DNA from: Planctomycetota bacterium | Lineage (GTDB): Bacteria > Planctomycetota > Phycisphaerae > Phycisphaerales > SM1A02 | Direction of reading: 5' to 3' | NCBI GenBank assembly: GCA_003671055.1 | Contig: QWPV01000007.1 | Coordinates: 1 to 64,000, forward strand | Length of the DNA: 64,000 bases | Part shown: one piece after another, positions 1 through 64,000 of the stretch | Numbering within the stretch: position 1 is the stretch's first letter | Layout of the letters: every line of letters begins with the position of its first letter | The notes under the pieces: model-generated | What the model was told of the DNA's origin: nothing | Database searches by the model: none | What the model saw: only the letters and a program-made list of their open reading frames with translations | Position numbers and translations under genes: made by a program

Positions 1-354
1 ACCGCCGCCGCCGCCACTGCCGCCGCCGCCGTAACCGCCGCGACCGCCGCCGCCGCCACCACCACCGCCGCCACCGAAGCCGCCACGGCTACCGCCACCA
101 GCGCCGCCAGCGGGCTTGGGTGTAGCTTCGTTGACGGTGAGTGGACGACCGAGGATGTCAGCGCCGTTGAGCGCTGCCATTGCGGCTGTACCTTGCTCGG
201 AATTCGACATTTCAATGAAGCCGAAGCCACGTGGGCGTCCGGTTTCACGATCCATGATCAACTGCGCAGAAACAACTTCACCGTGCGCTGCAAACAGATC
301 ACGAAGTTCATCTTCAGACATCTTGAACGACAGGTTCCCAACGTAAAGCTTCAT
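1..354 (-). CDS. Glycine-rich RRM RNA-binding protein (3' end outside window)
   Basis: The reverse strand from 354 reads MKLYVGNLSFKMSEDELRDL and continues as one RNA recognition motif. RNP2 is LYVGNL (residues 3-8) and RNP1 is RGFGFIEM (about residues 47-54). The RRM ends near residue 82. It is followed by PKPAGGAGGG and then an almost pure glycine tract with scattered R, F, Y and S, encoded by GGC/GGT repeats, which runs off the window edge. Such single-RRM glycine-tailed proteins bind single-stranded RNA and are often cold-induced chaperones in cyanobacteria and other bacteria; that role is inferred here. Start: ATG at 354, where the family alignment begins; no strong ribosome site is visible. 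A good sigma70-type promoter about 120 bases upstream implies a long leader. The stop codon is not in the window. Confidence 0.93.
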   Translation of the reverse strand, partial: MKLYVGNLSFKMSEDELRDLFAAHGEVVSAQLIMDRETGRPRGFGFIEMSNSEQGTAAMAALNGADILGRPLTVNEATPKPAGGAGGGSRGGFGGGGGGGGGGGRGGYGGGGSGGGGG

Positions 355-711
355 CGCGGTCTCAACTCAAACATGCCCGAAGGAAAAAGACTGGACCGTA
401 CAGAGACTCGGGCAAGGAATCGAGCGTCGGTGCTATCTGACGTCTGCGGCAATCGCAGAAGGTTCGTCGACAAGTGGAGTATGCCAACCTCTCGCTCGCT
501 TGTCAAAGGGTAAATCTCCGTGAAATCATGATTTCTTAAAAGAGTTCCCTCCCTCCATAAAGATGCGAAGGAGGATCGATCTCAACGAATGCGCGTTCAA
601 ACCCCCTCTAGGTGCCTGTGGGACAGGTTTTGGCCTTTCCCGCTACCCTTGGCTCTCCCGTCAGGAGTTACGCAAGTACCCAGTTAATCGGACCTCGGAA
701 AGGAAAACCCA
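355..711. other. Intergenic region between RRM gene and ppk2
   Basis: This 357-base stretch separates two divergent genes. It holds the minus-strand promoter at 478-506 and the leader of the RRM gene. On the plus strand I see no convincing promoter for ppk2, only its ribosome site AAGGAAA near 700-706. A GTGCCTGTGGGACAGG sequence near 611-626 resembles the repeat motif found elsewhere in the window, but the match is partial. Small reading frames here lack family features and ribosome sites. Confidence 0.5.
478..506 (-). promoter_or_regulatory. Sigma70-type promoter for the RRM gene
   Basis: On the minus strand TTGACA (506-501) is followed after exactly 17 bases by CATACT (483-478). The -35 box is a perfect consensus and the -10 box matches at four of six positions. 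Transcription would start near 471, leaving a leader of roughly 115 bases before the RRM start at 354. Confidence 0.6.
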
Positions 712-1635
712 ATGCCAACCGACCTCACATTCGCTGATCAGAAGAAGTTGTTCCGCGTCGAACCAGGCTCGAAATTTCGTCTTAAGGACTATCGCACGGA
801 ATGGCATCACGAGGGATTGCACGGCGTGGATAAAGGGCGAACGGAAAAGGAACTCAAGGCCGACGCAAAGGAGTACCTCAAAGAAAATCTCAAATCACTC
901 AGCGCCGCGCAAGAGTTGCTGTGGGCTTCCGACCAACGCTCGGTGCTTGTCATCTTCCAAGCGATGGACGCAGCGGGCAAAGACGGCACGATCAAACATG
1001 TGATGAGCGGACTCAATCCGCAAGGCTGTTCAGTGCACTCATTCAAGCGGCCGAGCGATGAAGAATACGATCACACATATCTTTGGCGACACATGAAGGC
1101 GCTTCCGGAGCGCGGAAAGATCGTCGTGTTTAATCGATCGCACTACGAAAATTTGCTTGTCACAAAGGTGCATCCTGAATGGCTGAAGAATGAGAAACTC
1201 CCAGAGGGCGAGCGCGGCGAAGACTTCTGGAAGAGCCGCGAGCAAGACATCAACAACCTCGAGATGCATCTGTGGCGTAACGGTGTGACGATCGTGAAGT
1301 TCTTTCTCTACGTCTCGCGCAAAGAGCAGCAGAAGCGCTTCATTGACCGGCTCACCGATGAGTCGAAGCATTGGAAGTTTTCCCTCGCGGATCTCAGCGA
1401 ACGCATCCATTGGGATGCGTACATGAAGGCGTATGAAGATGCGATTGGCGCGACGAGCACCGAGTGGGCGCCGTGGTGGGTCATCCCCGCCGATCAGAAG
1501 TATGTGACGCGAGCGATCGTGTCGTCGGTGCTTCGGCGAACCATCGAATCGCTCGGGTTGAAGTATCCATCCGTTGATTCCGCACAGAAGGCACGCCTGG
1601 CAGAGGCACTCACGACTCTTCGCGGCGAAGGGTAA
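712..1635 (+). CDS. ppk2: Polyphosphate kinase 2 family protein (PPK2, class III-like)
   Basis: The 307-residue product matches the PPK2 family over its whole length. Enzymes of this family transfer phosphate between polyphosphate and nucleotides in the cytoplasm. Walker A is AMDAAGKDG (residues 84-92), followed by a lid-like GLNPQGCSVHSFKRP segment. The Walker B region is GKIVVFNRSHYENLL (about 135-149); the NRSHYE form is typical of class III enzymes that use AMP and ADP, where other classes have DRSWYN-like versions. The C-terminal ATSTEWAPWWVIPAD stretch is also a family hallmark. The start ATG at 712 has AAGGAAA about 6 bases upstream. The gene stands alone between a divergent RRM gene and rpmE. 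Substrate preference (AMP versus ADP, direction) is inferred from motif type only. Confidence 0.92.
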   Translation: MPTDLTFADQKKLFRVEPGSKFRLKDYRTEWHHEGLHGVDKGRTEKELKADAKEYLKENLKSLSAAQELLWASDQRSVLVIFQAMDAAGKDGTIKHVMSGLNPQGCSVHSFKRPSDEEYDHTYLWRHMKALPERGKIVVFNRSHYENLLVTKVHPEWLKNEKLPEGERGEDFWKSREQDINNLEMHLWRNGVTIVKFFLYVSRKEQQKRFIDRLTDESKHWKFSLADLSERIHWDAYMKAYEDAIGATSTEWAPWWVIPADQKYVTRAIVSSVLRRTIESLGLKYPSVDSAQKARLAEALTTLRGEG

Positions 1636-1785
1636 GTGCGCTGATAACACGGTAAAAAGCGGCGACGACGATCCCTCGACAAACTCCGCTTCTCCCCCTT
1701 TGCGAATGCCGCCCGAGCGGCTAGACTCTCCGACCCCACTCGGCGACCACGTCGGTCGCTCTGTGGAGTTTCGAAAGGTTTTGTC

Positions 1786-2013
1786 ATGAAGCAGGAAATC
1801 CACCCTAAGTACTACCCCGATTGCAAGGTGACCTTCCGCGGCGAGGTCGTCATGACCGTCGGCGCGACCGTGCCGTCGCTCAACGTTGAAGTGTGGAGCG
1901 GCTCGCATCCCTTCTTCACTGGCCAGAAGTCCTTCGTCGATACGCTCGGTCGCGTTGAACGCTTCCAGAAGAAGTTCGCCGGCAAGTACTTCGACAACGC
2001 AAAGAAGAAGTAG
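1786..2013 (+). CDS. rpmE: 50S ribosomal protein L31 (zinc-free form)
   Basis: The 75-residue protein begins MKQEIHPKYY and ends with a Lys-rich tail; it contains the family segments SGSHPFFTGQKSFVDTLGRV and RFQKKF. It is a component of the large ribosomal subunit that bridges to the small subunit. The canonical zinc-binding form has CxC and a further CxxC-type pair; here only one cysteine remains (C13, PDC), so this is a C-minus variant that should not bind zinc. GAAAGG lies about 8 bases before the ATG. It precedes prfA on the same strand, 101 bases away. In other bacteria C-minus L31 paralogs are induced under zinc limitation; no Zur-like operator is recognisable here, so it may be the only L31. 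Confidence 0.93.
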   Translation: MKQEIHPKYYPDCKVTFRGEVVMTVGATVPSLNVEVWSGSHPFFTGQKSFVDTLGRVERFQKKFAGKYFDNAKKK

Positions 2014-2114
2014 TTCTCTAGTTTGTCGTTCACGAAATCGCTCTGCGAGAAGAAGCCGCTCTGCGAAGGGCGGCTGCTTGCTTTCCATCGCACACTCCGT
2101 TCTGCTTCTCACTC

Positions 2115-3197
2115 GTGACTATCGCTGTACCTGCATCCCTCGAACGCATCCTCGCAGCCATGGCAGACGAAGATGCTGCGCTTGAACTCGAAATGCAACT
2201 CGAGTCGACGCATACGGATCATCGGCGTATGAGTGCCATTGCGAAGCGTCGACGCACGCTTGCAACGTCACTCACCCCGTGGCGCGCGTTGACGCAACTG
2301 ACTGTTGATCTCGAGGGACTCACGCAACTTGAAGCCGCAGGCGATCGTGAATTTGCGCGACTTGCGATGGCTGAGCGCGTTGAACTTCTCGCCAAGCAAG
2401 AGGAAATCATTCGCGCACTACGCCGGCAGATCGCAACGAGTGAAGAGTCAAGTATCTCGAGCATCGTGCTTGAAGTTCGCGCGGGAGTGGGCGGCCACGA
2501 AGCAGCGCTGTTTGCAGGCGAAATGTTCGAGATGTATCGCGCGTTTGCCACTGCACGCGGTTGGAAATTTGAAGTACTCGAAGTGAAACCCGGCGACGCG
2601 GGCGGAACTACGCAGGCTATCGCATCGATTGACGGCGACGGCGTCTACGCCGCGCTCGCGTTCGAAGGCGGCACGCATCAAGTGAAGCGCGTGCCTGCAA
2701 CCGAAGCACAAGGACGCGTGCATACGTCTACTGCAACCGTTGCAATTCTCGCGGAGCCCGAAGAAGTGGAATCGCAAGTTGATCCTGAAGAAGTGCGAGA
2801 AATTCTCACGACCGCGCAGGGACCTGGCGGACAGAATGTGAACAAGGTCGCGACATGCGTGCACCTCATTCACATGCCAACGAAGATCGAAGTTCGGATG
2901 CAAGAGACGCGCAGCCAAGGGCAGAATCGCGAGAAGGCATGGCGATTGCTCCGCGCTCGTGTCTATGAAGGGCGACGCGCGGAAGCCGCAGCAAAGCGAA
3001 GCTCCGAACGGAAGTCAATCATCGGTTCAGGCGGTCGCGCGGAGAAAGTTCGCACGTATCGATGGAAAGAATCTGTGGTCACCGATCACCGCATAGAAAT
3101 GCAATTCGCGCTCACCGCAGTGATGTCAGGTCGACTCGATGAGATGCTCAACGCGTTGCAAGAGCACGAAGTTGACCTTCGGCTTGAAAGCATGTGA
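2115..3197 (+). CDS. prfA: Peptide chain release factor 1
   Basis: The 360-residue product is a class I release factor that recognises UAA/UAG and triggers peptidyl-tRNA hydrolysis. The codon-reading motif is PAT (residues 194-196, in KRVPATEAQG), the PxT form of RF1 rather than the SPF of RF2. The catalytic GGQ is at 238-240 within AQGPGGQNVNKVAT. The C-terminal GSGGRAEKVRTY and VTDHRI segments are RF1 hallmarks. The start is GTG at 2115; the first ATG (residue 16) would remove part of the N-terminal helix. The final residues end 17 bases from the convergent dnaE. The context around GGQ (GPGGQNVNKV, not GAGGQHVN) is shared with the RF2 encoded at 44647-45763. Confidence 0.95.
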   Translation: MTIAVPASLERILAAMADEDAALELEMQLESTHTDHRRMSAIAKRRRTLATSLTPWRALTQLTVDLEGLTQLEAAGDREFARLAMAERVELLAKQEEIIRALRRQIATSEESSISSIVLEVRAGVGGHEAALFAGEMFEMYRAFATARGWKFEVLEVKPGDAGGTTQAIASIDGDGVYAALAFEGGTHQVKRVPATEAQGRVHTSTATVAILAEPEEVESQVDPEEVREILTTAQGPGGQNVNKVATCVHLIHMPTKIEVRMQETRSQGQNREKAWRLLRARVYEGRRAEAAAKRSSERKSIIGSGGRAEKVRTYRWKESVVTDHRIEMQFALTAVMSGRLDEMLNALQEHEVDLRLESM

Positions 3198-3214
3198 GCG
3201 CGCCTCAGCGGTGA

Positions 3215-6200
3215 TCACACCTCGACAGATTCTTCTTGCCGACGACTGCCCCACTGCTTGCGTTCCTTCTTTGGGGGAACCCAACCGCCGCGAATCTGTA
3301 CATTGTTTTCGCCGAGCAACGCGCGTAGTTGCGTGAGGAGCGATGCATCGGGAACCACCTTGAGTCGCCGCGAAAGAAGGCTCGTTCGTCGCTCGCGTCC
3401 GTCAAGATTGACAAGCACCTCCACCGCGCGGCCACCACCTGTCGGGGCACTCGCCGCTTGTTTCAGCAGGCCTGCCGCCAGTTGCAGCGTTGCAGCGAGC
3501 GCTGGTGAAGGCGTTGTGTTGGGCTCATGCATCGCGACATCAATCGAGAGATCGAGTCGCATCGCGAGATGCTTCGACGCATCTTCAAGTGGGATCACGC
3601 GATCCACAAGAATGTTCGGCTCCGCACGTTTGCGATCCACTGTCCCGATGACCACCACTGCGCGGTCTTGCGCGACAAACTCGCCGTACTTCGCGAACAT
3701 TTCTGGGAAGAGCACCGCTTCCATACCGCCATGTTTATCTGTGAGACCGAGCACCATCATCTGCGCGCCAGGATCTCGACCAGCTTTCACGCGCAGAATT
3801 TTCATGCGCGAGATGAGACCCGCACACACAACTTGCGTGTCTTGCGCGCACTCCGCAATGTGCTTGAGGTCGCCGGTGGTGAATGCCTCCACCGCATCGC
3901 CCCACGCATCAAGTGGGTGACCAGACACATGGAAGCCGAGCGCTTCCTTCTCAAACTGCAATGCTTCCATGCGTGGCCACGGCGCACTCTTCTTCAACTC
4001 GATCTTGGACGTTGCTTTCGCTTGACTCGACTCGGCAAACGCGCCGAAGAATGTTTCTTGCCCGCCAGCACGATCGCGCGCGAGTGAGAGTCCGCCTTGC
4101 ATCGCGTTCTCAAGACTCGCGACGAGTGACGCACGCGCATCAACTCCATGCAGACTGTCGAAACAGCCTGCTTTCACGAGACTTTCGAGCGCGGCGCGAT
4201 TCACGGCGCGAAGATCGACGCGCTCACAGAAGTCAAACAACGACGTAAATGCGCCAGCCTTCGCGCGCGCATCGATGACCGCGCGCATCGGACCAGCGCC
4301 CACGCCCTTGATTGCCTTGAGTCCAAAGCGAATGTGACCGGTCCACGCTGAGACCTTCTCGCCCTGCACGAACACAACACTGAAATCCTCTTGCGACAGG
4401 TTGACGTCAGGAGGACGAACTTCGACGCCGACATGTCGCTTTGTGGGCGCGTCGTCGGGGAAAATGAGCTTGCGACAATCGTCGAGGTACACCGACCACT
4501 CTTCTACTTTGCGCGCCTGACTTTCAAACGTCAGCAACGCCGCCATGTAGTGACTCGGAAAGTACGTCTTCAAGTACGCGGTTTGGTATGCAATGATCGA
4601 GTAGCCCGTCGAGTGACTCTTATTGAAGCCGTATCCCGCGAACTTGAGGATGAGATCGAAGAGCTCATCCGCGGGCACATTCGGAAGGCCGCGTTCTGCG
4701 GCGCCAAGGATGAAGGCTGCACGCGCCCCATTGATGACATCCTGCTTCTTCTTCGAAATCGCCTTGATGACTGCGTAAGCTTCTCGCAGCGGAATGCCAC
4801 CGAGGTGATGCAAGACCTGCATCACCTGCTCTTGATAGACCATGATTCCGTAGGTCTCGCTCGTATAGCGCGCGACCACTTCGTGCATCACAGGCATCGC
4901 TTCGCGCGCGTGCTTTCGCGCGACGAATGTTGGGATCAACTCCATCGGACCTGGGCGAAAAAGCGCGTTCGCCGCGATGAGATCTTCCAACCGATCCGGC
5001 TGCATCTCCGACACGAGTCGCTTCATACCGCCGGACTCAAACTGAAAAATGCCGTTCGTATCGCCACGACGGAAAAGCGCAAAGATGCGCGGATCGTCGA
5101 GCGGGATGCGATCAAGGTCGAGTGGATGCGGAATGGGCTCGACCACACCCGTCGCATTCGCTCTCGTTTCGCCTGCTGCAGGAACTTTCATTCCCACAGC
5201 TTTCCAAATCTCCGCATCAGGAAGCGTCGCGTGGATGATCTCTTTGCAGCGCTCAATCGTCGAGAGCGTGCGAAGTCCGAGGAAGTCCATCTTGAGCAGA
5301 CCGACCTTCTCGCAGGTTGGGCCATCCCATTGCGTGACAGCATCTTCGCCGCCGCCAGTTGGCCGACACAACGGGACAATCTCATCGAGCGGACGCGTTG
5401 CGACGATGACGCCGGCTGCGTGAATACCTTGGCTTCGCGCGTGATCTTCGAGACCGCGTGCATGCTCGATCACGCGTGCGAACCGTGGATCATTCCGCAC
5501 CGCTGTCGCGAACTCCGCGTTCTTTTCGAGTGCTTCGTCAATCGTGATATCGAGTTCAGCGGGAACAAGATTCGCGAGCCCTTGCGCTTCCTGCGGCGTA
5601 AGTCCCATGACACGCGCAACATCCTTGATCGCCGCCTTCGCCTTCAATCGACCGAAGGTGACGATCTGCGCGACATGTCCATATTTCTTGCGCACGTACT
5701 CGATGACAGACGCGCGACCATCCTGACAAATATCGACGTCGATGTCGGGGTACTCGTTGCGATCGGGATCCGCGAATCGCTCGAAGAGAAGCCCATACGT
5801 TTCGGGACACGCGTTGGAAAGCCCGAGCACAAATCCAACCATCGTTCCGACACCTGAACCGCGTGCCGTCGCGGGAATGCCGCGTTGTCGCGCCCAGTTC
5901 ACAAAGTCCCAAACAATGAGGAAGTACGCGCTGATCATCTTGTCCGCGAGCACCTTCAACTCTCGTTCGAGTCGCGTACGAATCGCTGGCGTCACGCCGC
6001 CCTGTCCATAGCGCCACACCAAACCGGCTTCGCAGAGATCGCGAAGTGCAGCGTCACAGCCCAGTGTCATTTCGGCCTGCGATCCTTGATCACCTGACGC
6101 ATCGAACGGAAGCACTTCAAACTTCGCGCAATATGCCTTGAACCACTCCGTGAGATCGCCGCTCTCGTATTTTGGCGAGAACCCTGGATGTTTTACGCGC

Positions 6201-7159
6201 ACGACCGGCACGTGCTTTTCATCTTTGGGAAGCGTCACGCTACAACGCGCGGCGATGCGGCCAGCGTTCCGAAGCGCTTCTTGTTCCTTCGGCGCAGAAA
6301 AGAGTGCGCTCATCTCTTCGGGACTCTTCACGAAGATTTCTTCGGGATACTTCAGGCGCGTGCTGTCGTTCTTGTTCTTCTGCATCGAAATGCAGCAGAG
6401 CGTGTCATGCACATCGTGATCTTCGCGAAGCAGGAAGTGCGCATCGTTGTCTGCAACGAGTGGCAGCCCACACTCTTCCGCAAGCGCGATGAGATGCGGA
6501 TGGATCTCTTCTTGCTCAGGGACATGCCGCTGTAACTCGATGTAGAAACGTGGCTCGCCTTTCGCATTGGGCTTGAACACGCTCGCATGCCACTGTGCCT
6601 CGGCAACCGCGCGCTGCCAATGCTCAAGGGATGCCCCAGATTTCGTCGCGCCTGCGTGTACGAACTGCACAAGGTGAAATGCGATGGAGGAACCGAGGTG
6701 TCCGTTGACCGCAATCAGTCCATCGCCCCACTTCGTGAGCGTCGACTTATCCATGCGCGGCTTGTAGTAAAAGCCTTGAAGGAACGCATCGCTCGAGAGT
6801 TTGAGAAGATGCTTCCAACCGATGATGTCTTCAGCAAGAAGCACAAGATGGAATCCACCGTCTTGCTGGCCCGTGTGCGTGCGATCGAGTCGATCGCCCG
6901 GCTTCCCATCGCGATCGGGTGCGACATAGGCTTCGATGCCGAGAATGGGTTTGATTCCCGCAGCTTTCGCCTTCGTATAAAACTCATGCGCGCCGAAGAG
7001 GTTGCCGTGATCGGTCACCGCGACCGCATCCATCCCGAGCGCTTTCACGCGCGCGAGCAATCGATCGATCTTGTTTCCACCATCGAGCAGCGAGTACTCG
7101 CTATGCAAGTGCAAGTGCGCGAACACAGGCGCTGGTGGAGATTCAGGAGTGGCCGGCAT
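3215..7159 (-). CDS. dnaE: DNA polymerase III alpha subunit
   Basis: The 1314-residue protein is the replicative polymerase catalytic subunit. The N-terminal PHP domain begins at VFAHLHLHSEYSLLDGG (about residues 12-28) and includes VTDHGNLFG. The C-family polymerase active-site region contains RGSGVGTMVGFVLGLSN and PDIDVDICQDGR, the latter carrying paired catalytic aspartates. NALFRPGPMELIP and SYSIIAYQTAYLKTYFP-like segments are typical of DnaE. The C-terminal part has a helix-hairpin-helix region and an OB-fold segment (CAGLISRMKILRVKAGR onward). The length is somewhat above the 1160 residues of E. coli DnaE, owing partly to extra linkers. The start ATG at 7159 is followed by a short Pro-rich leader. 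It is the last gene of a minus-strand run that starts near 8859. Confidence 0.97.
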   Translation of the reverse strand: MPATPESPPAPVFAHLHLHSEYSLLDGGNKIDRLLARVKALGMDAVAVTDHGNLFGAHEFYTKAKAAGIKPILGIEAYVAPDRDGKPGDRLDRTHTGQQDGGFHLVLLAEDIIGWKHLLKLSSDAFLQGFYYKPRMDKSTLTKWGDGLIAVNGHLGSSIAFHLVQFVHAGATKSGASLEHWQRAVAEAQWHASVFKPNAKGEPRFYIELQRHVPEQEEIHPHLIALAEECGLPLVADNDAHFLLREDHDVHDTLCCISMQKNKNDSTRLKYPEEIFVKSPEEMSALFSAPKEQEALRNAGRIAARCSVTLPKDEKHVPVVRVKHPGFSPKYESGDLTEWFKAYCAKFEVLPFDASGDQGSQAEMTLGCDAALRDLCEAGLVWRYGQGGVTPAIRTRLERELKVLADKMISAYFLIVWDFVNWARQRGIPATARGSGVGTMVGFVLGLSNACPETYGLLFERFADPDRNEYPDIDVDICQDGRASVIEYVRKKYGHVAQIVTFGRLKAKAAIKDVARVMGLTPQEAQGLANLVPAELDITIDEALEKNAEFATAVRNDPRFARVIEHARGLEDHARSQGIHAAGVIVATRPLDEIVPLCRPTGGGEDAVTQWDGPTCEKVGLLKMDFLGLRTLSTIERCKEIIHATLPDAEIWKAVGMKVPAAGETRANATGVVEPIPHPLDLDRIPLDDPRIFALFRRGDTNGIFQFESGGMKRLVSEMQPDRLEDLIAANALFRPGPMELIPTFVARKHAREAMPVMHEVVARYTSETYGIMVYQEQVMQVLHHLGGIPLREAYAVIKAISKKKQDVINGARAAFILGAAERGLPNVPADELFDLILKFAGYGFNKSHSTGYSIIAYQTAYLKTYFPSHYMAALLTFESQARKVEEWSVYLDDCRKLIFPDDAPTKRHVGVEVRPPDVNLSQEDFSVVFVQGEKVSAWTGHIRFGLKAIKGVGAGPMRAVIDARAKAGAFTSLFDFCERVDLRAVNRAALESLVKAGCFDSLHGVDARASLVASLENAMQGGLSLARDRAGGQETFFGAFAESSQAKATSKIELKKSAPWPRMEALQFEKEALGFHVSGHPLDAWGDAVEAFTTGDLKHIAECAQDTQVVCAGLISRMKILRVKAGRDPGAQMMVLGLTDKHGGMEAVLFPEMFAKYGEFVAQDRAVVVIGTVDRKRAEPNILVDRVIPLEDASKHLAMRLDLSIDVAMHEPNTTPSPALAATLQLAAGLLKQAASAPTGGGRAVEVLVNLDGRERRTSLLSRRLKVVPDASLLTQLRALLGENNVQIRGGWVPPKKERKQWGSRRQEESVEV

Positions 7160-7198
7160 TGCCTGATGGTACGCCGCGGTGCGATCTGTGCAAACGGA

Positions 7199-7531
7199 TT
7201 ACGCGCTGTCTTTGACGCGGACATTTTCGCGACCTGACGCATCGGGTCTTGAAAGATCGCGCGTCGATTGGGATGACGTAAAAATCCGCAGCGCGGCACG
7301 GATGAGTGCGAGCGCGAGGACGAGAGCAATCACGACGACGATGCACGCAAATCCGCACACAACAAGTGCGAGGATCAGCAGCGCGAGAGGGATCGCAAGC
7401 ACAATCGCAGCAATGCCATAGAGCACACGAAGCGCGAAGGACTGCGGTGCGCGCTTGAGTGGGTTTGCGGCACGCACACGCCCAGCTGCGTTTTGTACTT
7501 GAGCACCGAGATTGACAAACGTGAACTTCAT
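7199..7531 (-). CDS. Small membrane protein of unknown function
   Basis: The 110-residue product has a short amphipathic start (MKFTFVNLGAQVQNAAGRVRAANPLKRA) and two closely spaced hydrophobic stretches (about residues 35-57 and 60-82) that look like a transmembrane hairpin. The C-terminal tail is charged (SSQSTRDLSRPDASGRENVRVKDSA). I recognise no family. It lies 39 bases before dnaE and 15 bases after the aminotransferase on the same strand, so it is probably co-transcribed with them. The hydrophobic composition and operon position support a real gene, but no function can be assigned. Confidence 0.72.
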   Translation of the reverse strand: MKFTFVNLGAQVQNAAGRVRAANPLKRAPQSFALRVLYGIAAIVLAIPLALLILALVVCGFACIVVVIALVLALALIRAALRIFTSSQSTRDLSRPDASGRENVRVKDSA

Positions 7532-7546
7532 CGAGAGTTGCGTAGG

Positions 7547-8440
7547 TTAGGCAAGCCAACATTCGCGCATGGAGATTGCACACGCGCCCGGTTTCCCGTT
7601 GCCGATGATCGACTCGTCCACACGCACCACCGGCAGCACGCCCCACGACGAGTTCGTCACGAACACTTCATCGGCCGCCACAACATCGTCAATCGTGAGG
7701 TTTCGAATTCGCACGCGCGTGCCTTGACTCAGCGCCCATTCCATCACAGCCATGCGCGTGCATCCAGGGAGAACGGGCTGCATGAGTGTGATTTCGCCAT
7801 CCATCGCTTCGTCGTCGCCGCGTGCGATCGGTGTCGAGAGCACACCGTCTTTCACGAGGAAGACGTTGCTCACGCTGCCACTTGCGAGAAATCCTGCGGT
7901 TGAAAACCAGAGCGACTCCGTGCATCCAACGCGCGCAGCATGACCGAGCGCTTCAATGCGTGGCCAGTACCAGAGCGACTTATGACCGAGGAATCGATCA
8001 CTCGTGGAATGTCGCGATGCAGAGACAGTCGCCGCAACGCCGCGCGCGAAGAGTTCTTCTGGATAGTCCGTGGGTGGTTGTGCAACGATGATGATCGTCG
8101 GCGAGCGCACTTCCCGTTCGCGATCGGCGGGCGTGCGTGTCCACGGCAGTCCGAGATCGCCGCCTGTGACCGTAAGACGAATGCGTGCATCACGCATCCC
8201 GTTTGCCGCAAGTGTGTCGAGCACTGCTTCGCCGAGTGGATCCACGCGAAGCGCATCAGCGAGACCGAGTTGTTGGGCGCTCGTCTCAAGACGCGCGAGA
8301 TGCTGATCGAGTCGAATCACTGCGCCGTCACGCGCAAGCATCGTCTCGAAGAGACCGACGCCGTGCTGCACGCCAGCGTCAAGCACATTGAGTCGTGCGT
8401 CGGTGCGGTCGCAGAGTTGTCCGTTCAACCAAATTTTCAT
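7547..8440 (-). CDS. Class IV (fold type IV) PLP aminotransferase / aminodeoxychorismate lyase-like
   Basis: From ATG at 8440 the protein starts MKIWLNGQLCDRTDARLNVL and continues DAGVQHGVGLFETM, the exact N-terminal pattern of class IV aminotransferases such as IlvE and PabC. The PLP lysine is probably in FLGHKSLWYWPRIEAL. The usual glutamate before the SNxFxV signature is replaced: the text reads GFLASGSVSNVFLVKDG, where IlvE and PabC carry a Glu two to four residues before SN. This makes the exact reaction uncertain. A GTG at 8467 overlaps the stop codon of the upstream gene (GTGA) and is an alternative start adding nine residues. Candidates are aminodeoxychorismate lyase (folate synthesis), a branched-chain aminotransferase or a D-amino-acid aminotransferase. 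Confidence 0.88.
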   Translation of the reverse strand: MKIWLNGQLCDRTDARLNVLDAGVQHGVGLFETMLARDGAVIRLDQHLARLETSAQQLGLADALRVDPLGEAVLDTLAANGMRDARIRLTVTGGDLGLPWTRTPADREREVRSPTIIIVAQPPTDYPEELFARGVAATVSASRHSTSDRFLGHKSLWYWPRIEALGHAARVGCTESLWFSTAGFLASGSVSNVFLVKDGVLSTPIARGDDEAMDGEITLMQPVLPGCTRMAVMEWALSQGTRVRIRNLTIDDVVAADEVFVTNSSWGVLPVVRVDESIIGNGKPGACAISMRECWLA

Positions 8441-8463
8441 GCGCGCAGTTCCATCGTGCTCTG

Positions 8464-8859
8464 TCACTTGCCTTCAGTAATCACGGTGATTCGAAACTTA
8501 TCGATCGTCCCGCCACTCGCATCAATCCCCAACAGAATCGCGCGTCCATCGCGCAATCGAACTGTTGCGCCATGCGATGCGCCTGTTCCCGTGAGATCGC
8601 CTTCCACGACATCGATCGTCGCGCCATGCACGCCTTCAGAACCCACTGTCCGCGCCAGAAAACCAGTCGCGATCGGCTCTGTGAGTCCAGGAGACTTTCC
8701 CTGTGTTGCCATCGCGAGCGACTCATGCACAAACGCGCTGACATCCTCGCGCGATGCCATTTCAAGTTTCCCATTCCACCAAAACATGCCGACCGCGATT
8801 ACGGGAACGAAGATCACGAGCATGATGCGGCGGAGTGGATTAACGCGACGGAGGATCAT
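8464..8859 (-). CDS. Single-helix membrane-anchored protein of unknown function
   Basis: The reading frame is open back to 9138, but the part beyond 8859 lies opposite the divergent zinc-ribbon gene, so I start at ATG 8859 (MILRRVNPLRRIMLVIFVPV). The 131-residue product has positively charged residues and one hydrophobic helix (about residues 12-28), then a soluble domain of roughly 100 residues rich in Gly, Thr and Val (GATIDVVEGDLTGTGASHGA, GATVRLRDGRAILLGIDASG). This fits a protein anchored by its N-terminus with a beta-rich outer domain. I recognise no family. Its stop codon overlaps a possible GTG start of the aminotransferase, suggesting coupled translation. Confidence 0.65.
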   Translation of the reverse strand: MILRRVNPLRRIMLVIFVPVIAVGMFWWNGKLEMASREDVSAFVHESLAMATQGKSPGLTEPIATGFLARTVGSEGVHGATIDVVEGDLTGTGASHGATVRLRDGRAILLGIDASGGTIDKFRITVITEGK

Positions 8860-8914
8860 GAGGGACGAGAAGGTATCATGTGTTGCGATCTGCTCGATGC
8901 AGGAGGGCTCACTT

Positions 8915-9550
8915 ATGCAACACGCATGTGCAATGTGCGGAACCTCGATCCCTCCGCAGTCGCGGCGCCACTCTGCGTGCCTCGCGCGTTGGATTGCAAC
9001 ATGCCCGAATTGCGGACATTCGGCGGCGCTGCAGTCGGATGAAGATCGCGCTGCAGTAGCGCGTGCGATGTCGATTCCCAGAATCATCATTCGACTCGCC
9101 TGCTTCCTCTCCTTCTTCTTCGCGTGTGGAGTTACCACTGGCGCCTTGGGCGCCTTAAGTTACGAAGACGCCGTGTTCAGGTACCAATATCCTGTCCTCG
9201 AACTTCCCGACGTCTACTTCCTCGAGTGCGGCATGATGCTTGCGTTCGCCTCTCTCACGGGTGGTATTGGCATGAGTCTCCTCTTGCCACATCTCTCTTA
9301 CATCGCTCGCGTCGTGCGCCTGTTGCCGCTCGCGTTGATCGCATACGCGACGGTGTTCGTGATGAACGGAATACACACTTTCTCTTTGTTCGGTGGGGGC
9401 GCGAAGTTTCCGTTCTCTCTCCTCTTAGGCGGTCTCCTCGCAACCGCGTTGGGGATGAGCCTTGGATGCCTCCTCATGACCGATCGCATCTGGAACGGCC
9501 AGTGGATTCGGCGTCGGCGAATTCAATCACGGCGCGCAAGTTCGGGATAA
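8915..9550 (+). CDS. Zinc-ribbon membrane protein
   Basis: I chose ATG 8915 because a strong ribosome site, AGGAGGG at 8901-8907, sits 7 bases upstream; the open frame further upstream (to 7940) overlaps genes on the other strand. The 211-residue product starts with a CxxC...CxxC zinc-ribbon-like segment (MQHACAMCGTSIPPQSRRHS, then CPNCGH), followed by about four hydrophobic helices: one near residues 50-72, one near 86-106, and a pair in the remaining half. Function is unknown. Its neighbour at 9563-10432 has the same architecture and follows after 12 bases; both probably belong to one operon. The zinc ribbon may bind a partner protein or nucleic acid at the membrane surface. Confidence 0.75.
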   Translation: MQHACAMCGTSIPPQSRRHSACLARWIATCPNCGHSAALQSDEDRAAVARAMSIPRIIIRLACFLSFFFACGVTTGALGALSYEDAVFRYQYPVLELPDVYFLECGMMLAFASLTGGIGMSLLLPHLSYIARVVRLLPLALIAYATVFVMNGIHTFSLFGGGAKFPFSLLLGGLLATALGMSLGCLLMTDRIWNGQWIRRRRIQSRRASSG

Positions 9551-9562
9551 CGCAATCAACTG

Positions 9563-10432
9563 ATGACAACACACGCGCCACAAACAATCGACGATTCAAG
9601 CGAGAAAACTGGTCGCACGCTCGACGGGCATCGACTCTGCGCGACCTGCTTGCACCCGATGGCAGGAAGTCCGATCGAGCGGCATCGCTCGAGCAATATT
9701 CTCTTCGCACGTTGTACGGAGTGCGGCGCCCCAAGTCCTCTGATTGAATATCCAACGCTCACGCCGTGGGTCACGCAACTGCACGGACTCGCGGCCTGCG
9801 CGGTGCTGCTGCTCACGCTGCTCGCGTTCATCGTGCAAACACTCCTCGCGTGGGGCGCGATGGCGCTCGCTGTGTATGTCCCAGAGAATGAAGTGTTTTC
9901 GCGCGTCCTGTTGGAGATGAATCAGGCTTCGAAAGCCATTGCGCCCAACCCGTTAGCCGAACCAGCCGCCTGGCTCCTCACTCCCGACGGTCAAGCGGCA
10001 CTCACATCTTCGACGGATTCGTCCGTGTACTTCGCGGTACTCACGCTCGCAGGTAGCGGCGCGTTCCTCATCGCGATGTGCAGCGGAATGCTTGCCGGAG
10101 TGGTCTGCCTGCGCCTTCGCGCGCTACCACGAATGTTGATCGCGAACCTCGCGCATCTTGTCTTGGCGGCGATGTGGTGCGCGATATGTGACCTCGACCG
10201 AGAAGCTCCGTGGAGCACCGTAGATTCTCTCGATTGGTCGGACATCGTGCAATCAAATGACTCCGCAACCAGATGGATACTCGCATTCGCGGCGCTCTTG
10301 CTCGGCGGCGTTGTCGGCGGACTTCTTGGTCCTCTGGTGCTGCGAACTCTGGCGAAAACAGTCTTCCCGCCGCGTGAGCGCGAACTCGTCAGTTGGATCT
10401 GGACCTTCGGTGGAATGAAAGTTCCGAAGTAG
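9563..10432 (+). CDS. Zinc-ribbon membrane protein (second of a pair)
   Basis: The 289-residue product has two CxxC pairs near its N-terminus (CATCLHPM at 26-33 and CTECGAPS about 51-58), which can form a zinc ribbon. About four hydrophobic segments follow (near residues 73-100, 155-180, 190-205 and 238-262). The second half ends in a basic amphipathic tail. The architecture repeats that of the upstream gene, but the membrane parts are not clearly alignable by eye. No family is recognised. The preceding gene ends 12 bases upstream, and the ABC-F gene begins 76 bases downstream. Confidence 0.75.
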   Translation: MTTHAPQTIDDSSEKTGRTLDGHRLCATCLHPMAGSPIERHRSSNILFARCTECGAPSPLIEYPTLTPWVTQLHGLAACAVLLLTLLAFIVQTLLAWGAMALAVYVPENEVFSRVLLEMNQASKAIAPNPLAEPAAWLLTPDGQAALTSSTDSSVYFAVLTLAGSGAFLIAMCSGMLAGVVCLRLRALPRMLIANLAHLVLAAMWCAICDLDREAPWSTVDSLDWSDIVQSNDSATRWILAFAALLLGGVVGGLLGPLVLRTLAKTVFPPRERELVSWIWTFGGMKVPK

Positions 10433-10508
10433 TCCGCGTTCCGACCACGAATTCACACGCTCTCGGCAGACACTGCGAGCGCTCGACGGCTATCCTTCGC
10501 CCCCTCCA

Positions 10509-12515
10509 ATGCCGATTATTACGCTTGCCAACCTTGTCTACACCATCGGAACCCGCGTCCTCCTCGACGGCGCAGTGGGCGCCATTGAGCCGAGTGAAAA
10601 GATCGGTCTCGTGGGACGCAACGGTTGTGGCAAGAGCACGCTGCTCAAGATCATCGCGGGCAAGTTGCAGCCAGACTCGGGCTCGGTGCAGATCGGCCGC
10701 GGCACGTCGATTGGATATCTCGAACAAGACCCAAAGGTTCCCACCGAAGGCACGCTGTTCGAAGCAGCGATGGATGCGTTTGCGGATCGCGATCGATTGC
10801 AAGTTGAACTTGAGCACGTGTATGAATTGATGGCGCATGCGGAGGGCGATGAACTCGAGCGCCTCATGACTCGCCAAGCGCATCTCGATGAAGCACTCGA
10901 ACGCGCAGGCGGCTACGCGGTCGAACATCGCGTTGAAGCGATGCTGCACGGCCTTGGCTTCACCGATGAAGATTTCACGCTCCCAGCGGCAGGACTGAGC
11001 GGCGGTCAACGCGCACGACTTGGACTCACGCGCCTGTTGCTGAGTGAGCCTGATGTGCTTCTGCTCGATGAGCCGACGAACCACCTTGATATCGCAGGGC
11101 GCGAATGGCTCGAAGAATTCCTTGATACCGAGTTTCCTGGTGCAGTCATTCTGGTCTCGCACGATCGTTGGTTGCTCGACAAGGTCGTGCATCGCATTCT
11201 CGAAATCGATCGCGGCGTGATCTGCGAGTACCCAGGAAACTACAAAGCATTTCGCGCGCTGCGTGCGGAACGTCGACTCGCGCAAGAACGCGTGCTCGGC
11301 AAGCAGCAGGACAAGATTCGCTCGGAGCAGGCGTACATTCTCAAGTACAAAGCTGGTCAACGCGCGCGCCAAGCGAAGGGCCGCGAGACTCGGCTTGAAC
11401 GGTTCATCGATCAGAATGTGCAAGAAATCGCGCCTGAAATGGGCTCGATGGCGCTGCAACTGCCTACGCCTCCAGAACTGGGCGACTTTGCATTCGTTGC
11501 AGAAGGACTCTCGAAAGCCTACGGCGATCGCGTGCTCTTCAATGATCTCACGCTCGCTGCAAAGCCTGGCGATCGCATCGGCATCATTGGTCCAAACGGC
11601 GCAGGCAAGACGACGCTGGTGCGCGCGATCCTCGGCGATCTTGTACCCGACGCTGGCACGGTGAAATTGAGTCCACGACTTGAAACTGGTTGGTTCCGTC
11701 AGTCACACGCGCATCTTGATCGCATGCTCAAGGTGTACGAGTATCTGCAGTCCACCATCCGATCACTCGAAGGTGGACCGCGACCGAGTGAACAAGAGGC
11801 ACGCAATCTCGCAGGCGCGTTCATGTTCAGCGGCAGCGAACAAGAGAAACTCGTCGGCGATCTTTCGGGTGGCGAGAAGGCACGACTCGTGCTCGCCTCA
11901 CTCGTTGCGAGTTCGAAGAACCTGCTCATCCTTGATGAGCCGACGAATCACCTCGACATCCCGAGCGCTGAGCGACTCGAAGAAGCGCTCACTGGTTTCG
12001 GTGAAGGACGCGAGCGCACTGGTGTTGTGATTCTCATCAGCCACGATCGTGCGTTGCTCGAACAGGTTTGCCAGAAGCTCCTCATTCTCGACGGCTTCGG
12101 CAACGCGACGGTGTTCGAAGGTCGCTATTCGGAGTACGCGCGTCGTCAGAAGGAACTTGCAGCGAAACTCGCGAGTGCCGCGAATGCATCGAAGAAAGCG
12201 CCAGTCAAAGTTGTGGCGGCCGCTGCAGTCGTTGCGCCTGTCGCCGCTCGCCCTGCTGCTGTCGTGGCCAACGCGACGAAGAATCGCGCAAGCAAGGCGC
12301 CTCGCGAAAAGGGCCCGTATCAAGCGGTTTCGCAAGAGAAACTCGAATCGCGTCTCGCTGAACTTCCGCTAGAGATCGAAGGCATCGATCTCGCGTTCGG
12401 CAACGGCGCAATCGCGAGCGATCCCGCGAAGTCACGAGCACTCAGTGCCCAGCGTGAAAAACTCCGCATCGAACTTGTTGAGCTCGAAGCGGAGTGGATG
12501 CGGAGAGCAGAATAG
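10509..12515 (+). CDS. ABC-F family ATPase (Uup/EttA-like)
   Basis: This 668-residue cytoplasmic protein has two ABC ATPase domains and no membrane segments, as expected for ABC-F translation factors. The first domain has Walker A GRNGCGKST (36-44), signature LSGGQRARLGL and Walker B VLLLDEPTNHLD. The second has GPNGAGKTT, LSGGEKARLVL and LLILDEPTNHLD. The linker between them is basic and helical (YKAGQRARQAKGRETRLERF), matching the tRNA-contacting linker of the family. The last 130 residues are Ala/Lys-rich and then a helix-forming stretch (QEKLESRLAELPLEIEG... EAEWMRRAE) like the Uup C-terminal coiled coil. The start ATG at 10509 matches the family N-terminus. Exact subfamily (Uup, EttA, YheS or resistance type) is not decided; the C-terminal coiled coil favours Uup. 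Confidence 0.94.
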   Translation: MPIITLANLVYTIGTRVLLDGAVGAIEPSEKIGLVGRNGCGKSTLLKIIAGKLQPDSGSVQIGRGTSIGYLEQDPKVPTEGTLFEAAMDAFADRDRLQVELEHVYELMAHAEGDELERLMTRQAHLDEALERAGGYAVEHRVEAMLHGLGFTDEDFTLPAAGLSGGQRARLGLTRLLLSEPDVLLLDEPTNHLDIAGREWLEEFLDTEFPGAVILVSHDRWLLDKVVHRILEIDRGVICEYPGNYKAFRALRAERRLAQERVLGKQQDKIRSEQAYILKYKAGQRARQAKGRETRLERFIDQNVQEIAPEMGSMALQLPTPPELGDFAFVAEGLSKAYGDRVLFNDLTLAAKPGDRIGIIGPNGAGKTTLVRAILGDLVPDAGTVKLSPRLETGWFRQSHAHLDRMLKVYEYLQSTIRSLEGGPRPSEQEARNLAGAFMFSGSEQEKLVGDLSGGEKARLVLASLVASSKNLLILDEPTNHLDIPSAERLEEALTGFGEGRERTGVVILISHDRALLEQVCQKLLILDGFGNATVFEGRYSEYARRQKELAAKLASAANASKKAPVKVVAAAAVVAPVAARPAAVVANATKNRASKAPREKGPYQAVSQEKLESRLAELPLEIEGIDLAFGNGAIASDPAKSRALSAQREKLRIELVELEAEWMRRAE

Positions 12516-12557
12516 TGTGAGCTGAGAGGTCATCAGCCAGTCGGCTAAGACCTTTGG

Positions 12558-13427
12558 TCAGGATTGGCGGATGCGCAGAAGCACCTCGCCCTTGGGCGAA
12601 ATCAGTTCGAGGACCTGTCCAAATTCCTCAGTTGCGACCATCGCAATTTGCGCGGCGCACGCGCCATCGCGAACCACGCATGTTCCGAGGTTGTGCGAGT
12701 TTCCAGCTTCATCTGTCGCTCGGAGAATGATGCTCGATTGCTCTTGTAGTCCGAACGCGAGCACCACGATGGTGCTTGATTGTGCATTGAGGTGAAGCGT
12801 GCCTGTTGCGCGAGGGGCCGCGGCTGTCGCGCTCAGCAAAACGGGAGTGGACCCACTGAAGTCGTATCCGCCGAGCCCCAAGCCGAGCTTCGCAACCTCT
12901 TCGTTGAACTGACCAGTTCGCGCTGCATCTGCAAGCGAGTGAATCACATCAGTCTGACGCGCGTTGAACCAGAGCGTCACCGCCAACGCAGCCGCGAAGA
13001 AGAGTGCTGCTGCTCTCCACAAATGCAGTGGAACCGGTGCAATCTGCGCGCGACGAACGGCTTGCGCGTCCGCGCGGAACGACTCGAGTTCGTCAGCGAG
13101 CGCGCGAGTTTCCCCGAGCTGTGCCTGACGCGAAACTTCACGCCCAATGCGTGCAATCGTCGCTGGCCGCGTGGCCTCTTCAGCCGCATGCATCACGCGC
13201 GCAATGGTTCGCAATCGCAATGATCGAACGGGTGATTCGTCAGACATAAAAGCGGGATCAAGCGCCGCAGCCTCTTGAATGTGCACGATCTCCGCCTGCA
13301 CGTGCGGGGTTGCCTCTGCGAAGCCGCGCGAAAATCGGGCTGCGTCGACTTCATCGAGCATTCCATGCGCATCGAGCACAGCGTGCTCAAGTAACTCATC
13401 GCGATTCCAGTGTTCCAAAGTCGTCAT
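12558..13427 (-). CDS. Membrane anti-sigma factor (RskA-like)
   Basis: The 289-residue product has a cytoplasmic N-terminal part of about 150 residues with an LLEHAVLDAHGMLDEVDAAR stretch resembling the zinc-free anti-sigma fold, a single transmembrane helix (about 155-175, LWRAAALFFAAALAVTLWF) and an outer domain of about 110 residues with alternating hydrophobic residues. The last segment (STIVVLAFGLQEQSS... GEVLLRIRQS) resembles the C-terminal RskA domain. There is no HxxxCxxC zinc motif. It lies directly downstream of an ECF sigma factor on the same strand, the usual arrangement for a sigma/anti-sigma pair, which is the main support for the role. It would hold the sigma factor inactive until proteolysis. 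Confidence 0.82.
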   Translation of the reverse strand: MTTLEHWNRDELLEHAVLDAHGMLDEVDAARFSRGFAEATPHVQAEIVHIQEAAALDPAFMSDESPVRSLRLRTIARVMHAAEEATRPATIARIGREVSRQAQLGETRALADELESFRADAQAVRRAQIAPVPLHLWRAAALFFAAALAVTLWFNARQTDVIHSLADAARTGQFNEEVAKLGLGLGGYDFSGSTPVLLSATAAAPRATGTLHLNAQSSTIVVLAFGLQEQSSIILRATDEAGNSHNLGTCVVRDGACAAQIAMVATEEFGQVLELISPKGEVLLRIRQS

Positions 13428-13619
13428 TGCTGCGTCGTTCCAAATTCAATTTCAAACGTTGACTCGTCAACCATGCGGTAGCAACCGAGGTGTTCTCGAC
13501 GAGATGTTTCGGATACGAAGTTGCGTGTCGGAGGATCCTACTCGCAGTGAAAAACAGCATAAATTGCGAGAAAATACGCACCTGCATCAGTGCATGGGGC
13601 CTGCAAGGGCTGGAAATGC

Positions 13620-14213
13620 TCAGGCATTCCCCGCATTTCGATCACCAATTGCGCGTTCCCGCAATTTTGCGAGGCCGCGGCTCAATGCGCTCTTCACCGT
13701 TCCTAATGGAGTATCTAACTGCGTCGCGATCTCGCGCAAACTGAACCCTTGCAGATAAGCACGCTCAATGACAGCTCTCTGAAGATCTGGTAGATCCCGA
13801 AGTCGGTATGCGAGTTTCGCGCGTTCTTCCTGCGACTCAGCGGGCCCGGAAACACCCTTCGAGCGCTCCTCAACTTTGACGCCGAACTCATCGACGCCAA
13901 GGCGCTCCGCGCGCACCGTTTGCTTCCGCAATCGATCGATTAGATGGCGCCTTGTGATGAGCATGACCCACGTCACCAGTTTCGCGCGGTGCGGATCGAA
14001 ACGATCGGCCGTGCGCCACAACCGCACAAAAACTTCTTGCGACGCGTCTTCGGCTTCTGCCGCTGAATGAAGCACCTGCCGGCATGACTTGTAGATGAGC
14101 GCTCCAAACCGGTCGTACAACTCGCCGATAGACGCCTCGTCGCCGCTGGACACCCGCTGCATCAGGTTCCAATCCTCGCTCGGAGGTCCAGGATGGAAAG
14201 TTTCGGTCTGCAT
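13620..14213 (-). CDS. ECF-family RNA polymerase sigma factor (SigK-like)
   Basis: The product of about 197 residues has sigma region 2 (GELYDRFGALIYKSCRQVLH, then AEDASQEVFVRLWRTADRFD) and region 4 with a helix-turn-helix (YLQGFSLREIATQLDTPLGT, then VKSALSRGLAKLRE). The spacing and lack of region 3 are typical of ECF sigma factors, and the sequence is closest in feel to the SigK/RskA-regulated group. ATG 14213 (MQTETFHPG) is preferred over the in-frame TTG at 14228. The anti-sigma gene follows 192 bases downstream. No promoter with an obvious repeated motif for autoregulation could be found upstream, though the region 14229-14340 is AT-rich. Confidence 0.95.
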   Translation of the reverse strand: MQTETFHPGPPSEDWNLMQRVSSGDEASIGELYDRFGALIYKSCRQVLHSAAEAEDASQEVFVRLWRTADRFDPHRAKLVTWVMLITRRHLIDRLRKQTVRAERLGVDEFGVKVEERSKGVSGPAESQEERAKLAYRLRDLPDLQRAVIERAYLQGFSLREIATQLDTPLGTVKSALSRGLAKLRERAIGDRNAGNA

Positions 14214-14372
14214 GGAAATCCAAAGCAAGCTCAGCCGACTCGACGGTGCGTTCTAATTCGACGATCGCAACAAACTTTCAGAATTTTAACCTTCTCACAA
14301 CGATGTTTGGGTGAATTTCGGACAATCCCCCATTTCTGAGTTACTCTGATAGGCGCAGAGTTGTGCGCTTGG

Positions 14373-15239
14373 ATGCGTCTGAGCTTTCACTCTGTCCGGT
14401 ACTTCTTGGTTGCTCCAATGGTGAAGCAGAGCCTTGAAACTCCGTTCTTCGCGATGCGAGCGCAGCACGCTGCAGCCCCTCTGCTGTCCTGTTCTCGCAA
14501 GTTTGCGTCCCGCACGGGTCGCGCGTTCACCCTCGTTGAATTTTTGGTTGTCATCAGTGTCGTTGTGATCCTGACTTCACTCTTGATGCCCGCACTGAGT
14601 CAAGCGCGCCGCGCGGGCGATCGATTGCGATGCCTCAACAACATGCGACAGATCGGTGCGGGGCTGATCACCTACGCCGACGATTCGAACAACCGAATTC
14701 CGCAGTCGAGCTACATCAATGTTCCGAACGGAACAACTCCTCAGCTCAACGATTCAATGTGCCTCACCACAAAGGTGAGTAACGGTGAAGCAAGACCTGA
14801 TGGATTGGGATTGCTGCTCTCGCGCATGGGTGGCTACGTGGGAGATGAACGATGTCTGTATTGCCCTTCGCATCATGGGGAGCATGATTACGAGCGCTAC
14901 ACCATCAACTACGCGCATCCATCCTTTGCTCAACGCGTGTTTTCGAACTACCAGTATCGCGGGGACATGGATTTCAGCGACGCTAAAGTGACGAAGCGCA
15001 TGTCCGATCCGTTCCAGTCACGAGTGATCCTTCTCGCTGATGGATTCCGCACGCGTGAGGATTTCAATCATCGCACTGGATCAAATCGACTGAAGGGCGA
15101 CGGCTCTGTCGATTGGTGGGTGGATAGCCACCAGAATGTGCTGTTCGGCGTTCCGGCTCGGATTACCGACGATGCCACTCCGCCGATGTCCGTCTATCTC
15201 GCTGCGTGGAAGTTGATCGACATGAAGCCGCAGCAATAA
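14373..15239 (+). CDS. Prepilin-type (type II pseudopilin-like) secreted protein
   Basis: The protein has a prepilin peptidase site: GRAFTLVEFLVVISVVVILT, in which cleavage after Ala leaves F+1 and the conserved Glu at +5, followed by a hydrophobic helix. The mature domain then shows MPALSQARRAGDRLRCLNN-type text (RCLNNMRQIGAGLITYADD), the pattern found in the large planctomycete family of prepilin-like proteins with C-terminal H-x9-DG motifs. Such proteins are exported and usually poorly characterised. The N-terminal start is uncertain: ATGs at 14373, 14418 and 14454 and a TTG at 14361 are all in frame and none has a clear ribosome site. It is isolated, between the divergent sigma gene and a convergent hydrolase gene. 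Confidence 0.85.
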   Translation: MRLSFHSVRYFLVAPMVKQSLETPFFAMRAQHAAAPLLSCSRKFASRTGRAFTLVEFLVVISVVVILTSLLMPALSQARRAGDRLRCLNNMRQIGAGLITYADDSNNRIPQSSYINVPNGTTPQLNDSMCLTTKVSNGEARPDGLGLLLSRMGGYVGDERCLYCPSHHGEHDYERYTINYAHPSFAQRVFSNYQYRGDMDFSDAKVTKRMSDPFQSRVILLADGFRTREDFNHRTGSNRLKGDGSVDWWVDSHQNVLFGVPARITDDATPPMSVYLAAWKLIDMKPQQ

Positions 15240-15264
15240 AGCACTCCATGCGATTCACCGCGAT

Positions 15265-16206
15265 TCACCGCGATTCGCGCGCAGCAAGATCTACAACCTG
15301 CATTGCATGACGACCTGCGCCGGGATCGATGATCGCACTGCGCAGCGTCACAAATCGTGGTCCTACAAGCGTGAGATCGATGTGAATAAGCGGTGCGTGC
15401 CGTGGGTAACTCACACCCCAACCCGTGCCGCGTGCGGCGAAGGATTCTTCGAAACCCGGATAGAGCAAGCCCAGCGACGCGCTTCCCCGCGTGATATTGA
15501 AGTCGCCGAGCGCTATGTCTGGCGGCGTCGCGCGCAGTGATTCGAGTTCGTTCGCGAGAGTTTGCGCGAGCGTGTAGCGAGGGAGATCAACATCCGATGG
15601 GAGATCAACAGCCTCAAGCACCAGCGGCACTCCCGAGAAATCGAGGGTGAAGCGGGAGATGTTGCATGCATCATGCGCGAGCAGCGGGATCGCTTCCATC
15701 ACACGCAATCGAGAGAGCAGCGCGAATCGCCCTGCGTGCGCGATGTCGTAGTGCGCAGCGCGGATCGCTTCATCGTTATCGTTTCGGAAGATCGTGCCTG
15801 AGTCGGTGAGCACAATCACGTCGGCGTTGGTTGCGAGCAGCACATCGAGCGAGACGCGCGTTGCGTTCGATGAAGGCCACGACGCATTCCAATGAACGAG
15901 ACGCAGCCCACTCGCGGGGCGTTCGCGCGGCACGCCCCAATCAAGGAGCAATGCGCGAACACTCAAGAACGCCGCGAACGCGAGCAGCCACCACGCAAAC
16001 ATCGAGCGGCGCTGCAGCCCAACCACCACTAAGCAGAGCACGAGACACACGAGCGCAAACCAACGCCGCGGAATCCACCACATGGTTTGCAGGAATGCGA
16101 CGCGATCGGTCAACAATTCGGAGACGACAAACGCGCCAACAGACAGAAGCGCAGCGCATGCCGCGATACGCGCCACGTACCACAGCACTCGATCGAATCC
16201 GCTCAC
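15265..16206 (-). CDS. Membrane-anchored endonuclease/exonuclease/phosphatase-family protein
   Basis: The 313-residue product starts with three hydrophobic helices (about residues 8-30, 45-63 and 68-88) and then an EEP-fold domain. The EEP landmarks are RLVHWNASWPS (first strand), ADVIVLTDSG (position of the usual metal-binding Glu, here Asp), IALGDFNITRGS (GDFN) and HIDLTLVGP followed by GAGRHAMQVV, where the classical SDH is altered to GRH. This family hydrolyses phosphodiesters of nucleic acids or lipids. The changes at the first acidic residue and at SDH leave catalytic activity open. The start codon overlaps the stop of the upstream phosphatase gene by 4 bases (ATGA), indicating coupled expression. 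Confidence 0.8.
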   Translation of the reverse strand: MSGFDRVLWYVARIAACAALLSVGAFVVSELLTDRVAFLQTMWWIPRRWFALVCLVLCLVVVGLQRRSMFAWWLLAFAAFLSVRALLLDWGVPRERPASGLRLVHWNASWPSSNATRVSLDVLLATNADVIVLTDSGTIFRNDNDEAIRAAHYDIAHAGRFALLSRLRVMEAIPLLAHDACNISRFTLDFSGVPLVLEAVDLPSDVDLPRYTLAQTLANELESLRATPPDIALGDFNITRGSASLGLLYPGFEESFAARGTGWGVSYPRHAPLIHIDLTLVGPRFVTLRSAIIDPGAGRHAMQVVDLAARESR

Positions 16207-17177
16207 CGTGGCAACTCCGTCGTACGCCTTTCAATCGCGCGCGCAACGCGCATTGCTTCTTCAACCCCGACAGCAATGCCCTCGATCGCGCCCACGTCAC
16301 GACCAATGCTCCACTGCAACGGGCTCCCATCAAAGCTCTGCGCACGCGCGCCCGCTTCGACTGCGATGAGCGCGCCGCCCGCGTGATCCCACAGCGCAGC
16401 GGGCGAAACCGCGCACGGCGTCAACACTGCGTCAGCGTCGCCTCGTGCGACGAGTGCATATTTTGCTTGGCTCTCCGCATGTTTCCACTCAAGCGCGAGC
16501 CCTTCCCGCGCTGCAGCGACTTCGACTCGCTCGCGCCACTTTGCAGAAGTGTTCGGCGCACTCGCGATTCGAACGCGCTCGTTTGAAGTTGCGCGAACGT
16601 GAAGTGGATGCCACATCGCATCGCAAAGCGCGCGTTCTGCGGCGCCCTTCCCGCGCTGCGCAATCTGCACGACGCCCTCACCGACAGTGGGAAGTGCATT
16701 CACTGCAAAGACAAGATTTCCATGTTCCACGAGCGCAAGACAGATGCACCAGTGCCCGCTCGTCGTGAAACTTCGCGTGCCATCCACAGGATCGAGAATC
16801 CAAAATCGATCTTCCGTTCCTCGCGCGGGCGACTGCACCAGCGCCGCGAGAACTTCATGGCTCCGCAACGTCGACGTTGGTTCAATCACCCGAATGATTT
16901 CCATCACGGCCGCAATTCCACCTGGTAGCGCAGCGAGCGAATCTGCGTTCTCTTCCGCGAGCGTGGGCGAAGGATCGAATGTGCGGAGCAGTTCAAGCAT
17001 GAGTACTTGGATCGCGATATCCACCGCAGTCACCACCGAACCGTCTGCCTTGCGAGCGATCGAACCGGCGGGCAGTTGCGCGCGCAGACCTTCTGCTGCG
17101 GTTGACCAACGCGTCATTGCATCCACAATTTCGCAAGACCTTGTTTGCGTGAGGTAGTCCGGAGGAGTTGGCAGCAT
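16203..17177 (-). CDS. HAL2/CysQ-like 3'-phosphonucleotide phosphatase (inositol monophosphatase superfamily)
   Basis: The open frame extends to 17414, but family similarity begins at [20 protein letters not shown] (ATG 17177), and the extra part would run through the promoter region of divergent dnaK. The 324-residue product has [27 protein letters not shown] (metal Glu), the DPVDGTRSF core motif and [20 protein letters not shown], which together define the lithium-sensitive phosphatase fold. [14 protein letters not shown] resembles the HAL2-type 3'(2'),5'-bisphosphate nucleotidase more than inositol monophosphatase, so removal of the 3'-phosphate from PAP is the likely reaction. Its stop overlaps the start of the EEP-family gene. 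Confidence 0.88.
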
Positions 17178-17414
17178 GAGTTCCAAAGGGGTTCTGAGAA
17201 GTCCGCTGAACGCGAAGTAAAGGGTTGTATCGCCGACAGCGTTCCACGCGAGTGCCCATTTCCGCCAGATTGGCAGACACAAGCACCCTCTCAACCCAAT
17301 TCGACTCGCCAAAACCCTGCCTCTCGCCATCTTTACCCGCCAAAGCGTTGGCATCCGCCTTGCCTCTTGAGCGGCTCGCTGACGGAAACCCCAACGCGAG
17401 AAGGAATCACACAC

Positions 17415-19310
17415 ATGTCTACATCAAAGATCATCGGAATCGACCTCGGTACCACGAACTCCTGCGTCGCCATCATGGAGGGCGGACAGCCCAAGGTCCT
17501 CATCAACGCACAGGGCAACCGCACCACGCCGTCCGTCGTCGGATTCTCCGACAAGGGCGAGCGGCTCGTCGGTCAGCCAGCCAAGCATCAGCAAGTCACG
17601 AATCCCAAGAACACCGTCTTCTCCATTAAGCGGTTCATGGGCCGCCGTATGGATGAAGTGAAGGTAGAACAAACGCATGTCCCCTACGCGGTCATCGGCA
17701 CGGGCGATGAACTCGTGAAGGTTGACATCCGAGGCAAGCAGTACACATCGCCAGAAATCAGCGCGATGATTCTGCAGGAACTCAAGAAGGTCGCGGAAGA
17801 TTATCTCGGCGAGAAGGTCGACCGTGCGGTCATCACTGTCCCCGCGTACTTCAACGACGCGCAGCGTCAAGCGACCAAAGATGCTGGCGAAATTGCTGGC
17901 CTCAAAGTTGAGCGCATTATCAATGAGCCCACCGCCGCAGCGCTCGCCTACGGTCTCGAAAAGAAGAAGAATGCACGCATCGCAGTCTTCGATCTCGGCG
18001 GCGGTACGTTCGACGTCTCCATTCTCGATGTCGGCGACGGCGTGTTCGAAGTGCTTTCCACCAACGGCGATGGACATCTCGGTGGCGATGACTTCGATCA
18101 GAGATTGATCGACTCACTCGCAGAGGAGTTCCGCAAGAAGGAAGGCATCGATATTCGGAAGGATGCTATGGCCCTACAACGCCTGAAGGAAGCTGCAGAG
18201 AAGGCGAAGATCGAACTCTCTACGCAACTAGAGACGAGCGTCAACCTTCCCTTCATCACCGCAGACCAGAACGGCCCGAAGCACTTGCAAACCACCGTCA
18301 CGCGCGCTGGTTTCGAGGCACTGTGCTCCGAACTCTTCGCGCGACTTCGCGGTCCATGCGAGCAGGCGATTCGCGATTCGAAGTTGAGCCCAACCGACAT
18401 CGAAGAAGTTGTGATGGTCGGTGGATCGATTCGCATCCCCAAGGTGCAAGAGATCGCGAAGGAGATCTTCCAAGCGAAGACGCTCGATCGATCGATCAAC
18501 CCTGATGAGGTTGTTGCCATCGGCGCCGCAATTCAAGGCGGCGTGTTGATGGGTGACGTGAAGGACGTGCTGCTTCTCGATGTCACGCCACTCTCGCTCG
18601 GCGTCGAAACCCTCGGTAGCGTCATGACGACGCTCATCCCGCGCAACACGACGATTCCAACGAGCAAGAAGGAGATTTTCTCCACCGCCGCAGATGGACA
18701 AACCTCGGTCACCATTCATGTGCTCCAAGGGGAACGCCAGTTCGCGGCTGACAATCGCACGCTCGGACGCTTCGATCTCACGGGCATCACTTCAGGACAA
18801 CGCGGCGCACCGCAGATTGAAGTCGAATTCGCACTCGATGCAAACGGCATCCTCAATGTGAGCGCGACCGACAAGGCGACGAGCAAGAAGCAAGAAGTGA
18901 AGATCACTGGCTCAAGCGGTCTCTCGAAGGAAGAAGTCGAGCGCATGAAGCAAGAAGCGGAAGCAAACGCTGCAAGCGACAAGGCTCGACGCGAACTCGT
19001 GGATCTCAAGAACCAAGCAGAGCAACTCGTCTATGCGACGAAGAAGACACTTGCTGAGCTCGGCGAACGCGTTCCCGCCAATGTGCGTGGCACCATCGAG
19101 AGCGCTATCGCGAATCTCGAAGAGCGACTCAAGAGCGATGACAAGGCTGCGGTTGAAGCAGCGATGAAGCAACTCAATGATGCAAGTGTTGAACTCGGCA
19201 AGATCCCGGTAGAACCAACTGGTGGCGCGGCACCGAGTGCATCCGCAGCGAGCGCATCGTCAACGAAGGACGATGTGATTGATGCGGATTTCGAAGTCAA
19301 GGACGCATGA
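17415..19310 (+). CDS. dnaK: Chaperone DnaK (Hsp70)
   Basis: The 631-residue protein begins [20 protein letters not shown] and has all ATPase landmarks ([49 protein letters not shown]) followed by the substrate-binding domain ([15 protein letters not shown]). It folds proteins with DnaJ and GrpE, neither of which is in this window. The C-terminus is a helical lid and then an Ala/Ser-rich tail ending [15 protein letters not shown] 17415 is preceded by GAGAAGGA at 17398-17405. The frame is open upstream to 17145 but that part has no homology. No CIRCE element (TTAGCACTC-N9-GAGTGCTAA) is found in the 237 bases upstream. Confidence 0.98.
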
Positions 19311-19356
19311 GTTTTCCCGCAACGAGCGTTGCAGAGATACACGGCTGATCGAACTT

Positions 19357-19398
19357 GGCGCGCGGACACAGATCACTGTGCTCCGCGCGCCTCTTTCG
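19357..19398 (+). terminator. Hairpin after dnaK, probable terminator
   Basis: GGCGCGCGGA (19357-19366) pairs with TCCGCGCGCC (19382-19391), and inside it CACAG/CTGTG extends the stem with one bulge around an ATCA loop. It is followed by TCTTTCGTT, a weak T run, so termination may be partial. Confidence 0.55.
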
Positions 19399-19422
19399 TT
19401 CATGCCGTAGGATCCATTGTTC

Positions 19423-21192
19423 ATGCGTCTTGGAATGCAATCTGTCAAAGGCATCCCCGTCTCCCCTGGCATTGTCATGGGGCGCGCGATTGTGCTTGGG
19501 AACGCGGAGACGCACGTTCCGCGCCGAGAAATTGCGCAACCAGACCTTGAGAGAGAAGTTGACCGACTCGACACCGCACTGCGTGAAGCCGTCGAAGAAC
19601 TCGGGGTGCTTCGCGATCGCACTGCTGTGCAAATCGGCAGCGATGCCGCGAAGATCTTTGGCTTCCACCTTGGACTCCTTCAAGATCCCACGCTGCTGAC
19701 GCCCATGCGCGAACGTATTCGCAACGATCGAGTGAACGCTGAAGTCGCGGTCGCCGATGCGTTTCAAAAGCTTGCGGATCAGTTTCGCGCCCTCGGCAGC
19801 GAAATGTTCAGCCAGAAGGCGAACGATGTGCTCGACCTCGATCGTCGCGTGCTCGCAAAGTTGATGGGTGAGGACGAAAATCGTCTCGCGACGCTAACGG
19901 AACCGACGATCGTCATCGCGCATGAACTGACTCCCTCGCAAACCGCAGGGATGGATCGCACGCTCGTGATTGGGATCGCTACCGATCTCGGTGGACGCAC
20001 GAGCCACACCTCGATCGTCGCGCGTGCCATTGAAATCCCTTGCGTCGTCGGATGCAGTCGAGTCATGGGGCGCGTCGCTGACGGCGACATGATCATCATC
20101 GATGGCGACACTGGCGTTGTCATCGTTCGACCAGACGCGCGCACGCTCGCGGAATACACCATTCAACAAGAGCGATTCTCCGTCTACCGAAGCATGCTGC
20201 GCAACACCGCGCTGCTTGAGCCGGTGACAAAGGATGGCACGCGCATTCAACTCCTTGGCAACATCGAGTTTCCCCATGAGGTCGAGAGTGTCTTCGCCAA
20301 TGGCGGCGAGGGAGTCGGTCTCTATCGCACCGAATTCCTCTTCCTCACCAGCGATCACGAGCCCACAGAAGAAGAGCAATTCGCGGCGTACAAGCAGACA
20401 GTCGAGTTACTCAAAGGTCGTCCACTCACGATCCGCACGCTGGACCTCGGCGCCGACAAGTACACGCAGAACCGCGCGACCGAACCGGAACGCAATCCAT
20501 TCCTCGGACTGCGTTCGATCCGCTATTGCCTCCAACACAAAGCGCTCTTCAAGACGCAACTTCGCGCGATCCTTCGCGCAAGTGCGTTCGGTCCGATGAA
20601 GGTGATGTTCCCACTCGTCTCGACTGTGATGGAGTTGCGTCAAGCGCGACTGATCTTGAATGACGTCGCTGAGGAACTCGCCGAAGAAGGCATTCGCTAC
20701 GACCAGAATATTCCCATCGGCATCATGGTGGAGACGCCGAGCGCTGCACTGATGGCGAATGCCTTCGCGAAAGAAGTCTCCTTCTTCTCGATCGGCACGA
20801 ATGATCTCATTCAATACACCCTCGCGGTCGACCGAGGCAACGAACGCGTCGCACACCTCTATTCTGGCGCGAGTCCTGCCGTGCTCTACCTCGTAAAAAC
20901 GGTGGTGCGAACAGCTCGGCGATCCGGAATCGATTGCTCGCTCTGTGGCGAAGTGGCGGGCGAGGCGATTTACACGATGTTGCTCATTGGGCTTGGGCTC
21001 CGTACACTCTCCCTTGTCCCGAGTCAGATTCCGCTCATTAAGCGCGTGATCCGCTCGACGACAGTTGAAAATTGCGAAGAACTGGCCCGCCGGGTTGGTT
21101 CCTTCGATTCTGAGCGGCAGGTCCTCAACACCCTCCGCGATGAACTCCGTAAAGTTGACCCTGGTTCCTTCGCTGGCTGGATAGCCGAGTAG
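19423..21192 (+). CDS. ptsI: Phosphoenolpyruvate--protein phosphotransferase (PTS enzyme I)
   Basis: This is a near-full-length enzyme I of about 589 residues. The phosphohistidine motif is GGRTSHTSIVARAIEIP, the PEP-binding part has GVGLYRTEFLFL and IGIMVETPSAAL, and the substrate-side cysteine lies in GIDCSLCGEVAG. Enzyme I takes phosphate from PEP and passes it to HPr. No HPr, enzyme II or HPr kinase is nearby, so it may serve regulation or an unlinked PTS. Start: ATG 19423 (MRLGMQSVKGIPVSPG); ATG 19435 and TTG 19417 are alternatives, and AGGA lies upstream at 19409-19412. The long leader of the following RNase gene comes directly after it. Confidence 0.95.
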   Translation: MRLGMQSVKGIPVSPGIVMGRAIVLGNAETHVPRREIAQPDLEREVDRLDTALREAVEELGVLRDRTAVQIGSDAAKIFGFHLGLLQDPTLLTPMRERIRNDRVNAEVAVADAFQKLADQFRALGSEMFSQKANDVLDLDRRVLAKLMGEDENRLATLTEPTIVIAHELTPSQTAGMDRTLVIGIATDLGGRTSHTSIVARAIEIPCVVGCSRVMGRVADGDMIIIDGDTGVVIVRPDARTLAEYTIQQERFSVYRSMLRNTALLEPVTKDGTRIQLLGNIEFPHEVESVFANGGEGVGLYRTEFLFLTSDHEPTEEEQFAAYKQTVELLKGRPLTIRTLDLGADKYTQNRATEPERNPFLGLRSIRYCLQHKALFKTQLRAILRASAFGPMKVMFPLVSTVMELRQARLILNDVAEELAEEGIRYDQNIPIGIMVETPSAALMANAFAKEVSFFSIGTNDLIQYTLAVDRGNERVAHLYSGASPAVLYLVKTVVRTARRSGIDCSLCGEVAGEAIYTMLLIGLGLRTLSLVPSQIPLIKRVIRSTTVENCEELARRVGSFDSERQVLNTLRDELRKVDPGSFAGWIAE

Positions 21193-21612
21193 GAACCTCC
21201 GGTCGAAATGAACATGTGGCTGACCACGGATTTGGGACTCGCTGCCGATGCACGAATCCCGTCTTGGGTGAGCAAGTCAACAGTCTCCCGCAGAAGCGCG
21301 ATTGATTTGAAGCCCAAACAGCTTCCCCTCTCGTCGCGCATGAGAGCTCCTGCTCCGCTGTGTTTCGCGAGAAATCGCGGGATGCGAGTGTCCTGTTTCG
21401 CCGTGCGCGCTCGTTGCGCGCTCGAAGCGCAGGCCTCGGATCAGGTCTCGCGCCACTGACTTGCCTCCAATTCTTCCTTGCCAGTCGCACGACAACACGC
21501 GGCTCTCGATCTGTACACCTTGCCCTACTTGAAGGCTGTACTCGAAGATCGCCGAGCCGCATCGACATGTGAGCACTCTGCTCATCATGCGACGAACCAA
21601 GGAAGGCGTCTG
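21193..21612 (+). other. 420-base leader region upstream of the RNase E/G gene
   Basis: No supported gene lies in this stretch, although open frames exist on both strands. It contains GC-rich inverted repeats, for example GCGCGC-TCGTT-GCGCGC at 21405-21421 and a TTTCGCGAGAAA/CGCG group near 21364-21380. It ends with GGAAGG (21601-21606), the ribosome site of the RNase gene. If transcription begins near the end of ptsI, it forms a structured 5' leader. In E. coli a structured leader of about 360 nt mediates rne autoregulation; whether that applies here is inference. Confidence 0.4.
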
Positions 21613-24600
21613 ATGACCGCGAACGAGAACACTGAAAAGAACATACGACTGAATCAAGAAGAGATCGATGCAACCAATCGCACAGCGCGCGAAGCATCGG
21701 AAGCAAACGAGCGCAGCGATGCACTCGCTGCTGAAGCTGGGGTTGGCGAAGACGACGCGCAAGACGACGCGCATGACGATGCGCAAGACGACGATGCACC
21801 CGCGTGGAGCGGCGCAAGCCCTGTACTTGCTGATGAAGTCGAGCAACGCGAATGGAACCTCGATGCATGGGAATCTGCAGCGACGACATTCCCTAATCAG
21901 CCTGCGACGGATGAAGAGTCGATGGAGACCGAAGTCGAACTTCAAGACGCGGAAGACGAAAGCGATGACGATGACTCGCTGAACGAAGACGCGGAAACCT
22001 CCGCTGACGATGCAGACGAGAGCGGCGAAAATACCGAGGAATCAAGCGAAGAAACGTCAGAGTCATCCGCTGAAGCTCGCGCTTCGGAAACCACTGCAGC
22101 CGGAAAACCACGACGCCGACGACGCGGCGGACGCAACCGTCGCGGTGGCGGCGACGCTGCTCCATCGCGAGGCGGCAATGATGTTGCGCATTCGACTGAA
22201 CGCGCTCGTGTCGAACCAACAGCGACCGACGCAGACGACGATGAAGCACCCAAGCGCCGCGCAGTTCCAAAGCCCAAGGTCGTCATTCTCGTGAATGACA
22301 ATCCCGGCGAGGAGATGCGCATTGCGATCCTTGAAAACAGCACGCTTGCGCAATACTTCTCCGAGCGCGCGGCGACTGCGACAAATGTCGGCAGCATCTA
22401 CAAGGCTCGCGTGCTCAATGTCGAACCCGCAATTCAAGCGGCGTTCGTCGACTTCGGTGAGGGAGCCAATGGATTCCTCCACATCAGCGATCTCCATCCG
22501 AAGTATTTCCCCGGCGTGGAACGCACTGAGAAAGTCGGACGCAAGATTCCTCGGCACGACCGCCCGATGATGCAGCACGCGCTCAAGCGCGGCCAAGAGA
22601 TTCTCGTGCAGGTTCTCAAAGAAGGACTCGGATCCAAGGGTCCAACCGTCACGAGCTACTTGTCGCTTCCAGGTCGTCTGCTCGTGATGATGCCTGACAT
22701 GGACAACATCGGCGTGAGCCGAAAGGTCGACGACGAAAATCAACGGCGCGCGATGCGAAAGATTCTCGACTCGCTCGAACTCGAAGAAGGATTCGGATTC
22801 ATTCTGCGCACCGCAGGATTTGATGCCACGCGCACCGAATTGATGCGCGATGCGCAATACCTCACGCGACTCTGGCAACAACTCGAGAAGCGCATGCATG
22901 CTGTGGGCGCGCCCTGCCAGTTGTACGCGGAAGGTGATGTGCTTCTTCGCACGATTCGCGATGGCATCGATGGCGATGTCGAAGCGATCATCGTTGATAG
23001 CGAAAGCGCGTTCCGCCGCGCGAAGGCATTCCTCGAAGTCGTCGCTCCTCGTGCGAGCGAACTGCTCCGCTACTGGGATCGAAGCACGCCGCTCTTCTAC
23101 GCGTTCGATGTTGAGCGTCAGATTGAACTCATCCACTCTCGTGAAGTGCCGCTGCCATCCGGCGGCGCATTGGTCTTCGATCAAACCGAAGCGCTCGTCG
23201 CCATTGATGTGAATAGCGGTCGATCGCGCAGCGCGCGCGATTCTGAAACCAACGCGTACAACACGAACGTCGAAGCGGTCGACGAGATTTGTCGCCAGTT
23301 GCGCTTGCGCGACCTTGGTGGACTTGTCGTCGCAGATCTCATCGATATGCGGTCGATGAAGCATCGACGCGAGATTGAAGATCGAATGCGCGCCAATCTG
23401 CATAAAGATCGCGCGAAGAGCACCGTCGCTCCGATTTCCGAATTCGGCATGATCGAGCTCACGCGGCAACGCATGCGACCGAGCATGCGCAAGACGCACT
23501 ATCACGATTGTCCTGCATGTTCGGGAACGGGCGACCTGCGCAATCCTGATGCTGTCGCAAGCGATGCAATGCGTCGGCTGGCTGCGATTCTCGATCTTGA
23601 GCGCGTGCGTCGCGTGGAAATCGTCGTCGGCGCGAAGGTTGCTGCAACGATGCTCTCCACGATGCGTCGTGCGCTTGTCGAAATCGAAGATGAATTCGGC
23701 AAGGCTGTCACAGTACGCATCAGCGAAGCGATCCCGCCTGATCGCGCAGATTTCTACGCGTACGACGATCGCGATGCAGACATCGAACTCGAGCGCATGC
23801 CGCGGCTTGAGCGACCGACGATTTCGAGGCTTCCTGCATCGATCGCTGCAAGCGACGAGCACGATCATGAATCTGGCGACGATGGAGAACAAGGTGAAGG
23901 TGGCGGTCGCCGTCGTCGACGACGACGACGAAAGCCAGCGGCTGCGGATGCCACTGCGCTCATTCTCGCCGGAACATTTGATGATCTTCCGGACCTTGAT
24001 GCAGCCGAGCCCACCGTCGCCGAAGCACTCAAGCGCGATGCAGCAAAGCGCGCGCAAGAGGCTAGTCTCCGCGTGCAAGCGGAGATTCGAGAGCGACATG
24101 AAGCACTTGAGCGTGCGTCGCGTGAAGCACTCGCGCAGCGCGAGCGAAACTTTGCGGAAGCCGAATCCGCTGCACGAGCGCGTGCGTTTGATCGCGCTGT
24201 TGCTGAAGCGCTCGCCCTTCGCGCAACGAGCGAAGTCATCAAAGTGTTCGAACTTGCGAAAGAACTCTCGCAAGCGAGCAAGGATGTGCTCGCACTTTGT
24301 TTGGAGATCGGGCTTGGTAAGAAGAGCCACATGACGAAGCTCTCGGGAGCGGAAGCGGATGCGCTTCGTATGCACTACGGCGCTTTGCCCCTGCCCGAAC
24401 CAGACGCAGAGCGACTTGAAGCATTAACTGCAGAAGAACTGGCTACGGTCGCCGCAGAATTCAGCGCGCTGCAATCCTCTGCCGATGGAGATGCATCCAC
24501 TGGCGGTACACCTCAAGGTGGCCGCAAGCGTCGACGACGAGGCCGAGGCCGCGGTCGTGGCGATCGAGACGATGCTCCCGCTGCAATCGAAAGTGAAAGC

Positions 24601-25116
24601 GCTGGCGATGCAGCGCAAGATGGAGACAACGCTGAAGACGCACCATCGGAAAATGGAGATTCAAACGAGCCCCGCGCTGAAGGCGCTGAAGGTGGCGGAC
24701 GCAAGCGCCGCCGTCGACGCGGTGGACGTGGACGAAGTCGTGGCGACGATCGTCCGAATGAAGCGCAAGCTTCGACAGGCGCGCCGTCGCAAGCGACTGA
24801 ACCTTCACGCGCCGAGACGAGTGGCGACGGTGCGAATCCATCGCAAGGCGAGAGTGAGAATCGCGAAGGTGGTGGACGTGGGCGACGCGGTCGCGGCCGA
24901 CGCGGTGGACGCGGCGGACGGAGTGACCAACATGAAGGCGGCGGACAAGCTGCCGCTCCAGCCGCGGCTCCGGCCGAAGCTCCGCGCGCACCGAAACCTG
25001 CGGCCAGTGCGCCTGCTGCAGCACCCGCTGCGGCGACTGCTCCCGTCAAGCGCGGTTTGTACGCGCGCAATCGCAAACTTGCGCCTGGTGAACGGCCCAA
25101 GGGTGACGATCGCTGA
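21613..25116 (+). CDS. rne: Ribonuclease E/G with IF2-N-like domain and low-complexity arms
   Basis: From ATG 21613 (MTANENTEKN; GGAAGG 6 bases upstream) the protein has about 1167 residues. Residues 1-160 are strongly acidic (Glu/Asp/Ser repeats), then a basic patch GKPRRRRRGGRNRRGGGD. The catalytic core follows: S1 domain (GSIYKARVLNVEPAIQAAFV... GFLHISDLHP), the metal-binding DNase I-like part (LVAIDVNSGRSRS and RQLRLRDLGGLVVADLIDM) and the zinc link CPACSGTG. After a basic linker, FELAKELSQASKDVLALCLE plus IGLGKKSHMTKLS resembles the N-terminal domain of initiation factor IF2. The rest is Arg/Gly/Ala-rich with RKRRRRGRGRGRGD blocks, probably RNA- or partner-binding. It degrades and processes RNA, perhaps as a scaffold. 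It ends in TGATG overlap with dxr. Confidence 0.94.
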   Translation: MTANENTEKNIRLNQEEIDATNRTAREASEANERSDALAAEAGVGEDDAQDDAHDDAQDDDAPAWSGASPVLADEVEQREWNLDAWESAATTFPNQPATDEESMETEVELQDAEDESDDDDSLNEDAETSADDADESGENTEESSEETSESSAEARASETTAAGKPRRRRRGGRNRRGGGDAAPSRGGNDVAHSTERARVEPTATDADDDEAPKRRAVPKPKVVILVNDNPGEEMRIAILENSTLAQYFSERAATATNVGSIYKARVLNVEPAIQAAFVDFGEGANGFLHISDLHPKYFPGVERTEKVGRKIPRHDRPMMQHALKRGQEILVQVLKEGLGSKGPTVTSYLSLPGRLLVMMPDMDNIGVSRKVDDENQRRAMRKILDSLELEEGFGFILRTAGFDATRTELMRDAQYLTRLWQQLEKRMHAVGAPCQLYAEGDVLLRTIRDGIDGDVEAIIVDSESAFRRAKAFLEVVAPRASELLRYWDRSTPLFYAFDVERQIELIHSREVPLPSGGALVFDQTEALVAIDVNSGRSRSARDSETNAYNTNVEAVDEICRQLRLRDLGGLVVADLIDMRSMKHRREIEDRMRANLHKDRAKSTVAPISEFGMIELTRQRMRPSMRKTHYHDCPACSGTGDLRNPDAVASDAMRRLAAILDLERVRRVEIVVGAKVAATMLSTMRRALVEIEDEFGKAVTVRISEAIPPDRADFYAYDDRDADIELERMPRLERPTISRLPASIAASDEHDHESGDDGEQGEGGGRRRRRRRRKPAAADATALILAGTFDDLPDLDAAEPTVAEALKRDAAKRAQEASLRVQAEIRERHEALERASREALAQRERNFAEAESAARARAFDRAVAEALALRATSEVIKVFELAKELSQASKDVLALCLEIGLGKKSHMTKLSGAEADALRMHYGALPLPEPDAERLEALTAEELATVAAEFSALQSSADGDASTGGTPQGGRKRRRRGRGRGRGDRDDAPAAIESESAGDAAQDGDNAEDAPSENGDSNEPRAEGAEGGGRKRRRRRGGRGRSRGDDRPNEAQASTGAPSQATEPSRAETSGDGANPSQGESENREGGGRGRRGRGRRGGRGGRSDQHEGGGQAAAPAAAPAEAPRAPKPAASAPAAAPAAATAPVKRGLYARNRKLAPGERPKGDDR

Positions 25117-26378
25117 TGCGTCGACGGGTGTTCATCCTCGGTTCAACTGGATCGATCGGAAAGAACACGCTCGAGGTCATTCGTGACTTTCATCTGCAGC
25201 GTGCGCAACACATCGAGCCTGCGCCGATCGACTTTGAAGTCATCGGACTGAGCGCGTTTTCGCGTGGCGACGAACTCGCAGCGCAAGCGCAAGAGTTCAA
25301 CTGCGCTGCGGTGGCGATCACCGACGCAGAACCCACAGCACGCTTCCCCGCACAGTGCAAAGTCTTTCGTGGTGCGGAGGCTGCGTGCGAAATGCTCGAA
25401 GCCCTCGCGCGCAAGGGAGATCTCGTTGTGGTTGCGATCGTCGGCGCTGCGGGGATCACTCCGACGCTGACCGCACTGCGCAAGGGTTGTGACATCGCGT
25501 TGGCAAACAAAGAGACGCTCGTCGCAGCGGGCTCCATCGTCATGCGCGAAGCGGCGCGCAACGGTTGTCGCATCACGCCTATTGACAGTGAACACAACGC
25601 ACTCTTCCAGTGCTTGAAAGCATCGTCGCGATTCGAGCGCGGGTTCCCTGATGTTCGGCGCGTCGTGCTCACCGCGTCGGGTGGACCATTTCGCAACGCG
25701 ACTGCGGAAGTTCTCGCGCGTGTCAGTGTGGAAGACGCGTTGCGCCACCCAACCTGGTCGATGGGGCCAAAGGTCACAATCGATAGCGCGTCACTCATGA
25801 ACAAAGCACTTGAGTTGATCGAAGCACACTGGCTCTTCGGACTCGAGAGCGCGCGCCTTGATGCCATCATCCATCCGCAGTCGCTCGTGCACGGATTCGT
25901 GGAGTTTCTCGATGGTTCCACGCTCGCACACCTCTCGCCGCCGGACATGCGCACACCCATTCAGCACGCGCTGAGTGATCCACAGCGGTGCAACGGACCT
26001 TCCACCAAACTCGATTGGACGGCGCTGCGCACACTCGAATTTTCGCCCATCGATCACTCGCGCTTTCGCGCTATCGCGCTCGCACATGAGGTCATCAAAC
26101 GCGGCGCAACTGCGGGCGCTGTCTTCAACGCCGCGAATGAAATTGCGGTGCAAGCATTCCTCGCTAAGCAGATTGGATTCACAGCGATAACGCGGATCGT
26201 CGAAGCCACACTCGAACAGTTCGACGCAAAGCCGATATCCGCAAGCGCGTCGCCGTCGCTTGAAGAGATCCTTGCCGCTGATGTCGCGGCGCGAGAGTTC
26301 GCATCGCGCTTGACTACACTTGATTCACTCGAATCACACACCTCTCGAACTCCTTCACGAGATCGCATCATTGGGTAG
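25116..26378 (+). CDS. dxr: 1-deoxy-D-xylulose 5-phosphate reductoisomerase
   Basis: The 420-residue enzyme carries out the second step of the MEP isoprenoid pathway, converting DXP to MEP with NADPH. It begins MRRRVFILGSTGSIGKNTLE (the dinucleotide-binding GSTGSIG), has LANKETLVAAG, the substrate-binding IDSEHNALFQCL, LTASGGPF and WSMGPKVTIDSASLMNKALE. ADDs up to the family's usual 390-400 residues plus a short C-terminal tail. The start ATG overlaps the stop of the RNase gene (TGATG), so translation is probably coupled. Its 3' end overlaps the start of the site-2 protease gene. Confidence 0.97.
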   Translation: MRRRVFILGSTGSIGKNTLEVIRDFHLQRAQHIEPAPIDFEVIGLSAFSRGDELAAQAQEFNCAAVAITDAEPTARFPAQCKVFRGAEAACEMLEALARKGDLVVVAIVGAAGITPTLTALRKGCDIALANKETLVAAGSIVMREAARNGCRITPIDSEHNALFQCLKASSRFERGFPDVRRVVLTASGGPFRNATAEVLARVSVEDALRHPTWSMGPKVTIDSASLMNKALELIEAHWLFGLESARLDAIIHPQSLVHGFVEFLDGSTLAHLSPPDMRTPIQHALSDPQRCNGPSTKLDWTALRTLEFSPIDHSRFRAIALAHEVIKRGATAGAVFNAANEIAVQAFLAKQIGFTAITRIVEATLEQFDAKPISASASPSLEEILAADVAAREFASRLTTLDSLESHTSRTPSRDRIIG

Positions 26379-28428
26379 TTTTCTTCTCATCCTGTTGGGC
26401 TTTGCACTCCTCATCGTCGTGCACGAGCTCGGTCACTTCATCGCCGCAAAGTGGGCTGGCGTCCGCGCAGACGGATTCGCCATCGGCATGGGTCCACCAC
26501 TCATCTCGTATCGCAAGGGCATTGGCTGGTGCTTCGGCAGCGCGGATGCGCGCGCGACAGAGCGCCTCGGCAAGCGACCGATCGAGTGCAGCGATGCGGA
26601 ACTCGCTGAAGCGGGCTTCGGTGAAACGGAATATTCGCTTCGCGCACTTCCACTCGGTGGTTACGTCCGCATGCTTGGTCAAGAAGATGGGCAGCCCGTC
26701 GAAGCAAGCGGCAATCCTCGCTCGTTTGCAGGATGCCCGATTCCAAAGCGGATCGTGATCATTCTCGCGGGAATCGCTGCAAATCTCGTGCTCGCGATCG
26801 TGCTCTTTCTCGGCGCATTCATGCACGGCGTGAACTTTGAAGCGCCGATCATCGGCGCCATCGACCCTGAGGGCGCGGGCAGCAAAGCCGGCCTTCGTGC
26901 AGGCGATCGTGTGCTTCGCAATGGCGACGAGCGAATCGATACATTCAATGATCTCGTGATCGCAGCAGCGATGAGTCGACCAGGCGAGCCATTCTTGCTC
27001 ACGGTTGAACGCAGTACTTCCGCTGCAAACGAGACGATCACACTTTCGATGGAGCCTACTGTCGATGCAACGATCGGACTGCGCTCCATCGGCATCGCAC
27101 CAACGTCCAGCGCAACGCTCACCGCGATGAAGGAGTCGATCGAGCTCGTCAACTTCGCTCTCGCAAGCGCTGACCTGCCTCCGACGATCGTTCCAGGCTC
27201 GCGCCTCGAATCACTCAACGGCGCGAGCGTTGCAAATTACGCCGACGCGCAGCGCATCACTCTCGGTAACAAAGGCGAAACACTTGCCTCGGTGTGGACG
27301 CTTCCTGACGGCGCACGCGTGGAATCGCCACTGCTACCGCGCGCGATGTTCTCGCGTTTTCAAGGCACGCAAGCAGATGGAACGCTTCGCATTGATGAGG
27401 GACTTGCAGGACTCGCGCCGCTGAGTTCAGTCGAAGCGATCGATCCATCGAGCCTCAACATTGACTCGCTTCGCCCTGGCGATGTGTTCCTCTCGGTCGG
27501 CGATCTTGCTGGACCGAAGGCGGGCGACCTCATCGCCTATGTTCGTGCGCATGCGCGCCAAGAGATTCCTGTGCGCGTCCTTCGGCGGACGAACGGGCAG
27601 ACGGAAGAACTTGCGCTCACATTGAAGACCGATGGCGACGGCCGCGTCGGCGTGTATTTACGCGCAGCCTGGGATCTTCCATATCTCGCGCGCAGCATTC
27701 TCAACAGCACGACTGACGGCGAAGAAACGCCAACGCCCGCCGCAGCGCTCGCCATCGTGCCCGAGGGAAAACTCGTTGCACTCAACGGCGTGCCGATCGC
27801 GAACTTCTACGCGTTGCGCAGCGCACTCCGCGCGATCGCGCTTCCTCAAGAAGGCGAAACAGCGCGCGCGCAACTCACGATTCAAGATCCACGCAAGGGC
27901 GCGCCGCCGGCGGTCGTTGAGCTCCCGCTTTCCTCGGAGGAACTCGTCGCGATCCAGTCGCTCGCATGGCGCTTCCCCATCGATGCCAACTACTTCGATC
28001 CTGAATACGTAACGCTTTCTGCTGGCGGCGATCCATTGCGCGCGGTCGTGATGGGATTCGAACGAACCTACGCCGTCGGTCGCAGCGTGTTTGCAACGAT
28101 CGATCGCGTTGCGCGCGGCACGGTGAGCGCGACGCAACTGCAAGGTCCTGTCGGCATCCTCCATGTAGGCACTCGCGTTGCTGATGAAGGCTTGCCCTAC
28201 CTCGTCTTCTTCCTCGCGCTGCTGAGTGTGAATCTCGCAGTCGTGAATGCGCTTCCGATTCCGATCGCCGATGGTGGACTGCTGCTCTTTGCGTTGTATG
28301 AGTGGGTCCGCGGCAAACCACCGAGTGTGCGTTTCCAGTCGATGGCAGTGCTCGGTGGAATTCTTTTCGTTGCAGCGCTCTTCCTTTTCACCTTCGCGAA
28401 CGACATGCGAAGACTCCTCGGGCTTTGA
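26320..28428 (+). CDS. rseP: RseP-type site-2 membrane metalloprotease with several PDZ-like regions
   Basis: This 702-residue membrane protein has zinc motif VVHELGHFIAAKWAG (HELGH at about 35-39) in the first helix and the second metal site NALPIPIADGG near the C-terminus, plus LQGPVGI before it. Site-2 proteases cut transmembrane segments of regulators such as anti-sigma factors, so the RskA-like protein at 12558 is a possible target. It is much longer than E. coli RseP (450 residues), with an extended outer part that contains at least two PDZ-like segments (EGAGSKAGLRAGDRVL; SLNIDSLRPGDVFLSVGD) and a third likely (AIVPEGKLVALNGVPIAN). The frame opens at TTG 26320, overlapping dxr by 59 bases; TTG 26371 is an alternative and neither is certain. 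Confidence 0.92.
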   Translation: MIHSNHTPLELLHEIASLGSFLLILLGFALLIVVHELGHFIAAKWAGVRADGFAIGMGPPLISYRKGIGWCFGSADARATERLGKRPIECSDAELAEAGFGETEYSLRALPLGGYVRMLGQEDGQPVEASGNPRSFAGCPIPKRIVIILAGIAANLVLAIVLFLGAFMHGVNFEAPIIGAIDPEGAGSKAGLRAGDRVLRNGDERIDTFNDLVIAAAMSRPGEPFLLTVERSTSAANETITLSMEPTVDATIGLRSIGIAPTSSATLTAMKESIELVNFALASADLPPTIVPGSRLESLNGASVANYADAQRITLGNKGETLASVWTLPDGARVESPLLPRAMFSRFQGTQADGTLRIDEGLAGLAPLSSVEAIDPSSLNIDSLRPGDVFLSVGDLAGPKAGDLIAYVRAHARQEIPVRVLRRTNGQTEELALTLKTDGDGRVGVYLRAAWDLPYLARSILNSTTDGEETPTPAAALAIVPEGKLVALNGVPIANFYALRSALRAIALPQEGETARAQLTIQDPRKGAPPAVVELPLSSEELVAIQSLAWRFPIDANYFDPEYVTLSAGGDPLRAVVMGFERTYAVGRSVFATIDRVARGTVSATQLQGPVGILHVGTRVADEGLPYLVFFLALLSVNLAVVNALPIPIADGGLLLFALYEWVRGKPPSVRFQSMAVLGGILFVAALFLFTFANDMRRLLGL

Positions 28429-28459
28429 TGCCCGGACACCCTGACGACGATGAGGTCTC

Positions 28460-29179
28460 ATGCCGCACGCGGACAATGATCGCTCAGTTGCACTCATCAC
28501 CGGCGCAGGAAGCGGCATCGGTGCAGCAACCGCGCGGCTCTTCGCAGAGCACGGATACCGCGTTGCACTGGTGGGAAGCACAATGCACAAACTCGAAAAT
28601 GTGCGACAAAACATGCATAATTCGGGCGCGCATCTCTGCTTCGAGGCGGATCTGGTGCACGCCGAACGCGCGGCTGAAGTGGTCGATCAAGCCGTCGCGC
28701 AGTTCGGTCGACTCGATACGTTGATCCTCGCGGCAGGAATCTCGATGCAGTGCCCGATCGCAGAGCATTCTGCGGAACTCATCGAAAAAACATTCCGCGT
28801 GAACAGCATCGCGCCCGCGCACATGATCGTGCGAGCGTGGCCGCACTTTCAAGCGCATCAACGTGGGTGCATCGTGCTGCTCTCGTCGTTAGCGTCAAGC
28901 GATCCATTCTCTGGATTCCTCGCCTACGCCGCGAGCAAGTCCGCGCTCGATAGCTTTGCGCGATCCGTTGCGATCGAAGGCGCATCCATTGGCGTGACGG
29001 CGTTCGCGCTCAATCTCGGTTGTGTTGAAACGCCATTGCTCCGACGGCTCTTCAGCACGACGCAAGTTCCCGCAGAAAAAACAATCTCGCCGGAGAGCGT
29101 CGCGAATGTTTGTCTTGAATGCGTGCAGGGAACGCGTGACGCGTCGAATGGAAAATGCATCCTGCTTCCGAGTCCGTGA
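28460..29179 (+). CDS. Short-chain dehydrogenase/reductase
   Basis: The 239-residue product is a classical SDR. It has the cofactor motif TGAGSGIG (residues 15-22), the NAG-like ILAAGISM, Ser in IVLLSSLASSDP and the catalytic YAASK (Tyr, Lys). The substrate is not predictable. The basic residue after the second strand (GSTMHKL) does not clearly decide between NAD and NADP. ATG 28460 follows GAGG by a few bases. It sits 31 bases after the protease gene, so it may be the last gene of the rne-dxr-rseP run; its role beside isoprenoid and proteolysis genes is unclear. Confidence 0.9.
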   Translation: MPHADNDRSVALITGAGSGIGAATARLFAEHGYRVALVGSTMHKLENVRQNMHNSGAHLCFEADLVHAERAAEVVDQAVAQFGRLDTLILAAGISMQCPIAEHSAELIEKTFRVNSIAPAHMIVRAWPHFQAHQRGCIVLLSSLASSDPFSGFLAYAASKSALDSFARSVAIEGASIGVTAFALNLGCVETPLLRRLFSTTQVPAEKTISPESVANVCLECVQGTRDASNGKCILLPSP

Positions 29180-29194
29180 ATCGATCGCAATGGA

Positions 29195-29683
29195 CTAGCC
29201 ACGACGCTTGCTCATCGCACGATCCATGTCGCGCTTGTCTTCGCGCGACTTGATCGATTGGCGCTTGTCGCCCTTCGACTTTCCAACGCCCAATCCGATA
29301 AGCACTTTCGCGCGACCGCCCTTCCAGTAGATCTTCAACGGAACCAACGTCCCGCTCTTCGCCTTCACTTCATTCGTGATGCGGATGATCTCCCGCTTAC
29401 GCGCGAGCAGTCGGCGACCGCGCGTGGGCTCGTGCTGCCGCGCAAATCCTGCCGGTGAATATTCACCAATATGAACCCCGATGAGCGTGAGGCTCAACGG
29501 GCTCAACTCCCCTTTCGCCCAGCCTTCGTTCAGACTGGCAAGACCGTTGCGCAGCGATTTAACTTCGCTGCCTTGGAGCTCGATTCCGCACTCGAGCGTC
29601 TCGAGAATTTCATAATCGAACCGACTTTTACGGTTTTCGATGACCGGCTCTCGGTCCTTGGACTTGTCCTTACGCTCTGCCAT
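29195..29683 (-). CDS. smpB: SsrA-binding protein SmpB
   Basis: The product of about 162 residues binds tmRNA and brings it to stalled ribosomes. It shows the SmpB core: ENRKSRFDYEILETLECGIE, LQGSEVKSLRNGLASLNEGW, and the C-terminal tail GVGKSKGDKRQSIKSREDKR ending in DMDRAMSKRRG, which enters the mRNA channel. ATG 29683 (MAERKDK) is chosen; a GTG at 29701 would add six residues. No tmRNA (ssrA) gene is visible in the window. It is convergent with the SDR gene and divergent from the secreted peptidase. Confidence 0.97.
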   Translation of the reverse strand: MAERKDKSKDREPVIENRKSRFDYEILETLECGIELQGSEVKSLRNGLASLNEGWAKGELSPLSLTLIGVHIGEYSPAGFARQHEPTRGRRLLARKREIIRITNEVKAKSGTLVPLKIYWKGGRAKVLIGLGVGKSKGDKRQSIKSREDKRDMDRAMSKRRG

Positions 29684-29928
29684 GCAACACTTTATGATCA
29701 CAACGACCCATAGAGCCCCAAAACAAACTCAGAAACGATGTGGAACCCTACCTTAGAACCGTGCGTAGGGCACGCTGAGGCGACAACGTCCGTGTTGGAT
29801 ATTTATTCAATTTGGGCTTTTTTAGGTCGCGTTGCTCAGAGTTGGGGGAAGAATATTGGTCTATGCACCCCCTCTGAATGAGGGGAGTGATTTGTCTAGT
29901 CGTTGTCCAAATCCCTGTGGAGCCCTTG

Positions 29929-32736
29929 ATGAACTTTGCAAGCTTGACTCTTTCGCTCGCTCTCTGCACTACCTCGCTCTCGCTGGCGCAGACGCCAGGC
30001 GGGCTCTCCGGTCCTGATGCCGCGCCCTCGACGCCTTCCCAATCAGCATTCCTTGAAGCACATCCTGGCGCTGCATTCTTCACACGCGATGGAAGCATTA
30101 CCCGCGTCTACGGCAAAGCCTTCTCGAACGGCGCAACACCCACTGACTCTGCGGATGCATTCCTCAAGTCGTGGGCATCCGTCTTCGGCACGCAGTTCAG
30201 CGAACTTCTTCCCATCGGACAATACGAGGACGGCCACTCGCTGCAGCCACTCGTGTTCGATGAAGAGTCGGGCACTTCAAAGTTCACACTCGTTTCGTAT
30301 TCACAATTCGTGAAGGGTATTCCTGTCTTCCGCTCCACAGTGCGCTGCCTTGTGCGCAACGATGAGGGTTCTCCTCTCGTCCTCGTGTCGAGCGAGCTCA
30401 AGAACCTCGGCGACTTCGCAGCTTCGTTCACTGGCAAATTGGTTCCACCAAGCCGCCTCGATATGAAGAAGGCAACGCGCTTCGCATTCAATCAATTCCG
30501 TCAAGCGCCCACCGTCACTGCTCAAGAAATGGTGATCTGGGCTGGCTACGAAGAGACGAAGGCTGAGAAGCCCGTCGTCGCGATCAAGTTCATTGCAGAA
30601 GGCGGAAACGTCTTCGACGAAACAAGCCGCCAGAAGGCGCTCTTCATCGTGGATGCTGCCACCGGACGCATCCTCTATGAGGAGAACATGATTCTGAATG
30701 CTGATCTCTCGATCAACGTTCGTGGCATGGGCACCGAGAACATGGTCGCTGATGCGTGCGCGAATGAAGTGTCGATGGCGATGCCGCACGCAAGGATCAC
30801 CTACGGCACAACCACAATCTACGCGAACGCCAACGGTTTTGCGCCAGCCATCATTAGCGCGAGCACGACATTCACATCAACGACATCCGGTCGCTACTTC
30901 ACGATGAACAACGTGCCAGGCGCGGAGAGTTCCGTCGCCTTAAGTTCCGCTGGCGGCGTGCTCGAGTTCATGCACAATTCTGCGAACACTGTTGAACTCA
31001 CCCGTGCGGAAGTGAACAGCTACATCCAAGCGAACCTCGTGCGTGACCTCACGCTGAGCGTGAGCCCAAGTTTTCCCACGATCGCAACGCAACTCGGATT
31101 CGCAATCAACGTCGGCGTCGCTGGTTCATGCAATGCGTTCTACGACGGCTCGTCGATCAACTTCTACGCAGCAGGCGGCGGCTGCAACAACACCGGCTTC
31201 GGTGACGTTGTCCACCACGAATACGGGCATCACCTTGTGTCCGTTGCAGGCTCAGGTCAAGGCGCATACGGCGAAGGTATGGGCGATGTGATGGGCGTGC
31301 TCATGAAGGACGCCCCGCAATTGGGCGTTGGCTTTCAGTCCTGCACGACCGGCATCCGTGATGCGAACAACAACTGCCAGTTCTCATCCACTGGTTGCTC
31401 AAGCTGCGGCTCTGAGATTCACGCGTGCGGTCAACTCATCTCTGGCTGTGTGTGGAGTCTCCGCAACAGTCTTATCTTGAGCCAACCAACGACCTATCGC
31501 ACGAAGCTTGCGACACTCGCAGTCAATTCGATGCCGCTCCACACCGGAACATCGATCGCCGGCGACATCACCATCGACTTCCTCACGCTCGATGACAACA
31601 ACGGCAACATCGGTGACGGCACACCAAACTACAGCGCGATCAATGCAGCATTCACCGCGCATGGTTTGCCTGGCCCAGCGGTGCAACTCATCGGATTCAC
31701 CTTCCCCAACGGTCTGCCAACACTCTCGAATCCAAATGGTTCGACAACAGTTGCAGTCGACGTTGGAGCACTCAGCGCAACACCAGCACCAGGCACGGGC
31801 AAGCTCTACTGGCGCAGTGGTTCGACTGGCGCGTACACACTGGCGGACATGGTGCAGGGTGCCGCGAATCAATACACCGCGACGCTTCCAGCGCTTCCTT
31901 GCGGCACTGGACTGCAGTTTTACTTTGCCGCGAACACATCGACAGGTACTGCGGTCACCAGTCCAATCGATGCTCCAACCACCATCTACGCCGCGTCTGT
32001 TGCAACGGGCTCGTCGAACCCGTTTGTCGATACTGTGGAAACTGCGCTCGGTTGGACACTCACCACAGTTGGCGACACCGCAACAGCAGGTCTGTGGGTT
32101 CGTGGAAATCCAGTCGGTACGATCAACGGCGCCACCCCGGTGCAACCTGAGGATGATGTGACTGCTGGAACGGGCGTGAATTGCTTCTTCACCGGTCAAG
32201 GCACTGCAGGCGGTGCACTCGGTGCAGCAGACGTCGACGCTGGCTACACCACGCTGACATCACCCACGATGGACGCATTGGGAGGAGAAGCTCGCGTCTC
32301 CTACTACCGTTGGTATTCCAACAATCAAGGTGGCTCGCCCAACGCGGATACCTTCAAGGTGCAACTCTCCAACAACAACGGTTCGACGTGGCTCGCTCTC
32401 GAAATCGTCGGACCAGGCGGCCCAGAAAACTCGGGCGGCTGGATCTACAAGTCGCTTCGCATCGCTGACTACATGACACCAACGGCGACGATGAAGGTTC
32501 GCTTCATCGCTGAAGATTCCGCCACCGGTTCGCTCATCGAAGCCGCCGTAGATGAAGTCCGTATCACGATCACCGAGTGCGGCGCTGCGGAAGATCTCAA
32601 CGGCGACGGCGCCGTGGATGCCTCTGACGTTGCAATCCTCCTCAACAACTGGGGCGGATCAGGTCTTGGCGACATCGATGGCAGCGGCATCGTGGATGCT
32701 GCTGACGTCGCTGCTCTCCTCAACGCATGGGGCTAA
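29929..32736 (+). CDS. Secreted M36-like zinc metallopeptidase with dockerin-type C-terminus
   Basis: The 935-residue product begins with a signal peptide (MNFASLTLSLALCTTSLSLA) at ATG 29929, preceded by GTGGAG. A propeptide-like region follows (FTP-type). The catalytic site is GFGDVVHHEYGHHLVSVAGS (HExxH as HEYGH) and, downstream, AYGEGMGDVMG supplies the third ligand Glu, as in gluzincin/fungalysin peptidases. After a beta-rich region with internal Thr/Gly/Asn-rich repeats, the last 50 residues are a dockerin-like pair of calcium loops: DLNGDGAVDASDVAILLNNW and DIDGSGIVDAADVAALLNAW. Planctomycete secreted proteins often carry such C-terminal dockerin-like ends. It is probably exported and calcium-dependent; the substrate is unknown. 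Confidence 0.88.
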   Translation: MNFASLTLSLALCTTSLSLAQTPGGLSGPDAAPSTPSQSAFLEAHPGAAFFTRDGSITRVYGKAFSNGATPTDSADAFLKSWASVFGTQFSELLPIGQYEDGHSLQPLVFDEESGTSKFTLVSYSQFVKGIPVFRSTVRCLVRNDEGSPLVLVSSELKNLGDFAASFTGKLVPPSRLDMKKATRFAFNQFRQAPTVTAQEMVIWAGYEETKAEKPVVAIKFIAEGGNVFDETSRQKALFIVDAATGRILYEENMILNADLSINVRGMGTENMVADACANEVSMAMPHARITYGTTTIYANANGFAPAIISASTTFTSTTSGRYFTMNNVPGAESSVALSSAGGVLEFMHNSANTVELTRAEVNSYIQANLVRDLTLSVSPSFPTIATQLGFAINVGVAGSCNAFYDGSSINFYAAGGGCNNTGFGDVVHHEYGHHLVSVAGSGQGAYGEGMGDVMGVLMKDAPQLGVGFQSCTTGIRDANNNCQFSSTGCSSCGSEIHACGQLISGCVWSLRNSLILSQPTTYRTKLATLAVNSMPLHTGTSIAGDITIDFLTLDDNNGNIGDGTPNYSAINAAFTAHGLPGPAVQLIGFTFPNGLPTLSNPNGSTTVAVDVGALSATPAPGTGKLYWRSGSTGAYTLADMVQGAANQYTATLPALPCGTGLQFYFAANTSTGTAVTSPIDAPTTIYAASVATGSSNPFVDTVETALGWTLTTVGDTATAGLWVRGNPVGTINGATPVQPEDDVTAGTGVNCFFTGQGTAGGALGAADVDAGYTTLTSPTMDALGGEARVSYYRWYSNNQGGSPNADTFKVQLSNNNGSTWLALEIVGPGGPENSGGWIYKSLRIADYMTPTATMKVRFIAEDSATGSLIEAAVDEVRITITECGAAEDLNGDGAVDASDVAILLNNWGGSGLGDIDGSGIVDAADVAALLNAWG

Positions 32737-32773
32737 GTTCGCCGTTGGGTTAGTCTGAAATTTCAGTACATTC

Positions 32774-32807
32774 AAAGGCGGGAGTCCTTCCAAGACTCCC
32801 GCCTTTT
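32774..32807 (+). terminator. Rho-independent terminator after the metallopeptidase gene
   Basis: AAAGGCGGGAGTC (32774-32786) pairs perfectly with GACTCCCGCCTTT (32794-32806) around a 7-base loop, followed by a T-rich end (TTTTC). It separates the peptidase from the tRNA-Leu promoter. Confidence 0.9.
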
Positions 32808-32817
32808 CTATAGATGC

Positions 32818-32846
32818 TTGCCGTAAATGTGTACGCTTGCTACAAT
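32818..32846 (+). promoter_or_regulatory. Promoter of tRNA-Leu
   Basis: TTGCCG (32818-32823) and TACAAT (32841-32846) are separated by 17 bases, a good sigma70-type promoter. The -10 box is directly followed by TCCCAACCC (32847-32855), identical to the sequence after the -10 box of the tRNA-Gly promoter. Confidence 0.75.
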
Positions 32847-32873
32847 TCCCAACCCTCATCCGTGAGGGATGCC

Positions 32874-32957
32874 GCTCAGGTGGCGAAATTGGCAGACGCG
32901 CCAGCTTGAGGTGCTGGTGGGAGCAATCCCTTGGAGGTTCAAGTCCTCTTCTGAGCA
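32874..32957 (+). tRNA. tRNA-Leu (anticodon GAG)
   Basis: Acceptor stem GCTCAGG (32874-32880) pairs with TCTGAGC with one G-U. The anticodon stem CCAGC/GCTGG encloses TTGAGGT, giving anticodon GAG (32908-32910), and the long variable arm marks a class II Leu tRNA. The T arm reads GGAGGTTCAAGTCCTCT. CCA is not encoded. It decodes CUC and CUU, the codon on which the RF2 frameshift in this window occurs. Confidence 0.97.
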
Positions 32958-32964
32958 TTCGATT

Positions 32965-33003
32965 CCGCCCCCGTATCAACCGATGGGGGCGGCGTCGTTT
33001 TTG
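32965..33003 (+). terminator. Terminator of tRNA-Leu
   Basis: CCGCCCCC (32965-32972) pairs with GGGGGCGG (32985-32992) over a 12-base loop, followed by a T run (TCGTTTTT). Confidence 0.85.
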
Positions 33004-33041
33004 GAACACCGCGAATCCGCACGCACACCTTGAGAAGCCCC

Positions 33042-33761
33042 GTGACAAGCCTCACACCCATCCTCACCCCTGACGCACTCGACGCGACACTTCGCCTCAA
33101 CGAGACGTTCTACTCCATCCAAGGTGAATCGACCTTTGCGGGCTGTCCGTGTTTCTTCATCCGACTCGGTGGCTGCCCCTTGCGCTGCCACTACTGCGAC
33201 ACCGAATACGCCTTCCGCGAAAGCTCGCCGCGCACGCTTCGCTCGATCGTCGAAGAAGCGCGCACGATTGGATGCTCACTCATCGAACTCACGGGCGGCG
33301 AGCCGCTCGCACAGTCGCGCGCGTTTGATCTCATCCGCATGCTCTGCGATGAAGGCTTCACTGTGCTCATCGAAACTTCTGGTTCGATCGACATCCAACC
33401 CACTGATCCACGCGCGATTCTCGTCATGGACTTGAAATGCCCAGGAAGCGGCGAGTGCTCGAAGAATCTTCTCTCCAACATCGAGCATCTCCGCGCGCAC
33501 GATGAAGTGAAGTTCGTACTGACCAATCGCGAAGACTACGAGTGGGCGCGCGCGATGATCACAACGCACCAACTTGCCACGCGCGTACGAGCCGTGCTCA
33601 TGAGCCCCGTTGCCGTGCAATTGCCTGGCAAAGAGATCAAGGGCTGCGCGGCGCTCGATCCTCGTTCGCTCGCGGAGTGGATTCTCAAGGACCGACTTCC
33701 CGTCCGTCAACAAACGCAATTACACAAACACATCTGGGAACCACAAACGCGCGGCGTGTAG
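33042..33761 (+). CDS. queE: 7-carboxy-7-deazaguanine synthase
   Basis: The product of about 239 residues is a radical SAM enzyme with the cluster motif GCPLRCHYCDTEYAF (CxxxCxxC). It has RLNETFYSIQGESTFAGCPC, SLIELTGGEP, LMSP and VMDLKCPGSGE segments, all characteristic of QueE, which makes CDG in the queuosine/archaeosine pathway. The start is probably GTG 33042; a TTG at 33030 lies in frame, with GAGAAG between them. QueC/D/F are not in the window. It lies downstream of tRNA-Leu and its terminator, upstream of the FmdB-like gene by 22 bases. Confidence 0.95.
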   Translation: MTSLTPILTPDALDATLRLNETFYSIQGESTFAGCPCFFIRLGGCPLRCHYCDTEYAFRESSPRTLRSIVEEARTIGCSLIELTGGEPLAQSRAFDLIRMLCDEGFTVLIETSGSIDIQPTDPRAILVMDLKCPGSGECSKNLLSNIEHLRAHDEVKFVLTNREDYEWARAMITTHQLATRVRAVLMSPVAVQLPGKEIKGCAALDPRSLAEWILKDRLPVRQQTQLHKHIWEPQTRGV

Positions 33762-33783
33762 GCTGCGCGTGAAAGAACCTCTT

Positions 33784-34026
33784 ATGCCCATTTACGAATA
33801 CGTCGCCGTCGAAGATGGCACAGTCATCGAACTGCTCCGCCCCATGAAGGATGCTGACCTCACCGTCGAAGATCCATCGAACAAGGGACGCAAATTCGTG
33901 CGCCGACTTTCTACGTTCGGTTGCGGAAGCTCGGGTTCGAGTGAGAGCAGCGCTGCACCAATCGGGCACGTGCACTCCGGTGGTTGCGGATGTGGCAAGC
34001 CACAAGGCGGTTGCGGACGTGGTTAA
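33784..34026 (+). CDS. FmdB-like small protein lacking the canonical CxxC zinc ribbon
   Basis: The 80-residue product starts MPIYEYVAVEDGTVIELLRP, where FmdB-type zinc-ribbon proteins read MPIYEYxCxxCG. Both cysteine positions of the first CxxC are replaced (VAVEDG), and the second CxxC pair is also missing; RRLSTFGCG corresponds to the last family segment. The C-terminus is Gly/Cys/His-rich (GHVHSGGCGCGKPQGGCGRG), which may bind metal instead. ATG 33784 is chosen; the frame is open upstream but without similarity. It overlaps the next gene by 8 bases. Confidence 0.75.
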   Translation: MPIYEYVAVEDGTVIELLRPMKDADLTVEDPSNKGRKFVRRLSTFGCGSSGSSESSAAPIGHVHSGGCGCGKPQGGCGRG

Positions 34027-34786
34027 ACGAACTCCTTTCACGTTGCACGGCGTCGCATTTAGCGGTGCTGATTCGGCTGGCGCACCGAAGATCCGTCACG
34101 TGTGGCGTGCATGGCCAGGTGCATCACCAATCCTTGGCAGCGAAAAACTTGATCGCAATGGCCTTCGCCGTCGCATCGAAGAATCCACACGCGATGGCCT
34201 CTCGCATCTGTGGCGCATCGATACACCCTTGAGCATCGCGCGCGAACATCTCGCAGCGCAAGGAGTCGCAGAAGAGTGGAATGCGATTGCGGCATGGATG
34301 GCGTCATTCCCCTCGGCACGCGATTGGCGACGCGCGATGCGCACCACCGATCGAAAGGAATTACGCCGCGCATGTGATCGCGCGCGCTCAACACCGCTTG
34401 CGCCGACCAACCTTCGACTCTTCAAGAAAACATGGGCGCTCATTGCTGAGGTTGCACATCCACTTGCATCCAAGGGTGTGCGCATCGAACCATGCACCGG
34501 CGACAACAACGCGCGTGTTGCGATCTGTGAATCCAATACCGCCAGCACGCTCGACACCGCAGAGATTCCATCGACTGGCTACAGAGGTGCTGGCAACGCT
34601 GCGGTGAGTCGTCGTGAATCCATTCTCACGTGGCTCCGCACGCGCGGTGTTGGAATCGGTGCGGAACTCGCGCAACTCGCGGTCGATGACACTGAGGGCG
34701 ACATCCTCGATGCGCTCATTCTGATGTCGGACCCGGTGTGCACGGTGACTCCTGACGTCGCCGCGTTCGAGAGCTGGATTTACTGA
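34019..34786 (+). CDS. Hypothetical protein, possibly DUF429-type (RNase H-like fold)
   Basis: From GTG 34019 the 255-residue product starts MVKRTPFTLHGVAFSGADSA. The features resemble DUF429 proteins: an N-terminal FSGADSAG with Asp, a mid-protein RIDTPLSIAREHL with a second Asp, and a late EGDILDALILMSDP with a C-terminal acidic residue before a helix, as in an RNase H-like fold. No precise family match can be claimed. The gene overlaps the FmdB-like gene by 8 bases and the start codon has no strong ribosome site. The downstream gene rluB lies on the opposite strand. Confidence 0.65.
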   Translation: MVKRTPFTLHGVAFSGADSAGAPKIRHVWRAWPGASPILGSEKLDRNGLRRRIEESTRDGLSHLWRIDTPLSIAREHLAAQGVAEEWNAIAAWMASFPSARDWRRAMRTTDRKELRRACDRARSTPLAPTNLRLFKKTWALIAEVAHPLASKGVRIEPCTGDNNARVAICESNTASTLDTAEIPSTGYRGAGNAAVSRRESILTWLRTRGVGIGAELAQLAVDDTEGDILDALILMSDPVCTVTPDVAAFESWIY

Positions 34787-34919
34787 ATTCGAGTGCTCGC
34801 GACTGACCGCGCGATGGCTCTCTCTCGCTGGATCGCGTGGATATCGCGCGGTTTCGAGTACTTTCGTACGGCTCGCCGGCAAAGCCGCCCTTCGCCCGAT
34901 GCTGCGTTTTGTTCAACGC

Positions 34920-36086
34920 CTAGCGACCGCCGCGCGCTGTTCCACGAGGTGCGCCCTTCGCTGCACCACGCGGCGCGCTGCGAGGCGCCTCACGAGATGC
35001 CCCGCGCGTTGGAGCTTTCGCTGATGGCGCGCGCTTGGCACCGCTAGCGCTTCGTGCTGGCGCGCTTGTGCCTCGTGCTGGCGCGCGTGCGCCTCGCACT
35101 GGCGCCGCTTTCGTAGCCACTGTTGCCTTCGGATTCGCGCGTGCTTTCGCAGTCGAGAGAATGCGCGTGTTCGGCGTGACATCAATGCCTGCGCCCACAC
35201 GATCGCTCTTCGGCTTCACGACGACTGTTGGACTCAGGGTCGATGTCGTCTTCGCGCCAGCCTTCGGTGCATGTCCAGGCCGCGGTGCGAGTAATCCAGC
35301 AGCACGACGAAGCGTGCGCAACTCCGCGCTCATGAGTTCACGCCACTCGCCCACTGCGAGCCCCTTCAATTGAATCGGTCCAAACTTCACGCGGCGCAAT
35401 TTCTTCACCGGATGACCAACACGCTGCATCATGCGGCGAATCTGGCGATTGCGGCCTTCGCGCAGTTCCATGTAGATCGTGGTCTTCTCGCGATCGCGCT
35501 TAATGAGACGAAGTTCGCTGCGTGAAGTGCGCGAGCCTTCTCCTTCACGTTCGGGGAGATAGATGCCTTGCTCAAGTTGCTTGAGATCGGATTCATCCAC
35601 GCTTCCGCCGAGCACAACTTCGTACCCCTTGTGCACTTCGTAGCGAGGATGCGTGAGTCGATTCGCGAGTTCACCATCGTTGGTGAGGAACAAGAGACCA
35701 GAACTTTCAAGATCCAACCGACCAACACAATAGAGTCGCGTGTTGAGCGGATGCTTGATCAAATCAATCGCGCGCGGACGACCTTCAGGATCACTGTTTG
35801 TGCACACCACTCCGCGTGGCTTGAAGAGAATGATGTACACGTGTTGTTCGGAAGGCTTGAGTCGCGTGCCACCGACACGAATATCGTCCTTCGCAAAATC
35901 TACCCACGCAGGCAGCGTGTTGACGAGGTGTCCATTCACCACGACTTCGCCCGCAAGGATGAGTGCTTCGCATTCACGCCGCGATGCAACGCCTGCGTCG
36001 GCCATCACGCGTTGCAACCGCTCGCCACGACTGCTGTCGGTGAATTCGTGGGAGTCTTGATTTCGAACAATCCGTCGGTCGCGCAT
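34920..36086 (-). CDS. rluB: Pseudouridine synthase, RluB/RsuA family, with Ala/Arg/Pro-rich tail
   Basis: The product of about 388 residues modifies rRNA uridines. It begins with an S4 RNA-binding domain (ERLQRVMADAGVASRRECEA, GEVVVNG), then the RsuA-type core: FKPRGVVCTNSDPEGR, YCVGRLDLESSGLLFLTNDG (catalytic Asp in GRLD), HKGYEVVL and RKxxIYMELREGRNRQIRRM, MQRVGHPVKKLRRVKFGPI. The last 130 residues are low-complexity and basic (ARAPARGTSAPARS..., PRGAAKGAPRGTARGGR), probably RNA-binding. ATG 36086 is chosen so the gene does not overlap the divergent repeat protein; upstream frame to 36509 lies antisense. Exact site (23S 2605 or other) is inferred from family. Confidence 0.92.
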   Translation of the reverse strand: MRDRRIVRNQDSHEFTDSSRGERLQRVMADAGVASRRECEALILAGEVVVNGHLVNTLPAWVDFAKDDIRVGGTRLKPSEQHVYIILFKPRGVVCTNSDPEGRPRAIDLIKHPLNTRLYCVGRLDLESSGLLFLTNDGELANRLTHPRYEVHKGYEVVLGGSVDESDLKQLEQGIYLPEREGEGSRTSRSELRLIKRDREKTTIYMELREGRNRQIRRMMQRVGHPVKKLRRVKFGPIQLKGLAVGEWRELMSAELRTLRRAAGLLAPRPGHAPKAGAKTTSTLSPTVVVKPKSDRVGAGIDVTPNTRILSTAKARANPKATVATKAAPVRGARAPARGTSAPARSASGAKRAPSAKAPTRGASREAPRSAPRGAAKGAPRGTARGGR

Positions 36087-36108
36087 CGCGTGAGTGTACG
36101 CTGCCTTC

Positions 36109-37953
36109 ATGCTCCTTTGCGCATGCATTGCCGTGTGTCTCCATACGCAAACTCCTCCGCAGAACGAGGACGCGGCGCTGCTCGAAGCACTCGGACCGCA
36201 GGCTCGGCTTCGCGCGGATGCCCTATTGAAGAGCCTGCCCGCGCTCGAACAGAAACATAAGCGTCTCGATCTTCCACCATCGCTGCATGCGTTGTTTGCG
36301 AACCCCTTCGATGCCGCGGCGATTGTCCACCGCCTGAGCCCTGATGCGACGGAACTCGCCACGCATCCTTTCACCGCGTTGGCCAAATCAGCCGCCGCGA
36401 GTTTCGACATGAAGCTCGAAGAAACCGAATCGCACGGCACGTTCAAAGTCGAGCATCCACAATCGTGTATCTGGCTCATGGACTTTCTCCTCAATGGCGC
36501 GCGGTCCATTGTGGAAGGCGCGGTCCAGCCGAGCGCATTGGGCGAGTCCTTCGGCGGTGATGTTGCGCAACTCCTTCACGCGCGAGTTGCCGACATTCGC
36601 ATCGCCGCAGAAGATACACGCGCGCGAGAGATTGCGACCACAGGATTCAGCGGCGTCGACCGCGCGAAATTGCTTGCGGCCGTTGAGCATCTTGAAGTTG
36701 AGCTTGCGATTACCGCTGGTATTCCTGCGATGGAAGGTGAACCGCTCGCCGACGAATTGAAGAATGCGGTGACGGGCACGATCATCTCATGCGAAAAGAT
36801 TCCGGATCTCGGATGGATCGTCATCGGCGGCGAGGGCCCAAACGAATACGACCTCTCCGTCGTTGCTGCAGTCTTTGACTTCGGCGGCGATGACAAGTAC
36901 CACTGGCGGCACAAAGCGTACGAGGATCGCGGCGTCGTTGATCTTGCTGGAAACGATGTGCACGACGGCGGTACGTTTGGACCCGCAACCGGTGTGGGCG
37001 CGATCGCCTTCATCGATGATCGTGGTGGCGATGATCGCTACGAATGTACAACGAACGGCGTGGGCACAGGAATCTGCGGCGTCGGCGTGATCGTCGATCG
37101 TGCTGGCAACGATGTTTATCGCGGTGTCGAGTGGTCAGTCGCGACGGGTGTTGCAGGCATCGGCGCGATTGCTGATCTCGCTGGAGATGATCGCTATCAG
37201 TGCGGCATCTTTGGTGTTGCACTCGGTGGACCACTCGGCGTGGGCACGATTCTCGACGCGCAAGGCAACGATCTCTATCGCGTGGATGGCGCTGCGCCGA
37301 GCGTGTACGGCCTCACGGTGTGCGATGTTTCGTGGGGCATCGGCATGGGATTCGGTTTCCGTCGCGATGTGCCTGGCGGTACTGGTTTCATCGATGATCT
37401 CGGCGGCAACGATCGCAGTGAGAGCGGCGAATTTTCGCAAGCGTGCGGCTACTACTTCGGGATCGGCGCGATTCGCGATCGCGGTGGCGATGACGTGCGC
37501 AAGTCCGATCGCTACGGCATCGCCGCAGCCGCGCACCAAGCGGGCGGCGTGCTTCTCGAGGAAGGCGGCAATGACAGTTACACAAGTCTTACTGCCGCAA
37601 ACTGCGGCGGCGCGTGGGATGAAAGTGTTGCGGTGCTCATCGAGTCAAGCGGGGATGACAGTTACCACTGCGATGTTCTCGCCATCGGCGCAGCAGCACA
37701 GCAAGCCTTCGGACTCTTCGCCGATCGCGCAGGTCGCGACCGCTATCGTTTCGCAGTGCAGTGCATTGGAACAGGTGGCACAAACGAGTACCACGTGAAG
37801 GATGCTGGCCTCGGTTCCGTGTCTCTCTTCCTCGACGCAGGCGGCAGCGCTGATTTCTACATCGGCGACGCGCTCGACAATATGCGGAAAGTCACTGGTG
37901 AAGTGCCGACTGAACTCATGCACTACTTCGATGGCGTTGCGATCGATCGCTAA
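36109..37953 (+). CDS. Secreted/exported Gly-Asp repeat protein (about 12 copies)
   Basis: The 614-residue product begins with a hydrophobic start (MLLCACIAVCLHTQ), consistent with a signal peptide, and about 250 residues with no recognised motif. From about residue 255 it contains some 12 copies of a motif D-x-G-G-[DN]-D-x-Y spaced by about 25-40 residues, for example VDLAGNDVHDG, IDDRGGDDRYEC, VDRAGNDVYRG, ADLAGDDRYQC, LDAQGNDLYRV and ADRAGRDRYRF. Copies are separated by GVGAIxxIxD-like text. The pattern suggests a calcium-binding beta-solenoid or similar repeat. I recognise no named family, although comparable repeats occur in planctomycete hypothetical proteins as far as I recall. GTG 36094 is an alternative start. 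Confidence 0.78.
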   Translation: MLLCACIAVCLHTQTPPQNEDAALLEALGPQARLRADALLKSLPALEQKHKRLDLPPSLHALFANPFDAAAIVHRLSPDATELATHPFTALAKSAAASFDMKLEETESHGTFKVEHPQSCIWLMDFLLNGARSIVEGAVQPSALGESFGGDVAQLLHARVADIRIAAEDTRAREIATTGFSGVDRAKLLAAVEHLEVELAITAGIPAMEGEPLADELKNAVTGTIISCEKIPDLGWIVIGGEGPNEYDLSVVAAVFDFGGDDKYHWRHKAYEDRGVVDLAGNDVHDGGTFGPATGVGAIAFIDDRGGDDRYECTTNGVGTGICGVGVIVDRAGNDVYRGVEWSVATGVAGIGAIADLAGDDRYQCGIFGVALGGPLGVGTILDAQGNDLYRVDGAAPSVYGLTVCDVSWGIGMGFGFRRDVPGGTGFIDDLGGNDRSESGEFSQACGYYFGIGAIRDRGGDDVRKSDRYGIAAAAHQAGGVLLEEGGNDSYTSLTAANCGGAWDESVAVLIESSGDDSYHCDVLAIGAAAQQAFGLFADRAGRDRYRFAVQCIGTGGTNEYHVKDAGLGSVSLFLDAGGSADFYIGDALDNMRKVTGEVPTELMHYFDGVAIDR

Positions 37954-37962
37954 CGCGTGAAC

Positions 37963-39213
37963 TCAAATCGCCGCGACGGGCTTTGTGTGAAACGCAGGCG
38001 CATCAAGCCGCAGCACTTCAATCGCAAGTTCGCGCGCATCCGGCGCACGCGCGTGGCTTCGCGCCGTTCCATCCGCATCAAGTTCGATCGATGTAAACGC
38101 GCGTTCCGTACGATTGGCAAATTGACGAAGGCTTGCGGAAACGACTTTCATTTCACTCGAAAGTTGTTCGCGCACCACCGCAGCGATACCACGCGCAGCG
38201 GATGCAATCTTGGCTGGATCGCCGCCAATCACAATCGCCTCCCATGGCTCAAGCGCGCGCAATGTCGCGTCAATGCCGCCCTTCGATCGCGCGATGCGAT
38301 CCTCAACCACCGCGAGACTTCCTGACATTTCTTCGCCGCGTTCCACGAGGAAGCGAAGCGAATCCTGCATACGACGCGACTCTTCAACGCGCGCCGTCAG
38401 CGATGTCGCAGTCTCGGCGCACGCCTCAGAGAGCGTCTGCGTCATGCGCAATGCCGCGTCTCGAAGTGATGCAAGCGTCTCCGCGCGCGCATCAAGTTCT
38501 TCCACGCCGCCGCCGAGCCGCGCGTCAATCTCTAAGAGCACATGCCGCGCCGCATCGAGCCGTTGTTCAAGCTGGGCCAGACTGCGCTCTGCATCCGCGC
38601 CGAGTTGCACGAGATCACGCGCACGTGCGAGTTGCGCTTCAAGCGCATTCCTCGACGCATCGATGTGTTGCGCAGCGCCCTGCGTGACTTGATCGAGTCC
38701 CGTCGAGAACGCCGCGAGCCGCTCATTCACCGCATTCTCCAAGCGCGATTCCACTTCGCCAAGACGCGAAAGTCGCCACTGAATCTCACCATCGAGCCAC
38801 GTCAGTTTGTCCGCAATAATCTTGTCCACCCGCGAACTTGCGTGATCCGTTGCGAGTTCAACCGCTGGCGCCGCTTCTTCAGCACGCTTCAATTGCACGT
38901 CAAGCGCCTGCAACATTCGCACACCCAATCGCAGTCGCTCTTGCAGTTCGTTCGCATGAACAACAGCCGAAGACGAAATGTCGCGCGTCTCCTTCATGCA
39001 CCCTTCGAGTTGCGCGAGCGTCTGCTCTCCACGCGCAAGTGTCTCCGCAACGCGAGGCGAAGTCACATGTGCCGTCGCAGGCGCGTGCCGCCGCGGCTCT
39101 TCACAAGACGCACGCGGCGCCGCAACCGAAAGCGGCTCATTCGCGACAGCAAATGCACCCGAGGAAAAGGTCAACGGCGGTTCGAGATGAAGTTCTTGCA
39201 TATCGCGTCGCAT
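37963..39213 (-). CDS. Long coiled-coil protein
   Basis: The 416-residue product has no signal peptide or membrane segment and is dominated by heptad-rich helices from about residue 55 to 370 (ETLARGEQTLAQLEGCMKET, RNALEAQLARARDLVQLGAD, and others), with many Ala, Leu, Arg and Glu. Its N-terminus is Ala/Pro-rich and the C-terminal part (GTARSHARAPDARELAIEVL) is not coiled coil. The architecture is that of a structural or scaffold protein in the cytoplasm. No family is recognised. It converges on the repeat-protein gene, the stop codons 9 bases apart. ATG 39201 (MQELHLEPP) could also be the start. Confidence 0.75.
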   Translation of the reverse strand: MRRDMQELHLEPPLTFSSGAFAVANEPLSVAAPRASCEEPRRHAPATAHVTSPRVAETLARGEQTLAQLEGCMKETRDISSSAVVHANELQERLRLGVRMLQALDVQLKRAEEAAPAVELATDHASSRVDKIIADKLTWLDGEIQWRLSRLGEVESRLENAVNERLAAFSTGLDQVTQGAAQHIDASRNALEAQLARARDLVQLGADAERSLAQLEQRLDAARHVLLEIDARLGGGVEELDARAETLASLRDAALRMTQTLSEACAETATSLTARVEESRRMQDSLRFLVERGEEMSGSLAVVEDRIARSKGGIDATLRALEPWEAIVIGGDPAKIASAARGIAAVVREQLSSEMKVVSASLRQFANRTERAFTSIELDADGTARSHARAPDARELAIEVLRLDAPAFHTKPVAAI

Positions 39214-39380
39214 CCTGCTTGGCGGGTCCTGCTGGGGAGGGAGGGATCATCCGGCGTTCCGTATCGAACTCCCGCGTCGAGCGTGGCTTGAGGGCTCCGC
39301 CCTACAGACTCGAACCCACACACCACCCCCCATCTTTCGGCAATCCACTCTCCCAAGCGCGAATCGTCCGCGATTTGGGT

Positions 39381-39534
39381 CCCCGATTTGGGACAGGCAC
39401 AATTTCCCGATTCGGGACAGGCACAAACTCCGAGTCAAGAGACTCGGGGGTTGTCGTCCCCGATTTGGGACAGGCACAATTTCCCGATTCGGGACAGGCA
39501 CAAACTCCGAGTCAAGAGACTCGGGGGTTGTTGT
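39381..39534. repeat. 77-bp tandem repeat, two copies, containing GGGACAGGCACA
   Basis: Copy 1 is 39381-39457 and copy 2 39458-39534; they differ at only one base (ttgtcgt versus ttgttgt). Each holds two GGGACAGGCACA motifs (39390, 39414; 39467, 39491) and a perfect short hairpin CCGAGTC-AAGA-GACTCGG (39430-39447 and 39507-39524). The motif matches the borders of the transposase gene at 41773-43342. Confidence 0.93.
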
Positions 39535-39551
39535 TTTTGGAAACATCCCTG

Positions 39552-39601
39552 GATCCGATTCGGGATCCGATTCGGGACAGATCCGATTCGGGACAGGCAC
39601 A
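39552..39601. repeat. GATCCGATTCGGG repeat, three copies, ending in GGGACAGGCACA
   Basis: GATCCGATTCGGG occurs at 39552-39564, 39564-39576 and 39580-39592. The third runs into GGGACAGGCACA (39590-39601), and the second into GGGACAGA. This is a shorter derivative of the same repeat family as the adjacent 77-bp tandem. Confidence 0.9.
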
Positions 39602-39681
39602 TCTCCCGGCCGATTGCACGAATTCTGAGATTCTCGACAGCCACGCTCCATTTGCGCCGTCAGACGGTCGAAGAAAATGGG

Positions 39682-40080
39682 GTGACTCCTTTCCACACAT
39701 CTAATGGCTCTGAACGTGGATCGCTCGCCCAATATGTCGCTGTTGAGCGGCATCCCCGAGGCGTCGTCGCCCGCATCACCTGTCCGGTCGTAGGTCAGCG
39801 CGAAGCGCCCATCATCATTTCGGAGATTGCAGACGCACTCAGCGCCAACAATTTCCCGCGAAACTCAAGCCTCGTGCTTGATTTCAGCTCCGTCACCGTG
39901 CTTTCGAGCATGGGCCTGGGCATGCTCATCGACCTCCGCAATCGCTGCAACACGATGGGTATGCGCCCGGTGATCTTCGGCGCGAACGGCCAACTCCGCG
40001 ATCTGCTTCGCATGATGAAGATCGATCGCATGTACGCGCTGATGTACGGTCGCGAAGATCTTTACAAAGCAGTTGCCTGA
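39682..40080 (+). CDS. STAS-domain protein (anti-sigma factor antagonist type)
   Basis: The product of 132 residues from GTG 39682 carries a STAS domain. The core [20 protein letters not shown] (DFS...SSxGLG, with the phosphorylatable Ser in the SSMG segment) and the helix [20 protein letters not shown] match SpoIIAA/RsbV-like antagonists, which bind anti-sigma factors or kinases. Upstream reading frame into the repeat region is not homologous. The N-terminal [20 protein letters not shown] is a normal STAS first strand. No kinase or phosphatase partner is adjacent. An intrinsic terminator follows at 40105. Confidence 0.88.
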
Positions 40081-40104
40081 ACCCGCTACAATCTGAAACG
40101 CATC

Positions 40105-40133
40105 GCCACGCGCACTTTGCGCGTGGCTTTTTT
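40105..40133 (+). terminator. Terminator after the STAS gene
   Basis: GCCACGCGC (40105-40113) pairs perfectly with GCGCGTGGC (40119-40127) over a 5-base loop, followed by TTTTTT. Confidence 0.92.
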
Positions 40134-40160
40134 CTAGCCGAGCGAAGGTCTACCGAAACA

Positions 40161-40772
40161 ATGGGACTCGAAACTGCCCTCCCGAACGACAGCGTGGTGA
40201 CCACGCAACTCAACCGCGTGGTGAACTGGGCTCGACGCTCTAGCGTCTGGCCGCTGCCCTTTGCAACTGCGTGCTGCGGCATCGAGTTGATGGCAACCGC
40301 ATGTTCGCGATTCGATCTCTCACGCTTTGGTGCAGAAGTCATGCGCTTCTCTCCTCGGCAAGCAGATCTGCTCATCGTCGCGGGTCGCGTTAGCGTGAAA
40401 ACGCTCCCGGTGCTGCAGCGCGTTTACCAGCAGATGGCGGAACCAAAGTGGGTCATCTCGATGGGCGCATGCGCATCCACTGGTGGCGTGTTCGATACCT
40501 ACGCGGTCGTGCAAGGCATCGATCAATACATCCCCGTCGACGTCTATGTCCCTGGTTGCCCACCGCGACCAGAGATGCTCATCGAGGGAATCATGGCGAT
40601 TCAGCGCATGATCGATGAAGAGAGAGTTCCGCGCGATCCAACCGGCAAGCGCTTGCCACTCAACATCGCGCTGACACCAAACTACGAAGTGCGCCCGCAA
40701 CCAACACCGATTGGGAAACCGATCGGCAATCTCGGGATGAACCGAGATGTTGCCGTACCCTTCCGTGCATGA
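40161..40772 (+). CDS. nuoB: NADH-quinone oxidoreductase subunit B (stand-alone)
   Basis: The 203-residue product is the complex I subunit that carries the N2 iron-sulfur cluster. It has [10 protein letters not shown] (the tandem CC ligands, residues 38-39), [10 protein letters not shown] and [10 protein letters not shown] (the other two Cys ligands), and [16 protein letters not shown], all conserved in NuoB. A full cluster can therefore be bound. Elsewhere nuoB usually lies in a nuoABCD operon; here neighbours are a STAS gene and an esterase, so either complex I genes are dispersed or this is a second copy. ATG 40161 follows a 28-base gap after the terminator; the stop overlaps the start of the next gene (ATGA). 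Confidence 0.96.
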
Positions 40773-41719
40773 AACTCGTCGCTTCGGTCGTGCTATTCAT
40801 TGTGTTCGCGGCATCCTGTGCTGCAAGCGCGCCGGTTGTTGAAGACGGCGTGGCGACCCCAACACTCTTGAGCGCGGCGCATCTCGCTGTAATCGAAGCG
40901 AAAGTTGCAGCGCAGCACGGCGAAACTGAAGCGATCTATCGCGGACAACTCATCACGCCGAGCGCTGCACTCGCGCACGCGTCTGCGGATGTGAAGTTTC
41001 CGTTGATTGTGTTTCTGCATGGTGCTGGTGAACGCGGCGACGACAACAAGATTCAGCTTCAACACTTTCCACATCTTTGTATGAGTGACGCGTTTCAAGC
41101 GAAGCATCCATGCTTCGTTCTTGCGATGCAATGTCACAAGGATGAACTCTGGTCACCCATCGACCTCGCTGGAATCCGTGAACGCAATGAGATGCCCAAG
41201 TTCAGTGCAGAGCCGATGCGATCGATGCGCGCGGTGATGCAAGCAATCGATGAAGTGCTCGCGACGCAGCGAGTCGATCGGGCGCGCATCTATCTCACGG
41301 GCTTGTCAATGGGCGGCTTCGGTTCATTCGATCTTGCCGCGCGCAAACCCGAACTCTTCGCTGCAGTCGCGCCTATCTGCGGCGGCGGAGACCCTAAGAC
41401 CGCAGAGATCGTCGCCGCGATTCCATTCTTCATCGTGCATGGAGACGATGATCCGATTGTCCCTGTTGCACTCTCACGTGCGATGAACGAAGCCATCGCA
41501 ACCGCAAGCGCCGAACTCGCGCGCAAGAACCGACCCAAGCCCGATCCAAATCATCCAACGCCGATGCCAAAGCGCCAGCCAAACCCGATGTACCGCGAGT
41601 ACACGAAAGTCGGCCACGCCTCGTGGGCCCCCGCCTTCACCTTCGGCGACAACGGCATCCTCGACTGGATGTTCGCGCAGCAGAAGGCCGTTGCGCCAGC
41701 GGTTTCGCAAACGAAGTAA
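40769..41719 (+). CDS. Secreted alpha/beta hydrolase (predicted peptidase/esterase)
   Basis: The 316-residue product has an N-terminal signal peptide ([20 protein letters not shown]) and an alpha/beta hydrolase domain. The oxyanion part is [15 protein letters not shown], the nucleophile elbow [16 protein letters not shown] (GxSxG), the acid side [13 protein letters not shown] and the histidine in [13 protein letters not shown]. This matches the PHB-depolymerase-like esterase/predicted peptidase group seen in planctomycetes. A lipobox-like AASC in the signal leaves lipoprotein export possible. Its start overlaps the nuoB stop by 4 bases. The substrate is not predictable. Confidence 0.88.
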
Positions 41720-41772
41720 CTGCCTCCGCGCAGTCCATAGCGCCGTGTTCTCCAATCTTGGTCTCCAATCTT

Positions 41773-41862
41773 GGGACAGGCACATTTCGACGAACCAGCA
41801 GCTTTCGCCACTGGGCTTCTGCTTTGGGACAGGCACAATTCTCGCCAGAATTAAGGCGAGAA
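41773..41862 (+). repeat. Left border repeats of the transposase unit
   Basis: It contains GGGACAGGCACA at 41773-41784 and 41826-41837 plus a perfect 8-bp hairpin TTCTCGCC/GGCGAGAA (41839-41846 and 41855-41862). Confidence 0.88.
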
Positions 41863-41900
41863 ATCGGGGAGGTGTTCCAATTCGCCTGTAACGTCATCGC

Positions 41901-43061
41901 ATGGCTCGGAAAAGATCAGACATCGTGGACGCTGCACACTCTGGGGTTTACCACTGCATTTCTCGTTGTGTGCGCAGAGAGTCGCTGCTCATCGACCCGA
42001 AGCGCAGGGCGTTGATTGCCGCGCGGCTCGAATTTCTTGTGCAGCATTTTGCGATCGATGTATTGGCGTTTTGCGCGATGGAAAACCACCTTCACTTACT
42101 GCTGAGGACCCGACCGGAGGTCGTCGCGGCATGGTCTGATTATGAGGTTGCCCTCCGACGGGTGGCGCTCATCGCGAGTCACCGTATCCATCAGAAAGGC
42201 ACAAATACGGACGCGCAAGCTGCGTTGGAACTGGAAGTTGCGATGTTGATGAAAAGCCCCGAGCGCTTGCGTACTGCCCGAAGTGATCTCTCAAGCCTTA
42301 GTTTCTTTCACAAAATCCTGAAGGAACCGTGCGCAAAAAAATGGAATCGAGAGGACGGGGTCACGGGACATTTTTGGGAGGGTCGATTCAAGTCTCTGAG
42401 AGTGCTTGATCGACGAGCTCTCGAGACTGTCGCGACTTACGTTGAACTGAACGAGATTCATGCAGGTGTCGCAACATCGATTCCATCGAGCATCATGAGC
42501 TCAGCGCGAATCCAGTGGCAGCGACTCTGCGATGGCGTGAAGCGCGCCTGCATCGACGGTGCTGCGACACAGGATGATCCACGCAAGCGGCTGCTCGAAC
42601 TTTGCTGGGAACCTGTGTTTCCTTGCAAAACGAGGTGCAGCGATGAAAGCCATAGCGACACAATTCCATCAACACCTACTGAAGGAAACCCAGTCTCGAC
42701 GCGAAGTCTGCTCCAACATCTTTACCGTGTTGACCAAGCTGGGCGTTGCGCTCGGCCCGACAAGGCAGCGTGGATTCGAGAGTCGGAGCCAGATGCAGTG
42801 GCAGACGCGATCGCATGTGCGCATGCGGCATTGTTGCGAGGATCGCATGCAGCCCAGTTCGCCGCGCACTCTCTTGCGAGATGGTGGAGCGAGTTGCAAG
42901 AAGAGCGCTCGTCACAGTTGCACCCGCATTCGATCGAAGACTGTGCGTTATCCATCGTCAGCGCGACGAGAGGGAGTTGCTATGGAAGCAAAGAATCCGT
43001 CGCGCGCGAAGCAGCTCGTCGTGGGCAACATCGCATGCTGCCCGTGTGGAGCAGCGTGTAG
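41901..43061 (+). CDS. REP-associated tyrosine transposase (RAYT, Y1/HUH type)
   Basis: The 386-residue product is an HUH single-strand transposase. It opens with HSGVYHCISRCVRRESLLID, has the metal-binding histidine pair in CAMENHLHLLLRT (HLH), FFHKILKEPCAKKWNREDGV, GHFWEGRFKSLRVLD, and the catalytic Tyr in TYVELNEIHAGV. These proteins cleave and join short single-stranded repeats (REP sequences). The C-terminal half has the TGRxxRxDK-like segment (LYRVDQAGRCARPDKAAWI) found in planctomycete relatives. The frame has no stop, so it is probably intact. ATG 41901 is chosen; the first 10 residues are consistent with the family start. Confidence 0.93.
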   Translation: MARKRSDIVDAAHSGVYHCISRCVRRESLLIDPKRRALIAARLEFLVQHFAIDVLAFCAMENHLHLLLRTRPEVVAAWSDYEVALRRVALIASHRIHQKGTNTDAQAALELEVAMLMKSPERLRTARSDLSSLSFFHKILKEPCAKKWNREDGVTGHFWEGRFKSLRVLDRRALETVATYVELNEIHAGVATSIPSSIMSSARIQWQRLCDGVKRACIDGAATQDDPRKRLLELCWEPVFPCKTRCSDESHSDTIPSTPTEGNPVSTRSLLQHLYRVDQAGRCARPDKAAWIRESEPDAVADAIACAHAALLRGSHAAQFAAHSLARWWSELQEERSSQLHPHSIEDCALSIVSATRGSCYGSKESVAREAARRGQHRMLPVWSSV

Positions 43062-43280
43062 GTCATTGACCACCTCAAATCGGATATCGGGGACGCGGAG
43101 CAACGGTGCACGCGGGTTTTCTCATTACGCAGGTTCGAAATCTGGGCCTGCGACGAGCGATGACCGCAGAAAAAGTCGCCCCTGACGACTCTCGCGGCGC
43201 TGAACAGTCCGCAACTCAGTAAACGATTCTCCACTTTCAGCTGGGCTACCAACGGAAACAGCCAAACCCCTCACCCTAAG

Positions 43281-43342
43281 AATGTGCCTGTCCACAAATG
43301 TTTGAGAATGTGCCTGTCCACAATTGTTTGTCCACAATTGTT
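43281..43342 (+). repeat. Right border repeats of the transposase unit
   Basis: AATGTGCCTGTCCACAA(A/T)TGTTT occurs twice, 26 bases apart (43281 and 43307), followed by a tandem TGTCCACAATTGTT at 43315-43328 and 43329-43342. The motif is the reverse complement of GGGACAGGCACA apart from its last base. Confidence 0.88.
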
Positions 43343-43344
43343 GA

Positions 43345-44583
43345 TCAGCGCAGTGATGCGACCCATGTGCGCAAGCGTTCAACACCATTCGTGATGTTTG
43401 CTTCGGTGCACGCGAAGGAGAGGCGGATGTTGCCGCGGGCGCATTCGCCGAAGTCTTCGCCAGGCACGACTGCGACGTGGGCTTCTTCGAGCAGAGCGTC
43501 TGCGAAGGATTGCGCGCTGGTGATCTTGGTGGCTTGTGGTGAAGTCTTGCCGAAGTGGGCGCTTACATCGGGGAATGCGTAGAAGGCGGCGTTTGGAGCG
43601 ACGCTGCGAATGTCAGCCACTGTTGCGAGTGCCTCGTGCATGAGCACGGCGCGAGTTGCGAATCGTGCGCGCATTGTTTCCACGCTGTCTGCGCTGTTGG
43701 TGAGCGCTTCGACGATTGCGGGATAGAAGAAACTCGGGATCGAGTTTGTCATCTGTCCTTGCAACTTGATGAGCTCTTTCGCCATCGCGAGTGGCGCGGC
43801 AAGGTATCCCACTCGCCAACCTGTCATCGCGTAGGACTTACTCAAGCCGTTCACGGTGATCGTGCGATGGCGCAGTGCGTCGAATGAACCTGGCGAGAAG
43901 TGCGTGAGCCCTGGCGCGATCTCGGGATAGATCAACTTCTCGTAGATCTCGTCGCTGATCACAACGATCTTTTCGTGCTTGCTCAGTTCGTCGCACAACG
44001 CACGCACTTCGACTGCGGGATACGCGATGCCACATGGATTCGAGGGTGAATTCCAGACGATGCCGACAGTCTTCGCGTTGATCGATGCTGCGAGTTGCGA
44101 CGGTGTGATGCGGAATCCGTTCTCCACAGCACCCGCAATCTCGATGCACTTCGCACCAGCAAGTTCGATGAGCGGCTTGTACGACACCCATGCTGGTGAT
44201 GGCAGCAGAACTTCATCACCCCGACCCGGCTCAACGATCGCCTGCAGCGCCATGTAGATCGCGTGCTTCGCGCCAGCAGTGATCGTCACTTGATCAAATG
44301 CTGTCGGAACTCCATTCTCACGCGTCAATTTCGCAGCGATCGCTTCGCGCGCAGACTTCTCGCCCGCTGTCGGTGCGTACTTCGTCATGCCTTTTTCGAG
44401 CGCGGTAATCGCTGCTTGCTTGATGTTCGCGGGCGTGTCGAAATCCGGTTCGCCCATTGCAAACGCGACGACATCATGGCCTTTCGCTTTGGCTGCCACG
44501 ACTTTCGCACCGACGGCGAGTGTTGCGGACTCGGCCATCGAAGCGATTCTTGACGAGACAAACATGGCGGTCGGTGCACGCAT
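43345..44583 (-). CDS. Class I pyridoxal-phosphate aminotransferase (aspartate aminotransferase-like)
   Basis: The product of about 412 residues from ATG 44583 (MRAPTAMFVSSRIASM) has AFAMGEPDFDTPANIKQAAI, YAPTAGEKSAREAIA, NSPSNPCGI, the NAD-like VVISDEIYEKLIY, the PLP lysine in NGLSKSYAMTGWRVGYLAAP and the arginine in NIRLSFACTEANI. It is of the AspC I-gamma type, so aspartate or related amino acids are likely substrates. The frame is open to 44865, but that part overlaps the divergent prfB start, so I reject it. ATG 44637 is an alternative. Confidence 0.92.
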   Translation of the reverse strand: MRAPTAMFVSSRIASMAESATLAVGAKVVAAKAKGHDVVAFAMGEPDFDTPANIKQAAITALEKGMTKYAPTAGEKSAREAIAAKLTRENGVPTAFDQVTITAGAKHAIYMALQAIVEPGRGDEVLLPSPAWVSYKPLIELAGAKCIEIAGAVENGFRITPSQLAASINAKTVGIVWNSPSNPCGIAYPAVEVRALCDELSKHEKIVVISDEIYEKLIYPEIAPGLTHFSPGSFDALRHRTITVNGLSKSYAMTGWRVGYLAAPLAMAKELIKLQGQMTNSIPSFFYPAIVEALTNSADSVETMRARFATRAVLMHEALATVADIRSVAPNAAFYAFPDVSAHFGKTSPQATKITSAQSFADALLEEAHVAVVPGEDFGECARGNIRLSFACTEANITNGVERLRTWVASLR

Positions 44584-44646
44584 CGCGGGAAAGGTAGCGG
44601 GAAATGTACCCTCGGTAGCGGCAGTTTCCGCTAGCATTCGCGACCC

Positions 44647-45763
44647 ATGCACTTTGACGCACACCAGCCCATTCTCAATGATCTTGAGGCGCGGATATTG
44701 ACGATCCGCGACTCTCTTTAACTTCGACGAGAAGTCTGCACGACGGAAGATGCTCAACGACCGGCTCAGTGACGAGAACTTCTGGAGCAACCAGAAGGAG
44801 GCGCAAAAAACAATCGATGCATTGAAGGTCGTGCGTGCGCAGATTGAGCCGCTCGAACAAGTCATGCGTACATTTGAAGACGCGCAGGTCGGTTACGAAC
44901 TCGCGAAAGAAGGCAACGATAAAGCGCTCTTGAAGGAAGTCGATGAGTCGCTCTTCAATTTGCTCGCGTTTATGGACAAAGTCGAGCAGCAGTCGCTGCT
45001 TGGTGCCAAGCACGATCATCGCAATTGCTTCTTCATCATCCAAGCAGGCGCGGGCGGTACTGAAGCCGAAGATTGGGGGGGCATGCTTGAACGCATGTAC
45101 CTCTACTTCTTTGAAGAGATGGGATGGAAATACGAAGAGCTCCATCGCAACGCGGGCGCGGAAGTTGGCGTCTCTGAGGTTGGCTATCGCATCACGGGTT
45201 TGTTTGCGTACGGCTATCTCAGTTGCGAACGCGGCGCGCATCGACTTGCGCGTGTGTCGCCTTTCAATGCAGAAGGAAAACGGCAAACAAGTTTCGCGAC
45301 TGTTGACGTGACGCCAGAGTTTGAAGAGACCGATCTTGAAATCCCTGAGAAGGATGTCGAAATCACGCCCTTTGTGCGCGCGAGTGGTCCTGGTGGCCAA
45401 AACGTGAACAAGGTCGCGAGTGCGATTCGACTCACGCACATTCCTACGGGAATTCAAGTGGTTGCGAGTACGTTCCGCGAGCAGCCACAGAATCGCAAGC
45501 AGGCGTTTACCGTGCTGCGCGCGAAACTTGAACAACTCGAAGAAGACCGTCGCGCTGCGGAAATTAGCGCAGCCACCGGCGGCAAGGTGACGCGCGACTG
45601 GGGCAACCAGATTCGCAGTTACGTGTTCTACGACAACCGTGTGAAGGATCACCGCACCGGCCATGAAGTGGGTAACCCGATGACGGTGCTCAACGGCGCG
45701 GTGTGGGGATTCATTGATGCAGAGTTGAAGCGACGACGCACCGAGCGCGACCTCAAGCTGTAG
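44647..45763 (+). CDS. prfB: Peptide chain release factor 2, expressed by +1 frameshift
   Basis: The gene is read in two frames: 44647-44718 and 44720-45763 (T44719 skipped), giving about 371 residues. The first part MHFDAHQPILNDLEARILTI ends RDSL and meets a stop, TAA at 44719-44721. Shifting +1 after CTT gives NFDEKSARRKMLNDRLSDEN, the exact continuation expected from E. coli RF2. RF2 identity is shown by SPF in RVSPFNAEGKRQTSF and by GGQ in SGPGGQNVNKVAS. The shift site CTT TAA C has UAA instead of the usual UGA, and no AGGGGG-type internal Shine-Dalgarno lies before it. RF2 terminates at UAA and UGA. Without the shift only MLNDRLSDEN onward (ATG 44750) would be made. Confidence 0.93.
44716..44722 (+). 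promoter_or_regulatory. Programmed +1 frameshift site of prfB (CTT TAA C)
   Basis: The zero frame reads CTT (44716-44718), TAA (44719-44721), then C; peptidyl tRNA-Leu on CTT can slip to TTT. In most bacteria the site is CTT TGA C with an SD-like AGGGGG just upstream. Here the stop is TAA and the preceding bases (CGCGACTCT) are not SD-like. Confidence 0.75.
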
Positions 45764-45784
45764 CGCTCCTCGAGTGATCGTCGA

Positions 45785-46924
45785 ATGATCCTCACGGAAG
45801 TTCTTGTGACGCAGCAACCTCCGATCAACTCGACGTCGCCTGCAGTCTCGGTTCGCGCATTGACTGTTCGCGCCGCGGGACGCACGTCTCCGATCCTCGA
45901 TGCTGTCGCGTTGGACATTCCTCACGGCGCGATTGTCGCGCTGCTGGGCGCAAGCGGCGCAGGAAAGAGCACGCTTCTTGCCGCGATCGCTGGGCTCGTC
46001 GCATGCGATGGCGTTGTACAGATTCACGGCAACGATGTGACCACGCTTGCGCCACACGCACGAAATCTCGGCATCGCGTTTGATGACGCGCTGCTGCATG
46101 AACATCTCACTGTCCGTGAAAACATCGACAGCGCGCGTCTGCCACACTCGAAACGTTGCGGGGAATCGCGTGATGCACGCGCAGCGATCGTCGCGTCGAC
46201 TGCACAGGACCTTGAGATTGCGAATCTGCTCGACCGCAGTGCATCGTCCCTTTCTGCAGGTGAACGCCGACGCTGTTCGATCGCGCGAGCTCTTGCACGC
46301 GAAGGCGCAGTCATCCTCCTCGACGAGCCCTTCGCAAATCTCGACCGCACGCTGCGACTCGCGCTCCGTTCGTCGCTCCGCCGCGTCCTCGCTGCGCGTC
46401 ACACCACCGCGCTCATCGTGACGCATGACATCGCGGACGCGATCGCAATCAGTACCTACCTCGGCGTCCTTGTTCACGGTCAACTTCGCGTCCTCGCGCC
46501 AACAGCCGACGTGCTCGCGCGTCCGTGCGACAGCGCTGTCGCGGAGCTCTTGGGCGAAGATGCACCGTGCATTGCTCCAGTCTTGATCGGCACAGCGGTG
46601 CGACACCTCGGCGTTCGTCCAACTGACTGGACACTGCATCAGAGTCCACACGCGGATCTCGCGACATTTCCACTTAAAATCCACGACATCGAACCCACAC
46701 AGCTCGGCGCGGAACTCCTCGCATCCCACGAAGGTTTTTCCCACGAAAGCGGTTTTTTTCGGCTCCGCATGTCGTGTAACGAAGCTCGGCAACTCTTGCG
46801 CGTCGGCGAGTGCACCGCGAATGTCCGCCGAACGGATGCGCTGATCTTCGGAGAACCGCAAGCGCATCGTTGGGGCGCGCGCCCACTTCTTGGATCGATG
46901 ATCGAAGTCATCGAAACACATTGA
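45785..46924 (+). CDS. ABC transporter ATP-binding protein (sugar type, C-terminal regulatory domain)
   Basis: The 379-residue product is a cytoplasmic ABC ATPase. Walker A is GASGAGKST, the Q-loop region and signature are SSLSAGERRRCSIARALARE, Walker B VILLDEPFANLD and the H-loop VTHDIADA. The C-terminal 130 residues resemble the OB/TOBE regulatory domain of MalK/UgpC-type ATPases (LHQSPHADLATFPLKIHDIE). No permease or binding protein lies nearby, so it may serve several sugar importers, like MsiK. It starts 21 bases after prfB and is followed after 60 bases by the glycogen-debranching gene, which supports a role in carbohydrate use. Confidence 0.87.
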   Translation: MILTEVLVTQQPPINSTSPAVSVRALTVRAAGRTSPILDAVALDIPHGAIVALLGASGAGKSTLLAAIAGLVACDGVVQIHGNDVTTLAPHARNLGIAFDDALLHEHLTVRENIDSARLPHSKRCGESRDARAAIVASTAQDLEIANLLDRSASSLSAGERRRCSIARALAREGAVILLDEPFANLDRTLRLALRSSLRRVLAARHTTALIVTHDIADAIAISTYLGVLVHGQLRVLAPTADVLARPCDSAVAELLGEDAPCIAPVLIGTAVRHLGVRPTDWTLHQSPHADLATFPLKIHDIEPTQLGAELLASHEGFSHESGFFRLRMSCNEARQLLRVGECTANVRRTDALIFGEPQAHRWGARPLLGSMIEVIETH

Positions 46925-46984
46925 TCGCAATCGGAGTTGCTGCGAGTACGCTGCACGCTCGCAACGTTTCGAAAGATCGAGCAC

Positions 46985-49114
46985 ATGGGTAACGCACCAC
47001 TCCACGCTTCTTATCCGCTGCTCTCCCGCGCAGATGTGCAATCGATCGCGCGCGCAACCGAACTTGAGTGGCTCGTCACCGACACCCTCGGAGGATTCGC
47101 GTGTGGATCGCTCTCGGGTATTCGCACGCGCCGCTACCACGGACTCTTCGTGCACGCCACGCAAGCTCCAGTCGCGCGTCGCATGCTTGTGCCGTGCGTG
47201 CTTGAAACAGTCACGATGGGCGAGTTGAAGTTTCCACTTGTGAGTGCATGTTGGGCCGACGGCACCATCGCACCGAATGCGAGCGACAACCTGGTTGGCT
47301 TCGCACTTGAAGATGGGATTCCCACGTGGACCTTCAAAGTCAACGGATGCACGATTGAACGGCGCATCGTTCCACTCCTCGGAAACGCAGGGTTTGCACT
47401 CTGCTACGCGCTGAGTGATGCGAGCGAACCCGTCACGCTCACTGCATCACTCTTCGTAGAGCATCGCGATTTTCATTCGCTCGATCCGTCTGCGAACTGG
47501 AGCCCCACGCTTCATCTTGAAGCGCACCGCGCCACAATCACGCTTCCGACAAACGCGTTCGCTGCGACACCGACAACGCTCGTGGTGGAGTCAAGTTGCA
47601 CGACGCCTCCTGCGCAAGCCCCAGTCATGCAAACTGCTGGTGGATGGTGGCGTAATTTTCGGCTCGGCGAAGAAGAAGCGCGCGGCTACGACTCACTTGC
47701 CTCAAGTTTTCACGCACTTGATATTCCATTCGCACTCGCGGTTGGCGCGCAAGCGTCACTCGTCGTCTCTACCGCGCCCGTTTCAAATCCGAGCGCTGCG
47801 CACTTGATCGCCGCATCGCGTGCGCGCGCGGCAACCCTCTATGACGCTGCGCGTGACACAGTGAGTGGGCCGACCTCGCGTCAACTCGTACTCGCTGCGG
47901 ATCAATTCATTGTTGCGCGCAGTCGGGAGCACGGACGCGAAGGTCGCTCGATTCTCGCTGGTTTCCCGTGGTTTGAAGACTGGGGACGCGACGCGATGCT
48001 CTCACTTCCGGGCTTACTTCTTGCGACGGGTCGACTCGAAGACGCGAAACTCGTCCTTCGCACATTTGCTGAGCACCTTCGCGATGGACTCTTGCCGAAT
48101 CGATTTCCTGATCAAACCGGCGTCGCGGAATACAACAGCGCGGATGCGCCACTGCTCTTCCTTGGCGCGTTCTGTCGCACCGTTGAGCAATCCGGTGATC
48201 TCGTGTTTGCGCGCGAATTGTGGCCCAAAGCAGAAGAGATCATTGCTGCGTACTTGCGTGGAACGAGTAACGGTGTGCGTGTGGATGTCGATGGACTCGT
48301 GCACGCTTCGCAAGCGGGCGTGCAACTCACGTGGATGGATGCGCGCATCGGCACGGATGTCATTACGCCTCGGCGTGGAAAGCCTGTTGAACTCAGCGCA
48401 CTCTGGCACGAAGGGCTGCGCGGACTTGAAGCGATCGCCGCACGCATCGGCGCGGACCCCACAAAATTCGGCGCACTCGCGCAAAACACTGCTCGCGGAT
48501 TCGAGCGCTTCTGGAATCCGCGCGACGGCTGCTTGTTCGATGTGCTCGAAACTGAAGATGAAGGACTTCCCGAGTCTGTGCGCCGCGATGGTCACGATGC
48601 ATCGATTCGGCCGAATCAACTCTTCGCGACGGGCTTGCGCTATCCGATCCTTCCTGAGGAACGCGCGCAGAGCATTCTCCGCGTTGCGCTCCGTGATCTG
48701 CTCACTCCTTATGGGGTTCGCACACTTTCGCCGCACGACCCTCGTTATGTGCGGACGTATGAGGGAAATCAAGCGCAGCGCGATCGCAGCTATCACCAAG
48801 GCACTGCATGGCCATTTCTCTTGCTGCTGCTCGTGAGTTCACATTGGCGACTGCGCCGCGAAAGTGTGTTCGTGCGCGGCATCGCGTTCGCCTTCCGCAC
48901 GCAACTTCGCCAGTGTTGCATCGGAAGCATTCCAGAAGTGCGTGATGCAGAAGCACCGTTCAAACCGCGTGGTTGCTTCGCGCAAGCATGGAGCGTTGCT
49001 GCGCCACTTGAGTTACTCTCGCGTTTTCCTGACTTGCACCACGTGCTCGATGTTGCGGAGAACCCGCGATTGAGCGCACCGCTTTCGAGCGCCTCTCCGC
49101 ACGATCAACCCTAA
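46985..49114 (+). CDS. Glycogen debranching enzyme (amylo-alpha-1,6-glucosidase type)
   Basis: The 709-residue product has the GDE N-terminal domain (LEWLVTDTLGGFACGSLSGI plus RTRRYHGLFVHAT) and the C-terminal six-hairpin glucosidase domain with GRSILAGFPWFEDWGRDAML, LPNRFPDQTGVAEYNSADAP and YHQGTAWPFLLLLL. The conserved acids in FPWFEDWGRD and AEYNSADAP are those of the family. It removes alpha-1,6 branches in glycogen. ATG 46985 (MGNAPLHAS) is chosen. It overlaps the next gene by one base (TAATG), so the two are translationally coupled. Confidence 0.93.
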   Translation: MGNAPLHASYPLLSRADVQSIARATELEWLVTDTLGGFACGSLSGIRTRRYHGLFVHATQAPVARRMLVPCVLETVTMGELKFPLVSACWADGTIAPNASDNLVGFALEDGIPTWTFKVNGCTIERRIVPLLGNAGFALCYALSDASEPVTLTASLFVEHRDFHSLDPSANWSPTLHLEAHRATITLPTNAFAATPTTLVVESSCTTPPAQAPVMQTAGGWWRNFRLGEEEARGYDSLASSFHALDIPFALAVGAQASLVVSTAPVSNPSAAHLIAASRARAATLYDAARDTVSGPTSRQLVLAADQFIVARSREHGREGRSILAGFPWFEDWGRDAMLSLPGLLLATGRLEDAKLVLRTFAEHLRDGLLPNRFPDQTGVAEYNSADAPLLFLGAFCRTVEQSGDLVFARELWPKAEEIIAAYLRGTSNGVRVDVDGLVHASQAGVQLTWMDARIGTDVITPRRGKPVELSALWHEGLRGLEAIAARIGADPTKFGALAQNTARGFERFWNPRDGCLFDVLETEDEGLPESVRRDGHDASIRPNQLFATGLRYPILPEERAQSILRVALRDLLTPYGVRTLSPHDPRYVRTYEGNQAQRDRSYHQGTAWPFLLLLLVSSHWRLRRESVFVRGIAFAFRTQLRQCCIGSIPEVRDAEAPFKPRGCFAQAWSVAAPLELLSRFPDLHHVLDVAENPRLSAPLSSASPHDQP

Positions 49115-51792
49115 TGCTGACCGAACGCGAACGCATGATCCACCCCGATGAACGCCTTCAGTGGCGGCATTGGGGACCGTATCTCTCCGAGCGCCAATGG
49201 GGAACCGTGCGCGAGGACTACTCCGCCGATGGAAATGCGTGGAGTTTTTTCCCACACGATCACGCGAGAAGTCGCGCGTATCGATGGGGCGAAGATGGCA
49301 TTGGTGGCTGGAGTGATAAAGAGTGCACGCTCTGCTTCAGTGTCGCGATGTGGAACGGCAAGGATCCGATTCTCAAAGAACGACTCTTCGGTCTCGTGAA
49401 TGAGGAAGGCAATCACGGCGAGGACGTGAAGGAGTATTGGTTCCACGAAGATGCGCTGCCGAGTCATGCGTGGAATCGCATGATGTACGTCTATCCGCAG
49501 ACTGCGTTTCCATACGACGCACTCGTGGCGGAGAACCATCGTCGCACGAAAGCGGAAGATGAGTACGAACTTGCAGACACTGGAATCCTCGATGAAAAAC
49601 GCTTCTTCGAAGTGTGGATCTCGTATGCGAAGCGCGGCGCTGAGGAGACAGTGTTGCATATCGAAGTCGTCAATCGCGGTCCCGAGACCGCTGAACTCCA
49701 TTTGCTACCACAAGCGTTCTTCCGCAACACCTGGTCGTGGAATGATGGCGCGCGACCGTCGCTTGAGCGCGGCGCGGATGGCGCATCGATTGTGGCGAAG
49801 CATCCTGTGCTAGGAAACTACGTCATTCGACATGATCCGCGCGCGGAGCAACTCTTCTGCGACAACGACACGAATGTGCAACGGCACGGCAACGAACCGC
49901 GCAACGGTCGCTTTTTCAAAGATGGCATTCACGCGCGGGTAGTGGAAAGCAAGACCGACGCAGTCAACCCCGCAATGCGTGGCACGAAAGTCGCGCTCTG
50001 GCATCGACTCACTATTCCCGCTGGTGGACGCGAGTCGATCGATATCACCATCGCGCCCGAGCACACGAACTTTCCGATGAAGGACGCGCCAGTCGTCCTT
50101 GAAGATCGGAAGTCTGAAGCCGACGAGTACTACGAGATTCTGCAAGCGTTGGATCCGAATCCCGAAGTTGCGCGCATGCAGCGGCAAGCGTGGGCGGGAA
50201 TTCTTTGGAGCAAGCAGTACTACGAATACGACGTGCGTCGCTGGCTCGAAGGCGATCCGACGCAACCGCCTCCACCAGCTGCACGCAAGTCTGGACGCAA
50301 TCACGATTGGGCGCATCTCTCTGCATCAAGCGTGCTTTCGATGCCGGATACGTGGGAATATCCGTGGTTTGCGGCGTGGGACCTTTGCTTCCATTGCGTC
50401 GCGATCGCGCCGATTGATGCGGAGTTTGCGAAGGATCAACTCAAGAAGATCGTCACCGATCACTACATGCATCCCAACGGCGCGATGCCCGCCTACGAGT
50501 GGGCATTCGGCGATGTGAATCCGCCGATCCATGCATGGGCAGCGATGCGCGTGTTCCAAATCGATCGACGCGCGAACGGTGTTGAGGATCTTGATTTCCT
50601 CGCATCAATCTTCAATCGCTTGCTGATGAACTTCACATGGTGGGTCAATCGCAAGGACGCGGATGGCCGCAACATCTTCGAAGGTGGATTCCTCGGTCTC
50701 GACAACGTCGGCGTCTTCGATCGCTCGCAACCACTGCCCACCGGCGGACGCTTGCGTCAAGCGGACGGCACAAGTTGGATGGCGATGTTCGCGCTCACGA
50801 TGATGAAGATGGCGCTTGAACTCGCGCACGATCGCCCCTTCTATCAAGACCTTGCTGCGAAGTTCTTCGAACACTTCTTGCAGATTGCACAAGCGATGAG
50901 TGCAGTCGGAGATGGCCAAGGCCTGTGGGATGAAGCAGAAGGTTTCTACTTTGATGTCATCGAATTGCCCGAAGGCAAACTCGTTCCACTCAAGCTCTTC
51001 TCGATAGTCGGATTGATGCCGCTCTTTTGCGTGGAAACGATTGAGCCCGAATTACTCGAGAAACTCCCTGTCTTCCGCGCGCGACTCGAGTGGTATCTCA
51101 AGGAGCGACCCGAACTCGCGGGACTTGTGTCTCGCTGGACGGAGCCAGGTCGCGGCGATCGTCGATTGCTCTCGTTGCTGCGCGGCCACCGCATGAAAGC
51201 GCTGCTCCGCAAGGCGCTCGATGAAACGCACTTCCTTTCCCCGCACGGAGTGCGAAGCATGTCCGCCGCGCTGCGCGATCGCCCCTTCGTTTTCTTTGCG
51301 GACAACGCAGCACACACCGTGCAATACGAACCCGCAGAGAGTCGCAGTGGACTCTTCGGCGGCAATTCCAATTGGCGCGGACCTGTGTGGCTGCCGATCA
51401 ACTTCCTGCTGGTTGAGAGTCTGCAGAAATTTCATCACTACTACGGTGATGAATTCAAAATTGAATATCCCGTCGGCAGCGGAAAAACCATCACGATTCT
51501 TGATGCTGCAGATGAGATCGTGAAGCGACTCTCCTCGCTGTTTCTCCCAGGCGCCGACGGTGTGCGACCGTGCATGAATGTGCATCCGGCAATCGCGAAT
51601 GATCCCACATTCAAGACGCTCATCAATTTCTACGAGTACTTTGATGGCGATACTGGACGCGGATGCGGTGCTTCGCATCAAACTGGATGGAGCGCCGTGA
51701 TCGCGAAGTTGACGCTTCCGCGCCGACTCGGTGATCCGTCCGCGCCACATCAAGAGCCGTCCGTAGGACAAGGTCACGTGCCATATGCGTGA
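49114..51792 (+). CDS. GH63-type glucosidase (MGH1-like domain)
   Basis: The 892-residue product belongs to the GH63/MGH1-like glucosidase group. Its N-terminus has EDYSADGNAWSFFPHDHARS followed by RAYRWGEDGIGG, then MWNGKDPILKERLFGLVNEE and GNHGEDVKEYWFHEDALPSH. The later six-hairpin domain has FAAWDLCFHCVAIAPIDAEF, NPPIHAWAAMRVFQ and WRGPVWLPINFLLVESL. Catalytic acids would lie in WDLCFHC and the ASHQTGW region. These enzymes act on glucosylated substrates such as glucosylglycerate/mannosylglycerate. It is the third gene of the ABC ATPase-debranching operon, so a role in storage or solute glucoside turnover is likely. Confidence 0.9.
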   Translation: MLTERERMIHPDERLQWRHWGPYLSERQWGTVREDYSADGNAWSFFPHDHARSRAYRWGEDGIGGWSDKECTLCFSVAMWNGKDPILKERLFGLVNEEGNHGEDVKEYWFHEDALPSHAWNRMMYVYPQTAFPYDALVAENHRRTKAEDEYELADTGILDEKRFFEVWISYAKRGAEETVLHIEVVNRGPETAELHLLPQAFFRNTWSWNDGARPSLERGADGASIVAKHPVLGNYVIRHDPRAEQLFCDNDTNVQRHGNEPRNGRFFKDGIHARVVESKTDAVNPAMRGTKVALWHRLTIPAGGRESIDITIAPEHTNFPMKDAPVVLEDRKSEADEYYEILQALDPNPEVARMQRQAWAGILWSKQYYEYDVRRWLEGDPTQPPPPAARKSGRNHDWAHLSASSVLSMPDTWEYPWFAAWDLCFHCVAIAPIDAEFAKDQLKKIVTDHYMHPNGAMPAYEWAFGDVNPPIHAWAAMRVFQIDRRANGVEDLDFLASIFNRLLMNFTWWVNRKDADGRNIFEGGFLGLDNVGVFDRSQPLPTGGRLRQADGTSWMAMFALTMMKMALELAHDRPFYQDLAAKFFEHFLQIAQAMSAVGDGQGLWDEAEGFYFDVIELPEGKLVPLKLFSIVGLMPLFCVETIEPELLEKLPVFRARLEWYLKERPELAGLVSRWTEPGRGDRRLLSLLRGHRMKALLRKALDETHFLSPHGVRSMSAALRDRPFVFFADNAAHTVQYEPAESRSGLFGGNSNWRGPVWLPINFLLVESLQKFHHYYGDEFKIEYPVGSGKTITILDAADEIVKRLSSLFLPGADGVRPCMNVHPAIANDPTFKTLINFYEYFDGDTGRGCGASHQTGWSAVIAKLTLPRRLGDPSAPHQEPSVGQGHVPYA

Positions 51793-51922
51793 TGCGTGTT
51801 TGAGCGCTCGCGACTTGCGACGCGTTCCCTCATGTTTGGCTGCGAAGTTGTAAGCGCGTCGCCTCGCTTGCTCTGGTACGGCGCGCCCGAGTGAATCGGG
51901 CCGCGCCTGATCATTCGTGTGT

Positions 51923-51952
51923 TTGTGAGGTCGACTACTTCTGCGGTAGTAT
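51923..51952 (+). promoter_or_regulatory. Probable promoter of tRNA-Ser
   Basis: TTGTGA (51923-51928) and TAGTAT (51947-51952) are 18 bases apart. The -10 box lies 11 bases before the tRNA. Confidence 0.5.
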
Positions 51953-51963
51953 TCGAAGCCCTC

Positions 51964-52050
51964 GGTGGGGTGGCAGAGTGGTTGAACGCACCAGTCTTGA
52001 AAACTGGTAAACCCGTAAGGGTTTCAAGGGTTCGAATCCCTTCTCCACCG
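51964..52050 (+). tRNA. tRNA-Ser (anticodon TGA)
   Basis: Acceptor stem GGTGGGG (51964-51970) pairs with CTCCACC (52043-52049) with one G-U; discriminator G52050. The anticodon stem CCAGT/ACTGG encloses CTTGAAA, giving TGA (51998-52000), and a long variable arm is present. The T arm AAGGGTTCGAATCCCTT is complete. CCA is not encoded. Confidence 0.97.
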
Positions 52051-52061
52051 TTCGTTCAATC

Positions 52062-52100
52062 GCACAAGGATCATCGCGAGATGATCCTTGTGCTTTTTTT
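52062..52100 (+). terminator. Terminator of tRNA-Ser
   Basis: GCACAAGGATCATC (52062-52075) pairs perfectly with GATGATCCTTGTGC (52080-52093) over GCGA, followed by seven T. Confidence 0.95.
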
Positions 52101-52152
52101 GCGCGTGACATCGCTGCAACTTCAACACGATTCCTCAAGGTACTCTTCGCGT

Positions 52153-55100
52153 ATGGATGTATTCAACGACTCGGTCTCTAGGATTCGCTCGCTCCGATTC
52201 CTCGTCCTCACCGCCGCTCTCGCAGCGTCGCCACTTGCACTCGCGGCGAGCGAACCGCCGACGCGTGGAACGTCCGGCCTCTGCCGCTATCCAGACATTT
52301 CGAAGGACTCCATCGTCTTCGTCTACGGCAACGATCTCTGGCTCGTTCCGAAGGTTGGTGGCACGGCGCGACCCATTGCGAATCCTGCAGGATTCGAAGG
52401 CTCGCCGCGTTTTTCTCCTGATGGAACTACCATCGCATTTCGTGGCAACTACGACTCTGCCGCGGACATCTACACACTTCCTATCGCAGGTGGAATCCCT
52501 CAACGCGTGACGCATCATCCAAGTGCAGAGTCACTCTGTGATTGGACGCCAGATGGAAAATCGCTCGTGCTCTCCTCAAGTGCACTTGAAGGACTCGCGC
52601 GCGCGCAGAAACTCTACACAGTCAACGCTGCGGGTGGACTTCCAATGCAACTGCCCGTGCCTTACGGCGCGAGCGGTTCACTCAATCGCACTGGCGAATG
52701 GCTCGCATATACGCCGCACTCCACCGACACGCGAACATGGAAGCGTTATCGCGGCGGCATGGCAACGGATGTGTGGCTCTACAACATCAAGACGAATGAA
52801 TCCAAGCGCATCACCGATTGGGAAGGCACCGACACTCTTCCGATGTGGCATGGAAGCAAGGTCTACTACCTCAGCGATCGCAATAAAGAAGACACAAATG
52901 TGTTGAATGTCTTCGCGTATGACATGGACAACAACAAGACTGAGCAGATCACGCACTTCAAGGGAACCGACGTGAAGTGGAGCGCGATCGGCCCAGACAC
53001 CGATGGCGCAGGCGAAATGGTCTTCCAATGGGGTGATCACATTTATCGCCTCGACCTCGCGACGAAGCAGAGCGTCCCCGTCGACATCATCGTGCCAGGC
53101 GATCGCGAAACGCTTCGCGCAACCACGGTCGATGCAGCAACCGACTTGCAAGGCAGTTCGATTTCTCCGAGCGGCAAGCGCGTTGCGGTTGTCGCGCGTG
53201 GCGATGTCTGGTCGGCGCCGGCTGAGAATGGAACACCGCGCAATCTCACGCGCACCGACGGCGTCTTCGAGCGCAACGCTGCGTGGAGTCCGGATGGCAA
53301 GACCATCGCGTACTTCTCGGATGCAACGGGCGAGTACGAGCTCTACACGATGAGTGCGGATGGCAAGAGCGCAGATGGAAAAATCAGCGCAAGTCCCGCC
53401 GAACCGAAGCAGATCACGAAGGACGGCACTGCATTCCGCACCGCCATCACGTGGTCACCTGATTCGAAGTCGATTGCGATGCAAGACAAGGCTGGCAACA
53501 TCGATCTCGTGAAACTTGAAGATGGCGCGATCACGCACATCGATCGCAATCCCGAGGGACCACGACCTGTCGAAATCTCCTTCTCGTACGATTCGCGGTG
53601 GCTCGCTTGGAGCCGTTCGTGTGATCAAACCGAACTCGAAGCAATCTATCTCTTCGATACGAAGGCCACCGACAGCACCAAGGCACTCACGCAAGTGACA
53701 TGCGGATTCTTCAGCGACAGCGAACCAACCTTTGATCGCAAGGGCGATTGGCTTGCGTTCAAGAGCGCGCGCAATTTCGCCCCGAAATATGGTGATTTTG
53801 ATACGACATGGGTCTACGACAACGCGACAGTGCTGCTCGCAGTGCCGCTGCGTAATGAGTTCAAACTTCCGTGGCTTCCCACCAGTGATGAAGAAGGACA
53901 GAAGGACGACATGAAGTCCGCGAGTGCTGCGGATGCGCCGACTGCTGCGGGCGCGGGTGCTGCGGGTGCGGGTGGACCACCAGCGGGCGGTCGACGTCGA
54001 CGCGGTAGCGAGATGACAATCGACACAAATGCGATTGATGCATTCATGCAAGACGAGAAGAAGGACGACACGACGCCAACCGCAGTCGCGACCTCATCCG
54101 CCGCAGGCGAGTGGAAAGGCAGCGTGAAGATCGGCGAAACATCGGTCGACTTCACGATGACATTGACTGTCGATGCGAGTGGCGCCGCGCAAGGCTCCAC
54201 GGTTTCGCAGCATGGCTCCGCAAATGTCACGGGGACATTTGATGCAGCGACGAAAGCACTTCGACTCACAGGCTCAATCAACGGCGAGAGCTTCGAAGTC
54301 GAGTGCACGATCGACGGTGCGAGTATGACGGGCAACATGTTCACCACTGGTGAGGATGGCGTGCGCGTCGCAAGTCCACTCACTGCAACACGCACCGTCG
54401 TCGACGCGACCGCAACTGCAGCCAAAGGCGAGAAGAAGGATTCGAAGAAGGAAGTCCTCATCGATCTCGATGGATTCGAAGCGCGCGCAGTGCAATTGCC
54501 CGCAGCTGCAGGCGCATTTGGTGCACTCGGCTTCAACGATAAGAATGAACTGCTCTACGGCCGTGATGGCTCCGTGCGCTTGCTTGATCTTTCCGACAAG
54601 GCGCCAACCGAGAAGACTGGCGCAGCTGGTTTGCGCTTCGAAGTGAGTGCTGACGGAAAGAAGCTGCTCCTCGGTGGTCGCGGCGGTGCATCCATCGCAG
54701 GCGCTTCCGCTGGCGCAACGCCGAAAGCAATCGTGACTGCACCGATGCTCGCTGTGGTTGATCCCACGCACGAATGGCGTGAGATCCTTACGGATGCGTG
54801 GCGCATCATGCGCGATTACTTCTACGAGCCCACGATGCATAACGTGGACTGGAACGCAATGCGCGCGAAGTACGAAGCGATGTTGCCTGCAGTCGTGACC
54901 CGCGAGGATCTCAACTTCCTCATCGCGGAAATGATCTCAGAGTTGAATGTTGGCCACGCGTATCTCCAAGGCGGCGGCGATGTCGAAGAAGTCGAGAACC
55001 GCAGCGTTGGGTTGCTCGGCGTGTCGTTCGCGGTTGCAACGAATGAAGATGGAACCCCCGCTGCTGCATGGAAACTCGCGAAGTTCTTCCATGGTGGCGC

Positions 55101-56013
55101 GTTTGACAGCGACGCGCGATCGCCGCTGCAAGCACAAGGTCTCGGTGTGAGCGAAGGCGACTATTTACTTGCGGTGAACGGTGTCGCGATCGATCCAAGC
55201 GTCGATCCATGGGCACCGTTTGTCGGTCTCGCAGGAAAAGCTGTGATTCTCACCGTCTCGAAGAAGCCCATGCTCGACGCGGATGCGAAGGACATCGTCG
55301 TCACCACTATCGCAAGCGAAGACAATCTGCACTATCGCGATTGGGTCGAGAGCAAGCGACGCATGGTCGACGAGCTTTCCGGCGGCAAGATCGGCTACAT
55401 CTATGTTCCGAACACTGGCACGGATGGGCAAACTGAACTCGTGCGGCAGTTCTACGGTCAGCGCATGAAACCGTCGCTTCTCATCGATGAACGCTGGAAT
55501 GGTGGCGGACAGATTCCAACGCGCTTCATCGAGTTGCTCAATCGACCGGTGACGAACTTCTGGGCTCGTCGTGACGCGCGCGATTACGCATGGCCACCAG
55601 ATGGACATCGTGGACCAATGGCGATGCTCATCAACGGGCTCGCAGGTTCCGGCGGCGACATGTTCCCGTGGTTGTTCAAGGCGAACAAACTCGGCACCGT
55701 CATAGGCACCCGCACATGGGGCGGCCTCGTTGGAATCTCTGGAAATCCAGGGCTTCTCGACGGTGGCACGATCAGCGTTCCAACATTTGGCTTCTACGAA
55801 ACAGATGGCACATGGGGCGTTGAAGGTCACGGCGTTGATCCTGATATCGAAGTCATCGATGACCCCGCGAAGATGACGGATGGCAAAGATCCGCAACTCG
55901 CGAAGGCTGTCGAAGTGCTCTTGCAGCAACTCACTGAGCGTCCATACAAGCCCACGCCGAAGCCAGCGTCGCCCGACCGCCGCGGCATGGGTCTGCCGGT
56001 CGCTGACCGCTAA
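52153..56013 (+). CDS. Tricorn-like protease homolog with inserted domain
   Basis: The 1286-residue protein (ATG 52153) has a signal peptide (RIRSLRFLVLTAALAASPLA), then about 11 PD40/WD40-like strands (repeated DG[KT]xxAFxxNxxG-type text such as PDGTTIAFRGNYDSAADIYT and SPDGKTIAYFSDATGEYELY), as in the Tricorn beta-propeller. A Gly/Ala/Arg linker (about 595-620) is followed by an inserted ~95-residue domain (about 650-745; EWKGSVKIGETSVDFTMTLT). The second half has a PDZ-like segment and an S41 peptidase: GHAYLQGGGD and AGSGGDMFPWLFK (Ser nucleophile; the Tricorn Asp966 position is Gly here). It is probably exported or periplasmic. The frame runs upstream through the tRNA-Ser, which is not coding. 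Confidence 0.9.
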   Translation: MDVFNDSVSRIRSLRFLVLTAALAASPLALAASEPPTRGTSGLCRYPDISKDSIVFVYGNDLWLVPKVGGTARPIANPAGFEGSPRFSPDGTTIAFRGNYDSAADIYTLPIAGGIPQRVTHHPSAESLCDWTPDGKSLVLSSSALEGLARAQKLYTVNAAGGLPMQLPVPYGASGSLNRTGEWLAYTPHSTDTRTWKRYRGGMATDVWLYNIKTNESKRITDWEGTDTLPMWHGSKVYYLSDRNKEDTNVLNVFAYDMDNNKTEQITHFKGTDVKWSAIGPDTDGAGEMVFQWGDHIYRLDLATKQSVPVDIIVPGDRETLRATTVDAATDLQGSSISPSGKRVAVVARGDVWSAPAENGTPRNLTRTDGVFERNAAWSPDGKTIAYFSDATGEYELYTMSADGKSADGKISASPAEPKQITKDGTAFRTAITWSPDSKSIAMQDKAGNIDLVKLEDGAITHIDRNPEGPRPVEISFSYDSRWLAWSRSCDQTELEAIYLFDTKATDSTKALTQVTCGFFSDSEPTFDRKGDWLAFKSARNFAPKYGDFDTTWVYDNATVLLAVPLRNEFKLPWLPTSDEEGQKDDMKSASAADAPTAAGAGAAGAGGPPAGGRRRRGSEMTIDTNAIDAFMQDEKKDDTTPTAVATSSAAGEWKGSVKIGETSVDFTMTLTVDASGAAQGSTVSQHGSANVTGTFDAATKALRLTGSINGESFEVECTIDGASMTGNMFTTGEDGVRVASPLTATRTVVDATATAAKGEKKDSKKEVLIDLDGFEARAVQLPAAAGAFGALGFNDKNELLYGRDGSVRLLDLSDKAPTEKTGAAGLRFEVSADGKKLLLGGRGGASIAGASAGATPKAIVTAPMLAVVDPTHEWREILTDAWRIMRDYFYEPTMHNVDWNAMRAKYEAMLPAVVTREDLNFLIAEMISELNVGHAYLQGGGDVEEVENRSVGLLGVSFAVATNEDGTPAAAWKLAKFFHGGAFDSDARSPLQAQGLGVSEGDYLLAVNGVAIDPSVDPWAPFVGLAGKAVILTVSKKPMLDADAKDIVVTTIASEDNLHYRDWVESKRRMVDELSGGKIGYIYVPNTGTDGQTELVRQFYGQRMKPSLLIDERWNGGGQIPTRFIELLNRPVTNFWARRDARDYAWPPDGHRGPMAMLINGLAGSGGDMFPWLFKANKLGTVIGTRTWGGLVGISGNPGLLDGGTISVPTFGFYETDGTWGVEGHGVDPDIEVIDDPAKMTDGKDPQLAKAVEVLLQQLTERPYKPTPKPASPDRRGMGLPVADR

Positions 56014-56042
56014 AGAAGAGCCTCGTGTCCACAACGCACGAC

Positions 56043-56075
56043 CCCCGCATCAGTGAAGATTGGTGCGGGGTTTTT
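56043..56075 (+). terminator. Terminator after the Tricorn-like gene
   Basis: CCCCGCA (56043-56049) pairs with TGCGGGG (56064-56070) over a 14-base loop, followed by TTTTT. Confidence 0.85.
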
Positions 56076-56106
56076 CATTCAGGATGCATCTTGCCGATAG
56101 TGGAGC

Positions 56107-56427
56107 ATGGCAAAGAACGCTGGTTCCTCGAAGGGCATTCTCATCGCACTCGCACTGCTCAGTGCGTTTCTCTTCTTGCACGCATTCGGCGTCATCCCTG
56201 TGGAGAAAGTCGGCAACGATGTTGCCCGATGGATCTCACTCGTGACTTTCGGCGTTGCTGCGCTCATCTTCGCAAAGGACGGACTCGCGGTTTGGTGTGG
56301 ATGTTGCGCCGCACTTGCTGTTGCGCTCAATCCGATCTACCCACTCGCGATGGACGGCAACGCATTCATGATCGCGCGACTCATAGGCGGCTCGCTTGCG
56401 GGCGCTGCAGTGATTCGGAATTGGTGA
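56107..56427 (+). CDS. Small four-helix membrane protein (DUF6804-like)
   Basis: The 106-residue product is almost entirely hydrophobic with four helix-sized segments: GILIALALLSAFLFLHAFGV, WISLVTFGVAALIFAKDG, AVWCGCCAALAVALNPIYPL and RLIGGSLAGAAVI. The ALNPIYPLAMDGN stretch resembles DUF6804 membrane proteins, which have a conserved NPixP motif. Function is unknown. ATG 56107 is preceded by weak GGAG-like text. It lies in a gap between a terminator and the convergent winged-helix gene. Confidence 0.72.
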   Translation: MAKNAGSSKGILIALALLSAFLFLHAFGVIPVEKVGNDVARWISLVTFGVAALIFAKDGLAVWCGCCAALAVALNPIYPLAMDGNAFMIARLIGGSLAGAAVIRNW

Positions 56428-56440
56428 ACCCGCAGTTGCG

Positions 56441-57487
56441 TTAGCGTTCATCGTCGCGCGACGGGGTTTGCGCAGCGGTTCGTGCGCGGGCGAGGTCATC
56501 CACCTGACTCGCGAGTCGACGCACCATTGCTTCAAGATTTGCGACACGATCTGAATCCTCAGTCGTATCGTCGAAAGCTCTCGTCGCAATTTTTTCTGAG
56601 AATCCCAATACCTCCGACGCCGTGAATTGATTGCTCGCGATTCGCGGCAACATCTTGAAGGAATCCATCGACGACATCGGTGGAGACCGATGGGCTTCGC
56701 GCACGGGCGCACCGTCGGACTTGCGCCGCAGCCATGCTCCCCACCGCTCATCGTCAAACATATAGAGTTGCGGCGGCCGGCCAGATCCTTCGACCTCTGC
56801 GACTCTGCCTTCAAGCACCAACACCCCCGCTTCCAAAAACTCGGCGACACGCCTTCGGAAATTGCTCGACTTCTCGATCTCACGATCTGGAACATGCGCC
56901 ACGGAAGAGAGCGCTTTCCGCAGTTGATCGATCGTGAATCGCTCGGGCAGCAGCGCGACAACTGGCGGCTGCTCACTATGTGTTTCTACCCGATCGCACT
57001 CATCCATCGCGAGCGCACGCGAACGCGCACCTTCGCCGATCAATTGGTTTGCCATCGGATCTGCCGCAAGCGCTCGGCGAAACTCAGAGATAGCCTCGCC
57101 GACGAGCGCACGATCATGAAGTTCCGCCGCAAGCCTCTCGAGCGCATGGAAGCCCATCTCTCCTCGGTGCGACAACACCTGCGCGTCGCCCATGCGACCA
57201 GCCGTCCAAAATGGAAGCACGATGGAGTTTCCACGATGGAACCGGGGCATAAGTGGTCGAAACCGCGACGAGAGCGACTGCCCCGGCAGCTGCCGTTGCA
57301 TCGCCGCACGGAGAAGATCGCCTATCTCAGCGCCCGTAGCGGTGCCTCTGGTAAATGAGCCGGACGAGATTGCGGAGACAAGTTCGCCCGCGCCTATGAG
57401 GTTGCCGCCTACAGTCTGCGTCTCCCCATTCGAGTCAAGGACGAAGACGATCAGAGCGACGGAGAATTGCGGTTGTGGGAAGCCCAT
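56441..57487 (-). CDS. Winged-helix regulator with NrtR-type DNA-binding domain
   Basis: The 348-residue product has a segment strongly resembling the DNA-binding domain of NrtR: FTIDQLRKALSSVAHVPDRE, EIEKSSNFRRRVAEFLEAGV and EVEGSGRPPQLYMFDDERW (about 185-250), matching the family core FRRKI...GxGRPAxLYRF. NrtR proteins usually have an N-terminal Nudix-fold sensor. Here the first 180 residues contain no Nudix box (Gx5Ex7REUxEExGU) and are otherwise unrecognised, starting SVALIVFVLDSNGETQTVGG. The C-terminus is a predicted coiled coil (DRVANLEAMVRRLASQVDDL). It may bind DNA and control NAD or sugar genes by analogy; no operator or partner was found. It is transcribed divergently from the ARPP-1 gene. 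Confidence 0.72.
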   Translation of the reverse strand: MGFPQPQFSVALIVFVLDSNGETQTVGGNLIGAGELVSAISSGSFTRGTATGAEIGDLLRAAMQRQLPGQSLSSRFRPLMPRFHRGNSIVLPFWTAGRMGDAQVLSHRGEMGFHALERLAAELHDRALVGEAISEFRRALAADPMANQLIGEGARSRALAMDECDRVETHSEQPPVVALLPERFTIDQLRKALSSVAHVPDREIEKSSNFRRRVAEFLEAGVLVLEGRVAEVEGSGRPPQLYMFDDERWGAWLRRKSDGAPVREAHRSPPMSSMDSFKMLPRIASNQFTASEVLGFSEKIATRAFDDTTEDSDRVANLEAMVRRLASQVDDLARARTAAQTPSRDDER

Positions 57488-57873
57488 GGAATGAACTGGT
57501 GATGGATACCCAAAAAACTTGGGTTGGAAATTGTGGCGAGCGAGAGGCGAGCCGTTAAGCGTGAACCACTGACGGCGGAGGAGTTTGCGACTTGACTCCT
57601 GAAGACTGGACTCGCCACACTTTCGGCGAAGTCAGTCAGACTCTAGCATAATTTTTATCAAGATCAACTTTACCTCTTGTTTTTATCTGAGAAGAACGCT
57701 ACAATGCGTCCTCAGCATATTCGGAGCCGCCCAGCGTCGACTCCAATTCCATCAGCTTTGGTCCGCGGTAGAAAAGTCATCTAGTTGAGTCGATTACGAC
57801 TCTAACGTTCGTCATTTGTGTCTCTTCTTCATTTCACCAGCTTCACCGGGTCAAAACCGGGAAGGATGTCTCC
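57488..57873. other. 386-base intergenic region with promoter and leader of the ARPP-1 gene
   Basis: This stretch separates the winged-helix regulator (minus) and the ARPP-1 gene (plus). It contains a hairpin ACCCAA-AAAAC-TTGGGT (57508-57524) just upstream of the regulator, a strong sigma70-type promoter (57677-57705) for the ARPP-1 gene, and a perfect hairpin GAGTCG-ATTA-CGACTC (57787-57802) in its leader. Ribosome site GGAAGGA ends near 57866. No reading frame of note. Confidence 0.55.
57677..57705 (+). promoter_or_regulatory. Sigma70-type promoter of the ARPP-1 gene
   Basis: TTGTTT (57677-57682) and TACAAT (57700-57705) are separated by exactly 17 bases. Transcription would begin near 57712, giving a leader of about 160 bases. 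Confidence 0.7.
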
Positions 57874-59175
57874 ATGGAATCAACCCAGTCCACAACCACC
57901 GCCAAGTTCGATGCAGATTTTCTCTCTCTTGAGCATAATCATGCTTCCGTGCATGCCGTTTCCCTCGCGGACGGCTTCGAAATGGTCTTCATTGAGCAAT
58001 ACCCCGATCCAGTTGCCGCTGCCTCGGTCAGCACTGTGCAGATGTTCAAAGCGCAAGGCGGTACGGCAACCGCAGGTCTGACGATCACGGAGATGTCGAA
58101 TGCTGGAACGGTTTCCCGCCTCGTCGCGCACAACACTTCTGAGCACGACTTCCTCTTGATCGCTGGGCAAATCGTCGCGGGTGGCAAGCAGAATCGCGGT
58201 ATCAACGCGGACATCTTGATTGGCGCAGGAAAGAGCACAGACATTCCGGTGACTTGCGTCCAACAGGGTCGCTGGAGCGGACCGCCAGCGGATCGCTTCC
58301 GTTCGAGCGGTTTCGAGCCTGTGAGCATCCGCGCCGCAAAGATGCGCCAGGTGCAGGATTCGCGTCGCGCAAATCGTGGACACGATGCGAACCAACATGC
58401 CGTGTGGGCTGAGATTTCATCCATCAGTCAAGCCATCGGCGCTCGTAGCGATAGCAGCGATCTCATCGATGCACTCTCGCACTCTTCGCGTGCACAGAGC
58501 GCTAGTTCAAGTTCTAACCACGACTTGAACGTTGCAATGCAGGCCGAGGCACGCTGCGCGGAGTTGGCGCACTTGCGCAGCTTCGTGGCCGACTTGCGGG
58601 GCCGCGCACGCGTGTTGCAAGACGCTCCACCTGAGATTTCCGCACCTGTGAATGAGGCGCTTCGCAACGCAGTTCGTCGCCTGAACGCGCTGCGTTCGGA
58701 GCAAGCACGTGCAATCCCCCACGGTCCGCAGAACAACTCGGGCCAGACCATCAACTCTGAAAAACTTGCGCAAGCGGACGCTTCTGCGCGCACCGCTCGC
58801 GGCATGCTCGTCTTCTTCCACGGTGAGTTTCTTGCGGGCGACATTTTCGCAGAGAACGCCTGGTTCGGCGACGTCTACCGCGACTTGCGAGATTCCGCGC
58901 TCTTGAGTTGGGATGTGTCGTCGCGTCGCCGTGGTCATGAGCGTCGCCCGGTCGAACCCGCAAGCGACACTTCAACAGAGTCACAGACGCGATCGATCAT
59001 GCGTGATGCGTTGCAGGGACAGTGGCGCCAGCAAGCCAGCATCGCGCAAGGGCACACCTATCTGCTTGAGCACGCGCGCTTTGAAGGCTGCGTGCTCACT
59101 TCAGACGCGGGTACTCCATTGCATCTCCTCTTGGGCACCAAGAGCGATCCCGAGTCGCTTCGTCAGCGCAACTAA
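57874..59175 (+). CDS. ARPP-1 domain protein (DUF6569-like)
   Basis: The 433-residue product matches the ARPP-1 family: MSNAGTVSRLVAHNTSEHDF and IAGQIVAGGKQNRGINADIL, TDIPVTCVQQGRWSGPPADRF, and a helical region ending LVFFHGEFLAGDIFAENAW. In known members the segment is VLLLDGEELxGAKQNR...IPVSCVExGRW, so the family alignment is clear. ARPP-1 proteins are often fused or linked to rhodanese or phosphatase-type proteins; the function is unknown. The middle part (about 160-300) is Ser/Ala-rich and helical. It is probably cytoplasmic, as there is no signal peptide. It has a good promoter and a long leader, and an intrinsic terminator follows. Confidence 0.85.
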   Translation: MESTQSTTTAKFDADFLSLEHNHASVHAVSLADGFEMVFIEQYPDPVAAASVSTVQMFKAQGGTATAGLTITEMSNAGTVSRLVAHNTSEHDFLLIAGQIVAGGKQNRGINADILIGAGKSTDIPVTCVQQGRWSGPPADRFRSSGFEPVSIRAAKMRQVQDSRRANRGHDANQHAVWAEISSISQAIGARSDSSDLIDALSHSSRAQSASSSSNHDLNVAMQAEARCAELAHLRSFVADLRGRARVLQDAPPEISAPVNEALRNAVRRLNALRSEQARAIPHGPQNNSGQTINSEKLAQADASARTARGMLVFFHGEFLAGDIFAENAWFGDVYRDLRDSALLSWDVSSRRRGHERRPVEPASDTSTESQTRSIMRDALQGQWRQQASIAQGHTYLLEHARFEGCVLTSDAGTPLHLLLGTKSDPESLRQRN

Positions 59176-59242
59176 AGCCAGAACTTCAGGTGTTGGAGCC
59201 CTGTGGGTGAAAAGATCAACGGGGAAAAGATGGGGAAACGAA

Positions 59243-59284
59243 ACAGCAGGGAAGGATCTTCGGATCCTCCCTGCTGTCTTTGTT
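59243..59284 (+). terminator. Terminator after the ARPP-1 gene
   Basis: ACAGCAGGGAAGGATC (59243-59258) pairs with GATCCTCCCTGCTGT (59263-59277) with one bulged A over a TTCG loop, followed by CTTTGTTT. Confidence 0.9.
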
Positions 59285-59332
59285 TGAGCAAATGCGCCTT
59301 GCGCAGGCGCGAAACAAGCCGATACTGATGAG

Positions 59333-61570
59333 GTGTCCGAAGAAACTGCTGAAAACAGGATCACGACAGGCCGCGCAAGTTGGCGCATGCTCGCGTTTCT
59401 GCTCTTGCTCGCTGCAGCCAGCGGACTAGGCACTGCGATCACACCGAGTGCACTGCAACCTACACAAGAACCGCGCGCGGTGAGTTTCCGACCGCTTCCT
59501 GAGAAGACGGCGAAGGGCGCATCGCACTGGGCGTATCAGCCCATCCAAAATCCATTGCGCCCACGCGTGTCGAATTCCGCTTGGCTTCGCAATGAGATCG
59601 ACAGTTTTATTCTCGCGCGACTTGAACGCGAAGGACTTTCACCTGCACCCGAAACAGACCGACGCACGCTTCTACGCCGCGCGTATCTCGATCTCATCGG
59701 CGTTCCACCCACTGCCGCGGAGGTGCTCGCGTTTGAACAGGATCGCGCGAGTGATGCGTACGAAACTCGCATCGATGCACTGCTCGCGTCACCGATGTAC
59801 GGCGAGCGTTGGGGACGGCACTGGCTCGATGTCGCGCGCTACGCGGACTCCAACGGCGTCGATGAAAATGTCGCGTATGCAAACGCGTTTCACTATCGCG
59901 ACTACGTGATCGATGCATTCAATCGCGATATGCCCTTCTCCGAGTTCCTCACGGAACAAATCGCAGGCGATCTCATTCCCGAGAACGCAACTCCAACAGC
60001 AGAGGATGACGCACGCACTCGCGGCCGACTTGCGGCGCTCGGATTTCTCGCCCTCGGTCCCAAGATGCTCGCAGAGCCGGATAAGGAAAAGGAGCGCGTC
60101 GATGTTGTGGATGAGCAGATTGACGTTGTTTCCAAGGCATTTCTCGCACAAACCGTTGCGTGCGCCCGCTGCCATGATCACAAGTTCGATCCGATCTCAC
60201 AGTCAGATTACTTCGCACTCTCTGGCGTCTTCCGCAGCGTCACGACTTTCGACGATATCGCAACCGTCGGGCGTGTTGCACACCGACCACTCGCAACGGC
60301 GGCCGAAGTTGCGCGCACCGAGAAATGGCGTGAGCGTGCGAAGCAGTTGGATGACGCACGAATCGCCGCGCGTGGAGCAATGTGGCGCGCGGAACAATCC
60401 GCGCACTCGGCTCGGTACCTCGATGCAATCCGCGAAGGCAAGCCGCGCGCGTGGTATGTGCACGGCGAGGACTCCACGCACATCGCAAGTACTGAACGCG
60501 CCACATTCAATGCGTCAGTCGATACGCGCCAAGAACACGACACACGCAAGCCCGCGGAGTTGCCGCGCGTCCTCGTCGTGAAAGAAACAAAGGTTGATGA
60601 GACGCCACTGCATGATCGCGGCGATCACATGACACCGAAGGGTGCCCCCGTGGCGCGCTCGATCCCCGCGATTCTCGAGCGAACGCTTGCGTCGCCGGTC
60701 TTCCCTGCCGCAGCGAGCGGTCGACTCGAACTCGCGCGATGGATCGCGGATGACGAGAATCCACTCACCACACGCGTCATCGTCAATCGCCTTTGGACCT
60801 GGCACTTCGGCGTCGGACTTGTCGATACTCCCAGCAATTTCGGCGTGATCGGAAGCGTTCCCTCGCATCCTGAGTTACTCGACTTTCTCGCGCGACGTTT
60901 CGTACGTGATGGCTGGAGCATGAAAGCGATGCATCGGCTCATCGTGTCAAGCGCGACCTACCGCCAATCAAGCGCAACGCACCTCGCGCTCCCCACCACC
61001 GATCCAGACAATCGATTGCTTTCGCGCTTCTCGCGTCGACGCGTGGAAGCGGAAGCCATTCGCGACTCCGTGCTCTTTACGTCCGGCGCACTCGACAAGA
61101 CTCTCGGCGGAACCCTTCTCGCGTCGAAGGATCACGACTACGTGACGAATGATCAATCGGGAAACTCCGCCAACTACGACGCGCCTCGACGCACCGTCTA
61201 TCTGCCCGTCATTCGCAACGCGATGTTCGGCCTCTTCACCGCCTTCGACTACCCCGACGCGAGCACGCCGATCGACTGCCGCTCGCGCACCACTGTCGCA
61301 CCGCAAGCGCTCTTCTTCATGAATGCGCCATTCGTGGAAGACGCCGCTCAACGCATCGCCGCCACTGTTTCTTCCGCGAACGCTTCGCCTGAAGAACAAG
61401 TGCGCGGCGCTTTCCGTATAGCACTCGCGCGTGATCCACATGCCAACGAACGCGCCGCATCAGAATCTTTTCTCGCCGCGCTCGCGCACGATGGCTTGCA
61501 ACCCGACGCAGCGCTCACTCGCCTCTGCCACGCCTTGCTTTCGTCGAATGAGTTCGTCACGATGGAGTAA
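59333..61570 (+). CDS. Planctomycete DUF1549/DUF1553 protein
   Basis: The 745-residue product starts with an N-terminal helix (SWRMLAFLLLLAAASGLGTA), then DUF1549: FILARLEREGLSPAPETDRR, TLLRRAYLDLIGVPPTAAEV and YGERWGRHWLDVARYADSNG. The cytochrome-like CARCHDHKFDPI (CxxCH) is present, followed by the DUF1553 region (RLELARWIADDENPLTTRVI, RTTVAPQALFFMNAPFVEDA). This is the planctomycete cytochrome-associated family, usually paired with a DUF1501 protein as here (61589). Its role is unknown, possibly in polysaccharide degradation or sulfatase-related catabolism. GTG 59333 is the first start; ATG 59387 is an alternative. Confidence 0.93.
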   Translation: MSEETAENRITTGRASWRMLAFLLLLAAASGLGTAITPSALQPTQEPRAVSFRPLPEKTAKGASHWAYQPIQNPLRPRVSNSAWLRNEIDSFILARLEREGLSPAPETDRRTLLRRAYLDLIGVPPTAAEVLAFEQDRASDAYETRIDALLASPMYGERWGRHWLDVARYADSNGVDENVAYANAFHYRDYVIDAFNRDMPFSEFLTEQIAGDLIPENATPTAEDDARTRGRLAALGFLALGPKMLAEPDKEKERVDVVDEQIDVVSKAFLAQTVACARCHDHKFDPISQSDYFALSGVFRSVTTFDDIATVGRVAHRPLATAAEVARTEKWRERAKQLDDARIAARGAMWRAEQSAHSARYLDAIREGKPRAWYVHGEDSTHIASTERATFNASVDTRQEHDTRKPAELPRVLVVKETKVDETPLHDRGDHMTPKGAPVARSIPAILERTLASPVFPAAASGRLELARWIADDENPLTTRVIVNRLWTWHFGVGLVDTPSNFGVIGSVPSHPELLDFLARRFVRDGWSMKAMHRLIVSSATYRQSSATHLALPTTDPDNRLLSRFSRRRVEAEAIRDSVLFTSGALDKTLGGTLLASKDHDYVTNDQSGNSANYDAPRRTVYLPVIRNAMFGLFTAFDYPDASTPIDCRSRTTVAPQALFFMNAPFVEDAAQRIAATVSSANASPEEQVRGAFRIALARDPHANERAASESFLAALAHDGLQPDAALTRLCHALLSSNEFVTME

Positions 61571-61588
61571 CGTCTCTCTTGCATCCAA

Positions 61589-62986
61589 ATGTTCTGCAAT
61601 CAACGACACAATCCAATCTCTCGCCGCGATGCCCTGAATGGCCTCTGCGCAGGATTTGGTTCACTCGCGCTTGCGGGAATGTTTGCGCAAGAAGCATTTG
61701 CGGATGACGTGGTGCTCGCATCCCCGCACTTCGTTCCGCGTGCGAAGCGCGTCATCTTCCTGTTCATGCATGGCGGACCGTCGCAAGTCGACACCTTCGA
61801 CTACAAGCCGCTGCTTCAGCGTGATCACGGCAAGCCGCTTCCATTCGCGAAACCGCGCGTGCAGTTTGCGCAGACAGAAAATCTTCTCGCGAGTCCGTGG
61901 AAGTTTCAGCAGTACGGCGAATCCGGCGCATGGGTGAGCGATCTCTTCCCGCATGTCGCGAAGACTGTGGATGACTTGTGCTTCATCAAGAGCCTGCACG
62001 GTTCGAATCCCGCGCACGGTGGCGCGCTCCTCAAGATTCACACCGGAAGCGACACCTTCATCCGACCATCGATGGGCGCGTGGGTCTCGTACGGACTCGG
62101 TACGGAGAACGAGAATCTCCCCGCCTTCATCACGATTTGCCCGACGCTCGGTCACGGAGGCGTGAACAACTTTTCCAGTTCGTTTCTGCCCGCACGAACG
62201 CACGGCACTCCCATTGGTCATGCGGGAATTCCGGCATCCAAAGCGCAGTTCGAGCACATGCTGGCGGGCTTGCCTGAAGAGCTGCAGCGCAAGGAACTCG
62301 ACTTCCTCCAAGAACTCAATGCACAACATATGCTTCGCGAAGGACGCGACGGTGCGCTCGAAGGTCGCATCGAAAGTTTCGAACTCGCCTACCGCATGCA
62401 GTCGACAGCGCCCGCGGTGATGGATCTCGCGCTCGAGAGTGACGCGACGAAAAAACTCTACGGCATCGATGAAGCGAAGACGGAAAACTTCGGGCGACAG
62501 TGCTTGCTCGCGCGTCGCTTCGCGCAAGCTGGCGTGCGCTTCATTCAATGCACGCACAGTTACAAGTGGGATCAGCACGGCGATCTTCGCAATGGCCACA
62601 CCACCAACGCAGCAGAGGTCGACAAACCCATTGCGGGATTGATTCAAGATTTGAAAAGTCACGGCATGCTTGAAGACACGCTCGTGTTGTGGGGCGGCGA
62701 GTTCGGTCGAACGCCGACCGCACAAGGCGGAGATGGACGCGATCACAATCCGCATGGCTTCACGATGTTCATGGCTGGCGGCGGCGTGAAGAGTGGATTC
62801 TCCTACGGCGCGACGGACGACTACGGTTACTACGCGCAAACGGACAAATGCCATGTGCACGACTTGCATGCAACGATTCTTGCGCTGCTCGGCATCGACC
62901 ACGAACGACTGACCTTCCGCCACGGTGGTCGAGATCACCGTCTCACGGATGTCAGCGGAAAAGTGATCACGGATATCTTTGCGTAA
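61589..62986 (+). CDS. DUF1501 protein with Tat signal
   Basis: The 465-residue product starts with a twin-arginine signal (HNPISRRDALNGLCAGFGSL) and has the DUF1501 core: VPRAKRVIFLFMHGGPSQVD, FDYKPLLQRDHGKPLPF, DTLVLWGGEFGRTPTAQGGD, GRDHNPHGFTMFMAGGGVK and YYAQTDKCHVHDLHATILAL. The alkaline-phosphatase-like metal-binding residues are partly visible (D, H, and DHNPHG). DUF1501 proteins are almost always paired with DUF1549/1553 proteins, which matches the upstream gene, 18 bases away. They are exported with cofactor bound or folded. Confidence 0.94.
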   Translation: MFCNQRHNPISRRDALNGLCAGFGSLALAGMFAQEAFADDVVLASPHFVPRAKRVIFLFMHGGPSQVDTFDYKPLLQRDHGKPLPFAKPRVQFAQTENLLASPWKFQQYGESGAWVSDLFPHVAKTVDDLCFIKSLHGSNPAHGGALLKIHTGSDTFIRPSMGAWVSYGLGTENENLPAFITICPTLGHGGVNNFSSSFLPARTHGTPIGHAGIPASKAQFEHMLAGLPEELQRKELDFLQELNAQHMLREGRDGALEGRIESFELAYRMQSTAPAVMDLALESDATKKLYGIDEAKTENFGRQCLLARRFAQAGVRFIQCTHSYKWDQHGDLRNGHTTNAAEVDKPIAGLIQDLKSHGMLEDTLVLWGGEFGRTPTAQGGDGRDHNPHGFTMFMAGGGVKSGFSYGATDDYGYYAQTDKCHVHDLHATILALLGIDHERLTFRHGGRDHRLTDVSGKVITDIFA

Positions 62987-63048
62987 GCAGGACTGACCCC
63001 CTTCCATGACGCGAAGTCGCGGGTCTTTTTGACCTGTGCTCAAGCCGC

Positions 63049-63076
63049 TTGCCGAATCGGTCGAACCTGCTATTCT
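63049..63076 (+). promoter_or_regulatory. Promoter of tRNA-Gly
   Basis: TTGCCG (63049-63054) and TATTCT (63071-63076) are 16 bases apart, followed directly by TCCCAACCC (63077-63085), the same 9 bases that follow the tRNA-Leu -10 box. Confidence 0.75.
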
Positions 63077-63110
63077 TCCCAACCCGCAGTGCCAGCGCAC
63101 TGCCTGAGTT

Positions 63111-63182
63111 GCGGGCGTAGCTCAGTGGTAGAGTGTCACCTTGCCAAGGTGAATGTCGAGGGTTCGAATCCCTTCGCCCGCT
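63111..63182 (+). tRNA. tRNA-Gly (anticodon GCC)
   Basis: Acceptor GCGGGCG (63111-63117) pairs with CGCCCGC (63175-63181) and the anticodon stem TCACC/GGTGA encloses TTGCCAA, giving GCC (63143-63145). The T arm GAGGGTTCGAATCCCTT is complete; CCA is not encoded. Confidence 0.97.
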
Positions 63183-63185
63183 TCA

Positions 63186-63223
63186 AAGCCCCCGGTCGTC
63201 GCAAGACGACGGGGGCTTTTTTT
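63186..63223 (+). terminator. Terminator of tRNA-Gly
   Basis: AAGCCCCCG-G-TCGTC pairs with GACGACGGGGGCTT over GCAA with one bulged G, followed by a T run ending at 63223. Confidence 0.92.
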
Positions 63224-63287
63224 CTGGCACGCACACCGAAGATTCGTGGAAGCAGCTCCATGCGTTGAAGTCTCGTAAACTCGCTGT

Positions 63288-63857
63288 ATGCGCTCGCTCA
63301 TTCTGTCGCTCTCTCTTGTTGCGCTTTTTGGCCTTGGCGCATCAGTTGTTTCCGCTCCGCCGTCGTTGAAGTTTCCGACGATGGGATTTTCGATTGCACC
63401 GCTTGCTGCGGATCCTGACGCGACGGAGTACATCCCGCTGCAGATGACGCTTCCCGCGGATGAAGACGGCTTCGCGCCCACCGTCAACGTACTCGTTCAG
63501 CCACTTGAGGGAACGATCGAGCAGTACAAAGAGCTTTCGATTCGCTTGTTGAAAGACTCGGGATTCACTGTGATTGCAGAGGGATTCACTGCCAACACCG
63601 TGGGTGGCACCGATGACGCGAAGGCACTCGTGATGGAATACGAAGGTGAGGTCGGCGAGTACACGTTTCATTACTACGCGAAGGCTCGCCAACGACGCGG
63701 CAACATCGTGCTCGCGACAGCAACAGCGTCAGCAGCATCATGGAAGACGCACGCACTCGCGTTGAAGACATGCGTCGACAGCCTCAGTGTTGATGGCGCG
63801 AAGAAACCTATCGCGACTGCACCGATTGCAAGTCCCGTGAAACCAGCGACACCGTGA
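63288..63857 (+). CDS. Secreted DcrB/PsbP-like protein
   Basis: The 189-residue product has a signal peptide (MRSLILSLSLVALFGLGASV) and a single domain: MGFSIAPLAADPDATEYIPL, ADEDGFAPTVNVLVQPLEGT, IEQYKELSIRLLKDSGFTVI and TDDAKALVMEYEGEVGEYTF. The pattern of a surface-facing strand, a helix, and GTDDAKAL-type turn resembles the DcrB/PsbP/MOG1 fold seen in bacterial exported proteins. The C-terminal tail is Pro/Ala-rich. Function is unknown. Its stop overlaps the next gene's GTG start (GTGA). Confidence 0.82.
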   Translation: MRSLILSLSLVALFGLGASVVSAPPSLKFPTMGFSIAPLAADPDATEYIPLQMTLPADEDGFAPTVNVLVQPLEGTIEQYKELSIRLLKDSGFTVIAEGFTANTVGGTDDAKALVMEYEGEVGEYTFHYYAKARQRRGNIVLATATASAASWKTHALALKTCVDSLSVDGAKKPIATAPIASPVKPATP

Positions 63858-64000
63858 GCGAATCCGAATCGATCATTCTTCGTGTCCACGGCGCAGCGCT
63901 CACAATCGAGCCGAAGTACGGCTGCGTTGCCACGAGTTGGATCGTGAATGAGCAGGAACTCCTCGCACTTCCATGCGCGCGAGATGCGTTCCTCGCGTCC
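63854..64000 (+). CDS. Aldose-1-epimerase-like protein (3' end outside window)
   Basis: From GTG 63854, overlapping the stop of the preceding gene, 49 residues are in the window: MSESESIILRVHGAALTIEP followed by KYGCVATSWIVNEQELLALP. The EPKYGCVATSW and NEQELLALP text matches the N-terminus of mutarotase-type enzymes (xxGxxxxSWxVxGxELL). If so, it interconverts sugar anomers. The rest is cut off at the right edge, so the catalytic residues are not visible and the assignment is tentative. Confidence 0.6.
   Translation, partial: MSESESIILRVHGAALTIEPKYGCVATSWIVNEQELLALPCARDAFLAS

Follow-up and report, generated by a model that had tools for sequence, protein, structure and literature searches.

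The +1 frameshift in prfB, the gene of release factor 2 (RF2), is the textbook case in which mRNA-rRNA pairing stimulates a shift. Its shift cassette has been described as close to invariant among bacteria. In Escherichia coli, this cassette reads AGGGGG UAU CUU UGA C. A survey of prfB in 12,753 genomes collected 8,164 motifs, of which 98.6% had TGA, 1.4% had TAA and none had TAG as the shift stop; its authors concluded that no clade had fixed TAA. UAA is read by both RF1 and RF2 (PMC12421855). A stable hairpin upstream of a shift site can reform behind the ribosome and stimulates +1 frameshifting in yeast (Cho et al. and the group of Chang; PMC3639245, PMC6321510). Engineered upstream hairpins with a 12 bp stem and a UGCG loop were used in reporters (PMC6321510, PMC3639245). 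When such a hairpin was placed before CUUUGA, with the E-site codon between them, it reached about 60% of the stimulation of the Shine-Dalgarno (SD) sequence in an E. coli 70S system, and only without RF2 (PMC6321510). In Flavobacterium johnsoniae, the shift was removed without fitness cost (PMC8710568). A literature search, which did not extend to the classic 2002 survey of RF2 sites (Baranov), found no natural upstream hairpin at an RF2 shift.

The window analyzed here, a stretch of 64,000 nucleotides, belongs to a planctomycete of the order Phycisphaerales whose genome is a 2.85 Mb draft in 100 contigs, and many of its relatives come from lakes. Its prfB is encoded on the plus strand. The zero-frame leader ORF (MHFDAHQPILNDLEARILTIRDSL*; 44648–44721) begins with ATG 44648, a start kept at −69 in 114 of 117 relatives, and runs through TCT (44713–44715) and CTT (44716–44718) into TAA (44719–44721), after which comes C 44722. 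The RF2 body (P0001; 44720–45763, plus strand; 347 aa, stop TAG; PF00472 match of 114.6 bits) lies in the +1 frame relative to the leader, and is identified as RF2 by its SPF motif (RVSPFNAEGK) and its GGQ motif (GPGGQNVNK). An early in-frame stop, the slippery CTT T and a main ORF in +1 are all present, and the codons after the shift, read from the sequence, are AAC TTC GAC GAG AAG. An earlier sequence-only reading of this DNA had deduced that a +1 shift is needed at CTT TAA C (44716–44722, plus strand). The frames are as it read them, and the shift has the identical location in 129 of 137 related loci, always at CTT T(A/G)A, the other eight being six in-frame prfB genes and two loci cut by a contig end. 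The base after the shift stop is C in 115 of 115 distinct order-level sites. In the window, the stop followed by this C is readable by RF2 (TAA-C); it is not the RF2-specific TGA, as TAA is also read by RF1.

The RF1 gene prfA is present in the same window (2115–3197, plus strand; PF00472 match of 106.6 bits); it has the PAT motif of RF1 and is intact, with no internal frameshift seen. Its terminal stop is TGA, which is read by RF2, and the terminal stop of prfB (44648–45763) is TAG, which is read by RF1. The latter varies even inside the genus, and a search for a link between it and the identity of the shift stop found none. On the minus strand, an aminotransferase-like gene (43345–44865) is divergent from prfB; the start of its longest ORF overlaps prfB, so translation probably begins further inside the ORF, at about 44582 or 44637. 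An ORF resembling REP-associated or IS200-type (Y1) transposases (41901–43061) lies near the prfB region.

By itself, TAA at the shift was already known as a rare variant; in the order of the window it is common. The sequence-only reading had proposed a survey of relatives for TAA versus TGA and for an internal SD. Among 115 distinct sites from the order and its near relatives, the shift stop was TAA in 68, TGA in 47 and TAG in none, so that TAA makes up 59% of the distinct order sites sampled, spread over several clades. It is fixed, for example, in all four genomes of the genus of the window and in clades of 12, 9 and 7, and the RF2 tree requires no fewer than 10 changes from one of the two stops to the other. 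Outside the order TGA prevails (89 of 95 distinct sites), the few TAA there including order members that were fetched in the set. In that set TAA was commoner where GGGA is missing from the site (5/26 versus 1/69; Fisher p = 0.005, with kinship ignored and a few order members included), a difference to which no weight is given here. No TAG was found among 229 sites; TAG would also alter the next amino acid. It had also been argued that UAA would make the usual RF2 logic fail or weaken. The weakening is to be expected, in that RF1 also reads UAA, and the failure is not: RF2 reads UAA, and therefore feedback should be weaker, not absent.

The other half of that survey concerned the SD. This genome has an intact 16S tail (GGATCACCTCCTTT), with which the window site forms a duplex at only +0.3 kcal/mol; nothing near AGGGGG stands 3 nt before CTT, in agreement with the earlier remark that an SD-like AGGGGG is missing before the shift. 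SD pairing was absent from all 78 distinct order sites (duplex energies of 0.3 to 0.6 kcal/mol). The E. coli leader, with AGGGGGTATCTTTGAC, served as the yardstick, and its SD value alone was used. Among the other planctomycetes examined, most combine SD-like pairing with weaker stems.

A candidate stem-loop (44690–44710, plus strand) seems to stand in the place of the SD. Its 5' arm CGCGGAU (44690–44696, −26 to −20 from CTT) and its 3' arm AUCCGCG (44704–44710, −12 to −6) enclose a variable loop of 7 nt, AUUGACG (44697–44703), and the 3' arm overlaps the position at which other bacteria have their internal SD. Some different control had been suspected from the letters of the window, a suspicion that this structure would bear out, although the hairpin itself had been missed. 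RNA folding gives −10.8 kcal/mol for the window, and the median is −10.4 over the 78 distinct order sites and −10.4 at TAA and at TGA sites alike; within the order, a test showed no association of TAA with hairpin stability. One member of the genus (L008) has a single stem mismatch and folds at −9.0 kcal/mol. The stem as claimed consists of the seven inner pairs and, within the order, of G-C at −28/−4. These two bases (G 44688 and C 44712) are invariant there (G-C in 78 of 78 distinct order sites) and may pair across a G.A mismatch (44689/44711), which would carry the helix up to the E-site TCT; the pair is lost in part of the wider class. Outer GAG/CUC pairs were rejected as part of the stem, being lost in many sequences.

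Over the 30 nt before the shift site, synonymous positions are frozen: the codon is GAG in 94/94, GCG in 116/117, CGG in 115/117, ATC in 99/102, CGC in 106/117 and GAC in 117/117. The AC of the GAC codon (−6 to −4; AC at 44711–44712) is invariant in 173 of 173 distinct sites. The loop codons and the codons flanking the frozen blocks vary freely, and the arms do not. The spacer codon, which occupies the E site while CTT is in the P site, is TCT in 100 of 117 relatives and otherwise TCG or TCC. Right after the shift (44723–44725), Tyr is encoded by TAC in 80 of the 81 relatives that have Tyr, and frozen codons thus reach slightly past the shift; at this place the window encodes Phe (TTC).

A covariance model was built from order sequences, and the genomes of the class were then searched with it (n = 248). 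The motif was present in 198 of them, nearly always in one copy per genome, and all 100 of the 100 matches fetched sit in front of RF2. The spacing from stem to CTT was constant in all sites extracted. In many families the arms read CCCGGAU/AUCCGGG, that is, a double change at −25/−7, and such changes often leave both encoded amino acids as they were (GCG to GCC, Ala; CGC to CGG, Arg). Among 52 distinct sequences, the pair −25/−7 is G-C in 24, C-G in 20, A-U in 2, U-A in 2, G-U in 2, U-G in 1 and unpaired in 1, and the pair −22/−10 is G-C in 37, A-U in 7, C-G in 3, G-U in 2 and unpaired in 3; such pairing counts are biased upward in the class loci L190–L289, which were chosen with a stem-containing model. 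The order loci, which came from a comparison by protein similarity, are free of this bias. Cells changed on both sides numbered 35, against 11.3 ± 2.2 after shuffling and at most 10 in slid controls, and the covariation score was 0.299 versus 0.108; the order-only count is weak and the class-wide set is decisive. On the RF2 tree, at least 6 state changes are required at −25/−7 and at least 8 at −22/−10, and one family alone (f11) contains G-C, C-G, A-U and G-U. Compared with synonymous recodings, stem stability had a median z of −2.1 in the order and −2.3 in the class, and of −0.24 in ten genes without shift; in ten relatives with in-frame prfB the motif is absent and there is no excess stem stability. 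Neither rRNA pairing nor a DNA-binding site would explain such covariation. Within this sample, which consists mostly of draft genomes from one phylum, the comparison shows that base-pairing selection has conserved the stem-loop, at fixed spacing directly before CTT T(A/G)A C, through most of the class, and that it is found in prfB genes that require the shift. With much of the stem invariant, selection on sequence could account for part of the conservation. Two class members carry second, more distant RF2-like genes of about 35% identity (G108:C309:8200-9168 and G074:C59:2238-3176). In the class member L366 (G129:C3:1485-2514), prfB is split mid-gene into two overlapping frames, which reflects either a misassembly or another change of frame.

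We infer from these comparisons that the hairpin stimulates the shift, and prfB of the window is very probably an autoregulatory +1 frameshift gene with a hairpin as its stimulator instead of an SD. Once the ribosome has passed, the stem would refold in the mRNA exit region, where its 3' arm would take the position of the SD:anti-SD helix of other bacteria. The refolded stem may then destabilize pairing in the E and P sites, and peptidyl-tRNA-Leu would slip from CUU to UUU with the stop codon waiting in the A site. Low release-factor activity would lead to more shifting and to more RF2. At UAA, RF1 or RF2 could terminate the leader peptide; since both factors read UAA, the switch at UAA-C should sense the sum of RF1 and RF2, and its RF2-specific feedback should be weaker than at UGA. 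Counting against this scheme, the stem is short and its 3' arm is partly inside the ribosome when the stop is in the A site. On a wider scale, most of the class probably uses an mRNA hairpin for the RF2 shift, and the order would do so without mRNA-rRNA pairing and, once released from the SD, would drift between UGA (sensing RF2) and UAA (sensing RF1 plus RF2).

Several other explanations have to be weighed against this hairpin-stimulated switch. The shift at UAA sites might be constitutive or a neutral relic without feedback, and the reading of UAA by RF1 as well as RF2, the repeated TAA/TGA switching in the order, which could mean weak selection on stop identity, and the dispensability of the shift in F. 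johnsoniae would all fit. We nevertheless consider it unlikely, as the stem, the CTT and the following C are equally conserved at TAA and TGA sites, UAA is still read by RF2, and none of the 229 sites has TAG, even if the absence of TAG is blurred by its effect on the next amino acid. The stem could also be genuine yet have a function other than the shift, such as mRNA stability, pausing, start-site accessibility or transcription attenuation, which would suit a GC-rich element so close to the start codon (about 40 nt). The fixed distance to CTT, the nearly always single location in prfB, the lack of the motif in the ten no-shift relatives and the absence of a T run after the stem speak against such a role and make it improbable. 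A search of Rfam gave no match near the shift site, neither at the gathering score nor at E ≤ 1.

An unrecognized SD-like element could still drive the shift by rRNA pairing, with the hairpin incidental. Outside the order of the window, the form of the stem with C-G at −25/−7 also contains GGGA (−4.0 kcal/mol); the two occur together, and therefore the two signals are inseparable in those families. Where shifting class members have a poor stem, SD-like pairing (−3.0 to −6.2 kcal/mol) tends to be present. This explanation is very improbable for the window, because SD-like pairing is missing from all 78 order sites and the stem is kept through double changes while GGGA is absent; pairing kept without GGGA in the order is the best evidence that selection there sees the stem and not rRNA pairing. 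In family f87, outside the class (L176, L177, L182, L183, L189), a partial stem and GGGA occur together at shift sites, which may represent a state intermediate between SD-type and hairpin-type sites. Finally, a sequencing error, a pseudogene or an internal start would make the frameshift unnecessary, and the assembly is indeed a draft in many contigs. The same site with the same TAA occurs in three other members of the genus, and it is therefore not a sequencing or assembly error; most related loci shift in place and the leader peptide is conserved. An internal start at ATG 44750 is unsupported, as this codon is mostly Glu in relatives and the peptide between the shift and ATG 44750 belongs to the conserved RF2 N-terminus. 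Comparison with relatives thus already refutes this explanation, which retains next to no probability.

If the SD has been swapped for a hairpin, the class would offer a natural parallel to the synthetic result that any exit-side duplex can push +1 slippage, and the mechanism (duplex formation versus anti-SD pairing itself) would thereby become directly testable. The frequent UAA in the order also provides natural site pairs for weighing RF2-specific sensing. Rare TAA at prfB and synthetic hairpins replacing the SD in vitro were known before, and what is added here is a natural hairpin candidate.

Compared with E. coli prfB, the site in the window has the same gene, the same protein position, the slip from CTT to TTT, an RF2-readable stop followed by C and a 3-nt spacer codon, but it lacks an SD-like sequence, has a putative stem-loop in its place and uses UAA as the stop. 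The prfB TAA sites reported earlier share CTTTAA in place of CTTTGA, but they are scattered and not clade-fixed, whereas TAA in this order is frequent and fixed in several clades (PMC12421855). In prfB of Bacteroidia, the shift is likewise kept where SD use is atypical; F. johnsoniae, however, retains a perfect SD, AGGAGG (PMC8710568), and the sampled Phycisphaerales sites have none. The synthetic hairpins likewise have a stem directly 5' of the E-site codon at a CUUUGA-type site; they act in cis without rRNA pairing, and the same is proposed for the planctomycete stem. Those stems were engineered (PMC6321510, PMC3639245), while the planctomycete stem is natural, shorter, class-wide and located inside the RF2 coding sequence. 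Because the layout of the elements is the same, the planctomycete stem is presumably the natural counterpart of the synthetic hairpins.
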